Positions 1 through 64,000 of a stretch of 64,000 nucleotides of DNA are shown here, piece by piece. A program made the position numbers and the translations under genes. Position 1 is the stretch's first letter. Every line of letters starts with the position of its first letter. Origin of the DNA: Cryptosporangium aurantiacum. Its GTDB lineage: Bacteria > Actinomycetota > Actinomycetes > Mycobacteriales > Cryptosporangiaceae. The notes below the pieces were generated by a model that was not told the origin of the DNA, made no database searches, and worked only from the letters and a program-made list of their open reading frames with translations. The DNA is taken from positions 124,001-188,000 of the forward strand of contig NZ_FRCS01000014.1 in assembly GCF_900143005.1 (NCBI RefSeq). The letters are read 5' to 3'.

Positions 1-1
1 C

Positions 2-916
2 GGTGCCGAAACGTCGTCGTCCGCATCGGCGTCGTCCGCCTTCCCGGTGACGATCGAGCACAAGTTCGGCTCGACGAAGATCGAGAAGAAGCCGACCCGG
101 GTCGTCACCGTCGGGTGGAACGATCAGGACTTCGTACTGGCGCTGGGCGTCGTTCCGGTCGCGACCCGGGAGTGGTTCGAGGAGTACTCGAACTACCCGT
201 GGGTGAAGGCGAAGACCGACGGCAAGGCCGTGCCGACGTTCTCCGCCGAGATCAACTACGAGGCGATCATCAAGCAGAAGCCGGATCTGATCCTGGCGAT
301 CTGGGAGACGATCAACCAGGAGACGTACGACAAGCTCACCGCGATCGCGCCGACCGTGATCCAGTCCAAGGAGTACCCGGACGAGCAGACGCCGTGGGAC
401 GTGCAGACGCTGACCACCGGTAAGGCGCTGGGCCTCGAGCAGGAGGCGCAGGACCGGGTGAAGGAAGTCCAGGACGCGATCGCCAAGGCGAAGGAAGAGC
501 ACCCGGAGTTCGCCGGGAAGACGCTCGTCGTGGACTACGGGCCGGAGAACGGTGCGCACTGGCTGATCGGCGCGAACGACCCGCGGCGGGCGCTGTTCGA
601 CGCGCTCGGCTTCAAGGTGCAGCAGGAGAAGGACGAGCTGAGCGAGGAGCGGCTGGACGTCCTCGAGAAGGACATCCTGTTCATCAACGGCGCGACCAAG
701 GCCGACATGCTGAAGCGGCCGGTGTTCGCCCGTCTGAAGGTCGTCAGCGAGGACCGGACGCTCTACACGAGCTTCGACACGCCGCTGGCCGGTGCGCTCT
801 CGTACAGCGGCCCGGACGCGCTGCTCTACGCGCTCGACGTCCTGGTGCCGGAGCTGGCGAAGGCCGCCGACGGTGACCCGAAGACCGCGGTGAAGGATCT
901 CTCCAACGCTGCGTAG
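2..916 (+). CDS. Siderophore-binding lipoprotein of an iron ABC importer (5' end outside window)
   Basis: This is a periplasmic-binding-protein-like (FecB/FepB class) substrate-binding protein that would capture an extracytoplasmic ferric siderophore and hand it to a FecCD-type permease. The frame is open from base 2 and reads a Ser/Ala-rich linker before VTIEHKFGSTKIEKKPTRVV, the usual first strand of the mature domain. The GTG at 47 is therefore unlikely to be the start, and the signal peptide and lipobox must lie upstream of the window. Typical family landmarks are the KKPTRVVTVG entry, the YEAIIKQKPDLILA strand-helix and the C-terminal SYSGPDALLYALDVLVPEL helix. It converges on the peptide synthetase and is the likely partner of the two permeases at 29.7-31.8 kb, although it is transcribed separately. 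Its ligand is inferred from the neighbourhood. Confidence 0.9.
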   Translation, partial: GAETSSSASASSAFPVTIEHKFGSTKIEKKPTRVVTVGWNDQDFVLALGVVPVATREWFEEYSNYPWVKAKTDGKAVPTFSAEINYEAIIKQKPDLILAIWETINQETYDKLTAIAPTVIQSKEYPDEQTPWDVQTLTTGKALGLEQEAQDRVKEVQDAIAKAKEEHPEFAGKTLVVDYGPENGAHWLIGANDPRRALFDALGFKVQQEKDELSEERLDVLEKDILFINGATKADMLKRPVFARLKVVSEDRTLYTSFDTPLAGALSYSGPDALLYALDVLVPELAKAADGDPKTAVKDLSNAA

Positions 917-932
917 TTTCCCCAGCCCGATG

Positions 933-970
933 AAGCGGATCGGTCCTGCTATACCAGGACCGATCCGCTT
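933..970 (+). terminator. Intrinsic terminator after the siderophore-binding protein
   Basis: A perfect 16-bp stem (933-948 with 955-970) with a 6-base loop lies 16 bases after the stop codon and ends in TTTT. The stem core AAGCGGATCGGTCC recurs in the hairpin at 1395-1443. Confidence 0.8.
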
Positions 971-1049
971 TTCATGCTTCGAGACTTATCCACAGTGGCT
1001 TGGTTCGGCCTGGCCCGCGATGGAGATCTGCTCGGTCCCACGGGCCGGC

Positions 1050-1356
1050 GCGGACGCCGCCCGCGTGGGCTACTCGCTCAACGACGTGCGGGGATTCCTG
1101 ACCGAGATGGCGCAGCGGCGCATGACGACGGTTCCGGCGCTGGAGGAGCAGCATCGGCTGGGGCCGACGGTGGGCAGTGCACGGCTGCGTCAGGTGATCG
1201 AAGAAATAGCCGACGGAGTGCGCGCGGTGCCGGAGGCGGAACTTCGCGAGGTGGACCTCCGCAGCACGGTGCTGCCGCCCGTGCTGTGGAACCCGAGTTT
1301 GGTCGCGGCCGACGGGACGGTGCTGCCTACACCGGACGGCTGGATTCAAGACGTAC
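1050..1356 (+). pseudogene. Remnant of a DUF559-like endonuclease-domain protein
   Basis: In the third forward frame this stretch reads as an internal piece of a common actinobacterial family (AbiEi-like N-terminal region followed by a DUF559/Vsr-like nuclease). Recognisable pieces are DVRGFLTEMAQRR, GSARLRQVIEEIADG and LPPVLWNPSLVAADGT. There is no start codon with a ribosome site, the N-terminal winged-helix part is missing, and the nuclease core that should follow the last motif is absent because the sequence runs into the hairpin at 1395. It is a fragment truncated at both ends, trapped between two convergent genes. The family assignment is from memory of the motif pattern, not from a search. 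Confidence 0.55.
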
Positions 1357-1394
1357 CTGGAGCGCGCACCGGGCTTCACCCGCGTTCGAGCGGT

Positions 1395-1443
1395 ATGAAA
1401 GCGGATCGGTCCAGGTACATAGCTGGACCGATCCGCTTTTCAT
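1395..1443 (-). terminator. Terminator hairpin at the 3' end of the synthetase gene
   Basis: Left arm 1395-1414 pairs with 1423-1443 (one bulged base), so the stem begins at the TGA of the synthetase. The core AAGCGGATCGGTCC is identical to the stem at 933-970, and the two hairpins bracket the pseudogene between them. Confidence 0.7.
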
Positions 1444-4400
1444 CGGGTGAGGGCTTCGGTGATGAGGGGTCCGAGTTCGGTGAGGGTGGACGGGTCCAGC
1501 AGCTCGGAGTGTGCACACCGGAGCGGAACCGCGCGCAGCTCCCCGCCCACGTACGGACGCCACGACGGCGACGCCGCGCCGGAGAAGCCCTGCTCCGGCA
1601 CCATCGCATCGACGAACAGCACGTCGCCGTCGTACACCGGGTACTCCGCCGACGCGATCATCCGGTCGCTGGCCAGGTAGGTCTCGACGATCCGCGCGAT
1701 CTGGGCGTCCTCCAGCGCGCCGATGACGCCGCTCTCCGCGGCTCGCACCAGCGCCACCGCCCCCTCCACGGTGAGATCCCCGGCAGGCACCGTGTAGCCC
1801 AGCTCGGTCATCAGCGTCGCGACGTCGCCCGACGCCGGCCCGTCGAGGCGCGCGTCCAGCAGACCGAGAAACGTGACGACCCGGCCGCGCGCGGTCAGCT
1901 CGACCGCGGTCCGGTGCGCGAGCGCCCCGCCGAACGACCAGCCGAGTAGCCGCACCGGCCCGTCCGGCGCCCGCTGCTCGATCCGGTCGGCGTACGAGGT
2001 CGCCGCGTCTGCCAGCGATTCCGGCGCGGCGCCGCCGCTCAACCGCGGCGACTGGAGCGCGACCAGCGGGACGTCGTCCGGCAGGTACCGGGTGAGGCCG
2101 ACGAACTGCCAGCCGAGCCCGCTCGCCGGGTGGACGCAGAACAGCGGCGCGCCCGTGCCCTCGCGGAGCGTCAGGATCGGGGCCAGCGCGTCGCCGGCCG
2201 GGGTGCCGCCGGTGATCCGCCGAGCCAGCGCCGCCGCGGTCGGCAGCGTGAACAGCTCGGCCACCGGCATCTGCACACCGAGTTCCTCGCGGATCAGCGT
2301 GGCCAGCCGGACCAACAGCAGCGAATGCCCGCCCCGGGTGAAGAAGTCGTCGTCCGGCCCGACCTCGGTCACTCCGAGCGCGCGCGCCAGCAGCGCACAG
2401 AGCGTCGCTTCCAGCCGGGACGCCGGTTCGCGCCCCACCGTGGGGCGCTCGTCGACGGACGGCAGCGCGCCCCGGTTCACCTTGCCGTTCGGCGTCAGCG
2501 GCAGCGCGTCGAGCACGACCCAGGTGGACGGCACCATGTAGGCGGGCAGCGCCGCCGCCAGCAGGGACGTCAGCCCGGCGGGCACCTCGGACGGCCCCAC
2601 CAGGTAGCCGACCAACCGGTCCCCCCGCGCGAGCACGACCGCGCGCCGGACGTCCGGATGGGACGTTGCCACCGCCTCGATCTCACCCAGCTCGATCCGG
2701 AAGCCCCGGACCTTCACCTGGTCGTCGGAGCGGCCCAGGTACTCGATCCGGCCGTCCGGCGCCCAGCGGGCCAGGTCGCCGGTGCGGTAGATCCGCTGCC
2801 CGGACGGTCCGGCGACGAACCGGGACGCGGTGAGCCCCGGCCGCCCGAGGTACCCCCGGGTGACCTGCGCCCCGCCGAGGTACAGCTCCCCGACCACGCC
2901 CGCGGGCACCGGGTTGAGCGCGTCGTCCAGGATCCGGACGAGCGTGCCGGGCAGCGGACGCCCGATCGACGGCCGGTCCGCCCAACGGGCGTCCACGTCG
3001 TCGGTGGTCGCCCAGACCGTCACCTCGGTCGGGCCGTAGAGGTTCGTCACCGACGCGGCCCGCTCGTGCAGCCGCGAGGCCAGCGCAGGCGGCAGCGCCT
3101 CGCCACCCACCAGCGCCCTGACCCCGCTCAGGTCCACGTCGGACGCGTCCAGCAGCGCGGCCCAGAGCGACGGCGTCGCCTGCAGCACGGTGACCCCTTC
3201 GCCGCGGACGACGTCCGCCAGCAGCAGCGGGTCGCGCACCTGGTCACCGGAGGCCAGCACGATCGTGGCACCGGTCCGCAGCGGCGCCAGCAGCTCGAGC
3301 ACCGAGATGTCGAACGACAGCGTGGTCACCGCGAGCAGCCGGTCGTCCCGGCTGACCGGCACCGGCTGGCTCACCGCGGCGAGGAACGCGTCCAGGTCGC
3401 CGCGGGTCACGACGACGCCCTTCGGCCGCCCGGTGGAGCCGGACGTGTAGAGCACGTACGCGGCGGCCTCCGGGGAGACGTGCCGGTCGACCCACGGCCC
3501 GCCGACGGCCGGCGACGCCGCGATGTCCCAGACCGGGGTGCCCGCCGGGAACAGCTCCCGGCTCGCCCCGTCGACCAGCACCACCGCCGGCCGGGCGTCG
3601 TCCACCATGAACGCCAGCCGGTCGGCCGGGAACGCCGGGTCGAGCGGCAGGTACGCCGCACCGGCCCGGAGCACGCCGATCACCGCGGCCAGCAGGTCGG
3701 GCGTGCGCGGCAGCGAGATCCCGACCAGGCTCTCCGGCCCGACGCCGAGCTCGGCCAGCCGCACCGCGTACCGGGCGGAGGCGGCGTCCAGCTCGGCGTA
3801 GGTCCAGGACTCCCCCGCGACCAGGGCCGTGGCCTCGGGCGCGAGCCCCACCTGCGCGGCGAACGCGTCCACCCAGGTCCGCTCGGTCGGCGGCAGCGGG
3901 TCACCGGTGCCCCAGGAGCGCTGCTCGGCGCGGTCGGACAGCGTGAGCATCCGCGCGGTCCCGACCGGCGTCTCCGGCCGTGCGCCCACATCGGTCAGCA
4001 GGACGACGAGCCGGTCGAGCAACCGCTGGGCGGTGTCCGCGTCGAACCGGCCCGCGTCGTACTCCAGCGTCACCTCGAGCCCGTCGCCGCCGTCGATGAA
4101 CGTCACGTTCAGGTCGACCTTCGGATCGGCCGCGAACTCGGGCGCCTCCCCGACCGGCAGCCCGAGCAGGCTGTCCGCCGCAGCCGGGCGCATGAAATAC
4201 CCGATCATGACCTGGAACAGCGGGTTCCGGCCCGGCTCGCGCGGCGGGTTCACCGCCTCGACGACCTGCTGGAACGGCAGCGTCGCGGCGTCGAACGCGG
4301 CCAGGTCGACGTCCCGGACCCGGCGCACCAGCTCGGCGAACGACGGCGCGCCGGACAGGTCCGCCCGCAGCACGACCGTGTTGACGAAGAACCCGACCAG

Positions 4401-5245
4401 CTCGGCGAGCGCCTCGTCGCCCCGGCCGGACGTCGGGCTGCCGATCGGGACGTCGTCGCCCGCGCCGTGCCGGTGCAACAGCGTCGCCAGCGCGGCGTGC
4501 AGCACCATGAACAGGCTCGCTTGTTCGGTCGCCGCCAGCGCTCGCAACGGCTCCACCAGCGACGACGGCAGCGTGAGCGAGACCAGGCCGGCGGGTTGCC
4601 CGGATCCCCTGGGGCCGGTCGCCGGGAGCGCGATCTCCGCGGGCAGGCCGTCGAGCCGGCGCACCCAGTAGTCGCGCTCGGCCGCCGCCCGGCCCTCCAG
4701 GACGCCGTCCTGCCAGCGCGCGTAGTCGGCGTACTGCACCGGCAGCGCGTCGAACTCCGGTGCGGTGCCGGCGAGCCGGGCCCGGTAGGCGACGTCGAGG
4801 TCGCGCAGCAGCGGCCCGTCCGACCACTCGTCCATCGCGATGTGGTGCAGGACCAGCGCGAGCACGGTGTCGTGTTCCGACGAGACCGCGAGGACCCGCA
4901 GCGGCAGCTCGTGCGCGAGGTCGAACGGGCGGGCCACGGCGGCGGCGATCAGCGCCTCGTCGCCCGGCACGACCTCCACGGGAACCCGGGGATCGGGCAC
5001 CACGCGGGCGACCGGCGCGCCGTCGACGACCGGCAGCAGCGTCCGCAGGATCTCGTGCCGCGCCACGACGTCGTCCACCGCCGCGCGCAGCGCGTCCAGG
5101 TCGAGCCGGCCGTGCAGCCGCACCAGCAGCGGGTAGTTGTAGGCGCTGGAGCCGGGGTCGAGCTGGTCGAGAAGCCAGAGCCGCTGCTGCGCTGCCGACA
5201 GCACCGGCGCCTCGCCCGCCGGGCGGCGGCTCAGCGGCGCCGCGG
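1440..5245 (-). other. NRPS module 6 plus thioesterase: C-A-PCP-TE, predicted glycine
   Basis: Residues about 6896-8163. C6 is of the LCL type ([13 protein letters not shown] opening), consistent with an upstream L residue, and has HHIAMDE at 7029. The A6 pocket reads DILQLGLVWK, close to the glycine code DILQLGLIW. The carrier serine is Ser7870. The TE starts near residue 7910, with GWSFGG (Ser7999) and a C-terminal CAHSE (His8141). Confidence 0.75.
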
Positions 5246-8200
5246 CCGGTCCCGCGTCGGTCAGCGCCGCCGCCAGCCGCTCCGGCGTCCGGGTGTCGAA
5301 CAGCGTCCGCAGCGAGACGTCACCGCCGAACTCCGACCGCACCGCACCGAGCAGCCGGATCGCGGTCAGCGAATGGCCGCCCTGGTCGAAGAAGTCGTCC
5401 TCGGGGCCGACCGATTCGACCTCCAGCGCGTCGGCGAACAGCGCGCAGAGGCGTTCCTCGCGCTCGTCGCGCGGCGGGCGGGACTTCGATGCGGCCGCCG
5501 CCGGAACCGGCAGCGCAGCGGTGTCGAGCTTGCCGTTGACGGTCAGCGGCAGAGCGTCCACCACCGCGAACGCGGACGGGACCATGTGCGCCGGCAGACG
5601 CGCTGCGAGCGCGGCCCGCACCGCCTCGACCAGGCCGCCGCCGGCGGCGTCGGCCGAACCCGCGGGCGCGCCGGCACCGACCGCCGAGGCCGCGCCAACC
5701 GCCGAGCCCGCACCGGCCGCCGAGGCCGCGTCGGCGCTCGGCACCAGGTACGCGACCAGACGCTTCGCCCCACCCGTACCGGCCATCGCCACGACCGCGG
5801 CTTGCCGGATCCCGGGCTGCTCCTCGATCGCGGTCCGGATCTCCCCCGGCTCGACCCGGTACCCCCGGATCTTCACCTGGTCGTCGGTCCGCCCGAGGAA
5901 GTCGATGTTCCCGTCGGCCCGCTCCCGCACCAGGTCACCGGTGCGGTACATCCGCCCACCGGGCACCCACGGATCGGCGACGAACCGCTCCGCGGTCAGC
6001 CCCGGCCGCCCCAGGTATCCGCGGGCCAGCCCGGCGCCGCTGATGTACAGCTCACCCGGGACGCCCGGCAGCACCGGCCGCAGCCACGCGTCGAGCACGT
6101 AACCCCGGGTGTTCCAGATCGGGCGGCCGACCGTGGCCGTCGCGCTATCGGTGGTGCCACCGCCCAGCGTGTTGATCGTGTACTCGGTCGGGCCGTACAG
6201 GTTGTACCCGAGAACGCCATCGGCGTCGCGCAGCGCGGCCCACAGCGTCTCGGCCACCGCCTCACCGCCGAGCAGCACCAGGCACGGCGGGTGCCCGGAC
6301 GGATCGAGCAACCCGAGGTCGAGCAGGTGCTGGGCGTAGGTCGGCGTCACGTTGATCACGTCGACCCGGTTCGCCCGGCAGTACGCCACCAGCTCCGTCG
6401 CGTCCCGCCGCAGCTGCTCGTCGCAGACGAGGACGTGATGCCCCTCGACCAGCCAGAGCAGCTCCTCCCACGACATGTCGAACGAGAACGACACGGTGTG
6501 GGCGATCGTCAACTGCCGTCCGCCGGTCGCCGCGACCACCGGCGCGAAGATCTCCGCGCGGTGGTTGAGCTGCATGTTCGTCAGCCCGCGGTACGGCGTG
6601 ACGACGCCCTTCGGCTTACCGGTGGAGCCCGACGTGTAGATCACGTACGCCGGGTGGTCCAGCCGGCCCGGCGTCCCGGGAGCGAAGGCGCCCAGTTCCT
6701 CCGCGGTCAGCGCGGCGTCGGAGAACCCGGACGTGTCCGGGAAGAGCTCCACGCTCGCGTCGGCGAGGCGCGTGGACGCCGCCAGCACCAGCAACGGCTG
6801 CGCGTCCGCGATCATCGTGTGCAGCCGCTCGTCCGGCAGGTCCAGCTCCAGCGGCAAGTAGGCCGCGCCGGTGGCGAGCACCGCGAACAGCGCGACGACG
6901 ACGTCCAGCGAACGCGGCAGCGCGAGCCCCACCACGGTCTCCGGCCCGGCACCGCGGGAGAGCAGGAAACGCGCCAGCCGGTTGATCCGTGCGTCCAGCT
7001 CGGCGTACGTGAGCGTCGTGCCCTCGAACGTCAGCGCCGGAGCATCCGGCGAGAGCCGGGCCCGCTCGGCGAATAGCTCCGCGATCGTCGTCTCGTCGAA
7101 CGCGTGCTGCGCCGACGCCCACGACGCGACCCGCGCCGCGTCCTCGGACGGCAGGCCCAGCGGGACGTCGGCCAGCGCGGCGGACGGATCGCCGACCAGC
7201 GCGTCGAGCACCGCACCGAACCGCGCCAGCAGCGCCTCCGCGCGAGAACGCTCCACGACGTCCGGCCGGTACTCCAGCCGCACCCGCAGCCGGCGCCCCG
7301 GCGTGGCCACCCACGTCAGCGGATAGTGCGTGGCGTCGACCGCCTGCGCGGTCTCGAACCCGTGCGTGGACTCCAGGTCGGTGAACGTGTCGTCGTCGAG
7401 GAAGTTCTGCAGCACGTAGAGGCTGTCGAACAGCGTGCCGCGGCCGACCGCCCGCTGGATGTCGCCCAACCCCAGGTACTGGTGCGGCATCAGGTCGACG
7501 TGGTCGAGCTGGACCCGGCGCAGCACGTCCCGCACCGCGTCGGTCGCGCCCAGCCGGACCCGCTGCGGCACCGTGTTGAGGAACACGCCGACGACCTCGT
7601 CGACGCCGTCCAGCTCGGTGGGGCGCCCGGCGACGGTGGTGCCGAACACGGCGTCCGGCGCGCCGGCCTCGTAGGCCAGCACCAGTCCGAGCGCGGTGGT
7701 CAGCACCGCGTTGAGCGTGACGCCGCAGCTCCGCGCCGCCTCTGCCACCGCGTCGGTGCGCGAGGCGGACAGCTCCAGCGCGAGGCTCTCCGCGAGCACC
7801 GGCGCCGTCCCGACCGCCGCCGGGAACAGCACGGTCGGCTCGGCGTCGGCCAGCGCGGTCCGCCAGGCGTCCGCGGACGCCGCAGCGTCCTGCCGGGCCA
7901 GCCAGCGCAGGTAGTCGGGGAAACCGGCCGGGACCGGATCCGGCTGCCACGGTGACCCCGCGCGGAACGCGGCGTAGGCGGCGAACAGGTCGCGGAGCAC
8001 CAGTTCCCGGGACCAGCCGTCCCAGAGCAGCAGGTGGTAGGTGAACAGCACCCGGTCGGTGCCGTCCGCCCCCCGGACGATGGTGAGCCGGGAGAGCGGT
8101 GGTGCGGCCAGGTCGAACGGCACGGATCGGTCCGCGGCTGTCACCGCGTCCACGTCCGAACCCTCCACGACGGTGACGCCGGGGTCGAGCGAAGCCCCGA

Positions 8201-11200
8201 CGAACGCGACCGGCCGCGGCAACCCGTCGGCCAGGAAGCCCAGCCGCATCGCCGGGTGCCGCTCCAGCACCGCGGCGTACGCGCTGGCCAGCGCGTCGGC
8301 GTCCACCCGCCCGGCGAAGTCGAACGCGTTCTGCGCGACGTAGACGTCCGAATCACCGGCGAAGCGAGCCTGGAAGAACAGGCCCTCCTGCAGCGGCGAG
8401 AGCGGCCACACGTCCTCGGCGTCGGCCGGGATCAGGTCCGGATCGACGTCGACCAGCGGCGTCCGCACCCCGGACAGCTCGGTGAGGGCGGCCGTCCACG
8501 CGTCGGCGATCACCCGCACGTCGTCCAACGGCAAACCGTCCGACGGGTACGTGAACACCGCCCGAAGCTCCGGCCCGGCGGCGGTGTCGTGGCACTCCAC
8601 GTTCACCTCGAGCAGGTACGGCGTACCGAGGTCCGGATCGGACCCCACCCGCAGCGCATCCACCTCCGGCGCCGTGTCCCAGTCCCCGGTCCGCCCGACC
8701 GGGAACCGGCCGAGGTAGTTGAACAGCACCTGCGGCGTCCCGAGCCGCGCGAGCGCCGGGCCGGTCCGCGGGTTCGTGTACCGCAGCAGCCCGTACCCGA
8801 GACCGCGGTCCGGAGCCGCCCGCAGCGCGTCGCGCACCTGGTGCAGCAGCGCGGTCGAACCGGCTTCCGGCGACGGCAGCCGCACCGGTGCGATCGCGGT
8901 GAACCAGCCGACGGTCCGGGACAGGTCCGCTCCGTCGATCGGCTCCCGACCGTGCCGCTCCAGGTCCAGCACGAGCGGGTGGTCGTCGCCCCGCCACGCC
9001 GCGACCGCCCGGTGCAACCCGGCGACCAGCGTCTCGGTCACATCCACACCGGCGTCGGCCGGAACCCTGGTGAGCAGCGGCGCGGTCACCGAGGGCGGCA
9101 GCGTCACGACGTGGTCCCGGGTGCCGCCCACGGTCAGCCCGGCCGTCGAGGCCGCCGGATCCAGCTCACCACCGGGCGCGAGCACACGCGTCCAGTGCTC
9201 GAACTCGGTCAGCCGCGCGGTCTGCCCGGCGTTTTCGGTGAGCGTGCGGGCGTACGACCGCAGCGACGTGTGCGCGGGCTCCGACACCCCGTGCGCCAGG
9301 TCCTCGACGAGGATCCGCCAGGACACCCCGTCGACGACCAGGTGGTGCGCGACGAGCAGCAGCCTGCCCTGGGCGTCCGGGCCGCGGTCGAAGAACACCA
9401 CCTCCAGCACCCGGCCGGCCTCCGGGTCGAGCCGGTCCGCCGCGGCATCCGACTCGTCGCCGATCAGCTCCCGCAGCCGCTCGGAGTCCATCCCGACGGC
9501 ATCCACCACGGTCACCGCCGCCTCGGCGGCCGCACGCACCTCCAGCGACCACAGCACCGGCACCGGCCGATGCAGCTGGAGCCGCAGCGCGTCATGGTGC
9601 GCCACCAACGCGTCCACCAGCGCGGTCACCCGGGCCCGGTCGAGACCGGGCGGCGCGAGCAGCAGCTCGGACTGGTTGTGCCGGTCGATCCGCCCACCCA
9701 GCTCGGCGAGCCGGCTCACGATCGGCAGCAGCGCCACCTCACCGACACCGTCGGAGCGCCTGGGGGCCGCAACGACCGGCGCTGGCGCCACCGTCTCCGC
9801 GAGCGCGGCCGGGGTCCGGTGCACGAACACGTCCCGCGGGCTGATCGCCAGCCCGCGCCGCTTGACGCGGTTCGCGAGCTGGATCGCGATGATGCTGTCC
9901 CCGCCGAGCGCGAAAAAGTCCTCGTCCGGCTCGACTACGTCGAGCCCCAGCACCGCCGCGAACTCCTCCTGCAGCACCTGCAGGCCCGTGCTCGCTTCCC
10001 TTTCCGATATCGACGCGAGCCGCGGCGCCACCGCCGGACGGTGGCCACCGGAAGGGGCATCGCCGCTCGATGCCACCGCCGCAGCCGTCGGCCCGCGCAG
10101 CGTCGGCCCGCCGGCGCGGGCCGGCTCCGGGGCGGGTCCGTGGGAACCGGTGGCGCGACCGCGCCGTGTGCGCAGGGCCTCCGGGGCCGGTAGCGCCGCG
10201 CGGTCGAGCTTGCCGTTCACGGTCAGCGGCAGGGCCTCCAGCGGCACGATCGCGGACGGCACCATGTAGCCGGGCAGCGTGCCCTCCAACGCCGCGCGCA
10301 CGGCGTCCACCTCGAGCTCAGCACGCGGCACCACGTAAGCCACGAGCCGGTCGCGTCCCTGGTCATCGCGGCGAACCACCGCGGCCGCGTTCGCGATCTC
10401 GTCCCGCGCGAGCAGCGCGGTCTCGATCTCCCCCAGCTCGACCCGGTACCCCCGGATCTGCACCTGGTGATCCGACCGTCCGAGGTAGACCAGGTCCCCG
10501 TCGGCGGTCCAGCGCGCGGTGTCGCCACTACGGTAGAGGCGCCCCGGCCCGAACGGGTTCGCGACGAACCGGCTCGCGGTCAGCCCCGGCCGGTCCAGGT
10601 ACCCGCGGGCGAGCTGCTCCCCCGCGACGTAGATCTCGCCGACCACACCCGGTGGCACCGGCCGCAGCGCCCGGTCGAGCACGTACACGCGTAGGCTGGG
10701 CAGCGCGTCGCCGATCACCGATCCGGCTGCGGTGTCGTCCGCCGACAGCGCGCGGAACGTCACGTGGACGGTGGTTTCGGTGATGCCGAACATGTTCACC
10801 AGGCGCGGGGCATCCTCGGCGTGGCGCGCGTACCAGGGCGCCAACCGGCCCAGGTCGAGCGCCTCGCCGCCGAAGATCACGTACCGCAGCGCCAGGTCGC
10901 CGGTCGCCTCGCGGTCGGCCTCGATCAGCGGGTAGAACGCCGACGGCGTCTGGTTGAGGACGGTGACGGACTCGTCACGCAGCAGAATCCGGAACTGCGC
11001 CGGGTCCCGCGCGACGTCCGGGTCGACGACGACGAGCTTGCCGCCGTATCGCAGCGCGCCCCACAGTTCCCAGACCGAGAAGTCGAACGCGTACGAGTGG
11101 AACATCGTCCACACGTCGTCCGGCCCGAACGTGAAGTGCTCGTCGGCCGCGGCGAACAGCGCCAGGACGTTACGGTGGGTGACCGCGACGCCCTTCGGCT

Positions 11201-14200
11201 TGCCGGTGGAGCCGGACGTGTAGATCACGTACGCGGTGTTGTCGGCGTGCAGCGGCGCGCGCCGGTCGACGTCGGTGACCGGCCCGGCGGGGTACTCGCG
11301 CAGCGCCGGGTCATCGACCGCGACCAGCGGCACCGCGGATTCCGGGTAGGCGAGCGTGGCCGCCTCCCCGGCCTCCGGGCCGGCGAGCGCGGTCGGCACC
11401 GCAGACTCCAGGCCGGCGAGCGTGGCCGGCGCTCCCGGCAACTGCAGGCCGGCGAGCGTGGCCGGTTCGCCGATCAGGGCGGCCGGGGCGGCGTCGGCCA
11501 GGATGTACCGCAGGCGGCCGGCCGGCGCGGTGATGTCGATGGGCAGGTACGCGGCGCCCGCCTTGAGCACCGCGAGCAGCGCGACGACGAGATCGGCGGA
11601 GCGGGGCAGGGCGATCGCGACCCGGTCCTCCGGGCCCACTCCCCGCGCGATCAGGAGCCGGGCGAGCCGGTTCGATCGCGCATCCAGCTCCCCGTACGTC
11701 AACGCGGTGTCCCGGTAGCTCACCGCAACCGCGTCGGCCGCCGTCGGCGCGCTCGCAAACGCGTCCACCAGCGTCGCGATCAGCCCGAGACCGGCCACGG
11801 ACGCTGCGGCGTCCGGCCGCGCCCCGGTCTCGATCTGGCCGCGATCGGTCGCGCTGGCACCGGGCGTGGGTCGCGGTTCGTCGGCGAGCAGCAGGTCGAG
11901 GCGCGCGACCGGGGTGTCGAGGCCCGCGACGAGTTGATCGAGCACGTGCTCGACCCGGGCCAGCAGACGCTCGGCGTCGCCCGCACCGACCAGGCCGACG
12001 TCGTACTTGAGCTCGAGCGTCAGGCCCTCGCCGGGGAACGCGACCAGCGCCAGCGGGTAGTGCGGCGAGTCGGTGCCGGTGAACCCCTCGACGGTCAGCT
12101 CGTCCGGCCGGTCGGAGCCCCGGACCGCCGGGAAGTTCTCAACCACGACCATCGTGTCGAAGAACTCCCGGACGCCGACCGCGCGGGCCAGCTCCGCCAA
12201 CCCGACCTGCTGCACGTCGAGGACGTCGGTCTGCTGGTCGTGCAGGCGGGTGAGGACGGTGCCGAGCGTCTCGGCGGGCGTCCAGTGCATCGGCACCGGG
12301 ATCGTGTTGATCAGCAGCCCGACGATGTTCTCGACGCCCGGCAGCTCGCCGCCGCGTCCGGACACCGTGGAGCCGAACACCACCCGGTCGCGGTCGAGCA
12401 GTCCGCCGAGGACCAGCCCCCAGGCACCGTGCAGGAACGTGCTCACGGTGACGCCGTGCGCGCGGGCAGCGGCGGTCAGCGCGTCAGCGCGCTCCATGGT
12501 GAGCGTTCGGAACGCGCTGTCGTGCCGGTCCGGGACGTAGCTCGCGTCGACCGGCACGAGCGTGGTCGGCTCGACGCCGGTCAGCGCGCGCACCCAGGTT
12601 TCCCGCGCGGCGTCGCGGTCGCGCCCCACGACCGCGGCGACGTGATCGGCGAACGTCACCGGCGGCTCGGCCAGCGCGTACCCGGCACCAGACCGGCCGC
12701 GCTCGTACGACTCGACGACGTCGCTGAACACCAGCGGGTAGGACCAGCCGTCGGCGAGCAGGTGGTGCATGGTCTCGACCAGCCGGTGCTCGTTCTCCGA
12801 GAGTGACACCAGCGCGTACCGCAGCAGCGGCGGCTCGGCCAGGTCGAACGGTGCGGCGAGCTGCTCAGCACAGATGCGCTCCAGCTCGACCGAGCGCGCC
12901 GCCGTCCCGGCCTCGGCGCCCGCCAACCCGGCGTCGCTGCCGGCGGTCCCAGGGTCGCCGCCGACGGTCCCGGTCTCGCCGCCGGGAGCGCCGGTCGGAT
13001 CGGCGCCGGCCGGATCGGGCCTGGAGAGATCGAACTCGGCCCAGGGAACGTCGACATGGTCGGCGATCACCTGGACGACTCGGCCGTCGATCAGCGGGCG
13101 GTAGCTCGCCCGCAGCGCGTCGTGCCGTGCCACGGTCGCCTCGACCGCCCGCCGCAGCGCGGCTGGATCGACCCGGCCGGTGAGCCGCGCGACCTGCTGG
13201 ACGACGTAACTGTCCCGTCCCGCGTCGGCGATGCTCGACTGGAAGTACATGCCTTCCTGCAACGGCAGCAGCGGAAGGACGTCTCGCAGCCCGGACGGGT
13301 GCGCTTCCAAAGCGTCCACATCGGCCTGGAGGAGCGAAACCAGCGGGAAGTCCGACGGGGTGGCGCCGGCCAGGTCGGCGCAGCGCGCCAGCGCGCGCAG
13401 CGCGTCCGACCACCGGTCGGCGAGCGCGCTGACCTCGTCCGCGCGCAAGATACCGGTCGGGTAGGCCAGCGTGGCGGTGAACGTCGGGCCGTCCGGGCCG
13501 TCCTGGGCGAGTGCGTTGACCTCCAGGGTCATCGCGGGGTTGCTCGGGTCGACGCCCTCGCGGAGCGCTTCGACGCCTGCCCAGTCCTCGTCCGGGTCGG
13601 CGCCGAAGCGGCCGAGGTAGTTGAACAGGATCTGCGGTCGGGTGTCCCAGCCGTCGCCGCCCCGCAGGTAGCGCAGGACGCCGTAGCTCAGGCCCTTGGA
13701 CGGGATCGTGCGGAGCTGCTCCTTGACCGCCTTGACCGCCGCCACCAGCGCCGGGCCCCCGCTGACGACGTCGTCCCAGCGCAGCGTGCCCGGGTCGAGC
13801 CGGACCGGGTGGATCGCGGTGAACCAGCCGACGGTCTGGGAGAGGTCGGGCGCGGTGTCAAAGAGTTCGCCCTCGCGGCCGTGGCCCTCCAGGCTGAGCA
13901 GCGTCGGGCTCGTCTCGTGACCCCAACTGTTCTCGGGCGCACGGCCGCGCCGCCACTCGGCGAGCGCGAGCGCGAACCCGGCGAGCAGGACGTCGTTGAC
14001 TCGCCCGCGGATCGCTGCCGGGACGCGTCCGAGCAGGTCGCCGGTGACGTCGGGCGGCAGTTCGAAGCTCACCGACGCCACGGTCGCGCCGGTGTCGACG
14101 GTCGGGTCGGCCGCGCGGCTGCCGAGCAGCGGGTCGGGCGTGGCGAGCACGTCCCGCCAGTACGCGCGGTCGGGCTCGACGTCCGCGCCGCGGACCAGGT

Positions 14201-17200
14201 CCGCCCAGGTGCGGAAGCTCGTCGGGACGGGGTCCAGGTGCACGGCGTCGCCGGCCTGCAGGTGCTTCCAGCCGGTGGCGAGGTCGGCGGTGAGGATCCG
14301 CCACGAGACGCCGTCGATGACGAGGTGGTGGACGACGAGCAGCAGCCGCCGGGTGGCGGGATCCCACACGGCGCGGAGCATCACGCCGGCCGCGGGGTCG
14401 AGCTGCGCCGCCGTCGCCTCCGGGTCGAGCGTGCCGCTCGCGACGAGCAGCGACGCCGCATCCACCGCGCCGACCGGCGGCACCTCCAGCGCCCAGCCGG
14501 GCGCGTCAGCGCCGGAGCCCCCGGCCGCGGCCGCCGCGGACTCAGCCCCCGCAGGCACGGGCGTGGCGGGCGCGGGCCCGGCGGGCGCGGCAGGGCCGGC
14601 CTCCGCGGCGGGCGCGGGCGCGGGCTCGGCGGGGTGGGTCAGGCGGGCTCGGAGGAGGTCGTGGCGGTCTACCAGCGCCTGGAGGAGCTGTTCGAGCTGA
14701 TCGCGCTGCAAAGTCACCGGGGTGCGCACCACGAGCGACTGGTAGAAGCCGCTCAGCGGTGTCTCGGCCTGCTCGGTCTCGGCCAGCATCGGCGTCAGCG
14801 CGACCGTCCCGACGCCACTGTCGACGGTGGCCGGCGCCGCCGTCACCGGCCCGGTGGGGAGTGCCGCCGCCAGCGCCTGCACGGTCCGGCGGCGGAAGAT
14901 GTCGCGCGGGGTGAGCGACAGCCCGGCCGCGCGCGCCTTACCGGACACCGCGATCGACGAGATGCTGTCCCCACCAAGCGCGAAGAAGTCATCGTCGATG
15001 CCGACCTCGGGCAGCCCCAGCACGTCGGCGTAGATGTCGCAGAGCACGGTCTCGGCGGCGTCCCGCGGTGCCCTGGTGCGGCCACCACCGGGCGGCGTGG
15101 GCACCGGCAGCGCCTTGACGTCGAGCTTGCCGTTGACGGTCAGCGGCAACTCGTCGACCACGCCGTACCGGGTCGGCACCAGATAGTCGGGCAGCCGCCC
15201 GGAGAGGGTGGCCCGAACCTTCAGCGGCAGGTCCGCGCCGTCACCCGCCGGCACCAGATACGCGGCGAGCAGCTTCGTGTTCGTCGCCGGGTCGGTCCAG
15301 GCCACGGCCGCGGCCTGGCGCACCTCCGGCAGCGCGGACAGCGCGGCCTCGACCTCGCCCAGCTCGATCCGGTACCCCCGGATCTTCACCTGGTCGTCGC
15401 TGCGGCCGAGGAAATCGAGGTTGCCATCGGGCCGCTGCCGCACCAGGTCACCGGTCCGGTACATACGCCCGCCCGGGATGTGCGGGTCGGCGACGAAGCG
15501 GCTCGCGGTCAGCCCGGACGCGTTGAGGTAACCGCGCGCCAGACCGGCCCCGGCGATGTACAGCTCACCGACGACGCCCGGCCGCACCGGCCGGAGCCAC
15601 CCGTCCAGCACGTAGCCGCGGGTGTTCCAGATCGGGGTGCCGACGGTCGGCGTCGCCGAGTCGGCGGTGCCACCGCCGAGCGTGTTGATCGTGTACTCGG
15701 TCGGGCCGTACAGGTTGTAACCGGCGGGGCCGTCCGGCGCGGACAGCTGCTCCCACACGGTGTCGCTGACCGCCTCGCCACCGAGCAGCACCAGGCACGG
15801 GGGGTAGCCGGCCGGATCGAGCAACCCGGCGTCGAACAGGTGGTGGGCGTAGGTCGGCGTCACGTTGATGACGTCGATCCGGTTCGCCTGGCAGTACGCG
15901 ACCAGCGCGACGGCGTCCCGGCGCAGCTCCTCGTCGCAGACGTGGACCTCGTGGCCCTCGACCAGCCAGAGCAACTCCTCCCACGACATGTCGAACGAGA
16001 AGCTCACAGTGTGGGCGATCCGCAGGCGACGGCCGCCGGCCCTGGCCACGGTCGGGTCGAAGATCTCCGCGCGGTGGTTGAGCTGCATGTTCGTCAGCCC
16101 GCGGTACGGCGTGACGACGCCCTTCGGCTTACCGGTGGAGCCCGACGTGTAGATCACGTACGCGGGGTGGTCGAGCGTGAACCCCTCCGCGGCGGGCAGC
16201 GGGCCCGCGGGTTGGGCGGCGCGGGCAGCCTCCACCGCCGGAGTACCCAGGACGAGCACCTGGCCACCGAACGTGTGCTGAGCGTCGGCGAGGGCAAGAT
16301 GGGCGTTCGTCGTCAGCAGCAGCGCCGGGCGGGCGTCGTCGATGATGTCGGTGAGTCGCTCGGTCGGGTGGTCGAGCTCCAGCGGCAGGTAGGCCGCGCC
16401 GGACCGCAGCACCGCGAACAACGCAACGACCATATCGACGCTACGCGGAAGCGCGAGCGCGACGATCCGCTCCGGCCCGGCGCCGTTCGCGCGCAGTAGA
16501 CGGGCGAGCTTGCTGACCCGGGCGTCCAGTTCCGCGTAGGTGACCGTGCCTTCCTTTGCCACCAGCGCGGTCTCGGTCGGGATCCGGGCGGCGCGCTCGG
16601 CGAGGAGGTCCGCGATCGTCGCGTCGCCGATGTCGTGCGCGCCTGACGCCCAGTCCGCGGCCAGCGCGGCGCGGTCGGCGTCGAGCAGCAGGTCGAGGCT
16701 CGCGGCCGGACGGTCGAGGCTGTCGGCCAGCGTCGTGAGCAGGCGGGTGAAGCGGTCCATCAGGGACTGCGCCTCGGCGGCCGTCACCAGGTCCGGCCGG
16801 TACTCCAGCTTCACCGCGAGCCGCTCCCCCGGGGTGAGGACCCAGGTCAGCGGGTAGTGCGTGGTGTCGTGGTAGTCGACGGCCGTGATGCCCTGGGCGG
16901 CTTCCAGGTCGCTGAACGTCTCGTCGGCGAGGAAGTTCTGCAGGACGTAGAGCGTGTCGAAGAGCTGCTCCGCACCGGTGACCCGCTGGATGTCGCCGAG
17001 GCCCAGGTAGTCGTGCGGGGTGAGGTCGACGCGGTCGTCCTGGACGCGGCGGGCGAGGTCGGCGACGGTCGCGTCGGGGCGGGCGGTGACCCGCACCGGC
17101 ACCGTGTTCAAGTACAGGCCGACGACGTTCTCGGCGCCGCGCAGGTCCGCAGGGCGCCCGGCGACGGTGGTGCCGAACACAGCGTCGGCGCTGCCGGTCT

Positions 17201-20200
17201 CGGCGCCGAGCAGCAGGCCCATCGCGGCGGTGAGCACCGAGTTCAGCGTCGCGCCTGCTGCGCGGGCCCGGTCGCCGAGCCGCGCGGTGACGTCGGCGGG
17301 CAGCGCGGCGAGGACGCGGTCGGAGAGGATCGGCTCGCGTCCGACCGCGGCCGGGACCAGCAGCGTCGGCTCCAGTCCGGACAGTGCGGTCGACCAAGCG
17401 CGGCGGGAGGCGTCGGCGTCCTGACGGGCGATCCAGTGCAGGTAGTCGGGGAACCCGGCGCCCTCGTCCGGCACCGCGCCCCGGCTGCCGCGCGAGTCGT
17501 ACAGCGCGAACAGGTCGCGGAGCACCAATTCGCGGGACCAGCCGTCCCAGAGCAGGAAGTGCGGGGTGAGCAGCAGCAGGTCGTGGTTGCTCGGGCCGTG
17601 CACGACCGTGAGGCGGACCAGCGGTGGCCGGGTGAGGTCGAACGGGCGGTCGCGGTCCTCGGCGATCGCGGCGCTCAGGGTTTCCTCGTCCGGTGCCTCG
17701 ATCTCGGTGACCCTCGCGTCGAGGTCGGCCGCGATGTACTGGACGGGAGTGGACAGACCGGTGGCGGTGAACCCGGCGCGCAGCGTCGGGTGGCGGCGCA
17801 GCAGCGCGCGGAACGCGAGCGTGAGCGCGTCGACGTCGAGGCGGCGGTCGAGGTGGAAGACGTTCTGCGCGACGTAGGTGCCGGTGGTGCCCTCGTAGGA
17901 CGCCTGGAAGTAGACGCCCCGCTGGAGGGGCGAGAGGCCCCAGAGGTCGGCGACCGGCACGGGAGCGGCCGCGACGACGGCGTCGATCTCGTCCTGCGTG
18001 AGCTTCACCGTGGAGAGCCGCTCCGGCGTGAGCCGCACCTGCGCTGCCGACCGGCCCGCGCCCGGCCGCCCGGCGCCCGACTGCCCGGCAGGCGTTGCCT
18101 CGCCGGCGGGCGTGGCCGCCGCGCGCGGGGCGCCATCGGCGGCCGAGGCACCGCCAGCAGGCGGGGGGCCGCCGGTGGGCCGGCCTTGGGCCGCGGCGGG
18201 TGCTCCGCCGTGGGCGGGGTGCTGGGTGCTCTGCTCGGCGTGGAGAGCGGCTTCGGCGAACTCGGCCAGGGCGGCCTGCCATTCGACGGCGAGCCGCGCG
18301 CCGGCGGGCTCGTCCGGCGCATCAGCGGTGTGGCGCAGCGTCAGCTCGACCACCGGGCCGTCGGCGGTCCGGCCAGCGGCGAGATCGCACTCGACGAGGT
18401 ACCAGTCGCCGAGGAACGGATCGCCGGACGGCGGCAGCACCTGGCGCTCCCACACCGAGCGCTCCCACTCCGACGCCTGCCCGAAGCCGGCCAGCCGCAG
18501 CAGCACCTGCGGCGCGGACGCCGCCGCGAGCGCACGACCGGCGCGCGGGTGCAGGTAACGCAGCCCGCCGAAGCCCACGCCGGAGTCGGGCAGCGCGGCG
18601 AGGGTGTCCGCGGTGTCGGCGAGCAGGGTGTCCCGCGGCTCGGGCGCCGGTCCGAACCGGACCGGGACGGTCAGCGCGAGCTGCCCCACCGTGCGCGAGA
18701 GGTCACTTCCGGCGTCGACGCCGACCCGGTCGCGGGCCGTGCGCTCGACGTCCACCAGCAGGTCGGTGACGGCAGGCAGCACGTCCTCGGCCCGTAGCCG
18801 GTCGACCGCGCGGCGCAGCGCCGCGAGCGCGTAGCGTTCGGCCGTGGCCCCCGGCGCTGCGGCGAGCCACGCGGCGACCGTGCCGCCGATGCTCGCGCGG
18901 TGGGTGGTGGTGGCGCCCTCGCCGATCGCTCCGGGCACGAGGTCGGCGCCCGGGCGCAGCACGGACTTCCAGGTGTCGAACTCGGCGATCCGCTCCGGGC
19001 GCCCGGCGTCCTCGACGACCTGCCGCGCGTGCCGCCGCAGCGACGTGGGCACCGGTCGCAGCTGGGGGCGGCGTCCGTCCGCTGTCGCGGCGTAGGCGGC
19101 CGCGAGGTCGGCGTGAATGATCGGCCAGGAGGCGTCGTCGAGCAGCAGCGGGTGCGCGACGAACAGCAGGCTGCCGTCGCGGTCGGCACCGGCGTCGAAC
19201 CAGACCACGGCCAGCGGTGCGTCCTCGGTGACGGCAATCGATGCGGACACGGCCACCGGGTCGATCCCGGCCGCGGCCGACTCGGTGCCGACGGCCCGGT
19301 CGAGCGCGGTCGGGCCGGACGCGACGGCAGCCGAGGCCGACGCAGCGGCCGGGACGGATGGGGCGCCAGCAGGGGCGGACGCGCCGGCGTCCAGGGCGGA
19401 CGCGCCGGCTGGGTCTGGCAGCTCGATGCGGCGGAGCACGTCGGCGGCGGAGCGGGTCCCCGGCGGCGGGACCTCCAGCGTGAGGAACACGCCGGACTGC
19501 CGCTCGGGGCGGAGCCGCAGGCCGTCGTGGTGGTCGAGCACGACCTGAAGGGCGCGCTCCAGCACCGGGAGCGAGAGCCCGGCCGGGGTCGTGACCAGGC
19601 TGGTCACCCGGTAGTCGCCCAGGTCATCCAGCTCCGACCAGCGCTCCGGCGTCGGCAGCAGCGGCACCGTGCCGAGCGCTTCGGGGTCCGTGGTGACGGT
19701 CTCCCCGAGGTGCGCGTCGAGTGCGGCGGCGGTGCGGGCGCGGAAAACGTCCTGGGTGGACAGCGGGAGACCTTCCTTGGCGAGGCGATGGACGAGCCGG
19801 ATCGCGGTGATGCTGTCGCCGCCGAGCACGAAGAAGTCGTCGCGGGCGCCGACGCGAGGACGCCCGAGGACAGCGGCGATGTGCGTAGCGATCTGCTCTG
19901 CGCGCGGGCTCGCCGGCTCCTCGGCCGTGAGCACGGACGCGGGGTCGGGCAGGGCGGACCGGTCGCGCTTGCCGTTCGGCAGCAGCGGGATCGCGTCGAT
20001 CAGCGTGACGGTCGCGGGCACGAGGTGCGCGGGCAGCTCCGCCCGCAGCGCCGCCAGCACCACCTCCGGCGACAGTGCCGCCAACTCAGTGGGGACCACG
20101 TAGGCGTGGAGGGAGCGCGCGCCGCCGGTAGCGGCGCGGACGGCGGCGACCGCGTCGGCGACGCCGGGGACCCGGCGGAGGGCAGACTCCACCTCCGGCA

Positions 20201-23200
20201 GCTCCACCCGATGCCCGTTCACCTTGACCTGGTCGTCGACCCGGCCGAGGAACTCGATCCGGCCGTCCGGAGTCCAGCGCCCACGGTCGCCGGTGCGGTA
20301 CAGCCGGTCCCCCGGCGCGCCGAACGGGTCGGCGACGAACCGGGCCGCGGTCTCCGGACCCTGCCCGAGGTAGCCGAGCGCCAACTGCACCCCGCCGACG
20401 TAAATCTCGCCTCCGGTGCCCGGCGGCACCAGGCCCAGGCCAGCGTCCAGCACGTAGACTGACGCACCCGGCACCGGGGCGCCGAGCGTCACCGGCTCGT
20501 CCGGGCGCACCGGTCCGGCCAGAACGTCACCAGCCACCTCGGACGATCCGTACGAGTTGACGATCTCCGCACCGGGGCTCGCCGCGGCGAGCGCCCGCAC
20601 GGTGTCGCCGCGCAGCGGCTCGCCGGACACGATCCAGCGGCGAACGGCCCCCAGGCGCTCGGACGCGGTCTCGGCCAGCGCCGCCGCGAGGCTCGGCACC
20701 GCGAGCAGCTGGGTGGCGCCGGAATCGTGCACCAACCGGGTGAGCACCGCGCCGTCGGCGCCGGTCACCGCGTCGGCCAGCACCATCGTGGCACCCGCGA
20801 CCAGCCCGCCGAGCAGCTCGGTCGTGCCGTCGACGAAACTCAGCGAACTGCGTGCGACCCGGATGTCGTCGCCGGGCGGGGTCCAGGACCGGCGGGCCCA
20901 GGCCAGCCGGTTGGCCAGCCCGGCGTGGGTGCCGACGACAGCCTTCGGGCGCCCGGTGGAGCCGGACGTGAAGATCACGGTGGCCGGGTCCAGCGGCGCG
21001 ACTCGCACGACGTCCGACGGCTCGGCGTTGCAGTTCGCGATGCGCAGCATCGGGGCGTCGACCTCGGCCGACCCGTCGGTCAGCACCAGCGTGGGCTGCG
21101 CGACCTCGAGCATCAGCCGAATCCGGGCCGCCGGGTACGCCGGGTCGACCGGCAGGTAGGCCCCGCCCGCCCGGAGCACACCGAGAACCGCGACCGGCAG
21201 CTCCACCGTCCGCCGAGCCACCACCGCAACCACGTCGCCGCGGTGCACGCCCGCCGCGCTCAGCGTCGCGGCCACCGAGGCGCTGCGCCGGTCCAGTTCG
21301 GCATAGCTGAGCCGGGTGTCCCCGGCGACCACCGCGGTGTGGTCCGGGTGGGCGGTCACCGCGGCGGCGAACATCGCGAGCACGGTGTCCACCGGGCCCG
21401 CGTCCGCGCCGACGCCCGCTCCGAGCAGGTGGTCGCGCTCGTCGGCGTCGAGCAAGGGGAGCCGGGCGGCGCGCTGGTCCGGGGTGTCGACCAGCGCGCC
21501 GAGCACGGCGGCGTACCGCTGGAGCAGCGCACGCGCACCGGCGGCGTCCAGCAGTCGCCGGTCGTGGGTGATCGCGAGGCGAACGACCTCGCCCGGGCGC
21601 GCCATCAGCGTCACCGGGTAGTGCGGCGCCTCGACGACGTCCAGCCCGGCGACGCGCAGCGCTGCACCCTCGGGCGAACCGGGGAACGGGTAGTTCTCGA
21701 TCACCAGCAGCGTGTCGAACAGCTCGGGCAGCCCGACCCGCCGCTGGACGGCGGCGAGCGCCGCGTGCTCGTGCTCCACGAGGCCGCGCTGGGCGTCGGC
21801 GTAGCGGCGGACGACGTCCGCAAGCGTGTCGTCGGCGCCCCAGCGGACGCGGGCCGGAACCGTGTTGATCAACAGCCCGACCATCGTGTCGAGGCCCGGC
21901 AGGTCGCCGGAGCGACCGGAGACGGTCGATCCGAACAGGACGTCCGACCGGTCGGTGGCCCGGCCGAGCAGCAGGCCCCAGGCCGCGGCGAGCAGGTTGC
22001 TGACGGTCAGGCCCTGCTCGCGGGCCCAGGTCTGCAGCCGGTCGCCGGGCAGCTCGAGGTCAACCCGCCCGAAGCCGTCGACCGGCTCGGCCGGGGCCGG
22101 GAGCACGGCGGCCAGCCGGGTCGGTTCGTCGATCCCGGTCAGCGCGTCGGCGATCGCGTCGACGTCGGCTTCGGTGGCGGCCAGCGTCCGGAGGAACTCC
22201 CGGTAGGGCGTGACGGGCGGCAGGGGTGTGCCCTCGTGCAGCGCGACCAGGTCTCCGAGGACGAGCGGCACCGACCAGCCGTCGGCCAGGACGTGGTGGA
22301 CGGTCTGCACGAGCACGTGCCGGTCGGCCGCCACCCGGACCAGCGCGTACCGCATGCCGGGCGGCCGGGCCAGGTCGAACGGCTCGGAGCGTTCGACCGC
22401 GGCGATGTCCGCGATCCGGTCCGCGACCGCGTCGCTGCCGGTCAGGTCGTGGGTTCGCCACGGCACCGGGGCGCGGTCGGCGATGACCGCGCGGACCGTA
22501 CCGTCCCCGACCGGCCGGAACGCCGCGCCGAGGTTCGGGTACCGGTCGAAGAGCGCTTCGGCGGCCCGCCGGAGGCGGTCGGCGTCCAGCGGCCCGCTGA
22601 GCTCAATGATTTGTTGGACGACGTACGGGTCGGCGTCGGGGGTGAACGTGGCGTGGAAGTACAGGCCCTCCTGCAGCGGCGCCAGCGGCAGGACGTCACG
22701 CAGGCCCGGCGTCTCGGCCGCGAGCGTGTCGACGTCGTCCTGGGAGAGCGTCACCAGCGGGAAGTCCGACGGGGTGAAGCCGGTGACGTCCGGGGCGGTG
22801 GCGATCGCGGTCAGCAGGTCGGCCCAGTAGCCGGCGAGCGTCTCCACGTCCGACTCGTCCAGGACGCCGTCGGGCCAGGTCAGCCGCGCTTCGAGCACCG
22901 GGCCGAGCGGGCCCTCGACCGCGATCGCGTTGATCTCGAGGGCGCGGGGCAGCGGCATCCGGGGGTCGCGGCGTTCGAGCACGGTGTCGTCCCCGGCGAC
23001 CAGCGACCACGGCTCGGGGGTGTCGGCGGCAAACCGGCCGAGGTAGTTGAACAGGATCTGCGGGGCGACCGTGAGGTCGGAACGCCCGTCCAGGTACCGC
23101 AGGGCGCCGTAGCTCAAGCCCCGGTGCGGCACCGCACGCAACTGCTCCTTGATGCCCTTGACGACGTCGCCGAGGTCGGTGCCCTCCGCCCGGAGTGCCA

Positions 23201-25931
23201 CCGGGTAGAGCGTCGTGAACCAGCCGACCGTGCGGGAGAGGTCGAGCGGGTCGCCCGGGAGCACGTCCTCCTCGCGGCCGTGGCCCTCCAGCTCCAGCAG
23301 GACCGGCGCCGAGGAATCGCGCCACCGTCCGATCGCGAGCACCAGCGCGGCGATCAGCGCGTCGTTGACGCCGCCGTGGATCGCGGCCGGGACCGGGCCG
23401 AGCAGCCGGGCGCTGACGTCCGGCGGCAGCGAGACCAGCAGCCCTTGCTCGGTGGCGACGGTGTCCCGGGCCGGGTCGAGCGGGCGCCGCCCGAGCGTCG
23501 GGTCGGGGGTGTTGACCGCGTTGCGCCAGTACTGCTCGGAGTCGGCGAACGCGCCCGCGCGGGTGCGGTCGCGGAGGGCCGCGGCCCAGTCCTTGATCGA
23601 CGTCGAGGGCGCCGGCAGCGGGGCGCCGCTCGCGGCGGTGGCCAGGTCCTCCGCGAGGACCCGCAGCGACACCCCGTCGACGATCACGTGGTGCGCGACG
23701 ACGATGAGCCGCCCCTCGTGACCACACGTTGCTGTTTCGGGGGCGCCCGGTAGCCACGAGAAGTGGACGAGGTGGGGGGTGAGTGCGGCGACCGCCGCAT
23801 CGACGGCGGCCGCGTCGTCGGGTGCACCGTCGACGATCGTGACGACGTCGGCTGCTGAGGGCGTGCCGACAGGCTGCACCTCGAGCGCCCACCGGCCGCC
23901 GGGCGCGGGCACGACTCGGGTGCGTAACGCGTCGTGGGCCGCGAGGACCGCGTCGACCGTCGCATGCAGGGACTCGGCCGTGAGGCCGGCCGGCGTGCGC
24001 AGCACGATCCCCTGGAAGAACCCGTCCATCGCCGGCCCGGCGTCCTGCAGCCACTCGGTGATCGGCGTCGGCGGCACGAGGCCGGTGCGGTCGGCGGCCA
24101 CGCCGGCGGACGCCTCGACGGCGGTGACCACGGTCGCGAGCGCCGCCGGGGTCGGCCGCGCGAACAGGTCTCGCGGACGCACCCGCAGACCGGCCTTGCG
24201 CGCCTGCCGGACGACCGCGATCGCGACGATGCTGTCGCCGCCGAGCGCGAAGAAGTCGTCGTCCGCCCCTACGGTGGTGACTCCGAGGACGGACGCGAAC
24301 ACGTCACAGAGCGCCTGTTCGGTCGGTGTCCGGGGCGCGCGGGAACCCGCCGAGGGCCCCACCGAGTAGTCAGCCAGCGCCGCCCGGTCCACCTTGCCGT
24401 TCGTCGTGGTCGGCAGCTCCGGCAGCACGGCGAACACGCTCGGCACCATGTACTCGGGCAGCCGCTCGGCACACCACGCCCGCAACGCGTCCGGCGTCAG
24501 CGTGGACGGCCCCGCGGCGAACCCGACCAGGTGGTCCGTCGGCACCTTCGCGACGATCACCGCGGCCTGCCGGACGTCCGGATGCCCGGACAGCGCGGCC
24601 TCGACCTCCTCCAGCTCCAGCCGCATGCCGCGGATCTTGACCTGGTTGTCGGCGCGGCCGACGAACTCCAGCGACCCGTCGCCGGTCCACCGTGCCAGGT
24701 CACCGGTGCGGTAGAGCCGCGATCCCGGCGCGCCGAACGGGTTGGCGACGAACCGGGACGCGGTCAGCCCCGGCGCGTTGATGTAGCCCCGGCCGAGCAG
24801 GAACCCGGCCGCGTACAGCTCACCGGTCTCCCCCACCGCGACCGGCTGGAGGGCGTCGTCCAGGACGTAGAGCTGCGTGTGCGGGTTGGGCCGCCCGATC
24901 GAGGTGGCGATCCGCTCGGCGGTGTCGCGGTAAATCACGTGCGAGACGCCGATCGTCGCCTCAGCGGGCCCGTACCCGTGGTAGAGCGTCGTCGTCAGCT
25001 GCGCCCGGAACCGCTCGAACAGATCGGGCGTCAGCACCTCACCGCCGCACCAGACGTGCCGCAGCCCGGCCAGCGCGTCGGTGCCGCGCGCCATCTCCAG
25101 CAGCGCGTCCAGCATGGACGAAACAAGGTAGACGAACGTGACCTTCTCGCCCGCGATCAGGTCGAGTAGGTACTGCGGGTCGCGCTCACCGCCCGCCTCG
25201 GCGACCACCACGTACCCGCCGGACACCAGCGGCAGCAGGATCTCGTTGACCGAGATGTCGAACGCCAGCGGCGCCTTGAACAGCGACGCGTCACCCGGTC
25301 CGAAATGCAGGATCTCCTCGACCTGCCAGCGCAGGCGCTCGGCGATCGCCTCGTGCCGGATCATCGCGCCCTTCGGCGTCCCGGTCGATCCGGACGTGAA
25401 GATCACGTACGCGAGCCCGGCGCCCTCCAGCGGAACGAGGAACGGCTCCCCCGGCTGCCCCCCGTAGGCCCAGTCGCCGAGGTCGACCGGAAAGGCCCGG
25501 ACGTCCTCCGAAGCAGCCGCCCCGACCACGAACCGCACCCGCGCGTCGGTCAGCACCTGCTTGCGCCGCTGCTCCGGCCAGCCCGGGTCGACCGGGACGA
25601 ACGCGCCCCCGGCCAGCAGGATCGCCAGCACCGACACGACCATCTCGGCCGAGCGGGGCAGGCTGACCCCGACGACCTCCTCCGGCCGCAGACCGGCCTG
25701 CTGCAGCTCGCGTGCCAGCTGAAACGCCCGCTCGCCCAGCTCGCGATAGGTCAGCCGGACACCGCCCGGCGCGACGAGCGCCAACGCGTCCGGAGTGGCC
25801 GCGAGCTGCGCGACGAAGCCCGCAGGCACCGTGCTGGTGGCGGCTGGATGCGTGTCGTTGTTCCACGATTCCAGCTTTTGTAACCTCTCGGCACGCACCG
25901 AATCACTCAGGGTAACGAGGTCGCGCTGCAT
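1440..25931 (-). CDS. Six-module non-ribosomal peptide synthetase for an exochelin-like hydroxamate siderophore
   Basis: The protein has 8163 residues in one uninterrupted frame. Domain order is A1-PCP1-E1 / C2-A2-PCP2-E2* / C3-A3-PCP3-E3 / C4-A4-PCP4-E4 / C5-A5-PCP5 / C6-A6-PCP6-TE. The carrier serines are 567, 2040, 3656, 5346, 6854 and 7870; PCPs followed by an E domain have GGDSI and the last two have GGHSL. The thioesterase nucleophile is Ser7999 (GWSFGG) with His8141. There is no leading C domain, as expected for a starter module. Specificity codes aligned by eye to GrsA give formyl-hydroxyornithine, beta-alanine, hydroxyornithine, threonine, hydroxyornithine, glycine. E2 is degenerate, and C3 and C5 lack the second motif His. 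The start is ATG with AGGA upstream. It is last in the iron-regulated operon. In Mycobacterium smegmatis the corresponding activity is split between FxbB and FxbC. The product is inferred. Confidence 0.95.
5246..8439 (-). other. NRPS module 5: C-A-PCP, predicted L-hydroxyornithine
   Basis: Residues about 5831-6895. C5 carries HLLLWDG (His5966, Leu5967). The A5 pocket reads DMENLGLINK, identical to A3, and C5-A5 resembles C3-A3 throughout. The carrier serine is Ser6854 in GGHSL. No epimerase follows, so the residue should stay L. Confidence 0.78.
8440..13361 (-). other. NRPS module 4: C-A-PCP-E, predicted D-allo-threonine
   Basis: Residues about 4191-5830. C4 has an intact HHLLADG (His4389-His4390). 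The A4 pocket reads DFWNIGMVHK, the classical threonine code. The carrier serine is Ser5346. E4 is intact, with HHLVVDG at 5529, ERHGRE and [10 protein letters not shown]. Epimerising L-Thr at C-alpha gives D-allo-Thr. A short tandem repeat is inserted in the A4 N-terminal lobe (see findings). Confidence 0.8.
13362..18071 (-). other. NRPS module 3: C-A-PCP-E, predicted D-hydroxyornithine
   Basis: Residues about 2621-4190. C3 carries HFLLWDG (His2791, Phe2792) instead of HHxxxDG. The A3 pocket reads DMENLGLINK, the code reported for delta-N-hydroxyornithine in CchH. The carrier serine is Ser3656. E3 is intact, with HHLVIDG at 3868, [16 protein letters not shown] and NYLGR. Confidence 0.78.
18072..22736 (-). 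other. NRPS module 2: C-A-PCP-E (E degenerate), predicted beta-alanine
   Basis: Residues about 1066-2620. C2 has an intact HHVLADG (His1212-His1213). The A2 pocket reads VDTLISSGDK: Asp235 is replaced by Val and an Asp sits at 236, the pattern described for beta-alanine domains, where the amino group lies one carbon further out. The carrier serine is Ser2040. The following E domain is degraded: the HHxxxDG site is HPLLLDD at 2260, [10 protein letters not shown] is [10 protein letters not shown], and NYLGR and EGHGRE are unrecognisable. Ala-rich insertions occur within it. Confidence 0.72.
22737..25931 (-). other. NRPS module 1: A-PCP-E, predicted D-formyl-hydroxyornithine
   Basis: Residues about 1-1065. 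The A1 pocket reads DINYWGGIGK, which is the code reported for the formyl-hydroxyornithine domain of coelichelin synthetase CchH. The carrier serine is Ser567. E1 is intact: HHVIVDG at 747-753, [16 protein letters not shown] and NYLGR. Loading this residue would need the hydroxylase at 31844-33160 and the formyltransferase at 33319-34293. Confidence 0.8.
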
Positions 25932-25967
25932 GGTGTCTGTCCTGCCTATCGCGGGGTAACTGTGCGG

Positions 25968-27737
25968 TTACTGCACCGGTGCGGGGGTGCGGCCTTCCCA
26001 GGCCTGCCAGAGCTGCGCATAGCGGCCTCCGGCCGCCACGAGTTCGGCGTGCGTCCCGTGTTCGACGGTCCGGCCGTGTTCGAGGACGACGATCCGGTCC
26101 GCAGCCGCGGCCTGGGTGAGCCGGTGGGCGACGACGAGCGTGGTGCGGCCCGCAGTGGCCGCGGCCGCCGACTCCTCCAGATCGCGGGCGCCGGCGCTGC
26201 CGGCCTCCGCGGTGGCCTCGTCGAGGATCGCGATCGCCGGGTCGAGCAGGACGAGCCGGGCCAGCGCGAGCTGCTGGGCCTGTGCGGGCGTCAGCTCGTG
26301 TCCGCCCTCCCCCACCGCGGTGTCGAGGCCGTCCTCGAGCGCCTCCGCCCACCGCAGTGCGCCGACCGTCCGCAGCGCTGCGACCGCGTCGTCGCGGGTG
26401 GCGTCCGGCCGGGCAAGCTGCAGGTCCTCCAGCAGCGTGCCCGCGAACACGTGGGTCTCCTGACTGATGATCGCCACCTGCCGCCGCAGCTGGTCCGGCG
26501 CCAGCTCGGTGACCGGGACTCCGCCGACCAGCGCGGTTCCGCGCTCCGGACGCAGTGACCCGGCCGCGATCAGCGCGAGCGTCGACTTCCCGGCGCCGGT
26601 GGAGCCGACCAGCGCCACCCGCTCGCCCGGCTCGACCCGGAACCCGACGTCGAACAGCACCTGGTGGGCGCCGTCGTAGCTGAAGTTGATGCCGGACAGC
26701 TCCAGCGAGGCGTCGACCGGAGCTCGGTCGGAGGACGGCTCGGGCTCGGTACGCATCGTCACGACGCCGACCAGCCGGGCGAGGCTCGCGCCGCCGGCCT
26801 GGATCTGGTCGAAGCTGAATAGCAGCATGCCGATCGGGTTGAACAGCCGGTGGAACAGCACCGCGGCAGCCGAGGTCTGACCGACCGTCACCGCGCCATT
26901 CTCCACCAGCAGGAAGCCGACCACGAGGATCGCTGCCAGCCCGAAGAACTCGGCCCGGTTGACCCGGCCGACGAAGCGGGTGAACAGCGTGAAGACCGAA
27001 ATCGAGACGTCACGGGCCCGCGCCGACGCGGTCTCGATCTCCCCCAGGTGACGCTGCTCCAGCCGGTAGGCGTGCACGGTCGGCAACCCCTGCGAGCTGT
27101 CGACGAGCAGCTGGCCCCGTTCGGCGATCGCTTCCCGCTCGGCCTTGTACCCGGGCGCGGACCGCGGCAGGTACCAGCGCAGCGCGAACACGTAGAGCGG
27201 CACCGCGACCGCCCCGGCCAGCCCGAGCCGCCAGTCGATCCCGGCCATCGCCGCCAGGCTCAGCACGCCGAGCAGCAGCGACGACACCATGTTCGGCACG
27301 GTCTCGGAGACCGCCTGCCCGATCGAGGCGACGTCGGCACCGACCCGGGAGAGCAGGTCGCCCTTGCCCGCCCGCTCCAACACCGGGGTGGGCAGCGTCA
27401 GCGCCCGTCCGACGACTTTCTCCCGCAGGTCGGCGAGGATCCGTCCGCACAGGCGCGCGATCAGCAGCGTCGAGAGGCCGGTCGCGAGACCGCCGAGCAC
27501 CGCGGCCACCACGACGACGATCGTCACCCGGACGATGACCGAGGTCTCCGCGCCCTCCCGCACCCGGTCGACGAGGTACCCCAGGACGTACACCGGCACG
27601 ACCGACGACGCCGCGGCCACCAAGCCCACGACCAGCGTCCCGAGCGCGTCCAGCCGCCGTTCGCGCAGCTCGCTCCAGAGCCAGGCGCCGGTCTTCCGAG
27701 CGCTGGCGACCGGGAGAATTTCGCGAGCGTCCGTCAT
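25968..27737 (-). CDS. ABC exporter half-transporter, catalytic subunit (intact Walker A/B, degenerate signature)
   Basis: A 589-residue fused membrane-ATPase half-transporter. Six transmembrane helices lie in roughly the first 320 residues and the nucleotide-binding domain is C-terminal. Walker A is intact (GSTGAGKST), Walker B is AILDEATAE with its catalytic Glu, and the H-loop is VVAHR. The ABC signature LSGGQ is replaced by LTPAQAQQ. It starts at an ATG overlapping the stop of the partner half-transporter by 4 bases, so the two are translationally coupled and probably form a heterodimer. Only 36 bases separate it from the synthetase. By position it should export the finished siderophore, as proposed for the ABC pairs of other actinobacterial hydroxamate clusters. 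An import role of the IrtAB kind cannot be excluded. Confidence 0.9.
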   Translation of the reverse strand: MTDAREILPVASARKTGAWLWSELRERRLDALGTLVVGLVAAASSVVPVYVLGYLVDRVREGAETSVIVRVTIVVVVAAVLGGLATGLSTLLIARLCGRILADLREKVVGRALTLPTPVLERAGKGDLLSRVGADVASIGQAVSETVPNMVSSLLLGVLSLAAMAGIDWRLGLAGAVAVPLYVFALRWYLPRSAPGYKAEREAIAERGQLLVDSSQGLPTVHAYRLEQRHLGEIETASARARDVSISVFTLFTRFVGRVNRAEFFGLAAILVVGFLLVENGAVTVGQTSAAAVLFHRLFNPIGMLLFSFDQIQAGGASLARLVGVVTMRTEPEPSSDRAPVDASLELSGINFSYDGAHQVLFDVGFRVEPGERVALVGSTGAGKSTLALIAAGSLRPERGTALVGGVPVTELAPDQLRRQVAIISQETHVFAGTLLEDLQLARPDATRDDAVAALRTVGALRWAEALEDGLDTAVGEGGHELTPAQAQQLALARLVLLDPAIAILDEATAEAGSAGARDLEESAAAATAGRTTLVVAHRLTQAAAADRIVVLEHGRTVEHGTHAELVAAGGRYAQLWQAWEGRTPAPVQ

Positions 27738-29452
27738 CGCAACACCGTCTTCCGGTAGATCTCGTCGTCCGCGCCCAGGTCGGCGTGGGTTCCCTCGCCG
27801 ACGATCCGGCCGCCGTCCAGCACGATCACGCGGTCGGTGATCGCCATCAGCGCCGGGCTGCTCGCCACCAGCACCGTGGTGTAGTTGTCGCCGCCGGAGT
27901 GGCGCAGCGTCCGGACGCCTTGCGCGATGACGTGTTCGGTCACCGAGTCCATCGCGGTCGTCGGGTCGTGCAGGACGAGGATCTGTGACCGCACCAGCAG
28001 CGCCCGGGCCAGCGCGACCCGCTGCCGCTGTCCACCGGACAGGTTCGCGCCCCGCTCGACGATGACGTGCTCCAGGCCCTCCGGGTGCGCCGAGATGACC
28101 TCGTCCGCGGCGGAGCTGCGCAGCACGTCCTCGAAGAGCTCCCGGTCGTGGTCGCCTGCCCCGGCCAGCACGTTCTGCTCGATCGAACCGCCGAACAGGT
28201 CGGACTTGTGCGGCTGGACCAGCAACGCGGCCCGGACGACGTCGCGTTCGATCTCGTGCAGCGGGTGACCGCCGACCCGGATCGAACCCTCGTACTCCTC
28301 GGGCGCGACCCGCCCGGAGAGGATCTTCACCAGCGCCTCGCCGTCGGCGGGCTGGGTGGCGACGATGCCGACCACTTCACCAGGTTCGATCCGTAGGTCC
28401 AGCCCGTCGAGCGGACCGAACCGCAGCCCGGCCAGCTCGACCCGGACCGGTCCGTCGGCCAGCGGACGGTCGGCCGGGGGCAGCAGCGGCTCGGCGTCCA
28501 GGACCATCGCGACCCGGTTCGCGGACGCGCGGGCCTCGGCCACCCAGCTCGGGACGATCGCGAGCAGCGTGAACGGTTCGATCAGGAACTGCGCGAGGCC
28601 GATCACCGTGATCAGCTGCCCGACCGTGATCTGGCCGGTCAGCGCGAAATATCCGGCGAGGATCGCAACACCGCACGCCAGCAGCGTCGACAGCGTCGTC
28701 GAGGCGGTCAGGTAACCACCCTGGGTACGCGCGGCCCGCAGCTGCGCGCGCAGCGAGAGCTGGCTGACCCGGTGGTACCGGTCGGACGCCGCCCGCTCGG
28801 CACCGATGCCCCGCAGCGGGCGGACGCCGCTGACCAGGTCGGTGGCGAGCGACGTCGCCTTGCCGGCGAGTTCCTGCTGGCTGGCGACCCGCTTGGTGAT
28901 CAGCGGTGAGCTGAGCTGCAGGCCGACCAGGACGATCGGCGTCCCGATCAGCACCAGCAACCCGAGCGGGACGTCGATCACGAACAGCGCGACCGCGGCC
29001 ACGACCGTCGCGACGATCGAGCCGAAGATCCGGGGGATGTAGTCGAGCAGGTAGGACGTGTTGTCGGCGTCCGAGGTGGAGACCGTGAGCAGCTCACCCG
29101 CGGGAAGATCGGTCCGGATGCCACGCGGGTCGAGGATCTTGCCCGACAACTCCATCCGCAGCTGGTGGGCCTCCCAGGCGATCGCCAACATCAGCTGCCG
29201 CGCGCCGAAGCGGTAGACCAGCGTCAGCACCGTGAACAGACCGGCGAGCACGGCCACCCAGAAACCCAGGCTGCTTCGGTCGCCGGTGGCCACCGCGCGG
29301 TCGATGATGACGCCGATCAGGATCGGCACCAGCGTCTCGCACGTCTGGTGCGCGCCGATCAGCAACGACCCGACCGTCAACCGGCGCCCGTTCCGCGTCA
29401 CCGCGCGAATCAGGACCCGGCTCCCGCCGGGCCCACTGCTAGCCGAACCCAT
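27734..29452 (-). CDS. ABC exporter half-transporter, non-catalytic partner (degenerate Walker A/B, intact signature)
   Basis: A 572-residue half-transporter with the same layout as its neighbour. The P-loop has decayed: where GxxGxGKST should stand the sequence is ATQPADGEAL, with no Lys. Walker B reads LVLHDPTTAMD, with His at the Asp position and Asp at the catalytic Glu position. The H-loop His is Ser (VASSPAL). The signature LSGGQRQR is perfect. This is the mirror image of the downstream protein, so a heterodimer would have exactly one complete ATP site. I chose the ATG at 29452, preceded by AAGGGGA at good spacing; an in-frame GTG exists at 29470. It lies between the MbtH gene and its partner in the siderophore operon. 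Confidence 0.9.
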   Translation of the reverse strand: MGSASSGPGGSRVLIRAVTRNGRRLTVGSLLIGAHQTCETLVPILIGVIIDRAVATGDRSSLGFWVAVLAGLFTVLTLVYRFGARQLMLAIAWEAHQLRMELSGKILDPRGIRTDLPAGELLTVSTSDADNTSYLLDYIPRIFGSIVATVVAAVALFVIDVPLGLLVLIGTPIVLVGLQLSSPLITKRVASQQELAGKATSLATDLVSGVRPLRGIGAERAASDRYHRVSQLSLRAQLRAARTQGGYLTASTTLSTLLACGVAILAGYFALTGQITVGQLITVIGLAQFLIEPFTLLAIVPSWVAEARASANRVAMVLDAEPLLPPADRPLADGPVRVELAGLRFGPLDGLDLRIEPGEVVGIVATQPADGEALVKILSGRVAPEEYEGSIRVGGHPLHEIERDVVRAALLVQPHKSDLFGGSIEQNVLAGAGDHDRELFEDVLRSSAADEVISAHPEGLEHVIVERGANLSGGQRQRVALARALLVRSQILVLHDPTTAMDSVTEHVIAQGVRTLRHSGGDNYTTVLVASSPALMAITDRVIVLDGGRIVGEGTHADLGADDEIYRKTVLR

Positions 29453-29491
29453 CACATCCCCTTCGTCCACCCCGGCGTGAAACAGACCGCG

Positions 29492-29716
29492 CTACGCGCG
29501 GGACATGCTCTCCCGCAAGCTGCGCGGCCGCAGGTCGGTCCAGTTGGCCTCGACGTAGGCCAGGGCGTCGGCCCGGCTCGCGCCGCCGTCCGCACCGAAC
29601 ACGACCCGCCATCCGGCGGGTACCGCGGCGAACGTCGGCCAGAGCGAGTGCTGGTCCTCGTCGTTGACCAGCACGCTGAACCGGCCGTTCTCGTCGTCGA
29701 AGGGGTTACTCGACAT
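29492..29716 (-). CDS. mbtH: MbtH-like adenylation-domain chaperone
   Basis: A 74-residue protein with the full family fingerprint: an NPFDDENG opening, [10 protein letters not shown], the [10 protein letters not shown] strand, and [13 protein letters not shown] at the C terminus. MbtH proteins bind the N-terminal lobe of NRPS adenylation domains and are often needed for their solubility and activity, so this one should serve the six A domains of the giant synthetase. The frame is open upstream to 29761, but the ATG at 29716 gives the canonical MSSNPF start and is preceded by GGGAGGAG. It sits between the importer permeases and the exporter genes in the same operon. Confidence 0.95.
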
Positions 29717-29757
29717 GATGATGCATCTCCTCCCGGTAGGAAATTCCGCCACGGTGG

Positions 29758-30792
29758 TCACTGGGTGCGTGCGGCGCGCGCGAGCATCCAGGCGAAGTAC
29801 GCCCCGCCGACGGTCACCGTGACCACGCCGACGGGAAGTTGGATCGGGGCGAACACGTGCTGTGCCACCCAGTCACTGACGATCAGCAGCAGCGCTCCCA
29901 TCGCGGCGGCGGGCGTGAGCGCGATCCCGGCCGAGCCGGTCAGGCGGCGGGCCAGCTGGGGTGAAGCCAGCGCGACGAACGCGATCGGCCCGGCGGCCGC
30001 GGTCGCGACCGCGATCAGTGCGACGCCGAGCGCGAGGTAGGTGAGTCGGGCGCGCTCCACCTGGACGCCGAGGCCGGTGGCGATCTCGTCGCCCATCTCC
30101 AGGAGCTGGAGCCGCGGACCGCCGATCGCGAGCAGCGTCACCAGCAGCGCGAGCAGCCCGAGCACCGGCGGGACCTGCGTCCAGTCCAGCCCGTTCAGGC
30201 TTCCCTGGCCCCAGATCGTGGCCGCGTACGCGGCCTGCAGGTCGACCTTGATGATGAACCACTGGTTGATCGACGTCAGGATCGCGCTGATCGCGATGCC
30301 GACGATGATCAGCCGGAATCCCTGGACGCCGCGGCGGTAGGCGAGCAGGTACACGGTCAGCGTGGTGGCCAGACAACCGACGAGAGCGCCGGCCGCTACC
30401 AGGAAGTACGCGTTGCCGATGAAGACCGTGACGACGAGGACGCCGGTGAACGCACCGGTGGTGAAGCCGATGATGTCCGGGCTGCCGAGCGGGTTGCGGG
30501 TCAGCGCCTGGAAGATCGCGCCGGACAACCCCAGCGCCGCGCCGATCGCCAGCGCGAGCAGCACCCGCGGCAACCGCAGGTCGAGCACCACCAGCTCGGC
30601 AATCGTCGAGCCCTGCCCCACCAGCGCCGCCAGCACCTCACCCGGCGAGAGCACGACGTCCCCGGTGCCCAGCGACACCACGGCGACCGCGAACGCGAGA
30701 ACGGCGAGCGTGGCGACGACGAGGAGGGTCCGCACCCGATAGCGCAGCGAGAACGACCGCCCGGGGCGGATGGCGACGAACGGCAGCGTCAC
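29758..30792 (-). CDS. FecCD-family ferric-siderophore ABC importer permease
   Basis: A 344-residue polytopic protein of the BtuC/FecCD type, about nine to ten hydrophobic helices. Family motifs are [20 protein letters not shown], the [14 protein letters not shown] loop that contacts the binding protein and ATPase, and the C-terminal [20 protein letters not shown]. The frame is open far upstream, but the GTG at 30792 overlaps the stop of the preceding permease gene as GTGA, giving [11 protein letters not shown] as the N terminus. It would form a heterodimeric channel with the upstream permease. No dedicated ATPase gene is visible in the operon, so a shared ATPase elsewhere in the genome must energise uptake. 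Confidence 0.92.
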
Positions 30793-31838
30793 GGCCCGCT
30801 CACCACCTTGCGGGTCCGGATCCACCAGATCAGGACCGGCGCGCCGATGAACGCGGTGACGATCCCGACCCGTAGCTCGCCGGGGCGGACGATCAGCCGG
30901 CCGACGATGTCGGCGACGAGGATCACGATCGGCCCGACGAGGACCGTGAAGCCGAGGATCCAGCGCTGGTCGGTGCCGACGACCCAGCGGGCCAGGTGCG
31001 GGACGACCAGGCCGAGGAACCAGATCGGCCCGACGGCCGCGGTCCCGCCACCGGCCAGCAGCATGATCGCCAGTAGCGCGACGAACCGCGTCCGGGCGAG
31101 GTTGACGCCCAGCGCTTTGGCCATGTCGTCGCCGAGCGAGACCGCGTTCAGCGACCGCGCGACCGCGACCGCGAGCAGCGTCCCGACGACGATGAACGGC
31201 GCCGCCGCGGCCGCGACGTCCAGCGATCGCCCGGCCAGCGACCCGACGTCCCAAAATCGCAGGTAGTCGAACGCCCGCGGCTTGATCAGCCGGACGCCTT
31301 GCGACGCGCCTTCCAGCACCGCCCCGAGCGCCACCCCGGCCAGCGTCAGCTGGATCGGCGTGGGGGCGCCCCGCCCGGCCGACCCGAGCACGTAGACCCC
31401 GATCAGCGCGACCGCGACCCCGATGAACGCGAACCACACGTACGACCAGTAGCTGGTGAAGCCCAGGAACCCGATCGCGATCACCACGAACAGCGCCGCC
31501 CCGGAGTTGATGCCGAGGATCTGGGTGTCGGCGAGCGGGTTGCGGGTCACCGCCTGGATCACCGCGCCGCAGACCGCGAAGGCCACCCCGACGAGGAGAC
31601 CCAGCACCGTCCGCGGCACCCGCAGGTCCCGGACGATCGACTGGTCGTCGGTGCCGGCGTAGTGGAACAACGCGTCCCAGACCGTGCCGGGGCTGACGTT
31701 GCGGGTGCCCAGCAGGAGGCTCAGCGCGCACACGACTACCAGGAGTAACAGCGCGCCCAGCAGCACGCCGCCGCGGCGAAGGTTCGCCGCGGCGGTTGCG
31801 CTGGTGGCCCGGGGAGGCTGGTCGACCAGTGTGGCCAC
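30789..31838 (-). CDS. FecCD-family ferric-siderophore ABC importer permease
   Basis: A 349-residue polytopic membrane protein and the first of the two importer permeases. It shows DLRVPRTVLGLLVGVAFAVCG, the TRNPLADTQILGINSGA coupling segment and the VGLLxPHxxR-like LGLVVPHLARWVVG, all characteristic of iron-siderophore permeases. The GTG start lies 5 bases after the stop of the hydroxylase gene, and the gene ends in a 4-base overlap with the next permease, so it is inside a tightly coupled operon. Together with the binding lipoprotein at the left edge it should import the ferric siderophore. Confidence 0.92.
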   Translation of the reverse strand: MATLVDQPPRATSATAAANLRRGGVLLGALLLLVVVCALSLLLGTRNVSPGTVWDALFHYAGTDDQSIVRDLRVPRTVLGLLVGVAFAVCGAVIQAVTRNPLADTQILGINSGAALFVVIAIGFLGFTSYWSYVWFAFIGVAVALIGVYVLGSAGRGAPTPIQLTLAGVALGAVLEGASQGVRLIKPRAFDYLRFWDVGSLAGRSLDVAAAAAPFIVVGTLLAVAVARSLNAVSLGDDMAKALGVNLARTRFVALLAIMLLAGGGTAAVGPIWFLGLVVPHLARWVVGTDQRWILGFTVLVGPIVILVADIVGRLIVRPGELRVGIVTAFIGAPVLIWWIRTRKVVSGP

Positions 31839-31843
31839 GTTGC

Positions 31844-33160
31844 TCAGGCGGCCATCAGTACTGTGGCGGCGCGGTGTTGGAGCACCGAGTCGAGCACCTC
31901 GCCCACTCGGACCGCCGTGTTCGACAGCAGCGCGGACGAGATCCCGTGCGTGTGCTCGGTGCCGCCCTGCAGGTAGACGCCGCAGCGCAGCCGGGGGTCG
32001 GTGACCGCCCGGTAGTCGCGCCCGACCTGCGGGCGGCCCTGCGCGTCGCGCAGGCAGAGGTCACCGAGTTCGCCGAGCACCGCGTACGGGTCGGCCTCGT
32101 GGTACCCGGTCGCGAACACGACGACGTCCGCGTCGAGCGCCGTGCGTTCGCCGCTGACCAGCGACTGCAGCGTGACCGCGAGCCCGTCCGGGCGCTCCTC
32201 GACCGACGTCGTCCGGGTGAGGTTGAGCAGGCGCAGCCGCTCCCGGCCGAGCACCTTCTCGCGGTAGGTCCGGCGGTAGAGCTCCTGGATCAGGTCGATG
32301 TCCACCACGGAGTAGTTCGTGTTGCCGTGGTAGGCCATCATCGCCTGCTTGACGTCGTCCGGAGCGTCGAAGTACTCGTCGACCGCGCCCGGGTCGAAGA
32401 TCCGGTTGGCGAACGAGCTGTCGTCGGCGGGCGAGTAGCCGTAGCGCGAGATCACCGCGCAGACCTCGGCAGCCGGGAACTGCTCGTGCAGGAACGCGAC
32501 GGCCTCGGCGGCGCTCTGACCGGCGCCGACGACGACGAGCCTGCGCGGATCGGTGCCGCGGATCGAGCCGACGTTGCGCAGCAGGTCGCTGGAGTGCCAG
32601 ACCCGGGCCGACTGCTGCACGCCCGCGGGCATCCGCGGGCGCAGGCCGGTGCCGATGACGAGGTTGCGGGCCCGGTGGGTGACGATCGCACCGGCGCTGC
32701 GCGCGACGACGTCCACTTCGCTCACGTCGCCGTTCTCATCGGTCACCGGGAGCACCGAGATCACCTCGGTGTCGTAGCTGACCTGGTCGGAGACCTGCTC
32801 GGCGGCCCAGCTGAAGTAGTCGTGGAACTCCACGCGCAGCGGGAAGAGCGTCTTGTGGTTGATGAAGTCGACCAGGCGGTCCTGGTCGTGCAGGTACCGC
32901 AGGAAGCTGAACTCGCTGGTCGGGTTCCGCAGCGTCACCAGGTCCTTGAGAAAGGACACCTGCATCGTGGCGTCTTCCAACAGCATGCCGCGGTGCCAGC
33001 CGAACTCCGGCTGCCGCTCGAGGAATCTTGTCGCGACCGTCCCCAGCGGACCCCGCTCCGGGTCGTGAGGGCGAGCGTTGTGCTCCGCTACCGCGATCGC
33101 CATCGCCAGGTTGGAAGGGCCGAAGCCGATTCCGACGAGATCGAGCCCGAGCTCAGTCAT
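31844..33160 (-). CDS. L-ornithine N5-monooxygenase (siderophore hydroxylase family)
   Basis: A 438-residue flavin N-hydroxylating monooxygenase of the lysine/ornithine hydroxylase family, using FAD, NADPH and O2. The FAD-binding motif is GIGFGPSNLA at residues 10-19, the NADPH motif VVGAGQSAAEA is near residue 210, and the family motif ATGYHEADPY is near 353. Ornithine rather than lysine is inferred because three adenylation domains of the synthetase carry hydroxyornithine-type codes. The product would be used directly by modules 3 and 5 and, after formylation, by module 1. It is the first gene of the operon, with GAGGGGA six bases before the ATG and an iron box 45 bases upstream, so iron-repressed transcription is likely. 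Confidence 0.93.
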   Translation of the reverse strand: MTELGLDLVGIGFGPSNLAMAIAVAEHNARPHDPERGPLGTVATRFLERQPEFGWHRGMLLEDATMQVSFLKDLVTLRNPTSEFSFLRYLHDQDRLVDFINHKTLFPLRVEFHDYFSWAAEQVSDQVSYDTEVISVLPVTDENGDVSEVDVVARSAGAIVTHRARNLVIGTGLRPRMPAGVQQSARVWHSSDLLRNVGSIRGTDPRRLVVVGAGQSAAEAVAFLHEQFPAAEVCAVISRYGYSPADDSSFANRIFDPGAVDEYFDAPDDVKQAMMAYHGNTNYSVVDIDLIQELYRRTYREKVLGRERLRLLNLTRTTSVEERPDGLAVTLQSLVSGERTALDADVVVFATGYHEADPYAVLGELGDLCLRDAQGRPQVGRDYRAVTDPRLRCGVYLQGGTEHTHGISSALLSNTAVRVGEVLDSVLQHRAATVLMAA

Positions 33161-33204
33161 GTCCGTTCCCCTCGCACGGCGGGACCACAGGTGACTCCCG
33201 CAAC

Positions 33205-33223
33205 TTAGGTCAGCCTAACCTAA
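33205..33223. promoter_or_regulatory. DtxR/IdeR iron box for the biosynthesis operon
   Basis: The 19-mer TTAGGTCAGCCTAACCTAA matches the IdeR/DmdR consensus TTAGGTTAGGCTAACCTAA at 17 of 19 positions; one mismatch is at the centre. It lies 45 bases upstream of the hydroxylase ATG, where a bound repressor would cover the promoter. Confidence 0.88.
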
Positions 33224-33251
33224 GTTTCCGCGCGGGCCTACCCTCGGTCAG

Positions 33252-33270
33252 TTAGGCGAGCCTTGCTTAA
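33252..33270. promoter_or_regulatory. Weaker second iron box facing the formyltransferase
   Basis: TTAGGCGAGCCTTGCTTAA matches the same consensus at 13 of 19 positions, with both outer half-sites kept. It lies 48 bases before the formyltransferase ATG and 28 bases from the strong box, so the two divergent promoters probably each have a site. Confidence 0.6.
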
Positions 33271-33318
33271 GATAGCCCAACCGAGGGTGTGGTTTCGAGG
33301 TTGTAACCAGGAGGACGC

Positions 33319-34293
33319 ATGAGGGTCGTTATGTTCGGCTACCAAACCTGGGGGCATCGGACCCTCCGGGCCCTGCTGGACTCCGACCACGACGTCGTCG
33401 GAGTCGTGACCCATCACCCGGGCGGCGGTGTCTACGAGCGAGTGTGGTCCGATTCGGTCGCTGACCTGGCCGAATCCGCCGGCGTGCCGGTCCTGTTACG
33501 GGACCGTCCGGACGACGACGAGCTGTACGAAACGCTGCGTTCGCTGGCTCCAGACGTCATCGTCGCGAACAACTGGCGCACCTGGATTCCCCCGCGCATC
33601 TTCGAACTCCCCCGCCTCGGCACGCTCAACATCCACGATGCACTGCTGCCGGCCTACGCCGGCTTCTCCCCGCTGATCTGGGCGTTGATCAACGGTGAGA
33701 CCGAGGTCGGCGTCACTGCCCACCTGATGGACGCGACGCTGGACGCCGGCCCGATCGTGGCGCAGCGGGCGATCCCGGTGGGTCCGAAGGACACCGCGAC
33801 CGACCTCTTCCACGCGACGCTCGACCTGATCGAGCCCATCCTGCTGGACGCGCTGACCGAGCTGGGCAGCGGCCGCACGGACTTCCCCGCGCAGGACCGC
33901 ACGAAGGCCAGCTTCTTCCACAAGCGCTCCGAAGAGGACATCCGGATCGACTGGACCTGGTCGGCCGAGGAGCTGGAGCGGCTGGTGCGCGCGCAGTCCG
34001 CACCGTACCCGGCGGCGTTCTGCTACCACGGCGCCGAGCGGCTGGAGATCCTCGCCGCCGACGTGTCGGCCGCGGTGTACGGCGGCACGCCGGGGCGGAT
34101 CTTCTACCGCGAGGGCGACGGGGTGGCGATCGTGGCCGGCGCCGACGCCCGCCGGGGACGCAACCGGGCGCTGCTGGTGCGGACGGTGCGGACGTCCGAG
34201 GGCAAGGAGCTGCCCGCCCTCGAGTACTTCACGCGGATGGGCGGCTACCTGACGAGCGCGCCGAGGACCACCCGCTCGGAGTCCAGCAAGTAG
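33319..34293 (+). CDS. N5-hydroxyornithine formyltransferase (FxbA/CchA-like)
   Basis: A 324-residue protein of the methionyl-tRNA formyltransferase fold, using 10-formyl-tetrahydrofolate. Catalytic residues typical of the family are visible: Asn104 and His106 in NIHDALLPAYAG and Asp142 in TLDAGPIV. A C-terminal OB-like domain follows (residues about 210-310). In exochelin and coelichelin clusters the homologue (FxbA, CchA) formylates delta-N-hydroxyornithine before it is loaded on module 1, and the module 1 code here agrees with that. A housekeeping Fmt role is unlikely given the divergent iron-box promoter. AGGAGG stands seven bases before the ATG. Its last 49 bases overlap the 3' end of the convergent GntR gene. 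Confidence 0.88.
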   Translation: MRVVMFGYQTWGHRTLRALLDSDHDVVGVVTHHPGGGVYERVWSDSVADLAESAGVPVLLRDRPDDDELYETLRSLAPDVIVANNWRTWIPPRIFELPRLGTLNIHDALLPAYAGFSPLIWALINGETEVGVTAHLMDATLDAGPIVAQRAIPVGPKDTATDLFHATLDLIEPILLDALTELGSGRTDFPAQDRTKASFFHKRSEEDIRIDWTWSAEELERLVRAQSAPYPAAFCYHGAERLEILAADVSAAVYGGTPGRIFYREGDGVAIVAGADARRGRNRALLVRTVRTSEGKELPALEYFTRMGGYLTSAPRTTRSESSK

Positions 34294-34895
34294 TCCCGCA
34301 GCCGGTCCGCGGCGCCGGCGGCGTCCCCCGCCTCGTACAGCGCGACGATCTCGGCGTTGAGCGGGACGAACGGCCGGTGCAGCGCCGCCGTGTCGGAGGC
34401 CGCGACGAACGCCAGGCGGAGCTCGGCGGTCAGCTGCTTCATCCAGGCGTTCAGCCGCGGGCTGTCGGCCAGCGCGATGATCTGCTCGTGGAACCGCATG
34501 TTCGCGGTGCCGACCGCGCTCCAGTCGCCTGCGGCGGCGTGGCGCTCAGCGTCGTCCACAGCGGTACGAAGGCCCGCCACCCGGGGCGGGTCGGTCGGCG
34601 CCTGCCGCAGCGCGGTGCATTCGAGCAGGACCCGCACCCGGTAGATGTCGGCGATCTGCGCGGGCGACAGCGTCGCGACGAACACGCCGCGGTGCGGGAC
34701 GCGGACCAGGAGACCCTCCTCGATCAGCGTGCTGAACGCTTCGCGCAGCGTGTTGCGGGACACGCCGAGCGGCCCGGTCCAGGAGGTCTCCGACAGCCGG
34801 GTGCCCGGCGCGAGCTGCCCGGCGGTGACCCGTTCCCGCAGGTCGGCCACCGCGCGGGCAGCCGAGCCGAGCACCGGCTCCGAAACGGTCGTCAT
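34245..34895 (-). CDS. GntR-family regulator with FCD ligand-binding domain
   Basis: A 216-residue FadR-subfamily regulator. The N-terminal winged helix-turn-helix covers residues about 10-75 (LRERVTAGQLAPGTRLSE, then LGVSRNTLREAFSTLIEEGL). The C-terminal all-helical FCD domain follows, with the DxxxR and metal-binding His pattern of that family (RVRVLLE, RFHEQIIAL). It is the last gene of the operon with the DUF1445 and PxpA-like genes, 15 bases after the former, so it probably controls that operon in response to a small carboxylate or pyroglutamate-like metabolite. The ligand is inference. Its 3' end overlaps the formyltransferase gene head-to-head by 49 bases. Confidence 0.9.
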   Translation of the reverse strand: MTTVSEPVLGSAARAVADLRERVTAGQLAPGTRLSETSWTGPLGVSRNTLREAFSTLIEEGLLVRVPHRGVFVATLSPAQIADIYRVRVLLECTALRQAPTDPPRVAGLRTAVDDAERHAAAGDWSAVGTANMRFHEQIIALADSPRLNAWMKQLTAELRLAFVAASDTAALHRPFVPLNAEIVALYEAGDAAGAADRLRDYLLDSERVVLGALVR

Positions 34896-34910
34896 GGCGT
34901 CAGTGAACCA

Positions 34911-35675
34911 TCAGACCTGGTAGCGGCTGTCCGGGGTGTCGGTGACGAACATGTGCCCCGGGGCGTGCGTCACCGCGTACGGGACCTTCGACGCCACCAC
35001 GGCGGCCTGCGGTGTGACCCCGCAGGCCCAGAACACCGGGATTTCGCCGGGACGCACGTCGACCGGATCGCCGTAGTCGGGGCGGGCGAGGTCCGGGATG
35101 CCCAGCGCGTCGGGGTCACCGACGTGCACCGGCGCGCCGTGCACGGCCGGGTAGCGTCCGCTGATCCGGACCGCGTCGGACACCCGGTCGGCCGGGATCG
35201 GCCGCATCGAGACGACGAGTGGCCCCCCGAGCCGCCCGGCCGGGCGGCACTCCCGGTTCGTCCGGTACATCGGGACGTTGGACCCCGCGGCGATGTGGCG
35301 GACCTCGATGCCGGCCGCGAGCAGGCCCGACTCGAACGTGAAGCTGCACCCGATCAGGAACGCGACCAGGTCGTCCCGCCAGGCCGCGGTCGCGTCCGGT
35401 GCCTCCTCGACCAGGGCGCCGTCCCGCCAGACGCGGTAGAGCGGCAGGTCGGTGCGCAGGTCGGCGTCCGGAGCGAGCACGGTGGACGGCACGCCCGGGT
35501 CGGAGACGTCGAGCACCGGGCACGGCTGCGGGTTGCGCTGCGCGTAGAGCAGCATGTCCCAGGCCCAGTCACGGGGCAGCGCGATCAGGTTCACCTGGGT
35601 GACGCCCGGCGCGAGACCGGCGGTGGGGCGGACCAGCCCGGCGCGGAACTGCTCCCGGAGCGCCGCGGTGTTCAC
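34911..35675 (-). CDS. Putative hydro-lyase, DUF1445 family
   Basis: A 254-residue cytoplasmic protein of the DUF1445/D-glutamate cyclase-like family, annotated elsewhere as putative hydro-lyase. Recognisable pieces are [17 protein letters not shown] near the N terminus, [12 protein letters not shown], the NVPMYRTN motif, VVSMRPIP, and the C-terminal [12 protein letters not shown] and ITHAPGH-like [12 protein letters not shown]. The start is the GTG at 35675, which overlaps the PxpA stop as GTGA; the open frame further upstream is antisense noise. These proteins commonly neighbour 5-oxoprolinase subunits, which supports a role in cyclic or D-glutamate metabolism. The exact reaction is not shown by the sequence. 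Confidence 0.88.
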
Positions 35676-36442
35676 TCCTCCGCTCCGGCGAACGGCGCGA
35701 GCGTCACCCCCGCGCGCACCAGCGCACCCCGCACCGCTTCGGCCATCGCGATCGCGCCCGGCGAGTCCCCGTGGACGCACAGCGAATCCGCGCGGACCGG
35801 CACCACCGTGCCGTCCACCGCGACGATCTCACCGCGTTCCACCAGCCGCACCATCCGCTCGGCGACCTCGGCGGGGTCTTGCAGCAGCGCGCCGGGCTCG
35901 CCGCGCGGCACCAGCGTTCCGGCGGGGGTGTAACCGCGGTCGACGAACGCCTCGCTGACCGTGCGCAGCCCCGCCTTCTCCGCCAGCCGCAGGAACACCG
36001 AACCGGGCAGGCCGAGCACGGGCAGCGCCGGGTCGTACCGGCCGACCGCCTCCACGACCGCCGCCGCCTGCTCCTCGTGGTGGACGATCGTGTTGTAGAG
36101 CGCGCCGTGCGGCTTCACGTAACGGATGGCGCCACCGGCGACCCTGGCCAGCCCGTCCAGCGCCCCGAGCTGGTAGAGCACGTCCGCGACCAGGTCCGCG
36201 TGGGCGTAGTCGATGAACCGGCGACCGAAGCCCGGCAGGTCGCGGTAACCGACCTGGGCGCCGATCACGACACCGGCCGCGACCGCCCGCGCGCAGGTCT
36301 CCAGGAGCGTTCTCGGATCCCCCGCGTGGAACCCGCAGGCCACGTTCGCGCTGGTGACGACGTCGAGCATCGCGGCGTCGTCACCGAGGCGCCAGGTGCC
36401 GAAGCTCTCGCCCAGGTCGCTGTTGAGATCGATGTGCGTCAT
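35672..36442 (-). CDS. pxpA: 5-oxoprolinase subunit A (LamB/YcsF family)
   Basis: A 256-residue protein with the LamB/YcsF signature: the [11 protein letters not shown] opening, [36 protein letters not shown], the [17 protein letters not shown] segment and CVHGDSPGA. In bacteria PxpA works with PxpB and PxpC to open 5-oxoproline to glutamate using ATP. The start at 36442 overlaps the glycosyltransferase stop as ATGA and the end overlaps the DUF1445 gene, so all three are coupled. No pxpB or pxpC is present here, so either they lie elsewhere or this copy works with the DUF1445 protein. Confidence 0.92.
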
Positions 36443-37608
36443 CGCGTCAGCATCTCCAGGACCGCGTCGGGGGCGGGCAGCGCGGCGATCTCGTCGCGGG
36501 CCTCGTGGGCGGCGGCGGTGAGCGCCGGATCGTCGAGCAGCCGGCGGGCCGCCTCTTCGACGGCGTCCGCGGTCAGCTCCGGGGGCGGGAGCACCAGCGC
36601 GACACCCGCGCGCTCCGCCGCCGCGCCGTTGACGAACTGGTCGGCGCCCTGCGGCAGGATCAGGTGCGGCAGCCCGTGGCAGAGCGCCGCGACGATCGTC
36701 CCGGCGCCGCCCTGCGTGACCAGCCCGGCGCAGCGCGGCAGCAGCAACGCGTGCGGCGCGAAGTCCGCGACCAGGACCTGTGGCGGCTGCGGGCCGAGAC
36801 GGCCCGGATCGGTTCCCGGCCCGACCGTGACCAGGACGTTCACCGGCAGGCGCCGCAGCCCGGCCAGCGCGGTTTCGAACACCCCGGTCGCCCCGTGGAA
36901 CAGCGTCCCGAGCGTCAGGTGCAGCGTCCGGTCGTAGGGCAGAGCGTCCAACTGCTCCGCGGTCCACGGCAGCGTCTCGTCCGGACCCGCGGGTTCTCCG
37001 GCCTCTGGCCGGAGCGGCAACCGGTTGCGGAACGCAGCGACCGCGTCCGACTGCAGCAACGGCGGGTTGTTGTCCAGATACGGACGCTCGACGATGGCCT
37101 TCTCCAGCCCCGGGACGTCCCAGTCGGCGCAGAGCGCACCGAAGCGGGCGCCGAACCACTCCCACGCCTCGGCGGGCAGCGGACCCAGGCCGTGCACCGC
37201 GTGCCGGGCGCCGGTGCGCTCCGCCGCGATCGCGCCGGCCAGCTCGGTGATCGGGTGGATGACCAGGTCCGGCCGCCACTGCTCGGCCAGCGGCACCAGG
37301 GCCGCGGCCCGCTGCGGCGCGGCGGCACCGAACATCCCCCGGATCACGGTCGGCATTCGCTGGTCCGGCGGCAGCGCTCCGAGGTCGGGCGGGTCGGCGC
37401 GGAACGCCGCGTCCGCCTCCGCGCGGCTCGGCCCGACGTCCCAGACCGCGATCCCCCGCCGCGACGCCTCGGCAGCGCCCTCCGCGCCCGACGCGAGGAC
37501 GACGTCGTGCCCGGCGCGCTGGGCGGCCCGGAGCAGCGGCAGCAGCGGAAGGAGGTGTCCGTGCGCCGGCCAGGTGCTGAACAGGATCCGCATCGCTCGG
37601 TCCGTCAC
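36439..37608 (-). CDS. GT1-family (MGT/UGT-like) glycosyltransferase
   Basis: A 389-residue GT-B glycosyltransferase. The N-terminal acceptor domain opens with [20 protein letters not shown], with the His typical of GT1 catalytic bases. The C-terminal nucleotide-sugar domain carries [23 protein letters not shown]-type features (helix then GGAGT) and [15 protein letters not shown], matching the donor-binding motif of actinobacterial macrolide and natural-product transferases. Start candidates are GTG 37608 and ATG 37593; the latter begins exactly at the conserved MRILF. It is the first gene of the operon with pxpA, an unexpected pairing. The sugar and acceptor are not predictable. Confidence 0.88.
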
Positions 37609-37664
37609 GGGATCAGTCTCTCAACCGTGCCGTTGTGACGGGCGCATTCGGCGGCCCAGCCTTG

Positions 37665-37736
37665 CTGCGGGCGGAGGACTCGAACCTCCATCAACCGGTC
37701 CAGAGCCGGTCGTGCTGCCGATTGCACCAGCCCGCA
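37665..37736 (-). tRNA. tRNA-Gln (anticodon CTG)
   Basis: Read on the minus strand, acceptor TGCGGGC pairs with GCCCGCA. The anticodon stem ACCGG/CCGGT encloses the 7-base loop CTCTGGA with anticodon CUG, and the T-arm is GGAGG-TTCGAGT-CCTCC. The discriminator is G and no CCA is encoded. Confidence 0.95.
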
Positions 37737-37817
37737 CTGTTCGTTCATCTGCGTTCGTCGAGGGCCGCGTTCGTCCGGGCCGTGTTCCCGGGGCCCCGTT
37801 CCGGGAACACGGCCGGT

Positions 37818-37846
37818 GGCCGGCGGAGGTAGCGGATCCGCCGGCC
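37818..37846. terminator. Strong GC hairpin downstream of the sigma-factor gene
   Basis: A perfect 10-bp stem (37818-37827 with 37837-37846) with a 9-base loop and no T-run. It lies between the tRNA and the sigma gene and could terminate the minus-strand sigma transcript. The remaining sequence of the 466-base gap 37737-38202 shows nothing else I can name except the tiny ORF at 38040-38078. Confidence 0.4.
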
Positions 37847-38039
37847 GGGACCAGCGCGAGCCGGCCGCGCCGGGGATGCAACGGCCCCGGCGGCATTCCC
37901 GGGTGATGAGCCCGGTCGCTCAGCGCTGGTCGCAGCCGCCGTTCGCGCGAGACGCGCGGCTGCGGCGACTGCTGTGCTCGTGGACGAGAGAACCGCCCGG
38001 TACCAGGGCGGCGAGGGACGGCGGGGTACTACCCGCGGA

Positions 38040-38078
38040 TCATCCCTGCTGTCGACGGAAGTGGATCGGCGATGTCAT
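38040..38078 (-). CDS. Possible 12-residue leader peptide ORF
   Basis: An ATG preceded by GGAAGGAGA at ideal spacing opens a 12-codon frame, MTSPIHFRRQQG, ending in TGA. The ribosome site is far better than expected by chance for such a short frame, but there is no homology argument. It could be a leader peptide or an accidental match. Confidence 0.25.
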   Translation of the reverse strand: MTSPIHFRRQQG

Positions 38079-38202
38079 GCGGGATCTCCTTCCGTGCGGT
38101 GGTTCGTGCTGCTGCTGACAGGTACCGAGAGTACGAGCGATGCCGCTGCTCACCAACCCAATTTCGGTGCGCGCCCGGCGTCCGAACTCGCGCCTGGCTG
38201 TC

Positions 38203-38820
38203 TCAGCCGGGGACCGGATCTGCGTCGGGGTGGCCGTCGTCCGTGACCCGGCGCGCCAGCCGTTGTAAACCGGCCCGCAGCCGCCACTTGGCCGTGCCCT
38301 CCGGGATGCCCAGGCGGGCCGAGATCTCCCCCGCCGTCAGCCCGTCGTGGTAGGCGAGCAGGATCGCTGTCCGCTGGGCGTCGGGCAATGTGTCGACGGC
38401 CGTCCGCACGGTCGCGACCAGGTCCGACGTCAGCACCGCCTCGTCCGGCGGCGTGGGACCCGGCGGGACGGCGCTGTACGCGGCGGTGGTCAGCCGCTGC
38501 CGACTCTCGGCCGCGCGGACCGCGTCGATCGCGCGGCGGCGAGCCAGCATCGTCAACCAGGTCCGTACCGATCCCCGCTCCGGCTGGTACGCGCCCGGGT
38601 TCGTCCACATCGAGACGAACACGTCCTGCGTCACTTCCTCCGCAGCCGCCCGATCACGCAACAGGCTGACCGCAACGACGTGGACCAGTTCGGCGTACCG
38701 GTCGTAGAGCTCGGCGAAGGCCGCCTCGTCGGCGGCCTGCACGCGCTCGTAGAGCAACTGATCGGTTTCGGCAGCCAGAATCCCGTTTCCCTCCGGTGCG
38801 AGGGGCACGTCGCGACTCAC
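38203..38820 (-). CDS. ECF-family RNA polymerase sigma factor
   Basis: A 205-residue extracytoplasmic-function sigma factor. Region 2 covers residues about 25-95, with FAELYDRYAELVHVVA, the EEVTQDVFVSMW core-binding segment, and the RTWLTMLARRRAIDAVR region 2.4 helix. Region 4 covers residues about 135-190, with LPDAQRTAILLAYHDGLTAG and the recognition helix GIPEGTAKWRLRAGLQRL. The GTG at 38820 overlaps the upstream anti-sigma stop as GTGA; a second GTG at 38808 is less favoured. Coupling to the zinc-finger protein upstream implies that protein is its anti-sigma factor. SigK/SigL-like membership is a guess. Confidence 0.92.
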   Translation of the reverse strand: MSRDVPLAPEGNGILAAETDQLLYERVQAADEAAFAELYDRYAELVHVVAVSLLRDRAAAEEVTQDVFVSMWTNPGAYQPERGSVRTWLTMLARRRAIDAVRAAESRQRLTTAAYSAVPPGPTPPDEAVLTSDLVATVRTAVDTLPDAQRTAILLAYHDGLTAGEISARLGIPEGTAKWRLRAGLQRLARRVTDDGHPDADPVPG

Positions 38821-39782
38821 TCGCAGCCGAGCGTCGAGACGACGCGCAGAAGGTCCGCCGCGAGCCCCGGATCGCCCTCGACCTGCCTGCGTAGCGTCGC
38901 GGGCGTGCGGCGGTTGCCCATCAGCGCGCAGAACTCCGCGGTCTCGATCGTCACGACGGCGTCCGGCGCACCGGACCGGTCCGAGTATCCGCCCCGGGCC
39001 CCGCCGGCCGGCACGATCGCTACCCGATGCTCGCCGCCGTCGGTGAAACGCAGGTCGACGGTGCGGCCCGGCCGGTCGACGCCGACGAGCGCGAACGCCC
39101 ACGGCAGCAGATCGACGCCGAGCGTCGCGATCCGGTTGGCGAGCGGCGCCGGCACGCTTCGCTCCGGTGTTCCCAGTGCCGCGCTGATGTCCGCGGCGTG
39201 CACCCACGTCTCGAACGCCCGCTGGACCAGCGCGTCAGCGTAGGTGCGGCGCGGGAACCGAGAATCGGTCAGCCGGACGAGCTGGGTCGGGTGGGCGGCG
39301 AGCAACGCGTCGGCCTGAGCGCGCCAGCGCCGCGGCGCGGGGTCGTTGCGGTCGGCGTCCGTATCCAGATGCAGCTGGGTCCCCAGCCGCGCGTCGTTGG
39401 CCGTCAGGTGCACGACGAGGTCCCGGACGGACAGCCCGGCCCTCGTCGGGAGCTGCCAACCGTCCGGCGCGAGCGTGCTCAGCACGGCCTCGAGGGCCAC
39501 TACCTCGCTCCGGTACCAGCCGGCAGCGTCCGGGGCGGGCGGCGCCGGTGGGCGGACCATCCGGGCGACGTCGAAGATGCGGCTGCGGAGGGCCGGCGAC
39601 ACCGCAGGGCGCGGCGCCCCCGCGGGCAGCGCGGCCACCACGGCGCTGACCTCATCGACTTCGCTGCGACACTCCGCACAGCCGTCGAGATGGACCTCGA
39701 CGGCTCGCGCCTCGTCGGGTTCGCAAATGCCCAGCGCCCATGCGCCGAGTGCCGCAGCGAACCGGTCATGTTCGGTGACCAC
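38817..39782 (-). CDS. Putative anti-sigma factor: zinc finger fused to a mycothiol-dependent isomerase-like domain
   Basis: A 321-residue soluble protein. The N-terminal zf-HC2/ZAS motif HxxxCxxC is explicit in HLDGCAECRSEV at residues about 35-46, the zinc-binding anti-sigma signature. A Pro/Ala linker leads to a mycothiol maleylpyruvate isomerase-type (MDMPI/DinB-like) domain, recognisable from LSVRDLVVHLTANDARL with its metal-ligand His and from FETWVHAADISAAL with a second His. No transmembrane helix is visible, so it would sense cytoplasmic signals, plausibly thiol or metal status. The GTG at 39782 has GGAGGA eight bases before it. The anti-sigma gene precedes the sigma gene, the reverse of the usual order. 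Confidence 0.82.
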   Translation of the reverse strand: MVTEHDRFAAALGAWALGICEPDEARAVEVHLDGCAECRSEVDEVSAVVAALPAGAPRPAVSPALRSRIFDVARMVRPPAPPAPDAAGWYRSEVVALEAVLSTLAPDGWQLPTRAGLSVRDLVVHLTANDARLGTQLHLDTDADRNDPAPRRWRAQADALLAAHPTQLVRLTDSRFPRRTYADALVQRAFETWVHAADISAALGTPERSVPAPLANRIATLGVDLLPWAFALVGVDRPGRTVDLRFTDGGEHRVAIVPAGGARGGYSDRSGAPDAVVTIETAEFCALMGNRRTPATLRRQVEGDPGLAADLLRVVSTLGCE

Positions 39783-39876
39783 AGCAGACGTCCTCCTGCC
39801 GGCGATCGTACCCCCGGACGCCATGCGAGGTCGGCGACCGCGTCCACTTCTCCCGGGTAGGGGGCGCCCGCCTTTC

Positions 39877-40506
39877 TCATGGCTCCGCGCGCGCCGCAGA
39901 TTGCTGTTCGGACGTCGCGGAAACAGCTTGCCCGGCGCCGACGGCCGGCCAGTGGTCGCGCCGCGCCAGGTTGAGGATCAACGCCGCGATGTTCCACGCG
40001 TCGTCCTCACCCCGGTGATGCCGGCCTTCGAGCGGTAGGCCCGCGATCTCCAATGCCTTGGCCATCCCGGGACGCTTGCGCAGCCCGTAGGCCTCGGTGA
40101 AGACGACTTTGGCGTTGATGTGGTGCCGGCCGAACGGATAGGGGGTCGCGGGGGCCCGGCACTGGCGGAGGAACTGGTTGCGGTCGTAGTCGCCCCAGCT
40201 CGCCCACGGCCGCCGCCCGGAGTGATGCTCGGACTCCAGCAGGCGGCAGGCCGCAGCGAAATCGAGACCGGTGTCGACTTCCTCCTGGGTCAGGCCGGTG
40301 AGCTCGGTGCAGAACGCGCTGACCCGCGATCGTGTCGGCCGAACGAGGATGCGGTGCCGTTCCACGCGTTGCGCGGACTCCAGATCCACCACGGCCAAGC
40401 CGATCTCCACGATCTCGCTGACCGATCCGGCAGGCGGTTGCCCCGACCAGCACGTGGCCTCGATGTCAACGACGTTCAGCAGCTGATCGGTGGACACCGC
40501 CGCCAC
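39877..40506 (-). CDS. DEDDh 3'-5' exonuclease (ERI-1/KapD-like)
   Basis: A 209-residue exonuclease of the DnaQ-like superfamily. ExoI is VVDIEATCW with Asp14 and Glu16, ExoII is ASWGDYDRNQF near residue 108, and ExoIII is HHRGEDDAWNIA near residue 165, giving the DEDDh catalytic set. The spacing and the WGDYDRNQF motif resemble ERI-1/3'hExo and KapD proteins, which trim RNA or single-stranded 3' ends, more than DNA polymerase proofreading subunits. It is a single gene with 94 bases separating it from the anti-sigma gene upstream of the sigma pair. The substrate is unknown. Confidence 0.88.
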   Translation of the reverse strand: MAAVSTDQLLNVVDIEATCWSGQPPAGSVSEIVEIGLAVVDLESAQRVERHRILVRPTRSRVSAFCTELTGLTQEEVDTGLDFAAACRLLESEHHSGRRPWASWGDYDRNQFLRQCRAPATPYPFGRHHINAKVVFTEAYGLRKRPGMAKALEIAGLPLEGRHHRGEDDAWNIAALILNLARRDHWPAVGAGQAVSATSEQQSAARAEP

Positions 40507-40579
40507 GCTAGAGGGCCTCGGCGGCTCACGCAGCTGGATATCCGGCCTTGACCGGCACCTCCGCAGGCCCCCGACGCGC

Positions 40580-41926
40580 TCAGCCCGCGCCGGGCTGCCC
40601 GGCCGTCACCCTCTCGTACTGGTTGGCCGGTCGAGGCAGGCCGTAGTGCTCGCGCAAGGTACGCCCGGCGTACTCGCGGCGGAACAGGCCCCGCTCCTGC
40701 AGGATCGGAACGACATGGTCGACGAACTCCTCCAGGCCGGAGGGGAGCGCGGCACCCATGATGTTGAAACCGTCGGCCGCGCCGTTCTCGAACCACTCCT
40801 GGATCACGTCGGCGGCCTGCTCGTAGGTGCCGACGAAGGTGAAGTGGCCGCGGCCGCCGCCGAGCCTGCCGATCAGCTCGCGCACGGTGAGACGCTCCCG
40901 GCGTGCCAGCGCGACCACCAGTTTCGATCGGCTCTGCGCGCCCTCGATGGTGTCGCTGTCGGGGATGCTGTCGGGCAGCTGTTCGTCGAGTTTCAGGATC
41001 TCCTGCGGGACCTCCAGCACCGCGGCGAGCTGTCGCAGGCCGTACTCGGGAACGATGAGGTCCTCCAGCAGCTGCGCCTTGGCCTGCGCTTGCGCTTCGG
41101 TCGCGGCGAGGATCGGCACGATGCCCGGCAGGATGATCACCGAGGCCGGATCGCGTCCGGCCGCGACGGCGCGGGACTTGAGGTCGGCGTAGAAGCCCTG
41201 CGCGTCGGCGAGAGTCTGGTGTGCGGTGAACACCGCGTCGGCGTAGCGGGCGGCGAAGTCCTTGCCGTCTTCGGACGAGCCGGCCTGGACGAGCAGCGGG
41301 TGCCCCTGGGGCGGTCGTGGCACGTTCAGGGCCCCGGCCACCCGGTAGTACTTGCCGACGTATTCGGGGTTGTGGACCCGGGCGGGGTCGATGTAGCGGC
41401 CGGTCGCCTTGTCCGCCTGGCGGGCGTCGTCGTCCCAGCTGTCCCAGAGTTTGCGGGAGACCTCGACGAACTCCTCGGCTCGCTGGTACCGGTCGGAGTG
41501 GTCGGGCTGGTCCTCGAGACCGAAGTTGCGGGCCGCGTCGGCCCCGGCCGTGGTGACGATGTTCCAGCCGGCGCGGCCGCCGCTGGCGTGGTCCAGCGAG
41601 GCGAACCGCCGGGCCAGGTTGTAGGGCTCGTTGTAGGTCGTGGACGCGGTGGCGATCAGCCCGATGTGGGTGGTGGCGGTGGCCAGGATCGTCAGCAGGA
41701 TCGTCGGCTCTAGCTGCCCGGCCGGACGGAACTCCACGCCCTGCCAGAGCACCGGGCCGTCAGCGAGGAAGAGGGAGTTGAGCTTGCCCCGTTCGGCGAT
41801 GCGCGCGAGCCGGATCCAGTGATCGACGTCGACGTCGGCGTAGGGGTCGCTCTCGGGCAGCCGCCAGGCGGCCTCGTGGTGCCCGGAGCTCATCAGGAAG
41901 GCGTTCAGGTGCAGTTGGCGTGACAC
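40580..41926 (-). CDS. FMN-dependent monooxygenase, NtaA/SnaA/DszA family
   Basis: A 448-residue bacterial-luciferase-like monooxygenase. Family landmarks are the N-terminal HLNAFLMSSGHHEAAWR, LAERG-like RIARIAERGKLNSLFLADG, LEPTILLTILATATTHIGL, the flavin-contacting GRAGWNIVTTAGADAARNFG, and HPLLVQAGSSEDGKDFAARYADAVFTA. Relatives oxidise nitrilotriacetate, EDTA, dibenzothiophene sulfone or dimethyl sulfide using FMNH2 from a separate reductase. It is the last gene of the operon with an Ssu-like ABC importer and a TauD-like dioxygenase, which points to scavenging of sulfur, or of an organic nitrogen compound. The reductase is not in the window. Confidence 0.92.
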   Translation of the reverse strand: MSRQLHLNAFLMSSGHHEAAWRLPESDPYADVDVDHWIRLARIAERGKLNSLFLADGPVLWQGVEFRPAGQLEPTILLTILATATTHIGLIATASTTYNEPYNLARRFASLDHASGGRAGWNIVTTAGADAARNFGLEDQPDHSDRYQRAEEFVEVSRKLWDSWDDDARQADKATGRYIDPARVHNPEYVGKYYRVAGALNVPRPPQGHPLLVQAGSSEDGKDFAARYADAVFTAHQTLADAQGFYADLKSRAVAAGRDPASVIILPGIVPILAATEAQAQAKAQLLEDLIVPEYGLRQLAAVLEVPQEILKLDEQLPDSIPDSDTIEGAQSRSKLVVALARRERLTVRELIGRLGGGRGHFTFVGTYEQAADVIQEWFENGAADGFNIMGAALPSGLEEFVDHVVPILQERGLFRREYAGRTLREHYGLPRPANQYERVTAGQPGAG

Positions 41927-41944
41927 TGGGTCTCGGGATCCTTT

Positions 41945-42694
41945 CTAGGACGCGCGCTGCTGGGCTCCGGCGTCGACGCCAAGGGCGTCGAGCAGCAGCG
42001 TCCGATAGCCGGCGAGCTTGTGGTCGCCGTACGCGCGGGGATGCGGTAGGTCGACGGTGATGTCGACACCGATGCGTCCGTCCTGCAGGACGAGGATCCG
42101 GTCGGCCAGCACGATCGCCTCGTCGACGTCGTGGGTGACCAGGAGGACGGCAGGCTGGTGGCGTTCGCACAGCTCGCGGAGCAGGGCGTGCATCTTGATG
42201 CGGGTGAGCGCGTCGAGCGCGCCGAAGGGTTCGTCGGCGAGCAGCAGTTCGGGCTCGCGGACGAGGGAGCGGGCCAGCGCCGCGCGTTGCGCCTCGCCGC
42301 CGGACAGCTCGGTGGGCCAGGCCCGTTCGCGTCCGGCCAGCCCGACTTCGGCCAGCGCTTCGCGCGCCTTGGCCTTGGCGTCCGCCCTCCCTTCGACCCC
42401 GAGGACGACGTTCGGCAGGATCCGTTTCCACGGCAGCAGACGCGAGTCCTGGAACACGACCGAGACCCGCTCGGGGGTCCGGATCACACCGGTGCCGGTC
42501 ACGTCGTGATCAAGGCCGGCGAGCGCGCGCAGCAGCGTGCTCTTCCCGGAACCGCTCTTGCCGAGCAGCGCCACGAACTGGCCGGGCTGGATGTCCAGGT
42601 CGACACCGTCGAGGACGGCACGTTCACCGAACGCGCGGGTGAGCCCGGCGATGTGGACGGTCGGCGCCGTCAGTTGCTGATCGTGCGTCGCCAT
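41945..42694 (-). CDS. Ssu/Tau-type ABC importer ATPase
   Basis: A 249-residue soluble ATPase of the nitrate/sulfonate/taurine subfamily. Walker A is GKSGSGKST (residues about 47-55), the Q-loop VVFQDSRLLPWK is typical of SsuB/TauB, the signature is LSGGEAQRAALAR, Walker B is LLLADEPFGALD and the H-loop is VTHDVDEA. The ATG at 42694 lies inside the 3' end of the permease gene, a 25-base overlap that implies coupled translation; the longer upstream frame is antisense to nothing useful. It energises the adjacent permease and lipoprotein. Confidence 0.94.
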   Translation of the reverse strand: MATHDQQLTAPTVHIAGLTRAFGERAVLDGVDLDIQPGQFVALLGKSGSGKSTLLRALAGLDHDVTGTGVIRTPERVSVVFQDSRLLPWKRILPNVVLGVEGRADAKAKAREALAEVGLAGRERAWPTELSGGEAQRAALARSLVREPELLLADEPFGALDALTRIKMHALLRELCERHQPAVLLVTHDVDEAIVLADRILVLQDGRIGVDITVDLPHPRAYGDHKLAGYRTLLLDALGVDAGAQQRAS

Positions 42695-43521
42695 GACAGC
42701 ACCCGCCTCTCCAGAATTCGTACGAGTGCGTCCGAGACGAATCCGAAGATTCCGTAGACCGCGAGTCCGACGACGATGACAGCGGTCTGGCCGTAGTTCG
42801 TGGCCTGGAACATCATGAAGCCCAGCCCGCTGGTGGCGTTGATCTGCTCGAGGACGACCAGTCCGAGCCACGAGTAGGTGACGCCCAGCCGGAGCCCGAC
42901 GAAGAAGCCGGGCAGTGCGCCGGGAAGCACGACGTGCCTGATGAACTGCAGTTTGTTCAACCGGCTGACTTCCGCCAGTTCGACGAAACGCAGGTCGATG
43001 CCGGTCAGCGCGGCGTGCAGGTTCAGGTAGATCGGGATGTAGACGATGATCGCGATGATGGCGACCTTGAACGTCTCGCCGATGCCCAGCCAGACGATGA
43101 ACAGCGGGATCAGCCCGAGCGTGGGGATCGCGCGGTTGATCTGCACCGAGCCGTCGATGAGCGCGTCACCGACGCGGGACAGGCCGGCCAGCAGCGCGAG
43201 TCCGACGCCGATGCTCAGCCCGAGCAGGAAGCCTTTCGCCGCGCGCTGAAGCGACGTCAGGATGTCCTCTCCGAGCGTGCCGGTCGTCCACAGCTCCCAG
43301 GCGGTCTCGGCGACCGTCCATGGTGCGGGCAGCGTGCGCGGGTCCAGCTGACCCGTCGCCGACGCGACGGCCCAGATGCCGACGATCACGATCGGCCCCA
43401 GGAGCCGGGCGCCGGGAAGGTTCTTGCGGACGCTCAGCCGTCGCCGTTTCGGCCGCCTCACGACCGGCGGTGATTCCGGAGCAATCGTGGCCGCGAGCGG
43501 AAGCGTGGATGCTTCGGTCAT
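42670..43521 (-). CDS. Ssu/Tau-type ABC importer permease
   Basis: A 283-residue permease of the SsuC/TauC class with about six membrane helices. The start of the first helix is at LLGPIVIVGIWAVASATG, and the cytoplasmic EAA-like loop with LPGALPGFFVGLRLGVTYSW near residues 200-220 contacts the ATPase. The ATG at 43521 follows the lipoprotein stop by two bases. An Arg/Lys-rich N-terminal tail (VVRRPKRRRLSVRK) precedes the first helix. The partner genes are the lipoprotein upstream and the ATPase downstream. Confidence 0.93.
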   Translation of the reverse strand: MTEASTLPLAATIAPESPPVVRRPKRRRLSVRKNLPGARLLGPIVIVGIWAVASATGQLDPRTLPAPWTVAETAWELWTTGTLGEDILTSLQRAAKGFLLGLSIGVGLALLAGLSRVGDALIDGSVQINRAIPTLGLIPLFIVWLGIGETFKVAIIAIIVYIPIYLNLHAALTGIDLRFVELAEVSRLNKLQFIRHVVLPGALPGFFVGLRLGVTYSWLGLVVLEQINATSGLGFMMFQATNYGQTAVIVVGLAVYGIFGFVSDALVRILERRVLSWRRTISN

Positions 43522-43523
43522 GG

Positions 43524-44600
43524 TCAGCTCCGATAGGTCTCGGGAACGGCCGCGGCGGTCAGGCCCTCGAAGCGGCGGTCGAACAGCTCCGACGCGTCGA
43601 ACGACTTCACGAAGCCGCCCTCGGCGAGCAGATCGACGGTCTGCTGCTCCCAGCTCACCGCCTCGTCCCACTTCGGCGGGAGCAACGGCTTGCTGGTCAG
43701 TGCGACCACGTCCTTAGCCTGCTTCGCGGTCAGCTTCTGGCTCTTGACCCAGTAGTCGCTGATCCACTGGTCCGGGTTCTCGTAGACCCAGACCAGACCC
43801 TGCGCCCACAGCGGCACGTACGCCTTGATCGCGGCGACCTTGTCCGGCTGGGACAGGACGTCGTCGGGTGCCCAGAGGATGGCCAACCGGTCGATGACGT
43901 CGGTGTCGATGATCTTCGCCCCGTCCTTCTCGTACTGCTCCAGGTAGGTCGGGATCTGGCCGAAGTACAGCGGCGCGATGTCGACCTGGCCCGACTGCAG
44001 TGCCGGCAGGAACTGGTTGCTCGTCAACGGGATGAGCTCGACGTCCTTGTTCTTCACGTAGTCCAGGCCCGCCTTCTTGAGCGCGCGCAGCAGTACGACG
44101 CCTTGCGCCTGGCCCTGGGAGAAGGCGAGCTTCTTACCCTTGAAGTCGGCGACCGAGGTGATGTCGCTGTGCGGCTTGGTGGCGAAGGCATAGATCGGCT
44201 CACGCGTGAGGTTGACCGCGACGATCCGCGCACCGACCCCCTGGAAGTGGGCCTGGATCGGCGGGATCCCCGCGTTCTCGGCGACGTCGACCGAGTGCGC
44301 GCGGAAGGCGTTGATGACGTCCGGACCGGCGCTCAAGTTCGGCCACGACGACACCTCGAACGGCAGCTTCGCCTGTAGGCCGGAGTACCGGAAGGTCAGC
44401 TCCTGCTTCTGGGCACCGTTGGCGATGGCCAGCGTTGTGCCGTCGGGAATCGTCGTCGGCAGCGGGTCGGTGGTCTTCAGAGCACCCGCGGTCGCGCCCT
44501 CCGCAGTGGAGCACGCAGCCAGGCTCAGCGCGGCGGCGGCACCGCCGACCAGTCCGAAGAAGTGGCGGCGCGACAACCCGGTCTGAATGAGGTCAGGCAT
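43524..44600 (-). CDS. Sulfonate/nitrate-type ABC substrate-binding lipoprotein
   Basis: A 358-residue NMT1/SsuA-like binding protein. The signal has a twin-arginine motif (SRRHFFG, residues 10-16) followed by a lipobox LAAC with Cys30, so it is probably Tat-exported and lipid-anchored. The mature part carries the SsuA-type features PIQAHFQGVGARIVAVN, DFKGKKLAFSQGQAQGVVLLRAL and QSGQVDIAPLYFGQIPTYL. The ATG at 44600 has AAAGGAAA upstream. The pocket is too variable to name the ligand; the flanking dioxygenase and monooxygenase suggest a sulfonate or related sulfur compound. Confidence 0.92.
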   Translation of the reverse strand: MPDLIQTGLSRRHFFGLVGGAAAALSLAACSTAEGATAGALKTTDPLPTTIPDGTTLAIANGAQKQELTFRYSGLQAKLPFEVSSWPNLSAGPDVINAFRAHSVDVAENAGIPPIQAHFQGVGARIVAVNLTREPIYAFATKPHSDITSVADFKGKKLAFSQGQAQGVVLLRALKKAGLDYVKNKDVELIPLTSNQFLPALQSGQVDIAPLYFGQIPTYLEQYEKDGAKIIDTDVIDRLAILWAPDDVLSQPDKVAAIKAYVPLWAQGLVWVYENPDQWISDYWVKSQKLTAKQAKDVVALTSKPLLPPKWDEAVSWEQQTVDLLAEGGFVKSFDASELFDRRFEGLTAAAVPETYRS

Positions 44601-44625
44601 GGGGGACGTTTCCTTTGGTCGGGGA

Positions 44626-45543
44626 TCAGGCTGCGACCGCGGCAACGGGCGTGTAGTGCGACGCGTCGCCGTGGAGCGAGTAGCTCGTCCGTCCGTCGAC
44701 CCCGACCGGGACGTCCCCGGCGGCGGTGACGCGGTTGAGCCGGCGGGGCAGGCCGTCGTAGTTGTCGATCGCGTAGTGCTGGGTGATGCGGTTGTCGAAC
44801 AGAACCAGCTCGTTGGGCGACCAGCGGTGCCGCAGCACGTTCTCCGGGCGGGTCACGTACGACTGCAGCACGTTCAGGATCTGCCGCGACTCGGAAGTCG
44901 AGAGACCCACGATGCGCTGGGCGAAGCCGCCGATGAACAGTCCCCGCTCGCCGGTGACCGGGTGCACGCGGACGACCGGGTGCACGGTCTCGTACTTGAT
45001 CGACGTGAACTGCTCGCGGCGGCTGCGCGCCTCGTCATCGAGCGTCTCCGGCGGGACCGCGTAGTCGTAGTCGTTGGTGTGCACCGCCGACAGCGTGTCG
45101 GCGAAGGCGCGCAGCGGCTCCGGCAGGTCGCGGTAGGCCGACGCCGAGTTCGCGATGAGCGTCTCGCCGCCGTAGGGCGGTAGCACGATGCTGCGCAGGG
45201 TGCTCAGCTGCGGCGGGTTGAGCACGAACGTCACGTCGGTGTGCCAGTGGTTCGCGCGGCCCTGCTCGCTGTCCACCGGAAGCACGTGGGGCGCGCCCGG
45301 CTCGGCCGGCACGGTCGGGTGGGCGGTGGTCAGGTCACCGAAGTAGCGGACGAAGCGCTGCTGCGCCTCGTCGTCGAGGGTGACGTCTTTGAAGACCAGC
45401 GCTTTGTGCTCGTTCAGCGCGGCGCGGATGCCCGCCACCGTCGCCTCGTCGAGGTCGGCGTCGAGGCGGAGACCCCGGACCTCCGCCCCGATGCGGCTGG
45501 TCACCTTGCGGACATCCAGGTCGGCGGTGAGTGCGGTCGTCAT
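44626..45543 (-). CDS. TauD/TfdA-family Fe(II)/2-oxoglutarate dioxygenase
   Basis: A 305-residue non-haem iron dioxygenase. The metal ligands are in HWHTDVTF (His-x-Asp, near residue 100) and the distal His in NRITQHYA; the 2-oxoglutarate-binding Arg is in LPRRLNRVT. Members of this family hydroxylate taurine or alkyl sulfonates so that sulfite is released, or degrade aryloxyacetates. It is the first gene of the scavenging operon. The ATG at 45543 has AAAGGAGG eight bases upstream, and a small palindrome at 45557-45571 overlaps that region and may be an operator for the ROK regulator immediately upstream. Confidence 0.93.
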   Translation of the reverse strand: MTTALTADLDVRKVTSRIGAEVRGLRLDADLDEATVAGIRAALNEHKALVFKDVTLDDEAQQRFVRYFGDLTTAHPTVPAEPGAPHVLPVDSEQGRANHWHTDVTFVLNPPQLSTLRSIVLPPYGGETLIANSASAYRDLPEPLRAFADTLSAVHTNDYDYAVPPETLDDEARSRREQFTSIKYETVHPVVRVHPVTGERGLFIGGFAQRIVGLSTSESRQILNVLQSYVTRPENVLRHRWSPNELVLFDNRITQHYAIDNYDGLPRRLNRVTAAGDVPVGVDGRTSYSLHGDASHYTPVAAVAA

Positions 45544-45556
45544 GGCGATGCCTCCT

Positions 45557-45571
45557 TTATCGATCGGATAA
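45557..45571. promoter_or_regulatory. Candidate operator in the dioxygenase leader
   Basis: TTATC and GATAA form a perfect 5-bp inverted repeat around GATCG and touch the ribosome site of the dioxygenase gene. The arms resemble the inner part of the palindrome at 46972-46992, so both may bind the ROK protein. Confidence 0.4.
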
Positions 45572-45724
45572 GTAGGTAAAGGGGTGCGGAACGCCATCCG
45601 AAGACGGGGTCGGGGAGTGCCGCCGAGATGCCCGGCGTCAGACGGTCAGACGCTGTTGATTCTCGCCAGGGCGCGGAGGCCGTGTCTATTTACGGCGGTA
45701 CTGAAATTAGTCCTGCGACCTACG

Positions 45725-46963
45725 TCACGACGCACGCGAGCTCGGCACCGCGCCGAGCGGGTCGCGATAGAGCGCGTCGAGGAACGCCGTCGCTCCGGCG
45801 GTCGCGAGCGCGTGCTCCATGAAACTGGATCCGACGACGATCCCGGACGGATCGGCAACCGTGAAACTGTGCGCTGCGATCTGGCGGTGCAACGCGGTGC
45901 GGCACTCGGGTAGGTAGGTGATCCCCGGCTCGATGACGAGTACGAGGTCCGGGCTGAACATGTCGATCAGCGGTGCCACCGCTTGTCCGACCAGCTCAGC
46001 CCGTTCGACGAACAAGCTCCGTGCGGTGGGGTCGCCGGCGCGCAGCACGTCGAGCAGATCGAAGATGGCCGGCCTGGCCGCGGGCCCCGGCTCGGGTTGC
46101 CGCTCGATGAGGCCGAGCTCGCGGGCCCTGGCTACCAGACGCCACTCCGAGACGGTTGCTTGCAGGCATCCGGTCCGGCCGCAATCGCACGGCACGGTGC
46201 TCCCCGGTACGGCGCGGTGGGCGACGGCGCCCGCGCGGGAGCGGGCGCCGTGGTGGGGCCGCTCCCCCAGCGCGAACCCCGCGTCGACGATGTTGCCGAC
46301 AAACAGACCCAGGACGCTGGCCCGCGACTCGCTGCGTCCGAACAGTTGCTCCGCCCGGAGAAGAGTTCTGACGTGCGAGTCGGCACAGACCGGGACGCCG
46401 AGCCGATCCTGCAGCAGCTCCGCGACCGGAATCCGCTGCCAGCCGAGCACGTCGTGTTCCACGATCATGCCGCGATCGGGATCGACCCATCCGCCGCTGG
46501 CGACACCGACGCCCAGTAACGGCGTCGGCAGCGTGGACGCCTCGCGGTGAAGGAGCTCGACGAGCACGTCCCCGCTCCGCGTCACGATGGTGCCCGCATC
46601 CGCGCCGTCGTGCCGGACCAACCGCTCCGCGAGCACGGTCCCCCGCAGATCGACCAGCGCGACCGTGGCGTGTTCGGCGGCATAGTGAATGCCGCCCACC
46701 ACACCGACGTCGGTGTTGAGGTCCAGTGGGACGGTGGGGCGCCCCATCGCCTTGCGGCTACGACGGGGCTGCACCTCGGTCAGCAAGCCGCTGCCGAGCA
46801 GCGCATAACAGTGATCGGTCACCGACGCCGGAGACAGCCCCGTCCTGCGCGCGATGTGGCTGCGAGCCAACGGTCCCTCGTCGAGGACGGCGCGTAGCAC
46901 CAGCCCCGAACTCACCGCGCGACGCGTGCTCTCGCGAGGCTCGTCCCGCTCCAAGGAGAACAT
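45725..46963 (-). CDS. ROK-family transcriptional repressor
   Basis: A 412-residue regulator. The N-terminal winged helix covers residues about 15-75 (LARSHIARRTGLSPASVTDHCYALLGSGLLTE), with RRSRKAMGRPTVPLDL marking the wing-ROK junction. The sugar-kinase-like domain follows, with the zinc motif in CDCGRTGCLQ, where the last position is Gln rather than the usual Glu. In this family sugars or their derivatives usually release the repressor from DNA. The gene is upstream of and co-oriented with the dioxygenase operon. A perfect palindrome lies over its own start region, which suggests autoregulation and probably control of that operon. Confidence 0.92.
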   Translation of the reverse strand: MFSLERDEPRESTRRAVSSGLVLRAVLDEGPLARSHIARRTGLSPASVTDHCYALLGSGLLTEVQPRRSRKAMGRPTVPLDLNTDVGVVGGIHYAAEHATVALVDLRGTVLAERLVRHDGADAGTIVTRSGDVLVELLHREASTLPTPLLGVGVASGGWVDPDRGMIVEHDVLGWQRIPVAELLQDRLGVPVCADSHVRTLLRAEQLFGRSESRASVLGLFVGNIVDAGFALGERPHHGARSRAGAVAHRAVPGSTVPCDCGRTGCLQATVSEWRLVARARELGLIERQPEPGPAARPAIFDLLDVLRAGDPTARSLFVERAELVGQAVAPLIDMFSPDLVLVIEPGITYLPECRTALHRQIAAHSFTVADPSGIVVGSSFMEHALATAGATAFLDALYRDPLGAVPSSRAS

Positions 46964-46971
46964 GACTCGAT

Positions 46972-46992
46972 ATCCTATCTTACCGATAGGAT
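46972..46992. promoter_or_regulatory. Palindromic operator at the ROK gene start
   Basis: A perfect 8-bp inverted repeat, ATCCTATC and GATAGGAT, is separated by TTACC. It begins nine bases from the ROK start codon, so a bound protein would block promoter clearance or the ribosome site. Confidence 0.7.
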
Positions 46993-47242
46993 TTTGGGAC
47001 TAGCATCCGGTAGATTCGCCAGAGTTACCAGCAGCCGGGCGGAAGGCCCGGCCGACTCCTGACTGACGGCGATCTAGACGTATTCTCGCGTCGCTGTGAA
47101 GAACCCCACGGGAACATTGCCTCCTCGCAGACGTTGTCCTCAGCGAGGCACGCTCGCCGGCTCGCGTACTCGCTGGATGCCGGCGCCCGGAGGACGCCCA
47201 CCGAGGCCCCCACAGCCGTGCCCGCACTCGAAGGAGAGTTTT

Positions 47243-49342
47243 ATGGCTCGACCAGGCCAGCGCCGAACGGGTGCTCGCCGTTCCGCCCCGCGCAACCAGC
47301 GAGGCCGCCATCGCGGCGACGTCATCGCGCTGCTCGCAGGCACCGCCCGTGAAGTCGAGGCGGCCGCCCAGCAGGGCCGCGTGACGCCCGCCGTCCGTAC
47401 GAAGTTCCATGCCGTCGCCCTGCTGCTCAGGGAAGAGCGCGCCCGCCTCCGCGCTGGAGACTCCGGGGCCGCCGGCTCCGAGAGTCACCGCGCCGAGCAG
47501 CTCAAGCGCCTGGACGGCATCGCGCAGATCCTCGCGACGACGGCGGTCCGCGACGTCGAGTTGATGGCGCTCCTCGGCGAGGACGCCGTGGTCGCCGACG
47601 CCGTCCGGTCACTCAAACGCGAAATGCTCATTTCCGCCGGGATCGAGCCCGCCCCCGAGGAAGCGCCGCCGCCGCCCGAGACCCCGGCCACCCCCGTCCG
47701 CCGCGTGGTGCCACAGTCAGTGGCCACCCGGCAGCTGGCCGCTCCGTTCCTGGCCCCGGACTACTCCGCCTTCGCGCAGCGCCCCACCGCCCGCCCGCGC
47801 CGCCTGGCCAGCTGGGAGCTGCTCGGCCCGCTGCTCAGCTCGTTCGAGCGCGCCGGGAGTGGCGATTCCGCGTGTATGGAGTTGCCCGCGCCGTCAGTGC
47901 TCTCAGCGCGGTACCCGAAGCTCATGGCGCACCAGGCACAGGTGGTCGCTGCGGCCGCCGCCGGTCACCGGACCTTCCTGCTCGCTGACGAGCCGGGCCT
48001 GGGCAAGACGGCCCAGGCGCTGCTCGCCGCGGAGGCGGCAGGCGCTTATCCGCTGCTCGCGGTCGTGCCGAACGTCGTCAAGACGAACTGGGCCCGCGAG
48101 GCGGGCCTCTGGACGCCCCATCGCCCCGCCACCGTTGTGCAGGGCAACGGCGACACCGTCGACGGCTACGCCGACATCGTCGTCGTCAACTACGAGGTGC
48201 TCGACCGCCACGTGGGCTGGCTCGGCGACTTCGGTTTCCGTGGGATGGTCGTCGACGAGGCGCACTTCATCAAGAACAAGACCTCGCAGCGCTCGCAGCA
48301 CGTCCTCGAGCTCGCCGAGGGCATGCGGTCGCGTTCCGCACCGCCGCTGTTGATGGCCCTGACCGGTACCCCGCTGATCAACGACATCGACGACTTCCGG
48401 GCGATCTGGCAGTTCCTCGGCTGGATCGACGAGACGAAGCCGCTCGGCGAGCTGATGCAGGCGCTGGAGGAGACCGATCTGACCCCCGCGGACCCGGGCT
48501 TCTATCCCGCGGCGCGCCGGTGCGTCATCGACCGGGGCATCGTCCGGCGCCGCAAGGTAGACGTCGCCGCCGACATCCCCGACCGCCGCGTCGCTGACCT
48601 GCCCGTCGAGCTCGACGGCTCCGATGGCCGGTCGATCCGCGCGGCCGAGCGGAATCTGGTCCGCCGCATGGTCACGCAATACCGTCGCTCGGCCGAGACC
48701 GAGGGCATCGACCACGAGCTCGTACGCCGGATCGCGCGCGCGGAGCTGAAGGACTCGAACGCCTCGACCGGCGAGAACGTGTTCAGCATGATGCGGCGCA
48801 TCGGGCAGGCGAAGGCCGGCCCGGCCGCCGACTACGCCGCCCAGTTGGCCCATAGCGCCGGCAAGGTCGTCTTCTTCGCCAAGCACGTCGACGTGATGGA
48901 CGAGGCCGAGGAGATCTTCGCCAAGCAGGGTGTGCGGTTCTCGTCGATCCGCGGCGATCAGACCCCCACGGCGCGGCAGCGCAACATCGACGCGTTCGTG
49001 AACGACCCCGAGGTAGCGATCGCGGTGTGCTCGTTGTCGGCGGCCGGTGTGGGGCTCAACTTGCAGGTCGCGTCGAACGTCGTGCTCGCGGAGCTGTCCT
49101 GGACCGACGCCGAGCAGACACAGGCCATCGACCGCAGCCACCGCATCGGCCAGACCGAGCCGGTCACCGCGTGGCGCATCATCGCGGCGCAGACCATCGA
49201 CGCGCGGATCGCCGAGCTGATCGACACCAAGGCGGGGCTTGCCGCCCGCGCGCTGGACGGGTCGGACGAGGAGATCGTCCCGTCGGCTGACGTGCAGCTG
49301 GAGGCGCTGGTCGCGCTGCTGACGGAAGCGCTGGGAAAATAG
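47243..49342 (+). CDS. SNF2-family DNA helicase/translocase (SMARCAL1-like)
   Basis: A 699-residue superfamily 2 ATPase. The N-terminal 210 residues are basic and Pro/Ala-rich with no domain I can name. The motor follows: motif I DEPGLGKTAQ (near 250), motif II VVDEAHFIKNKTSQRSQ (near 335), motif III LTGTPLINDIDDF, a C-lobe with KVVFFAKHVDVMDEAEEIF, SIRGDQTPTARQ, and motif VI QTQAIDRSHRIGQ (near 629). The compact distance between lobes and the sequence of motif VI resemble SMARCAL1/HARP-like annealing helicases. The ATG at 47243 has GAAGGAGA upstream; the longer frame from 47096 lacks a ribosome site. It stands next to two TIR genes and could be a repair enzyme or part of a defence island. 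Confidence 0.9.
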   Translation: MARPGQRRTGARRSAPRNQRGRHRGDVIALLAGTAREVEAAAQQGRVTPAVRTKFHAVALLLREERARLRAGDSGAAGSESHRAEQLKRLDGIAQILATTAVRDVELMALLGEDAVVADAVRSLKREMLISAGIEPAPEEAPPPPETPATPVRRVVPQSVATRQLAAPFLAPDYSAFAQRPTARPRRLASWELLGPLLSSFERAGSGDSACMELPAPSVLSARYPKLMAHQAQVVAAAAAGHRTFLLADEPGLGKTAQALLAAEAAGAYPLLAVVPNVVKTNWAREAGLWTPHRPATVVQGNGDTVDGYADIVVVNYEVLDRHVGWLGDFGFRGMVVDEAHFIKNKTSQRSQHVLELAEGMRSRSAPPLLMALTGTPLINDIDDFRAIWQFLGWIDETKPLGELMQALEETDLTPADPGFYPAARRCVIDRGIVRRRKVDVAADIPDRRVADLPVELDGSDGRSIRAAERNLVRRMVTQYRRSAETEGIDHELVRRIARAELKDSNASTGENVFSMMRRIGQAKAGPAADYAAQLAHSAGKVVFFAKHVDVMDEAEEIFAKQGVRFSSIRGDQTPTARQRNIDAFVNDPEVAIAVCSLSAAGVGLNLQVASNVVLAELSWTDAEQTQAIDRSHRIGQTEPVTAWRIIAAQTIDARIAELIDTKAGLAARALDGSDEEIVPSADVQLEALVALLTEALGK

Positions 49343-49712
49343 TCGCGGAACCGGTCCGCCCGGCACCGCTGCTCGACCAGAGTGCATCGTGACGGCCGCG
49401 GACGAGGTTGTCCAGGCCGTCCCTAGGTGCGCCGGGTCAGCGATGTGGCCTTGCTTCACGCTGACGCCCGAGGCGATATCGCGGACACTCAGTAACAAGT
49501 GCGTCGGCTGGACAGCCGGATCCGGTCACGTCGCCGTAGCCGGCCACGCGCAGGCCCGCGGAATTACCTGCAGTGATGCAGCTAGTCGCACCCGTCGAGT
49601 AGTTGAAGTAGACCGTGCCCGGAGTGCGCGCCTCGTCCACCGCGTGTGGCCCGAACAGGGCCGGCAGACGACCGGCCAAGCGCTCCCAGGCGAGCCGAGC
49701 GATTACTCGTGT
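49343..49712. other. 370-base non-coding gap between convergent genes
   Basis: No convincing gene. On the minus strand a 62-codon stretch (roughly 49490-49679) contains a plausible secreted-protein-like segment, TPGTVYFNYSTGATSCITAG, without a start or ribosome site. It may be a degraded gene fragment, but I cannot assign a family with confidence. No hairpin terminator stands out. Confidence 0.3.
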
Positions 49713-51056
49713 TCAGGTCAGGACCGAAATCGCCTGTCCGGTGCGGGTGCTCCAAATCCGTGCAGTTCCGTCGGCGCTGCCGGTCACTAGTCTGTCACCG
49801 TCAGGGGACCAGGCTGCCGAGTTGACCTCTCCGGTGTGTCCCTCGAGGGTGACCGGGCCTTGCGTGTGATACCTAGTGAGCCAGATTTTGAGGGTATGTC
49901 CAGCGCAAACCGCTATTCGTTCTTCTCCTGGCGAGCGCACAATTTTCTGGATCGTACCTACGTCGCGGGACGCGATCGAGCCATTCTTCTTCGTATGGGG
50001 TGACCACCATGTCAGGTGACCCTGGTCGTCGCCGATATAGATCCGGCCGCTGTCCTCGGACCACTCGATTACGCAATTTCGAGAAAGCTTGGCGGTGCGT
50101 GTTCGGAGTGGGCGGTAGGAGGCTGCCACCCAGACCGCCACGCTTCCCGTGAAACAGCTCGCGGCGAGGTATTTCCCGTCCGGCGACCACGCCAGAGCCT
50201 TTACGAAGAACAAGTCATGACTGTCGAAGTGCCGCTCAGCCGTCCACGTTGCAGAGTCCCACACGACGATCCCGGCGTTGCCTCCAGTGGCGAGCCGGGT
50301 CCCATCCGGAGACCACGCGACGAACTGCACAGTGCTGGTGGGGCCAGCGATTGGGCCGTCCACGACGTGGCCGGAGAGGACATGCTCTATCGATCCGTTG
50401 TCATTCCTCCAGATCCTAGCGGTTCCATCGTCGCTTCCCGTGGCGATCCGGGAGCCGTCGTCCGACCATTCGACCGACCGCACAGCGTCGACATGCCCGC
50501 TGAGAGTGAACAGCATCTGTTTGGTGTCGGGTTGCCAGACAATGCAGTCTCCCCCACTGATTCCGGTCGCGATCCGCGCGCCATCCGGAGACCATGCGAC
50601 TGATTCGATCGTGGCCGCCCCGCTGGCGGCAGCGGGCAGTTCATCCGAAGTCTCCGTTACCGATCCAGCGGGTTTCGGCACGTGCGCTACCGCACCCAGT
50701 TGAGCGATCAGCCCTTGCGGGATAATTCCGCCGCGCGCATTCTCGATGTGTAATTCGCACAGAACGAGGGGTATAGCGCACTCAATTAACTGCAGCGGCA
50801 GTATCTTCTTATTCTTATCATCCGCATGCTTTATCTCTCGCCGTACCCATTTCGACTCCACAGCACTGGGGCTCAGGACGACCACGAGTGCGGCGCACGC
50901 GCCGATGCGTCTCTCGACGACGCGAGCCCAATCCTCTCCGACCCTTAACTCCCTGTCCCACCAGACATCGAAGCCGGCGGAGTTCAGAAATGCCGCCAAT
51001 CGCTCGACATAGGCCCGGTCGCGGGTACTATAACTCAAGAAGATCCGGTTCGTCAC
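49713..51056 (-). CDS. TIR-domain protein with a seven-blade WD40 propeller
   Basis: A 447-residue protein in two parts. The TIR domain covers residues about 3-125: IFLSYSTRDRAYVERL, FDVWWDRELRVGEDW, LVVVLSPSAVESKWVRREIKHA with the putative catalytic Glu, and ILPLQLIECAIPL. Seven WD40 repeats follow from about 150 to the end, each with the SPDG turn and a strand ending IW or VW (for example VAWSPDGARIATG, GSADGTARIW), enough for a closed propeller. Bacterial TIR domains commonly cleave NAD+ and act as suicide effectors, with the propeller as a sensor. The start is a GTG with GAGGAAAA before it. The TIR-coding part is visibly less GC-rich than its surroundings, a sign of transfer. A defence role is inferred. 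Confidence 0.9.
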   Translation of the reverse strand: MTNRIFLSYSTRDRAYVERLAAFLNSAGFDVWWDRELRVGEDWARVVERRIGACAALVVVLSPSAVESKWVRREIKHADDKNKKILPLQLIECAIPLVLCELHIENARGGIIPQGLIAQLGAVAHVPKPAGSVTETSDELPAAASGAATIESVAWSPDGARIATGISGGDCIVWQPDTKQMLFTLSGHVDAVRSVEWSDDGSRIATGSDDGTARIWRNDNGSIEHVLSGHVVDGPIAGPTSTVQFVAWSPDGTRLATGGNAGIVVWDSATWTAERHFDSHDLFFVKALAWSPDGKYLAASCFTGSVAVWVAASYRPLRTRTAKLSRNCVIEWSEDSGRIYIGDDQGHLTWWSPHTKKNGSIASRDVGTIQKIVRSPGEERIAVCAGHTLKIWLTRYHTQGPVTLEGHTGEVNSAAWSPDGDRLVTGSADGTARIWSTRTGQAISVLT

Positions 51057-51224
51057 CTTTTCCTCACTGCGCAGCGCCCGCTTTCTACTTCCGACGTCAT
51101 ACCGAGCATACGAAGGGGGCGCATAGCGTCGGGGCTAAATGCCCTCGGCCATGTCCTTGTGTCGGCTGGCTACCGTCGCGCCCGCGCGAGCGGGTGACGT
51201 ACCGGCCCGCAGTCGGTGGCAGAG

Positions 51225-54200
51225 TCAGACGGCGTCTGCCGCGGCATCGGCGTGGCGGCCGCTCACCGTGTTGGCCAAGGCAACGAGCACCTCGGGCGTC
51301 ACGTTGGCGATGCTGGCGAGCGGCAGTCGATGCCAGGTGCCTTGACTCAAACCCTCGGCAACATGTCTCCGAGCGCGATCGTGGTGTCCGACGCGGGCGG
51401 CCGTGCAGGCCAGCGAGAAGCAGAGCCGTGCCCGGCGGTCGATATTCGTGGTCGATTGCGCGAGCTCCTCCGCTTCGGTCATCAGCCGGATGGCCCGGCT
51501 CGAATCGCCGGCCCGGGCAATTTCGTCCGCTACCACGGTTAGCGCCCGAGCTCGCGAGGCCGGGCTCGTGATCGACCGCGCGATCTTCTCGCTCAGATCG
51601 GCATCACCACGTGTGGCCATCGTATGAATCAAGGTGCTGAGGGCATCTATCGCGGTGTCCAGCCCAGGGAGGTCATGCGTCAGCCGAACTGTCGTCTCTT
51701 GATCGTCGAGATGCGCTGCCGCGTTTGCCACCGTGAGCAAAGCCTCGGTTCGACTGTCGCGACCCGGAACAGCACGAGCAACTCGTTCCGCCTCCTGGAT
51801 GAGGCTGCGCGCGTACGTCCCGTCGGTAGCTGCTCGCGCCAATCCGCTGAGGGCCTTGGTACGGGCTACCGGATCGGTGACTGACCGCGCTACGCGCGCA
51901 GCGTTGGCGCGGTCGTCGAGCCGGGCGCTGGTCTCCGCCACGACGGCCAGCGCGTTCGATTGGGTGGTCGAATCGGCGGCGGACCACGCGGTCTGCTCCG
52001 CGTCGTGGGCGAGATCGGCGGCGTACGCCTCCTCGCCCGCATCGGCTGCCGCACATGCGGCCGCGCACAACGCGTTGACCTGGGACCAGGGGTTCGAGAT
52101 TGATCGTGCGACTCGAGTCGCGGCGACGTTGTCACCGGCGAAGGCCAGAGCCTCGGCCACCGCAACGAGTGTCACCGTCCGTGACTCGGACCCGGCCCCG
52201 CGCGCAGCCGAGGATTCGGCATCGCGGAGCAACGCCCGGCCCCAGTCCCGGTGGCCATTCTGTACCGCCGACTTGGCCACGGCAGCTAAGGCGACCGCTC
52301 GGGAATTCGGATCGGTGATGGACCGAGCGATTGTCTCGGCGAACCGGTGATCCCCGGTGCAGGCGATGGCGCCAGCCAGCACTTCGAGGTTTCGCGCATG
52401 CACATCGGCCAGCGAGATCGCTCGGGCGCTTCGTTCTGCGGCGATGGCCAGATCCATCGCGTGCGTGGTGTGGCCGCGCCGGACCGCCGTGCGCGCCAAT
52501 TCGGCAAGTGCGCCGGCTTTCCAGCCCGGTGCGGAAATCGACAGTGCGATTCTCTCCGCGCGCGTGGTATCGCCGACGAACGCGAATGCGGAAGCGGCAG
52601 CAGCCAGCTCGCGAGGCTGCCGGTGCTGATCGGCCTTCCTGGCGCATCGCTCCGCTTCCACGGCTAGCCGCTTTGCGCGCGCCTCGTCGCCCATGGCAGC
52701 CAGGGCGACTATGACAGCTTTGAGCGCTTGTGCCCGGCGGTTCAACGTCGGGTCGGTGAGCGCGAGTCGCTCGGCATCCGCAATGAGACGGCTGGCATAC
52801 CCGCGCTCACCGAGGTCGCTCAGTACCGTGGCGATGGATGTCAGACCGTGAATTTCGGCGTACACCCTCGTGATCGATCGGGCGATCCGTTCGGTCTCCT
52901 CGGCCAGCCGAAGGGCGTGCGCACGGTCGCCGAGGCAGCCCGCGACACCAGCGCACGCAGTGAGCAACCGGCTCTTGGAATCAGGCCGAGTGTCGGATCG
53001 AGCGATCTTCTCGGCCTCGGCAGCCAGGCACGTTGCGTCCTCATGGTTGCCGAGGCCTGCGCGGGTGCTCGCGAGTGCGGCGAGGGCTCGCGCGCGGAAG
53101 AACGGGTTGTAGTCGGTTCGAGCTACTGCTTCGGCCTCGGCCGTGAGGCGCAGGGCGAGCCCTCTGTGTCCAGTGCCCACGGACTCCGCCACGGCGACGA
53201 GGGCGTGCGCCTGCGATCCGGGGCTAGAAATCGTCCGAGCAATTCGCTCGGCGTACCGATGATCGCCCGCTCTGGCTACGACGCCCGTTAAGGCGACCAA
53301 TGCCCCCGCCTGTTGGCCGCGGTCCGTCATGGATCGCGCGATCTGCAATCCACGGTCGACGCTGCCCAGCATCGCCCAGACGGCGGGGAGCAATGCGGGC
53401 ATCCTTGTGTTCCGATCGTCGATGTTGGCCCGTTCGATCGCGAGCCGCGCCAGGAACTCCAGTTCCGGCCTCTCCTGAGCGAGGAGAGCATCCTGCGCGC
53501 CCGTGATCTCGGCCAGCGCGGCAGCGTCGCCGCCGGACAAGCTGAGCAGCAGATCATGGCGGGCCTGGTCCAGCGCGCACTCGACCGCCCGCGTCAACTC
53601 GCCGGTCGTCAGAAGGAGCTGGAAGTAGCCCCGCACGAGGTACTCGGGTGTCTCCGGCGGCCAGCCCCGGTCTCGGTACGTCTCTGCCCAGACGTGCAGC
53701 CGCTCGCGGTAGCCGGCGAGTCGTCGGGGACCGTAGTAGCGGGTGGCTTCCGTATGGATCTCTTCATGTCCGAGGAGGTAAACGGCTGGTCCTTCGTCGG
53801 GACGCCAGCGCGACGCCCGGCGGGAGAAACTCCTGCCCGCCACGGTAGAGAGCCGGCGTTCAATGTCCCACTCCGTGACATCGGACGCGTCGACTCCCGC
53901 GAGCGCGGGGTGAGGTGAAGCGCACAGCGCGGCGAGATCCGGACCTGACAGGCCACCTCCCGCAGCAGTCATGAAGCCGAGCAAGTCCTGCTCGATCGTG
54001 TTGCCGGCCCATAGCCTGTGCAGATCCGAGCGCATGCTCGCTCGCAACGTCTCGGCTCGCTCCGAGGGGTGAAGTGTCCGGACAATCGCTGGGTCATGTA
54101 AGGGATGCCCGGGCGGTACGTCCTCCGGGATCGGCGGGTTTGGCCGTCCGGCCACGACGACCCGCAGCGGTGCCGGCGGGTTCTTCGGAAGCAACGCGGC

Positions 54201-55172
54201 CACGCTGCGATCGTCGGGTCCGCCTGCCAATCCGCGATCCTCGTCCAGACCGTCCACGAGCAACACCAATTGCTGCCCGTCTCGAGTACAACGTTCGACG
54301 GCACGCCCGAGCAGCCAAGCGAATGACCGTTCACGCGCTGCCGGGGTCTGATTCGACGGCAGTAGTTCTCCGGCGACCTCGGCGAGTTGCTCGTTGACAG
54401 CCTCTACGAAAGCGGCGCGATCGCTGTTCCCCGGATACCGAGAGGTGATGAAAAACGAGACCACCCGGACGCCGGGCGGAGGGTTCAACGCGAACGTGGA
54501 CATCAGGGCGGACTTGCCTGCCCACGCCTCCGCGCGCCACCACAGATACGGTCGCGACGCCGCATCGGTGCAGAACGCGGCCATAGCTGCCAACTCCGCC
54601 TCCCGACCCAGCAGTATCGGAGGCGCGATCTGGCCAACCTGCGCCAGGTACGCGGAGCGGTGCGGATCGGAGACAGCTGGCGTGGCGGCGGGCTTTCCTG
54701 CGCCGGGAAAGCCCGGTTCAGCCAGCGGCTTGCTGCGCCGCTCGATCGCCGCCGCCACCGCTGTCAGCAAGCCGGTCCGCGCCTCGGTCTTGTCCCGGAA
54801 GCCGAAGAGATCCACATGGACGACTCCCGCCAGGAGTCCCTCGACCGTGCAGTTCTCGACCCGGATCGGGATCAGCCGTCCAGCCAGACCGGTCGGATCC
54901 TGTCGGTAGGCGGCGTGCCACTCGGCCGCGCCGAACGCGGAGTTCTCCAGGTATGCGCGCGACAGCACTGCCACCGTTCGCTCGGCGCGCTTGGTGCCAT
55001 GATCCATCAGGGCGATCCAATTGGATCCCGGCACCATGTCCCAAGCCTGGATCAGGACCGTATAGCCGGCCTCCTCCAACTGCCAGGCGATCCACGTCGC
55101 CCACTCGTGGTCGGCTTCCGTGTAGGACACGAAGAAGTCGCGACGCTCTCCGCTCAGGTCGGTCCCCGGCAT
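51225..55172 (-). CDS. TIR-STAND ATPase with a long helical repeat array (NLR-like)
   Basis: A 1315-residue protein. The TIR domain covers residues about 8-140 (DFFVSYTEADHEWATWIAWQ, WDMVPGSNW, VLSRAYLENSAFGAAEW with the candidate catalytic Glu). A STAND/NACHT-like ATPase covers about 185-520, with P-loop AWAGKSALM (Lys220), Walker B LVLLVDGLDEDRG near 306 and the VVVAGRPNPPIP sensor region. The C-terminal ~700 residues are degenerate TPR-like repeats of about 36-45 residues with a recurring A..IARSI..P.SRA.AL..VA theme. This layout matches bacterial NLR-like immune receptors: the repeats sense, the ATPase oligomerises, the TIR acts as effector. ATG 55172 has GGGAGG eight bases upstream; ATG 55178 is too close to it. 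The TIR-WD40 gene follows after 168 bases. Confidence 0.9.
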   Translation of the reverse strand: MPGTDLSGERRDFFVSYTEADHEWATWIAWQLEEAGYTVLIQAWDMVPGSNWIALMDHGTKRAERTVAVLSRAYLENSAFGAAEWHAAYRQDPTGLAGRLIPIRVENCTVEGLLAGVVHVDLFGFRDKTEARTGLLTAVAAAIERRSKPLAEPGFPGAGKPAATPAVSDPHRSAYLAQVGQIAPPILLGREAELAAMAAFCTDAASRPYLWWRAEAWAGKSALMSTFALNPPPGVRVVSFFITSRYPGNSDRAAFVEAVNEQLAEVAGELLPSNQTPAARERSFAWLLGRAVERCTRDGQQLVLLVDGLDEDRGLAGGPDDRSVAALLPKNPPAPLRVVVAGRPNPPIPEDVPPGHPLHDPAIVRTLHPSERAETLRASMRSDLHRLWAGNTIEQDLLGFMTAAGGGLSGPDLAALCASPHPALAGVDASDVTEWDIERRLSTVAGRSFSRRASRWRPDEGPAVYLLGHEEIHTEATRYYGPRRLAGYRERLHVWAETYRDRGWPPETPEYLVRGYFQLLLTTGELTRAVECALDQARHDLLLSLSGGDAAALAEITGAQDALLAQERPELEFLARLAIERANIDDRNTRMPALLPAVWAMLGSVDRGLQIARSMTDRGQQAGALVALTGVVARAGDHRYAERIARTISSPGSQAHALVAVAESVGTGHRGLALRLTAEAEAVARTDYNPFFRARALAALASTRAGLGNHEDATCLAAEAEKIARSDTRPDSKSRLLTACAGVAGCLGDRAHALRLAEETERIARSITRVYAEIHGLTSIATVLSDLGERGYASRLIADAERLALTDPTLNRRAQALKAVIVALAAMGDEARAKRLAVEAERCARKADQHRQPRELAAAASAFAFVGDTTRAERIALSISAPGWKAGALAELARTAVRRGHTTHAMDLAIAAERSARAISLADVHARNLEVLAGAIACTGDHRFAETIARSITDPNSRAVALAAVAKSAVQNGHRDWGRALLRDAESSAARGAGSESRTVTLVAVAEALAFAGDNVAATRVARSISNPWSQVNALCAAACAAADAGEEAYAADLAHDAEQTAWSAADSTTQSNALAVVAETSARLDDRANAARVARSVTDPVARTKALSGLARAATDGTYARSLIQEAERVARAVPGRDSRTEALLTVANAAAHLDDQETTVRLTHDLPGLDTAIDALSTLIHTMATRGDADLSEKIARSITSPASRARALTVVADEIARAGDSSRAIRLMTEAEELAQSTTNIDRRARLCFSLACTAARVGHHDRARRHVAEGLSQGTWHRLPLASIANVTPEVLVALANTVSGRHADAAADAV

Positions 55173-55220
55173 GGACATAGCCTCCCACCAAGCACACAGA
55201 CCGTGACAGACCCTTCACAG

Positions 55221-55254
55221 CACGAGGCCCGGAGCGGATGCTCCAGGCCTCGTG
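55221..55254. terminator. Strong hairpin between the 38-residue ORF and the TIR-STAND gene
   Basis: CACGAGGCC pairs with GGCCTCGTG and GGAGC with GCTCC around a 4-base GGAT loop, with one C-A mismatch: 14 pairs in all. There is no T-run on either strand. It stands 17 bases after the small ORF and about 50 bases before the TIR-STAND start, so it could terminate or attenuate transcription into that gene. Confidence 0.6.
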
Positions 55255-55270
55255 TGGTGCGGTACCTGCA

Positions 55271-55387
55271 CTAGTAGGAGTGCCAGCAGTCGTCGTAGCG
55301 CTCAGTGAGATGGCGACGACGGCGCGGCTTGTCGCAGTCGATGTAGTCCCAGCCGTTCCACCGGTCGTGGTCAGGGCAGCCGCTCAT
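55271..55387 (-). CDS. 38-residue Cys/Trp-rich small protein
   Basis: The ATG at 55387 is preceded by GGAGG at nine bases, giving MSGCPDHDRWNGWDYIDC and a further 20 residues with an RRRR cluster and a final DDCWHSY. Three Cys, three Trp, four Tyr/His-rich positions and no hydrophobic segment suggest a small metal-binding or disulfide peptide, or a modified-peptide precursor. No family is recognised. It is co-oriented with the TIR-STAND gene, about 100 bases upstream and separated from it by a hairpin. The good ribosome site is the main support. Confidence 0.5.
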   Translation of the reverse strand: MSGCPDHDRWNGWDYIDCDKPRRRRHLTERYDDCWHSY

Positions 55388-55406
55388 GTCGTCTAACCTC
55401 CGGAAG

Positions 55407-55643
55407 TCAATTGCGAGGGCCGTCTCTGTCGGCCTGCGACCAGGTTCGCTCCACACCGGTGATCGCACGATCGGCCGCACGACGCCACCCGCGTTCGGAT
55501 GCGGACACTGCCATCCGCACGACCAACGCGCCGACCGCCTCAAGGTTGCTGGTGACCTCTCTATCGACCACGACGGTCCGGGCGCGCCCGGTGGACGGGC
55601 CTACGTCGGGCCATCGAGGATTACTCCAGATTCCTGAACCCAT
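55407..55643 (-). CDS. Possible small helical protein upstream of the Cys/Trp-rich ORF
   Basis: An open frame of up to 78 codons overlaps the 3' end of the dehydrogenase gene by 23 bases and ends 19 bases before the small Cys/Trp-rich ORF. The C-terminal half looks like a real amphipathic helix (LEAVGALVVRMAVSASERG, then WRRAADRAITGVERTW) with GC-rich third positions, but no start codon has a convincing ribosome site. It may be a small gene or a remnant. No family is recognised. Confidence 0.3.
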   Translation of the reverse strand: MGSGIWSNPRWPDVGPSTGRARTVVVDREVTSNLEAVGALVVRMAVSASERGWRRAADRAITGVERTWSQADRDGPRN

Positions 55644-56637
55644 CGGCGGGCGGCCCGTCCCGCTCGTCGGGGGTGATCACGACCGCCCCCAAGCGCTGCT
55701 CGGTCTCGACCCGGCGGTGCGCGTCGGCCGCCTCTGCCATCGGGTAGACCCGGTCAACGATCGACTGGATCTCTCCCGCTTCGATCATCTCCGTGAGCTT
55801 TGCAAGGTCCTCCCCCGTTTCCGAGGCGAAGGCCACGGTGACGGTCTTGTCGGTGAACCGGGTTGTCAGCACTGAGCGGAGCAGCACCGACAGGCGGGGG
55901 TTGCCGTGGAGATAGCGCCCGCCCGGTTGGAGCTTGCCGATGAGACGGCGGTACGGACTCCCGGCGACCATGTCGAAGATGACGTCGAACCTCCGGCCCA
56001 TCGTCGTCACGTCGTCGGTGGTGTAGTCCACGAAGTCGCTGGCCCCGAGGCGTCGGACGAGATCTTCCTTGATCCTGTGGTCGACCGCGGTGACGTGCGC
56101 GCCCATCGAGTGGGCGATCTGGACGGCATGGGCGCCGATGCTGCCGCCGGCCCCGTTGATCAGCACCTGCTCCCCCGGCTCGATCCCCGCGCGCCGCATG
56201 AAGTGCAGGGCGTTGAGTCCGCCCAGCGGGACAGCGGCCGCCTCGGCGAACGTCATATTGCGTGGCTTGGGTCCGATGGCGGCGCCTTCCGGGAGGACGA
56301 CGTACTCACCGTAGGCACCCAGACGTAGACCGGTGCAGCCGTAGACCTGGTCGCCCGGAACAAAGCGGGTAACACGCCCGCCCACCGACACCACCTCGCC
56401 GGCGAAGTACATGCCCAGGATGGAACGCCTCGGCCTGATGACTCCGACCGCGATTCGGAGCGGAAGCCAGAACCACTTCACCGAGTATCGGAAGCTCCTG
56501 AACTCGCAGTCAGACTTCGTCACCTCGGCCGCCCGCACTCTGATCAGGACTTCACGATCGCCCGGGGCCGGCGTGGGCACGTCCGCCAGATGCAGAACGT
56601 CCGGCCCTCCATAACGGGTGTAGGTGACGGCTTTCAC
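55621..56637 (-). CDS. NAD(P)-dependent zinc-type dehydrogenase / quinone oxidoreductase (MDR family)
   Basis: A 338-residue medium-chain reductase. The GroES-like N-terminal domain opens VKAVTYTRYGGPDVLHLADVP, the cofactor motif GAGGSIGAHAVQIA lies at the start of the Rossmann domain near residue 155, and DFVDYTTDDVTTMGRRFDVIFD and GGRYLHGN follow. Catalytic zinc ligands of true alcohol dehydrogenases are not evident, so it belongs with the quinone-oxidoreductase-like members. The GTG at 56637 begins the conserved first strand; the frame extends upstream without a ribosome site. It stands alone, convergent with nothing nearby, and its substrate is unknown. Confidence 0.88.
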   Translation of the reverse strand: MKAVTYTRYGGPDVLHLADVPTPAPGDREVLIRVRAAEVTKSDCEFRSFRYSVKWFWLPLRIAVGVIRPRRSILGMYFAGEVVSVGGRVTRFVPGDQVYGCTGLRLGAYGEYVVLPEGAAIGPKPRNMTFAEAAAVPLGGLNALHFMRRAGIEPGEQVLINGAGGSIGAHAVQIAHSMGAHVTAVDHRIKEDLVRRLGASDFVDYTTDDVTTMGRRFDVIFDMVAGSPYRRLIGKLQPGGRYLHGNPRLSVLLRSVLTTRFTDKTVTVAFASETGEDLAKLTEMIEAGEIQSIVDRVYPMAEAADAHRRVETEQRLGAVVITPDERDGPPADGFRNLE

Positions 56638-56716
56638 GCGGCCAGCGGATCGGATTGCAGGCAGGCTGTCAACCCGCGACGGAGAGCGTGATCGGCATGC
56701 GGCACGAGAGCACGTC

Positions 56717-56751
56717 GCGCACCTCATCGGCAATCTGCCGACGAGGTGCGC
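56717..56751. repeat. Inverted repeat between divergent genes
   Basis: GCGCACCTC/GAGGTGCGC (9 bp) and CGGCA/TGCCG (5 bp) form a hairpin with a 2x2 internal loop and a 3-base tip. It lies between the dehydrogenase gene (minus) and the small plus-strand gene, where no terminator is needed. It could be a divergent operator or a dispersed repeat. Confidence 0.4.
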
Positions 56752-56875
56752 TCTGCTAGCGTCGCGGGCCGTTGACAGCTCGTGAGCCAGAGCGGCAGCC
56801 AGGCTGCGGCGTTCTTCCGTGAGGTCGCGGCCATCGGACCATCTGGAACGGCGCTTAGTCGCTAGCCTCGCAGAC

Positions 56876-57187
56876 ATGCCGGAACTTGAACCCGATCTCT
56901 CGAACAGCGACGGTCGCCGACCGTTCCGCATCGTGGTCGACGTGCTGGCGACGGCCGAACAGGTGCAAATGCTGCACGGCATTATCGGGCGAGCCGTCTG
57001 CGGTGCGCCGGACGACCATCCCGGGCCGTGCCGGATCGCGTGGACGATGTCCGGAGCCGGCAGCGACGAAGACGATTACGACGGCTCATACGGCCTGGAC
57101 GCCCCGGAAGCCGAGTTCATCCGTGAACAGCTGGAGCCGGTACCGGTTTGGCCGAAAGAAGACGTCGACCGCAGCCTCGGCATTTAA
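56876..57187 (+). CDS. Hypothetical acidic protein, 103 residues
   Basis: Starting at ATG 56876 (MPELEPDLSNSDGRRP), this soluble protein is strongly acidic, with no signal peptide or membrane segment. A compact central part (FRIVVDVLATAEQVQMLHGI, then a GAPDDHPGPCRIAW segment) is followed by an Asp/Gly-rich loop (SDEDDYDGSYG) and a predicted helix EAEFIREQLEPVPVW. The upstream frame to 56819 is possible but has no ribosome site. I do not recognise the family. It is a single gene facing away from the dehydrogenase. Confidence 0.6.
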   Translation: MPELEPDLSNSDGRRPFRIVVDVLATAEQVQMLHGIIGRAVCGAPDDHPGPCRIAWTMSGAGSDEDDYDGSYGLDAPEAEFIREQLEPVPVWPKEDVDRSLGI

Positions 57188-57373
57188 CGCCCCCGAGTCT
57201 CCGGCAATTCACGAGGCGCGGCGGACCCGGCCGTGGATCACCTCCAGCCGCTACCCCTGATGACCGAAGATCACGGCGGCTCAGCAGCGAGCCGATCCGC
57301 CATCTGGCGTGGAGGTGGAATCCAACGCGCTCGTAGCTCTGACGATGTTCGGCACGTCAGCGGCCATCCACCA

Positions 57374-57976
57374 CTAGGCGTGCGGATTCGTCAACAGCCG
57401 TTTCTTGTGCGACGACCGCCGTAACCAGGTCCCGAGCGCGATGGCGCCCCCCACCGTGACGCCGAGACAGGGCAGGCAGGCCACCGAGGCGCCGAGTCCG
57501 CCCACTGCCAAGCGGAACCCCGTCGTCTCCTGTGAGCCGCCGAACGCGGCGGGGGCGGCGCTGCAGCGGAAAATGACCGTGCCGTCCTCGAAGGCGTGGA
57601 ATGAAGCAGCCATCCGCCAGCTCTCGCCACTATGTGAATACGACTTGGCGGTGCCCGTTCCCGGCGGATAGGGGGAGACCACGTCGCTGTCGACCGTGCA
57701 GGAGCCGGTGGCGCCCTTCGGGACGTAGATCCCGTAGTCGTTGGAGGCCTTCACTCGTACTCGGACGTCCTGACCGGCGGTCTCGTGCACCGAGTAGAAC
57801 TCGACCTCGGCTCTTCCCATCGCGTAGAGGCTCACCAGGGACCCGCCGATGGCCAGAACGATAAACAGGACGACGACGGCTCCCGCGATGCCGTACCAGC
57901 GGCGGCGCGGACGGAGCTGCCGCGGATCGGCCACACGGGACTCATGGGGCAGGCGGGGGTCGATGGGCTGCGCCAT
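57374..57976 (-). CDS. Hypothetical membrane protein with two transmembrane helices
   Basis: A 200-residue protein. A basic Pro/Arg-rich N terminus (RQLRPRRRWYG) precedes one helix at residues about 28-52 (IAGAVVVLFIVLAIGGSLVSLYA). An extracytoplasmic domain of about 100 residues follows, with two Cys (GSCTVDSD and IFRCSAAP) that may pair, and then a second helix around 155-183 before a basic tail. This resembles actinobacterial membrane-anchored proteins of unknown function with a beta-sandwich-like outer domain. No neighbours suggest a role. The ribosome site before ATG 57976 is weak. Confidence 0.7.
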   Translation of the reverse strand: MAQPIDPRLPHESRVADPRQLRPRRRWYGIAGAVVVLFIVLAIGGSLVSLYAMGRAEVEFYSVHETAGQDVRVRVKASNDYGIYVPKGATGSCTVDSDVVSPYPPGTGTAKSYSHSGESWRMAASFHAFEDGTVIFRCSAAPAAFGGSQETTGFRLAVGGLGASVACLPCLGVTVGGAIALGTWLRRSSHKKRLLTNPHA

Positions 57977-58093
57977 GGCGGAATGGTCTCGCCCTTGTCA
58001 ACCGATTCGCCGCAGCGTTGACCTCAACGAAGGTTGAGCTTCTACGGTTCTTGTCGATTGGTGAGATGTCGCCCGAGATATTTAGGAGCAGAA

Positions 58094-58366
58094 GTGATCG
58101 TCACCATCGCCAAGGTTTCCGATCCCGCTCGGTTCCTCGAGGTCTTCGAGACCGTCGGCGCGAACAAACGGCGGGAGCACGGGTGCCGGGGCGCCCGGGT
58201 TTATTTCGATCCTGACGACACACACCGGGTGTGGTCTGTTTTCGACTGGGACGCGAAGGACTACGACAAGTTCCTCGCGGACCCAGAAATCCCGGCCATC
58301 GCACGAGAAGCCGGGATCCAGGCACCGCCTGTGCATGCCGTCGCCGCGACCGAACTCGACGCCTGA
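58094..58366 (+). CDS. Small ABM-like dimeric alpha/beta-barrel protein
   Basis: A 90-residue protein, MIVTIAKVSDPARFLEVFE onward, with the strand-helix-strand layout of the antibiotic-biosynthesis-monooxygenase (ABM) fold: VTIAKV strand, a helix, GARVYFDPDDTHRVWSVFDWDAKDYDKFLAD. Such proteins are small cofactor-less oxygenases, haem-degrading or stress proteins. The start is the GTG at 58094 with AGGAG six bases before it; the longer frame upstream does not fit the fold. It is followed after 26 bases by a cupin gene in the same direction, probably as a two-gene operon ending at the hairpin 58787-58819. Confidence 0.72.
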   Translation: MIVTIAKVSDPARFLEVFETVGANKRREHGCRGARVYFDPDDTHRVWSVFDWDAKDYDKFLADPEIPAIAREAGIQAPPVHAVAATELDA

Positions 58367-58392
58367 CCACTGCTCGGGGAGGGAGATTTCGC

Positions 58393-58734
58393 ATGGACCT
58401 CACGCCACCGCGGGTCCGCAGGTTCAGTTCGGCGATCGGCGACGACGCCATCCGCTTCGGCGACGGGATCCTCATCGCGCCGGCCTTCGGCAAAGAGGCA
58501 AACACGACGATGAGCGCCTATACCTCGTTCCTCTACGCGGGGGCGCGGGCCGACCTGCCGGCCTCCTACGCGGAGGTCTGGGTGGTGCTCAGCGGAGCGC
58601 TACGAGTGGGTGCCGGGAGCGACGCCGTAACGGTGGGTGCAGGCGACTTCGTGCATGTTCCGGAGCAGGCGCCCGGGGTCGTCGAGGCCCTCGAGGACAC
58701 CACAATGGTCTGCGTGTCGATGCCCGCTCACTGA
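58393..58734 (+). CDS. Small cupin-domain protein (EutQ-like)
   Basis: A 113-residue single-domain cupin. The beta-barrel motifs are SFLYAGARADLPASYAEVWVVLSG followed by VTVGAGDFVHVPEQAPGVVEAL. The usual metal-binding His residues of cupin motif 1 are not obvious (SYAEVWVVL carries Glu only), as in EutQ-like and other metal-poor cupins. ATG 58393 has GGGGAGGGAGA upstream. It is co-oriented with the ABM-like gene before it, and the pair ends in a perfect hairpin. Function unknown. Confidence 0.78.
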   Translation: MDLTPPRVRRFSSAIGDDAIRFGDGILIAPAFGKEANTTMSAYTSFLYAGARADLPASYAEVWVVLSGALRVGAGSDAVTVGAGDFVHVPEQAPGVVEALEDTTMVCVSMPAH

Positions 58735-58786
58735 CGGGGACGGGCGTCACTCGAGTTCGCGAGGCGCTTGAGTCGGCGCGAAGTTA

Positions 58787-58819
58787 CGGGCGTTCGCCCT
58801 GCAGCAGGGCGAACGCCCG
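58787..58819 (+). terminator. Hairpin terminator after the cupin gene
   Basis: A perfect 14-bp stem, CGGGCGTTCGCCCT with its complement, around a 5-base GCAGC loop. It lies 53 bases after the cupin stop and has no T-run. The rest of 58820-59048 shows nothing I can name beyond a plausible AT-richer promoter stretch near 58960-58980. Confidence 0.65.
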
Positions 58820-59048
58820 ATGCGGGAACGACATGTCCCTCCAGGCCCGTTTGTAGCCTGTTTCACCGTGTTCGTCGAGCACACTGTTGGCCACGTTCGA
58901 TCTGTGCTGGTCACCCACCACAGTCCGCTCGCGACTCTCGTCCAGGGAACCTTGGTTTCAGGTGATATCTTGAGATTTTGGCTGCGCATCCGCCGTGGTG
59001 GGGGCCGCCAGATTGTCAGCTTTCCGCCCACATCCGGGGAGAAATGCG

Positions 59049-59256
59049 ATGACAAGCAACAACACGCCCCCGGGCGCCGCAGGTCTCGGGATCTGGGGAC
59101 TTCTCGGGATCTGGATCGCATTTGGCGCTCTCTTCGGCGTCCTCGTCGGGGGTTTTTTTTGACCACGTCGCTCTCGGTATCTCGCTAGGTTCGGCTCTGG
59201 GTCTGGTGGTCTACCTCGTCTTCATCGCGCGAAGGAATCCCCGCGGCGAATCCTGA
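59049..59256 (+). pseudogene. Small glycine-zipper membrane protein interrupted at a T8 run
   Basis: ATG 59049 (GGGGAG seven bases before it) opens a 37-codon frame: MTSNNTPPGAAGLG, then the hydrophobic helix IWIAFGALFGVLVGGFF and a TGA at 59160. The stop is created by a run of eight T at 59153-59160. With one T fewer, the frame continues through DHVALGISLGSALGLVVYLV, a second Gly-zipper helix, and ends ARRNPRGES at 59256, a typical two-helix actinobacterial membrane protein of about 68 residues. Either the gene is broken, the run is a sequencing error, or ribosomes slip here. Confidence 0.6.
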
Positions 59257-59347
59257 ACGTCGCGCCCGTGCATGGGCTACAGGGTCGTAGGCGCCTCCTC
59301 TCGCCGGTGAGCTGAACCCGAGTTTCCAGTAGAAACCCTCGAGACCT

Positions 59348-59520
59348 GCAGATACCGCCACTGACATCCGGTCCGGTTCTGGTACAGGGTCGCGTTGACG
59401 ATCGCGCGGAACTCGTATCGGCCCTGATGCCCGGCCACCGACGGACGCCGCGCTTTCTAGGCGTCGAGGAACGGGCCGATCAACGCCCACTGCGCGTCAG
59501 TTAGGTCGCTGACAGGCCGC
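59348..59520 (-). pseudogene. IS5-family transposase N-terminal remnant
   Basis: On the minus strand the reading VSDLTDAQWALIGPFLDA, a TAG stop at 59457, then RRPSVAGHQGRYEFRAIVNA and NRTGCQWRYL matches the DUF4096 N-terminal part of IS5/IS4-type transposases (typically LTDxQWxLIxPLLP and LRTGCQWRxLP). There is an internal stop and no catalytic DDE part, so it is an inert fragment. No terminal inverted repeats were found. Flanking sequence from 59257 to 59772 contains nothing else recognisable. Confidence 0.7.
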
Positions 59521-59772
59521 ACGGTCCGCCACGAACCGTCCAACTCGGCGCGAACCAGTCGGTGACGCCCACCGCCTGATTCAGACCATCAGCCCGAGCG
59601 ACCTCACACCACCGGCCACCACGGACCGGGCAGAGAATGGCGAACCGCCCTCTCACGCTGAACCCGCCTGCTCGCCGGGAGTACTACTCCTGCCGTCGGT
59701 CCGGGAGCGAAGCGCGCGCTTGACCTAAAGCCGAGTTGAAGTCATACCGTCGGCGACGTCGAGAGGAGTCGA

Positions 59773-60586
59773 TCATGACGACGCTGGTCACCGGCGCGAC
59801 TGGCAACACCGGCAAGCACATCGTGGCGGAGCTGATCGGTCGAGGGGAGCAGGTTCGGGCACTGACCCGCGATCCGGCGGCGGCCGCGAAAAGTTGGCGG
59901 ACGGGGTGGACCTGGTCCACGGCACGCACACGGCACCGCAGACGTTAGACGCCGCCCTGGAAGGGGTCGACCGGTTGCACATCACGGTGACGGCGGGGCT
60001 CGCGGAGGTCGGACCCGAGCTGGTACGGCGCGCGGTTGATCGGGGCGTCCGACGCATCACCGTGCTGTGGGGTGGCTCCGTCGGGCCGGTCGAGCAGGCG
60101 GTGGCCGAGTCCGGCGTGGAATGGACCCGGCTGGAGCCGCAGGAGTTCATGTCGAACACCTTGACCTGGGTGGAATCCATTCGCGCCGAAGGAGTCGTCC
60201 GCGAGCCGTACGACTTGCCCAGCGCACTCGTCCACGAGGCCGACATCGGGGCAGTGGCAGCGGTCGCGCTGCTCGACGACGGTCACCTGGGACAGGCCTA
60301 CAACCTCACCGGGCCGGAATCGTTGACGCCCACCCAACGGACGAAGATTCTGTCCCGAGCCATCGGCCGGGACATCACCCTCGTTCCCATCACCCACGAA
60401 CAAGCGGTCGAGCGGTTGTTGGGTACGGGGGTGTCCCGAGCGGATGCCGAGTACGTCGTCGGGTGGTACGCCGATCCTAACGCCGAGGCGATGACCGTGG
60501 TCGACACCGTCGAGCGGCTCATCGGCCGCCCGCCGCGGACGTTCGAACAGTGGACGGCCGAGCACGCCGACCGGTTCGTCGGCTGA
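59773..60586 (+). pseudogene. NmrA-like NAD(P)-binding protein with a one-base frameshift
   Basis: ATG 59773 (GAGAGGAG upstream) begins MTTLVTGATGNTGKHIVAEL, the TGxxGxxG dinucleotide motif of the atypical short-chain NmrA/SDR family, and runs through QVRALTRDPAAAAK. The frame then breaks at AAAA 59889-59892. Removing one A restores LADGVDLVHGTHTAPQTLDA and the rest of a normal protein to 60586 (HITVTAGLAEVGPELVRRAV, WTRLEPQEFMSN, REPYDLPSALVHEADIGAVA). Intact, it would have about 270 residues. Either a recent pseudogene or a sequencing error. The C-terminal part alone lacks the cofactor motif. Confidence 0.8.
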
Positions 60587-60687
60587 GTCTCCCGGCAACC
60601 TGCCCAGAGCCAAGGGTTGGACACCCGCCGATCATGCAGGTAAGTGCGTCACGAAATTCTCGAGCCTGTTCTCATCCAGGGCCGCGC

Positions 60688-61419
60688 TCAGCGCCCTCGG
60701 ATGAACGACACGGCCGATGCCAGCGCCAGATCCGTGAGTTCGGCGTCGTGGCGTGCGCCGACGTCGCGCATGAAGGCGTGTTCACCGCCGTGGTAGAGGT
60801 GCAGTTCCACGTCGGTCAGTCCCGCCGAGTACAGCTCCGTGATCGTGGTCAAGCGGGCATCCGCCGGTACGTGCGGGTCTCGCGAGCCGAAGACGATCAT
60901 CAGCCGGCCCTGGATCTCGGCGGCCCGGGCGAGGCTGTCTGCGGTGTCGGAGCCCAGGGCGCCGTCGTGCAGGCCGGTGGGGTAGAAGCAGATGGTTGCC
61001 CTGACACGGGGATCGAAGGCCGCCCGGAACGCGAGGTGCCCACCGAGACAGAAGCCGGTCACCGCGAGCGTGGAAACGTCCGGGCGGCCCGCGAGGTAGT
61101 CCAGAACGGCCGCGCGGTCCGCGTCGAACTCCGCCGTCGTCATGGCCGCAGCGCCAGCCAGGCCGGCCTGCTTGCCGGCATCGTCGAACTCCAGCGCCAC
61201 GCCGGCGAGGGGCCCATGCGGGTAGATCTCGGGAACGCACACCAGGAATCCCTGCGCGGCCAGCCGACGCGCGGTGCGCAACGTCGACTCGGTCAGCTGG
61301 AAGATGTCCGTGTAAAGCAGTACCCCTGGCCAGGGGCCCTCCCCGATGGGCCGGAGGACAGCCGCGTTGATCTCGCAGCCCGAGCCGGGCACGACGGTTC
61401 TTTCCTCGATCAGCTTCAC
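60688..61419 (-). CDS. Dienelactone hydrolase family protein
   Basis: A 243-residue alpha/beta hydrolase of the dienelactone hydrolase type. The nucleophile is Cys in GFCLGGH near residue 115, the acid Asp in FGSRDPHVP near 175, and the base His in GGEHAFM near 210, which is the Cys-Asp-His triad of this family rather than Ser. The GTG at 61419 (VKLIEERTVVPGSG) fits the family N terminus; the longer frame upstream is spurious. Family members open dienelactones in chloroaromatic degradation, but many are general esterases, and no aromatic pathway gene is nearby. Confidence 0.9.
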   Translation of the reverse strand: MKLIEERTVVPGSGCEINAAVLRPIGEGPWPGVLLYTDIFQLTESTLRTARRLAAQGFLVCVPEIYPHGPLAGVALEFDDAGKQAGLAGAAAMTTAEFDADRAAVLDYLAGRPDVSTLAVTGFCLGGHLAFRAAFDPRVRATICFYPTGLHDGALGSDTADSLARAAEIQGRLMIVFGSRDPHVPADARLTTITELYSAGLTDVELHLYHGGEHAFMRDVGARHDAELTDLALASAVSFIRGR

Positions 61420-61684
61420 GCCGCGACAGCCTAACGACAACTCTCGGCGCCCCACCCGATCCGCGCCGAGAAGCCGTCCGACCGGCCGGACGGCTCCCCT
61501 TCGAGGACGGCCTCGGTGTGCAGGGCATTCCTCGCCGAGGCGGCGAGGACGCCTCACCCTGCTCGGCGACGCCCTCTTGTTGTGCTTCGACACGCGGATG
61601 GGCGGTCCCTGGCGCGTCCTTGGTCACGGCGGCGTCGACCAAAGGCCGTAGCCGCGCGGTAGTGGCAGACCCGAACGTCGCACC

Positions 61685-62707
61685 ATGACCAACACAGTCG
61701 AGCGCCCGGCCGCCACTCGCTCCCGAGGCCGATGGCCGGCGGTTGCGCTCTTCCTGCTCTCGCCGCTGTTCGGCGAGTACCTCCTCGGCAACATGGCCTT
61801 CTCGGCCCTGCCACTGCTGCCGCTCCTCGCCCTGCTCTATGGCGCGGGCAGTCTGTTGATCCGGGAGACCGCCCGCCGGTTCGGGCGCGGCTCGGCCACG
61901 ATGCTGCTTCTGGGTGTTGCCTACGCGCTGATCGAGGAGGGTCTCGTCGATCAGATGCTGTTCAACCACGACTACTTTGCCGGGCAGGCGCAGGAAAGCG
62001 ACACAATTCTCACGGCGCTGGGCATCGACGCCTGGCTCACGCTCGTCGTCGTCGCGATGCACACGATCTGGAGCACCTACATCCCGATCACGCTCATGGA
62101 GGCGCTGGTACCGGGCAAGGCGACGCGGCCGTGGCTGGGCCCGGTCGGTACGGCGGTGACCGTGGTCATCTTCGTCGCCGGCTCGGTCTACCTAGGATGG
62201 GCGGTGTATGACGAGACCGGGTTCGTCGCCTCGGCCGGACAGCTGATCGGGACGTCGGTCGTGGTGATCGTTTTGGTGGCGGCGGCGTTCCTGATTCCGC
62301 GACAGAGGGTGCGATCGGACCGGGCGGCGCCGCGGCTCTGGTTCGCCGGGCTGGTCGCGTTCGCCGCGTCGAGCCTGTTCATGCTCACCGAGGCACTGCC
62401 GGGGTGGACCGAAGTCGCGGCGGCCGGCGCGCTCGTCGTCGCTTTCGTTGTGGTCGTGACGCGGTGGTCCAGGAGTCGCGACTTCGGCTTCCGACACCGG
62501 CTGGCCCTAGTGGCCGGGGGCGTCTTCACCTACGCCTGGTTGGGTCTGACCATGGAACCGGAGACCGGGCCGCGGTCGACGCTCGACCAGGTCGGTGCTG
62601 TGCTGATCGCCGGCTTCGCGATCGTTCTGGTTGTGCTCGCGTTCCGAGCAACCCGCGGCGATCAGACACGCCAGCCGGACCCCGACCGGCCGTCGTCGAT
62701 CCGGTAG
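61685..62707 (+). CDS. Polytopic membrane protein of unknown function
   Basis: A 340-residue integral membrane protein with about nine to ten hydrophobic segments spread from residue 18 to 325 and a hydrophilic, Asp/Arg-rich tail. A conserved-looking stretch, SLLIRETARRFGRG followed by AYALIEEGLVDQMLFN, puts paired Glu residues and a His at the membrane surface, faintly like the EE motif of CPBP/CAAX-type intramembrane proteases. The spacing of further motif residues does not confirm that, so I leave it unassigned. It is divergent from the hydrolase gene across a 265-base gap that contains an 8-bp GC hairpin at 61473-61494. Confidence 0.8.
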   Translation: MTNTVERPAATRSRGRWPAVALFLLSPLFGEYLLGNMAFSALPLLPLLALLYGAGSLLIRETARRFGRGSATMLLLGVAYALIEEGLVDQMLFNHDYFAGQAQESDTILTALGIDAWLTLVVVAMHTIWSTYIPITLMEALVPGKATRPWLGPVGTAVTVVIFVAGSVYLGWAVYDETGFVASAGQLIGTSVVVIVLVAAAFLIPRQRVRSDRAAPRLWFAGLVAFAASSLFMLTEALPGWTEVAAAGALVVAFVVVVTRWSRSRDFGFRHRLALVAGGVFTYAWLGLTMEPETGPRSTLDQVGAVLIAGFAIVLVVLAFRATRGDQTRQPDPDRPSSIR

Positions 62708-62867
62708 ATCTCCCGGAGACCGCGAGCCAGCTCTGTCCCTAGATTGGGCCACCGCCCGCGCGGCGCCGAGCCGATCTCACCCACGGCCAATCGGACCCCG
62801 TCCATTGCAACGACTCGCGGCAGGGAGTGCGGGCAAAAGCCCGCGCCAGCGAGCATAGGATGCGCTC

Positions 62868-63437
62868 ATGGCTGCGGATGCCGATCCACGTCGTCGGCGG
62901 GTGATCGAGGTCATTGACTACGACCCGGCCTGGCCGGCGCGCTTCGTGGAGATCGCAGTAGGCCTGCGCGAGGCGCTCGGTGTCGTGGCGTTGCGTATCG
63001 ATCACATCGGATCCACGTCGGTAGCGGGATTGGCCGCCAAACCGATCGTCGATGTACAGGTATCCGTGGAAAGCCTGGAGCCGGTGGCGCCCTTCCGTGA
63101 TCGGCTGGTCGCGCTGGGCCTGGTCTACCGCTCCGAGAATCCGGAGCGTACCAAGCGGTATTTCCGAGAAGCGCCAGGTACGCCGCGGACCCACATCCAC
63201 GTCCGCCGGGCGGGAAGCTTCTCCGAGCAATTCGCTCTGTTGTTCCGTGACTTCCTACGGGTCGATGGGCAGACAGCCCGTGACTACATGGCAGTCAAAC
63301 GCGAACTCGCTGCCCAGCATCGCCATGACGGGCAGGCCTACACCGACGCCAAGGCGCCGTTCAGCTGGGAGATCATTCGACGTGCAGATGCCTGGGCGCA
63401 GCAACGCGGATGGGAACCAGGTCCGAGCGACGCGTGA
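62868..63437 (+). CDS. GrpB family protein (UPF0157, nucleotidyltransferase fold)
   Basis: A 189-residue protein with the clear GrpB/UPF0157 signature: VIDYDPAWPARFVEIA at the N terminus, LRIDHIGSTSVAGLAAKPIVDVQV with the GS-type nucleotidyltransferase motif, PRTHIHVRRAGS, and FRDFLRVDGQTARDYMAVKREL at the C terminus. The family adopts a minimal nucleotidyltransferase fold. Its substrate is not established, and fusions to dephospho-CoA kinase are known in some actinobacteria. It stands as a single gene; the 160-base gap before it and the 171-base gap after it hold nothing recognisable. Confidence 0.92.
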   Translation: MAADADPRRRRVIEVIDYDPAWPARFVEIAVGLREALGVVALRIDHIGSTSVAGLAAKPIVDVQVSVESLEPVAPFRDRLVALGLVYRSENPERTKRYFREAPGTPRTHIHVRRAGSFSEQFALLFRDFLRVDGQTARDYMAVKRELAAQHRHDGQAYTDAKAPFSWEIIRRADAWAQQRGWEPGPSDA

Positions 63438-63608
63438 GGCGATCGGTCCAGGCACACGGGTCGGCGAGGCGATCGGCGATCCGGGAACGCGAAGGCGGGC
63501 GCCGGCACCGCAGCGCCGCTCCCCGGAACCCTGGCGAGGAGCACACCTTCCACTCAGCGGCCAGAGCGGACGTCGCGGCGGCCCGCATGCCCGTTGTTCA
63601 ATAGCCGC

Positions 63609-64000
63609 ATGATCGATTGGTGCGAACTCCAGGACGCCGAAGGGGCGCCTGCGACCTGGATTCCCGATCTTCTCGACCGCATCGAGCGGCAGCCGACCGC
63701 AGAGCTGTGGCAGGAGCTCCGCCACGGACTGGGTGTCATCGAGTGCGAGACCTGGTGCCGCGTCAGCTTCGCGGCGATACCACGCATCGCCGCGATCGCC
63801 GAGCAGAGCCGTGGCGACGACCGCGAGGAAGCGCTTGACCTCGCCGCGGACATCGCCCGATCGTTGGTCTTCTACCGTGACGCCGACGACCTCGTCCGCT
63901 CGGCGCGTGACGCCTATGCCACCCTGCACCGTCTGGCGGCCGAGTCGCTGGCCGACCGCACCGGTATCGCTTTCGTACAGCGGCTTCAGGCCGCCCTCGC
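63609..64000 (+). CDS. Hypothetical protein running off the window end
   Basis: ATG 63609 opens a frame with no stop to base 64000, at least 130 codons: MIDWCELQDAEGAPATWIPD, then WQELRHGLGVIECETWCRVSFAAIPRI-type helices and long Glu/Ala/Asp/Arg-rich helical segments. The composition looks like a soluble all-helical repeat protein. GC-rich third positions support coding. The ribosome site is not clear. I do not recognise the family, and the C terminus is outside the window. Confidence 0.65.
   Translation, partial: MIDWCELQDAEGAPATWIPDLLDRIERQPTAELWQELRHGLGVIECETWCRVSFAAIPRIAAIAEQSRGDDREEALDLAADIARSLVFYRDADDLVRSARDAYATLHRLAAESLADRTGIAFVQRLQAAL

Follow-up and report, generated by a model that had tools for sequence, protein, structure and literature searches.

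Two neighbouring TIR proteins of Cryptosporangium aurantiacum: a probably local pairing and a probable fused-effector form of the STAND_TPR family

Introduction

Two genes encoding TIR proteins, one carrying a WD40 propeller and the other a STAND NTPase followed by TPR-like repeats, lie side by side in the window, i.e., the whole stretch of 64,000 nucleotides of Cryptosporangium aurantiacum DNA that was analysed. WD40-fused TIRs are listed in domain databases. The question raised by this locus is whether both genes form a paired system or whether two independent proteins became neighbours. A preliminary description made from the sequence had proposed the pair as a candidate defence system.

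The locus and its base composition

Both genes are located on the minus strand and both frames are open. The TIR-WD40 gene (447 aa; ORF, Pfam and AlphaFold2 model) covers positions 49713..51056 and the TIR-STAND-TPR gene (1317 aa; ORF, Pfam, PADLOC, periodicity and AlphaFold2 model) covers 51225..55178. The co-orientation and the spacing of 168 bases agree with the preliminary description, whereas the end given there (55172) corresponds to the following in-frame ATG. The TIR-WD40 gene has a GTG start with an AGGAAA-like ribosome site in front and the TIR-STAND gene an ATG start preceded by GGGAGG, both sites being assigned by eye. A terminator and folding scan of the intergenic gap (51057..51224) found no terminator-like site, and its predicted RNA folding equals that of shuffles (z 0.00). 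As the genes share the strand and no terminator-like site was found between them, co-transcription is permitted. Upstream of the TIR-STAND start, folding revealed a 15-bp hairpin with one G-U pair (55221..55254, minus strand), and the 97-nt stretch containing it outperforms 198 of 200 shuffles in folding (z -3.02); it shows no T run and may end the upstream transcript.

The GC content amounts to 60.9% for the TIR-WD40 gene and 67.7% for the TIR-STAND gene compared to 71.2% for the window, so that both genes look foreign, TIR-WD40 more so. The GC3 values point in the same direction (0.70 and 0.76 vs. 0.81-0.92 in the five neighbours for which it was measured). Horizontal acquisition, suggested at first for the TIR-WD40 gene due to its low GC, is consistent with these values and with the patchy distribution described below, the GC of the TIR-STAND gene being low as well. 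Enrichment in defence islands had been named as a check of the proposal; judged by eye on gene lists from a simple GC3-based gene caller (Python), which are approximate, the surroundings of the pair in the window do not have the appearance of a defence island. A tRNA-linked island was rejected, the sole tRNA found in the window being located at 37664-37736. The adjoining SNF2-type helicase gene occurs in 5/5 family genomes. Dating the insertion via this gene was rejected as a clean empty site was not found, and the helicase stretches of four relatives (20 kb each, 5 kb for G004) gave no other blastn matches of at least 150 bases.

Architecture of the TIR-WD40 protein

The TIR-WD40 protein is composed of a TIR domain (residues 1-125; Pfam TIR_2, 4.4e-23), a low-confidence linker (126-146) and a WD40 propeller (147-447). 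The seven blades described initially were recovered, as Pfam matches WD40 with 1.7e-41 and the AlphaFold2 model (mean pLDDT 80.7) contains 28 strands in residues 150-446 forming, by our own count, seven four-stranded blades. Among solved structures, the model best matches 5yzv, a WD40 domain from a Thermomonospora protein. An NTPase was found neither by Pfam nor in the model, raising the question how the propeller alone would switch the TIR on. By comparison, a TIR-nSTAND1-WD40 protein encoded in the same genome (G000:C16) shares the TIR and WD40 parts but has its own NTPase.

The candidate catalytic glutamate is E74 (codon 50835..50837, minus strand), which is part of the sequence WVRRE forming a WxxxE motif with W70. 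In all three solved bacterial TIRs for which an alignment was given, a glutamate occupies this position, and the match table of this TIR also includes the NAD+ hydrolase AbTIR. The similarity to the Thoeris ThsB/ThcB TIRs is weak, and a Thoeris-level assignment was rejected (ThcB4: 40.7 bits vs. a cut-off of 220).

Architecture of the TIR-STAND-TPR protein

The second protein contains a TIR domain at residues ~13-135 (54774..55142, minus strand; Pfam TIR_2, 4.4e-32), a linker to ~175, a STAND NTPase at ~176-540 and a TPR-like array reaching from ~512-540 to the end. Pfam recognises the NTPase weakly, with NPHP3_N (1.1e-5) just over and AAA_16 (0.0029) under the cut-off. The AlphaFold2 model of residues 1-1190 (mean pLDDT 77.6, TIR part poor) shows the TIR, the NTPase and then paired helices from ~512. 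The helical array comprises some 770 residues (51225..53561, minus strand; repeat and periodicity analysis, model ending at residue 1190), and its sequence repeats with periods of 40, 73 and 33 residues. The DNA copies within it (family D1) are diverged, matching the reference copy at 63-74%. Taking both genes, a recent amplification of blades or repeats was rejected, the copies matching their reference at 63-86%. Among the 50 Foldseek matches listed, the TM-score to the query is at most 0.17; the solved STAND-TPR protein 6mfv is second among these matches, giving loose support.

An NLR-like protein with P-loop and ~700 residues of helical repeats had been described here, and NTPase, paired helices and periodicity were indeed found, with the P-loop being degenerate (AWAGKS at 218) and Walker B being plain (VLLVDGLDE at 305). 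Walker B does not vary among the 13 relatives aligned, nor does the WxGK of the P-loop. With one conserved and one degenerate motif, the protein may bind or hydrolyse ATP. The degenerate P-loop would also suit a view of both genes as decaying or inactive passengers, as would a Frankia relative (L071) with TIR matches in two reading frames; the fully open frames, the plausible ribosome sites and the invariant Walker B and WxGK residues make decay very improbable.

For the TIR of this protein the candidate catalytic glutamate is E86 in FGAAE, with a phenylalanine where TIR-WD40 has a tryptophan; it was assigned by eye on a family TIR alignment which misplaces some gaps. The solved matches of this domain are MyD88 and Toll-related TIRs, making the activity of E86 less certain. 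Both proteins keep the glutamate expected for NAD+ cleavage, as first described, and both TIRs may cleave NAD+. The part of a survey of TIR proteins cited here gives a catalytic glutamate in >70% of TIRs, a frequency not necessarily tied to reported activity (PMC7075850).

Assignment to known protein classes

The core of the TIR-STAND protein belongs to the PADLOC family STAND_TPR (residues 180-629 on profile positions 92-497, E 8.1e-93), which was also matched by 6/6 relatives scanned with PADLOC and picked from 92 STAND loci. It has the homologous NTPase core of this family, with 39-58% identity to 12 relatives, together with the C-terminal TPR-like helical array. The family profile (PDLC01173, "Predicted ATPase fused to Xre-HTH and TPR repeats", Streptomyces) shares the NTPase and the start of the array, but has an HTH N-terminus where the window protein has a TIR. 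This TIR fits by eye the Group 6 pattern (RDFFVSY; W15/W18 as W..W; WDMVPG for the published WDxVPG). Group 6 TIRs are, in the cited part of the survey, mainly actinobacterial, often equipped with C-terminal TPRs and >700 aa in length (PMC7075850). Large size, actinobacterial origin and a TIR joined to long C-terminal repeats are thus common to both, while the description cited names TPRs and not the NTPase of the window protein. Due to its STAND_TPR core and its Group 6 TIR pattern, the TIR-STAND protein is of a type already known as a class.

The bacterial TIR-NLR of PADLOC (PDLC03015) resembles it by analogy in the order TIR, NTPase and repeats; a match of TIR-STAND to it at E<=0.01 was not found, and the TIR of TIR-WD40 matches it weakly (0.001). 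The structure 9m0n (824 aa, "Tetratricopeptide repeat protein") is tied to PDLC03015 solely by inference.

Distribution of the pair

The TIR-STAND protein has matches at E<=1e-30 in 4/5 family genomes, the own genome included. The best family relative, from a genome of the same genus (G001), is 54% identical over residues 6-782 and 59% over residues 6-628, and TIR-WD40 was not found in the 20 kb around it. Within the order, residues 1-640 are matched at E<=1e-50 in 10/200 genomes (own included), a search scoring at most six candidates per genome, making its absences weak. Relatives of TIR-WD40 at E<=1e-40 were found in 0/4 other family genomes and in 0/393 other genomes of a class sample, the latter again a weak absence with four candidates scored per genome.

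TIR-WD40 was detected in none of 12 further STAND loci of 15-20 kb each. Moreover, 0/80 named STAND_TPR loci have a detected TIR-WD40 next to the STAND gene, a figure that could miss strongly diverged copies. These 80 loci are the best 80 of 283 relatives from a search with a 13-sequence alignment (A1); all are from actinomycetes and they come from fewer than 80 genomes. Flanking sequence of 2 kb or more is present on each side in 67/80 and of 5 kb in 59, and one Micromonospora locus (L039/L076) is probably common to the sets of 80 and 12. Two of the 80 show partial likenesses: in L112 a neighbour weakly matches WD40 but not TIR, and in L127 a neighbour weakly matches TIR (9e-4) but not WD40. 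Applied to the window, this procedure recovers both genes, which is only a trivial control because the probes derive from the window.

A search for the pair in other genomes had been proposed as a check, with a lack of co-occurrence named as refuting the proposal, and this is the outcome obtained, as no co-occurrence was detected in the loci examined. A conserved TIR-WD40 plus TIR-STAND pair was therefore rejected (0/80 and 0/12 loci), and with no TIR-WD40 in the 20 kb around the genus relative the proposal that the pair forms one system is not supported. A literature search over titles and the beginnings of abstracts, with most subscription journals outside its range, did not find such a pair.

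N-terminal modularity in the STAND_TPR family

The 12 STAND loci differ in their N-termini, for which Pfam found TIR in three, Trypsin_2 in two, HTH_3 in one and no domain in six. Among the 80 named loci (best 80 of 283), a TIR match within the STAND frame is present in two, both from Frankia, one being the locus L071 mentioned above. In stop-to-stop frames, 51/80 loci have at most 100 residues before the NTPase match. Many short N-termini carry Gly-rich motifs, e.g., ANTGVHIGDV or VQIG..NTQ, and a simple pattern of our own fits 41/63 of them. These motifs resemble, and this is a resemblance only, the bacterial amyloid signalling motifs in the cited part of PMC8086366.

A comparison of the 45 residues before the NTPase with ORF ends within 2.5 kb upstream showed that an upstream ORF end matches the N-terminal motif better than all 100 shuffles in 19/61 short-N-terminus loci, and that at most five shuffles reach the match in 27/61; an earlier, stricter test gave 6/62 loci. 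Based on the 19/61 matches, two-gene designs with a small upstream partner appear to exist in the STAND_TPR family. Relatives with such look-alike motif pairs recall amyloid-signalling NLRs with small neighbouring effectors as presented in part of PMC8086366 (BASS/Bell), from which the window protein differs by its fused TIR and by lacking a motif partner. For its linker, 182/200 shuffles reach the real score of the upstream comparison, and an amyloid-type (BASS-type) partner in the window was rejected. The fused TIR would make an upstream motif partner unnecessary.

Clustering of TIR genes and a possible partnership

The 9.6-Mb genome contains 16 TIR_2 matches, corresponding to 15 proteins by our own count. 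For 15 TIR proteins placed randomly, only ~0.12 TIR pairs within 6 kb are expected, making the adjacency of the two TIR genes unusual. An echo is found in G002 (L038), in which ~3 kb separate the nearest TIR relative of TIR-WD40 from a Group-6-like TIR. Between them are two genes, one protease-like and one NUDIX-like (names by eye), and no WD40 or STAND match was found. In further TIR clusters of the genus (L052, L151), a radical SAM-like gene is accompanied by a MinD-like/repeat gene of the FxSxx peptide type, both named by eye and from the cited part of PMC7159879. In another stretch (L152, G002), TIR matches occupy two frames ~5-7 kb apart, with no gene matching L052 found. We interpret these clusters as TIR genes tending to gather, the one in G002 (L038) being a hint in favour of a partnership.

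If the two genes formed a genuine system, TIR-STAND would be the part that senses and oligomerises, its TIRs recruiting and nucleating the TIR of TIR-WD40; as a variant, the WD40 propeller would bring the trigger to the STAND protein. Adjacency on the same strand, the low GC of both genes, the rarity of such TIR pairs by chance, the missing NTPase of TIR-WD40, the two-gene designs of the STAND_TPR family and the G002 echo are in line with this. Precedents exist as well: in the parts cited here, bDLD3 adaptors pair a STAND protein with a TIR protein (PMC8195603), and a STAND target gene neighbours that of a peptidase carrying WD40 repeats at its C-terminus (PMC10907252). As in the window, a STAND gene adjoins a gene for a TIR or WD40-bearing effector; the systems differ in having adaptor or lectin domains, other effectors and other proteins. 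By analogy, these precedents make a partnership thinkable. However, the pair was not detected in the 80 and 12 STAND loci, the genus relative carries TIR-STAND without TIR-WD40, the two TIRs differ in type and share only scattered identities, the similarity between the linkers is low (raw score 24) and the motif partners in the family lie upstream. A two-gene system is therefore considered unlikely, and its specific form as a sensor-helper pair, in which a TIR-STAND oligomer would be the template recruiting the NTPase-less TIR-WD40 via TIR-TIR contacts, is judged more unlikely still. If true, it would be a bacterial counterpart of plant sensor/helper receptors, newly assembled from two modular parts. 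Billing the locus as a "new paired system" would exceed the evidence.

Two independent receptor-effectors

The reading preferred here, with a probability of about 0.62, is that of two self-contained TIR receptor-effectors, each apparently complete, which became neighbours by accretion in accessory DNA. The pairing is probably local and not a new two-part system. The adjacency of the TIR genes, the G002 echo, the shared strand without terminator-like site and the STAND-plus-neighbour precedents count against this reading, as do the presence of the glutamate in >70% of TIRs, not necessarily in step with reported activity, and the surroundings not resembling a defence island.

According to this reading, the TIR-STAND-TPR protein would be a version of the NLR-like STAND_TPR proteins of actinomycetes (PADLOC) that has its effector fused. 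Its TPR-like array would bind a trigger, the STAND NTPase would then switch and oligomerise, and the clustered TIRs might cleave NAD+ or produce a nucleotide signal, by which the infected cell would stop. The propeller of TIR-WD40 would bind its own partner or trigger, with clustering on this partner activating the TIR, and the two proteins need not act together. The domain and structure results support both as plausible TIR-effector immune proteins. The STAND_TPR match, the Group 6 TIR pattern, the exchange of N-termini among relatives, the lack of a detected TIR-WD40 neighbour in the 80 and 12 loci and the alignment of E74 likewise speak for this reading. The preliminary description had left open whether one protein senses and the other executes or whether both respond to different triggers; of these, the latter fits better.

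Alternatively, both could be NLR-like proteins serving programmed cell death, development or signalling of the host instead of phage defence. The cited part of PMC7159879 places related conflict systems mainly in multicellular prokaryotes, and the large genome with its many TIR_2 matches as well as the surroundings, in which no defence island was seen, would be in agreement with such a role. The same source itself proposes an anti-invader use for these systems, and the patchy distribution and low GC fit defence cargo better, leaving a host role doubtful.

For the STAND_TPR family, these data suggest an NTPase-repeat core that is joined either to a fused enzyme (TIR, trypsin) or to a short motif with a counterpart in an upstream ORF. 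This switch between fused and motif-paired effectors is a more useful lead than the pair itself, as it is testable within one family and bears on the evolution of NLR signalling.

Upstream ORFs and Related TIR Loci

In some loci of the STAND_TPR family (PDLC01173), sequence comparison showed that the ORF immediately upstream of the STAND gene has, close to its end, a motif resembling the one at the N-terminus of the STAND protein itself. Such an upstream ORF was observed in L072, L084, L104, L109, L123, L135 and other STAND_TPR loci, and in L123 the two motifs (VDARGARGVQIGSGNTQINVF and VDARDAKGVQIGDNNTQTNTF) are identical in 15 of 21 residues. In sequence, these motif pairs resemble amyloid pairs.

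Upstream of the TIR-STAND gene of the window, the stretch 55221-55400 holds a short ORF (MSGCPDHDRW..., approximately 38 aa when counted from an internal ATG), which is followed by a 15-bp hairpin (folding z -3.02). In a Frankia TIR-STAND gene (L071:9446-12082), TIR matches occur in two frames, and the gene is apparently broken.

The source genome encodes a further TIR protein with a propeller, TIR-nSTAND1-WD40 (G000:C16:125675-129721, i.e., L050:5676-9722), which carries an NTPase of its own. In a relative of the same genus, G002, two TIR genes are separated by about 3 kb (L038:8716-13282); one TIR shares 53% identity with that of the window's TIR-WD40 and is fused to a DUF6879-like region. 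Putative FxSxx-type peptide/radical SAM-like loci in the source genome (L052, G000:C1:1478000-1497999) and the congeneric G001 (L151, G001:C1:565000-584999) both contain TIR-like and MinD-like genes.

Finally, the window contains a single open frame of 8163 aa (1440-25931), judged to be NRPS-like, with exporter-like and hydroxylase-like genes nearby; together these perhaps constitute a siderophore or peptide cluster.
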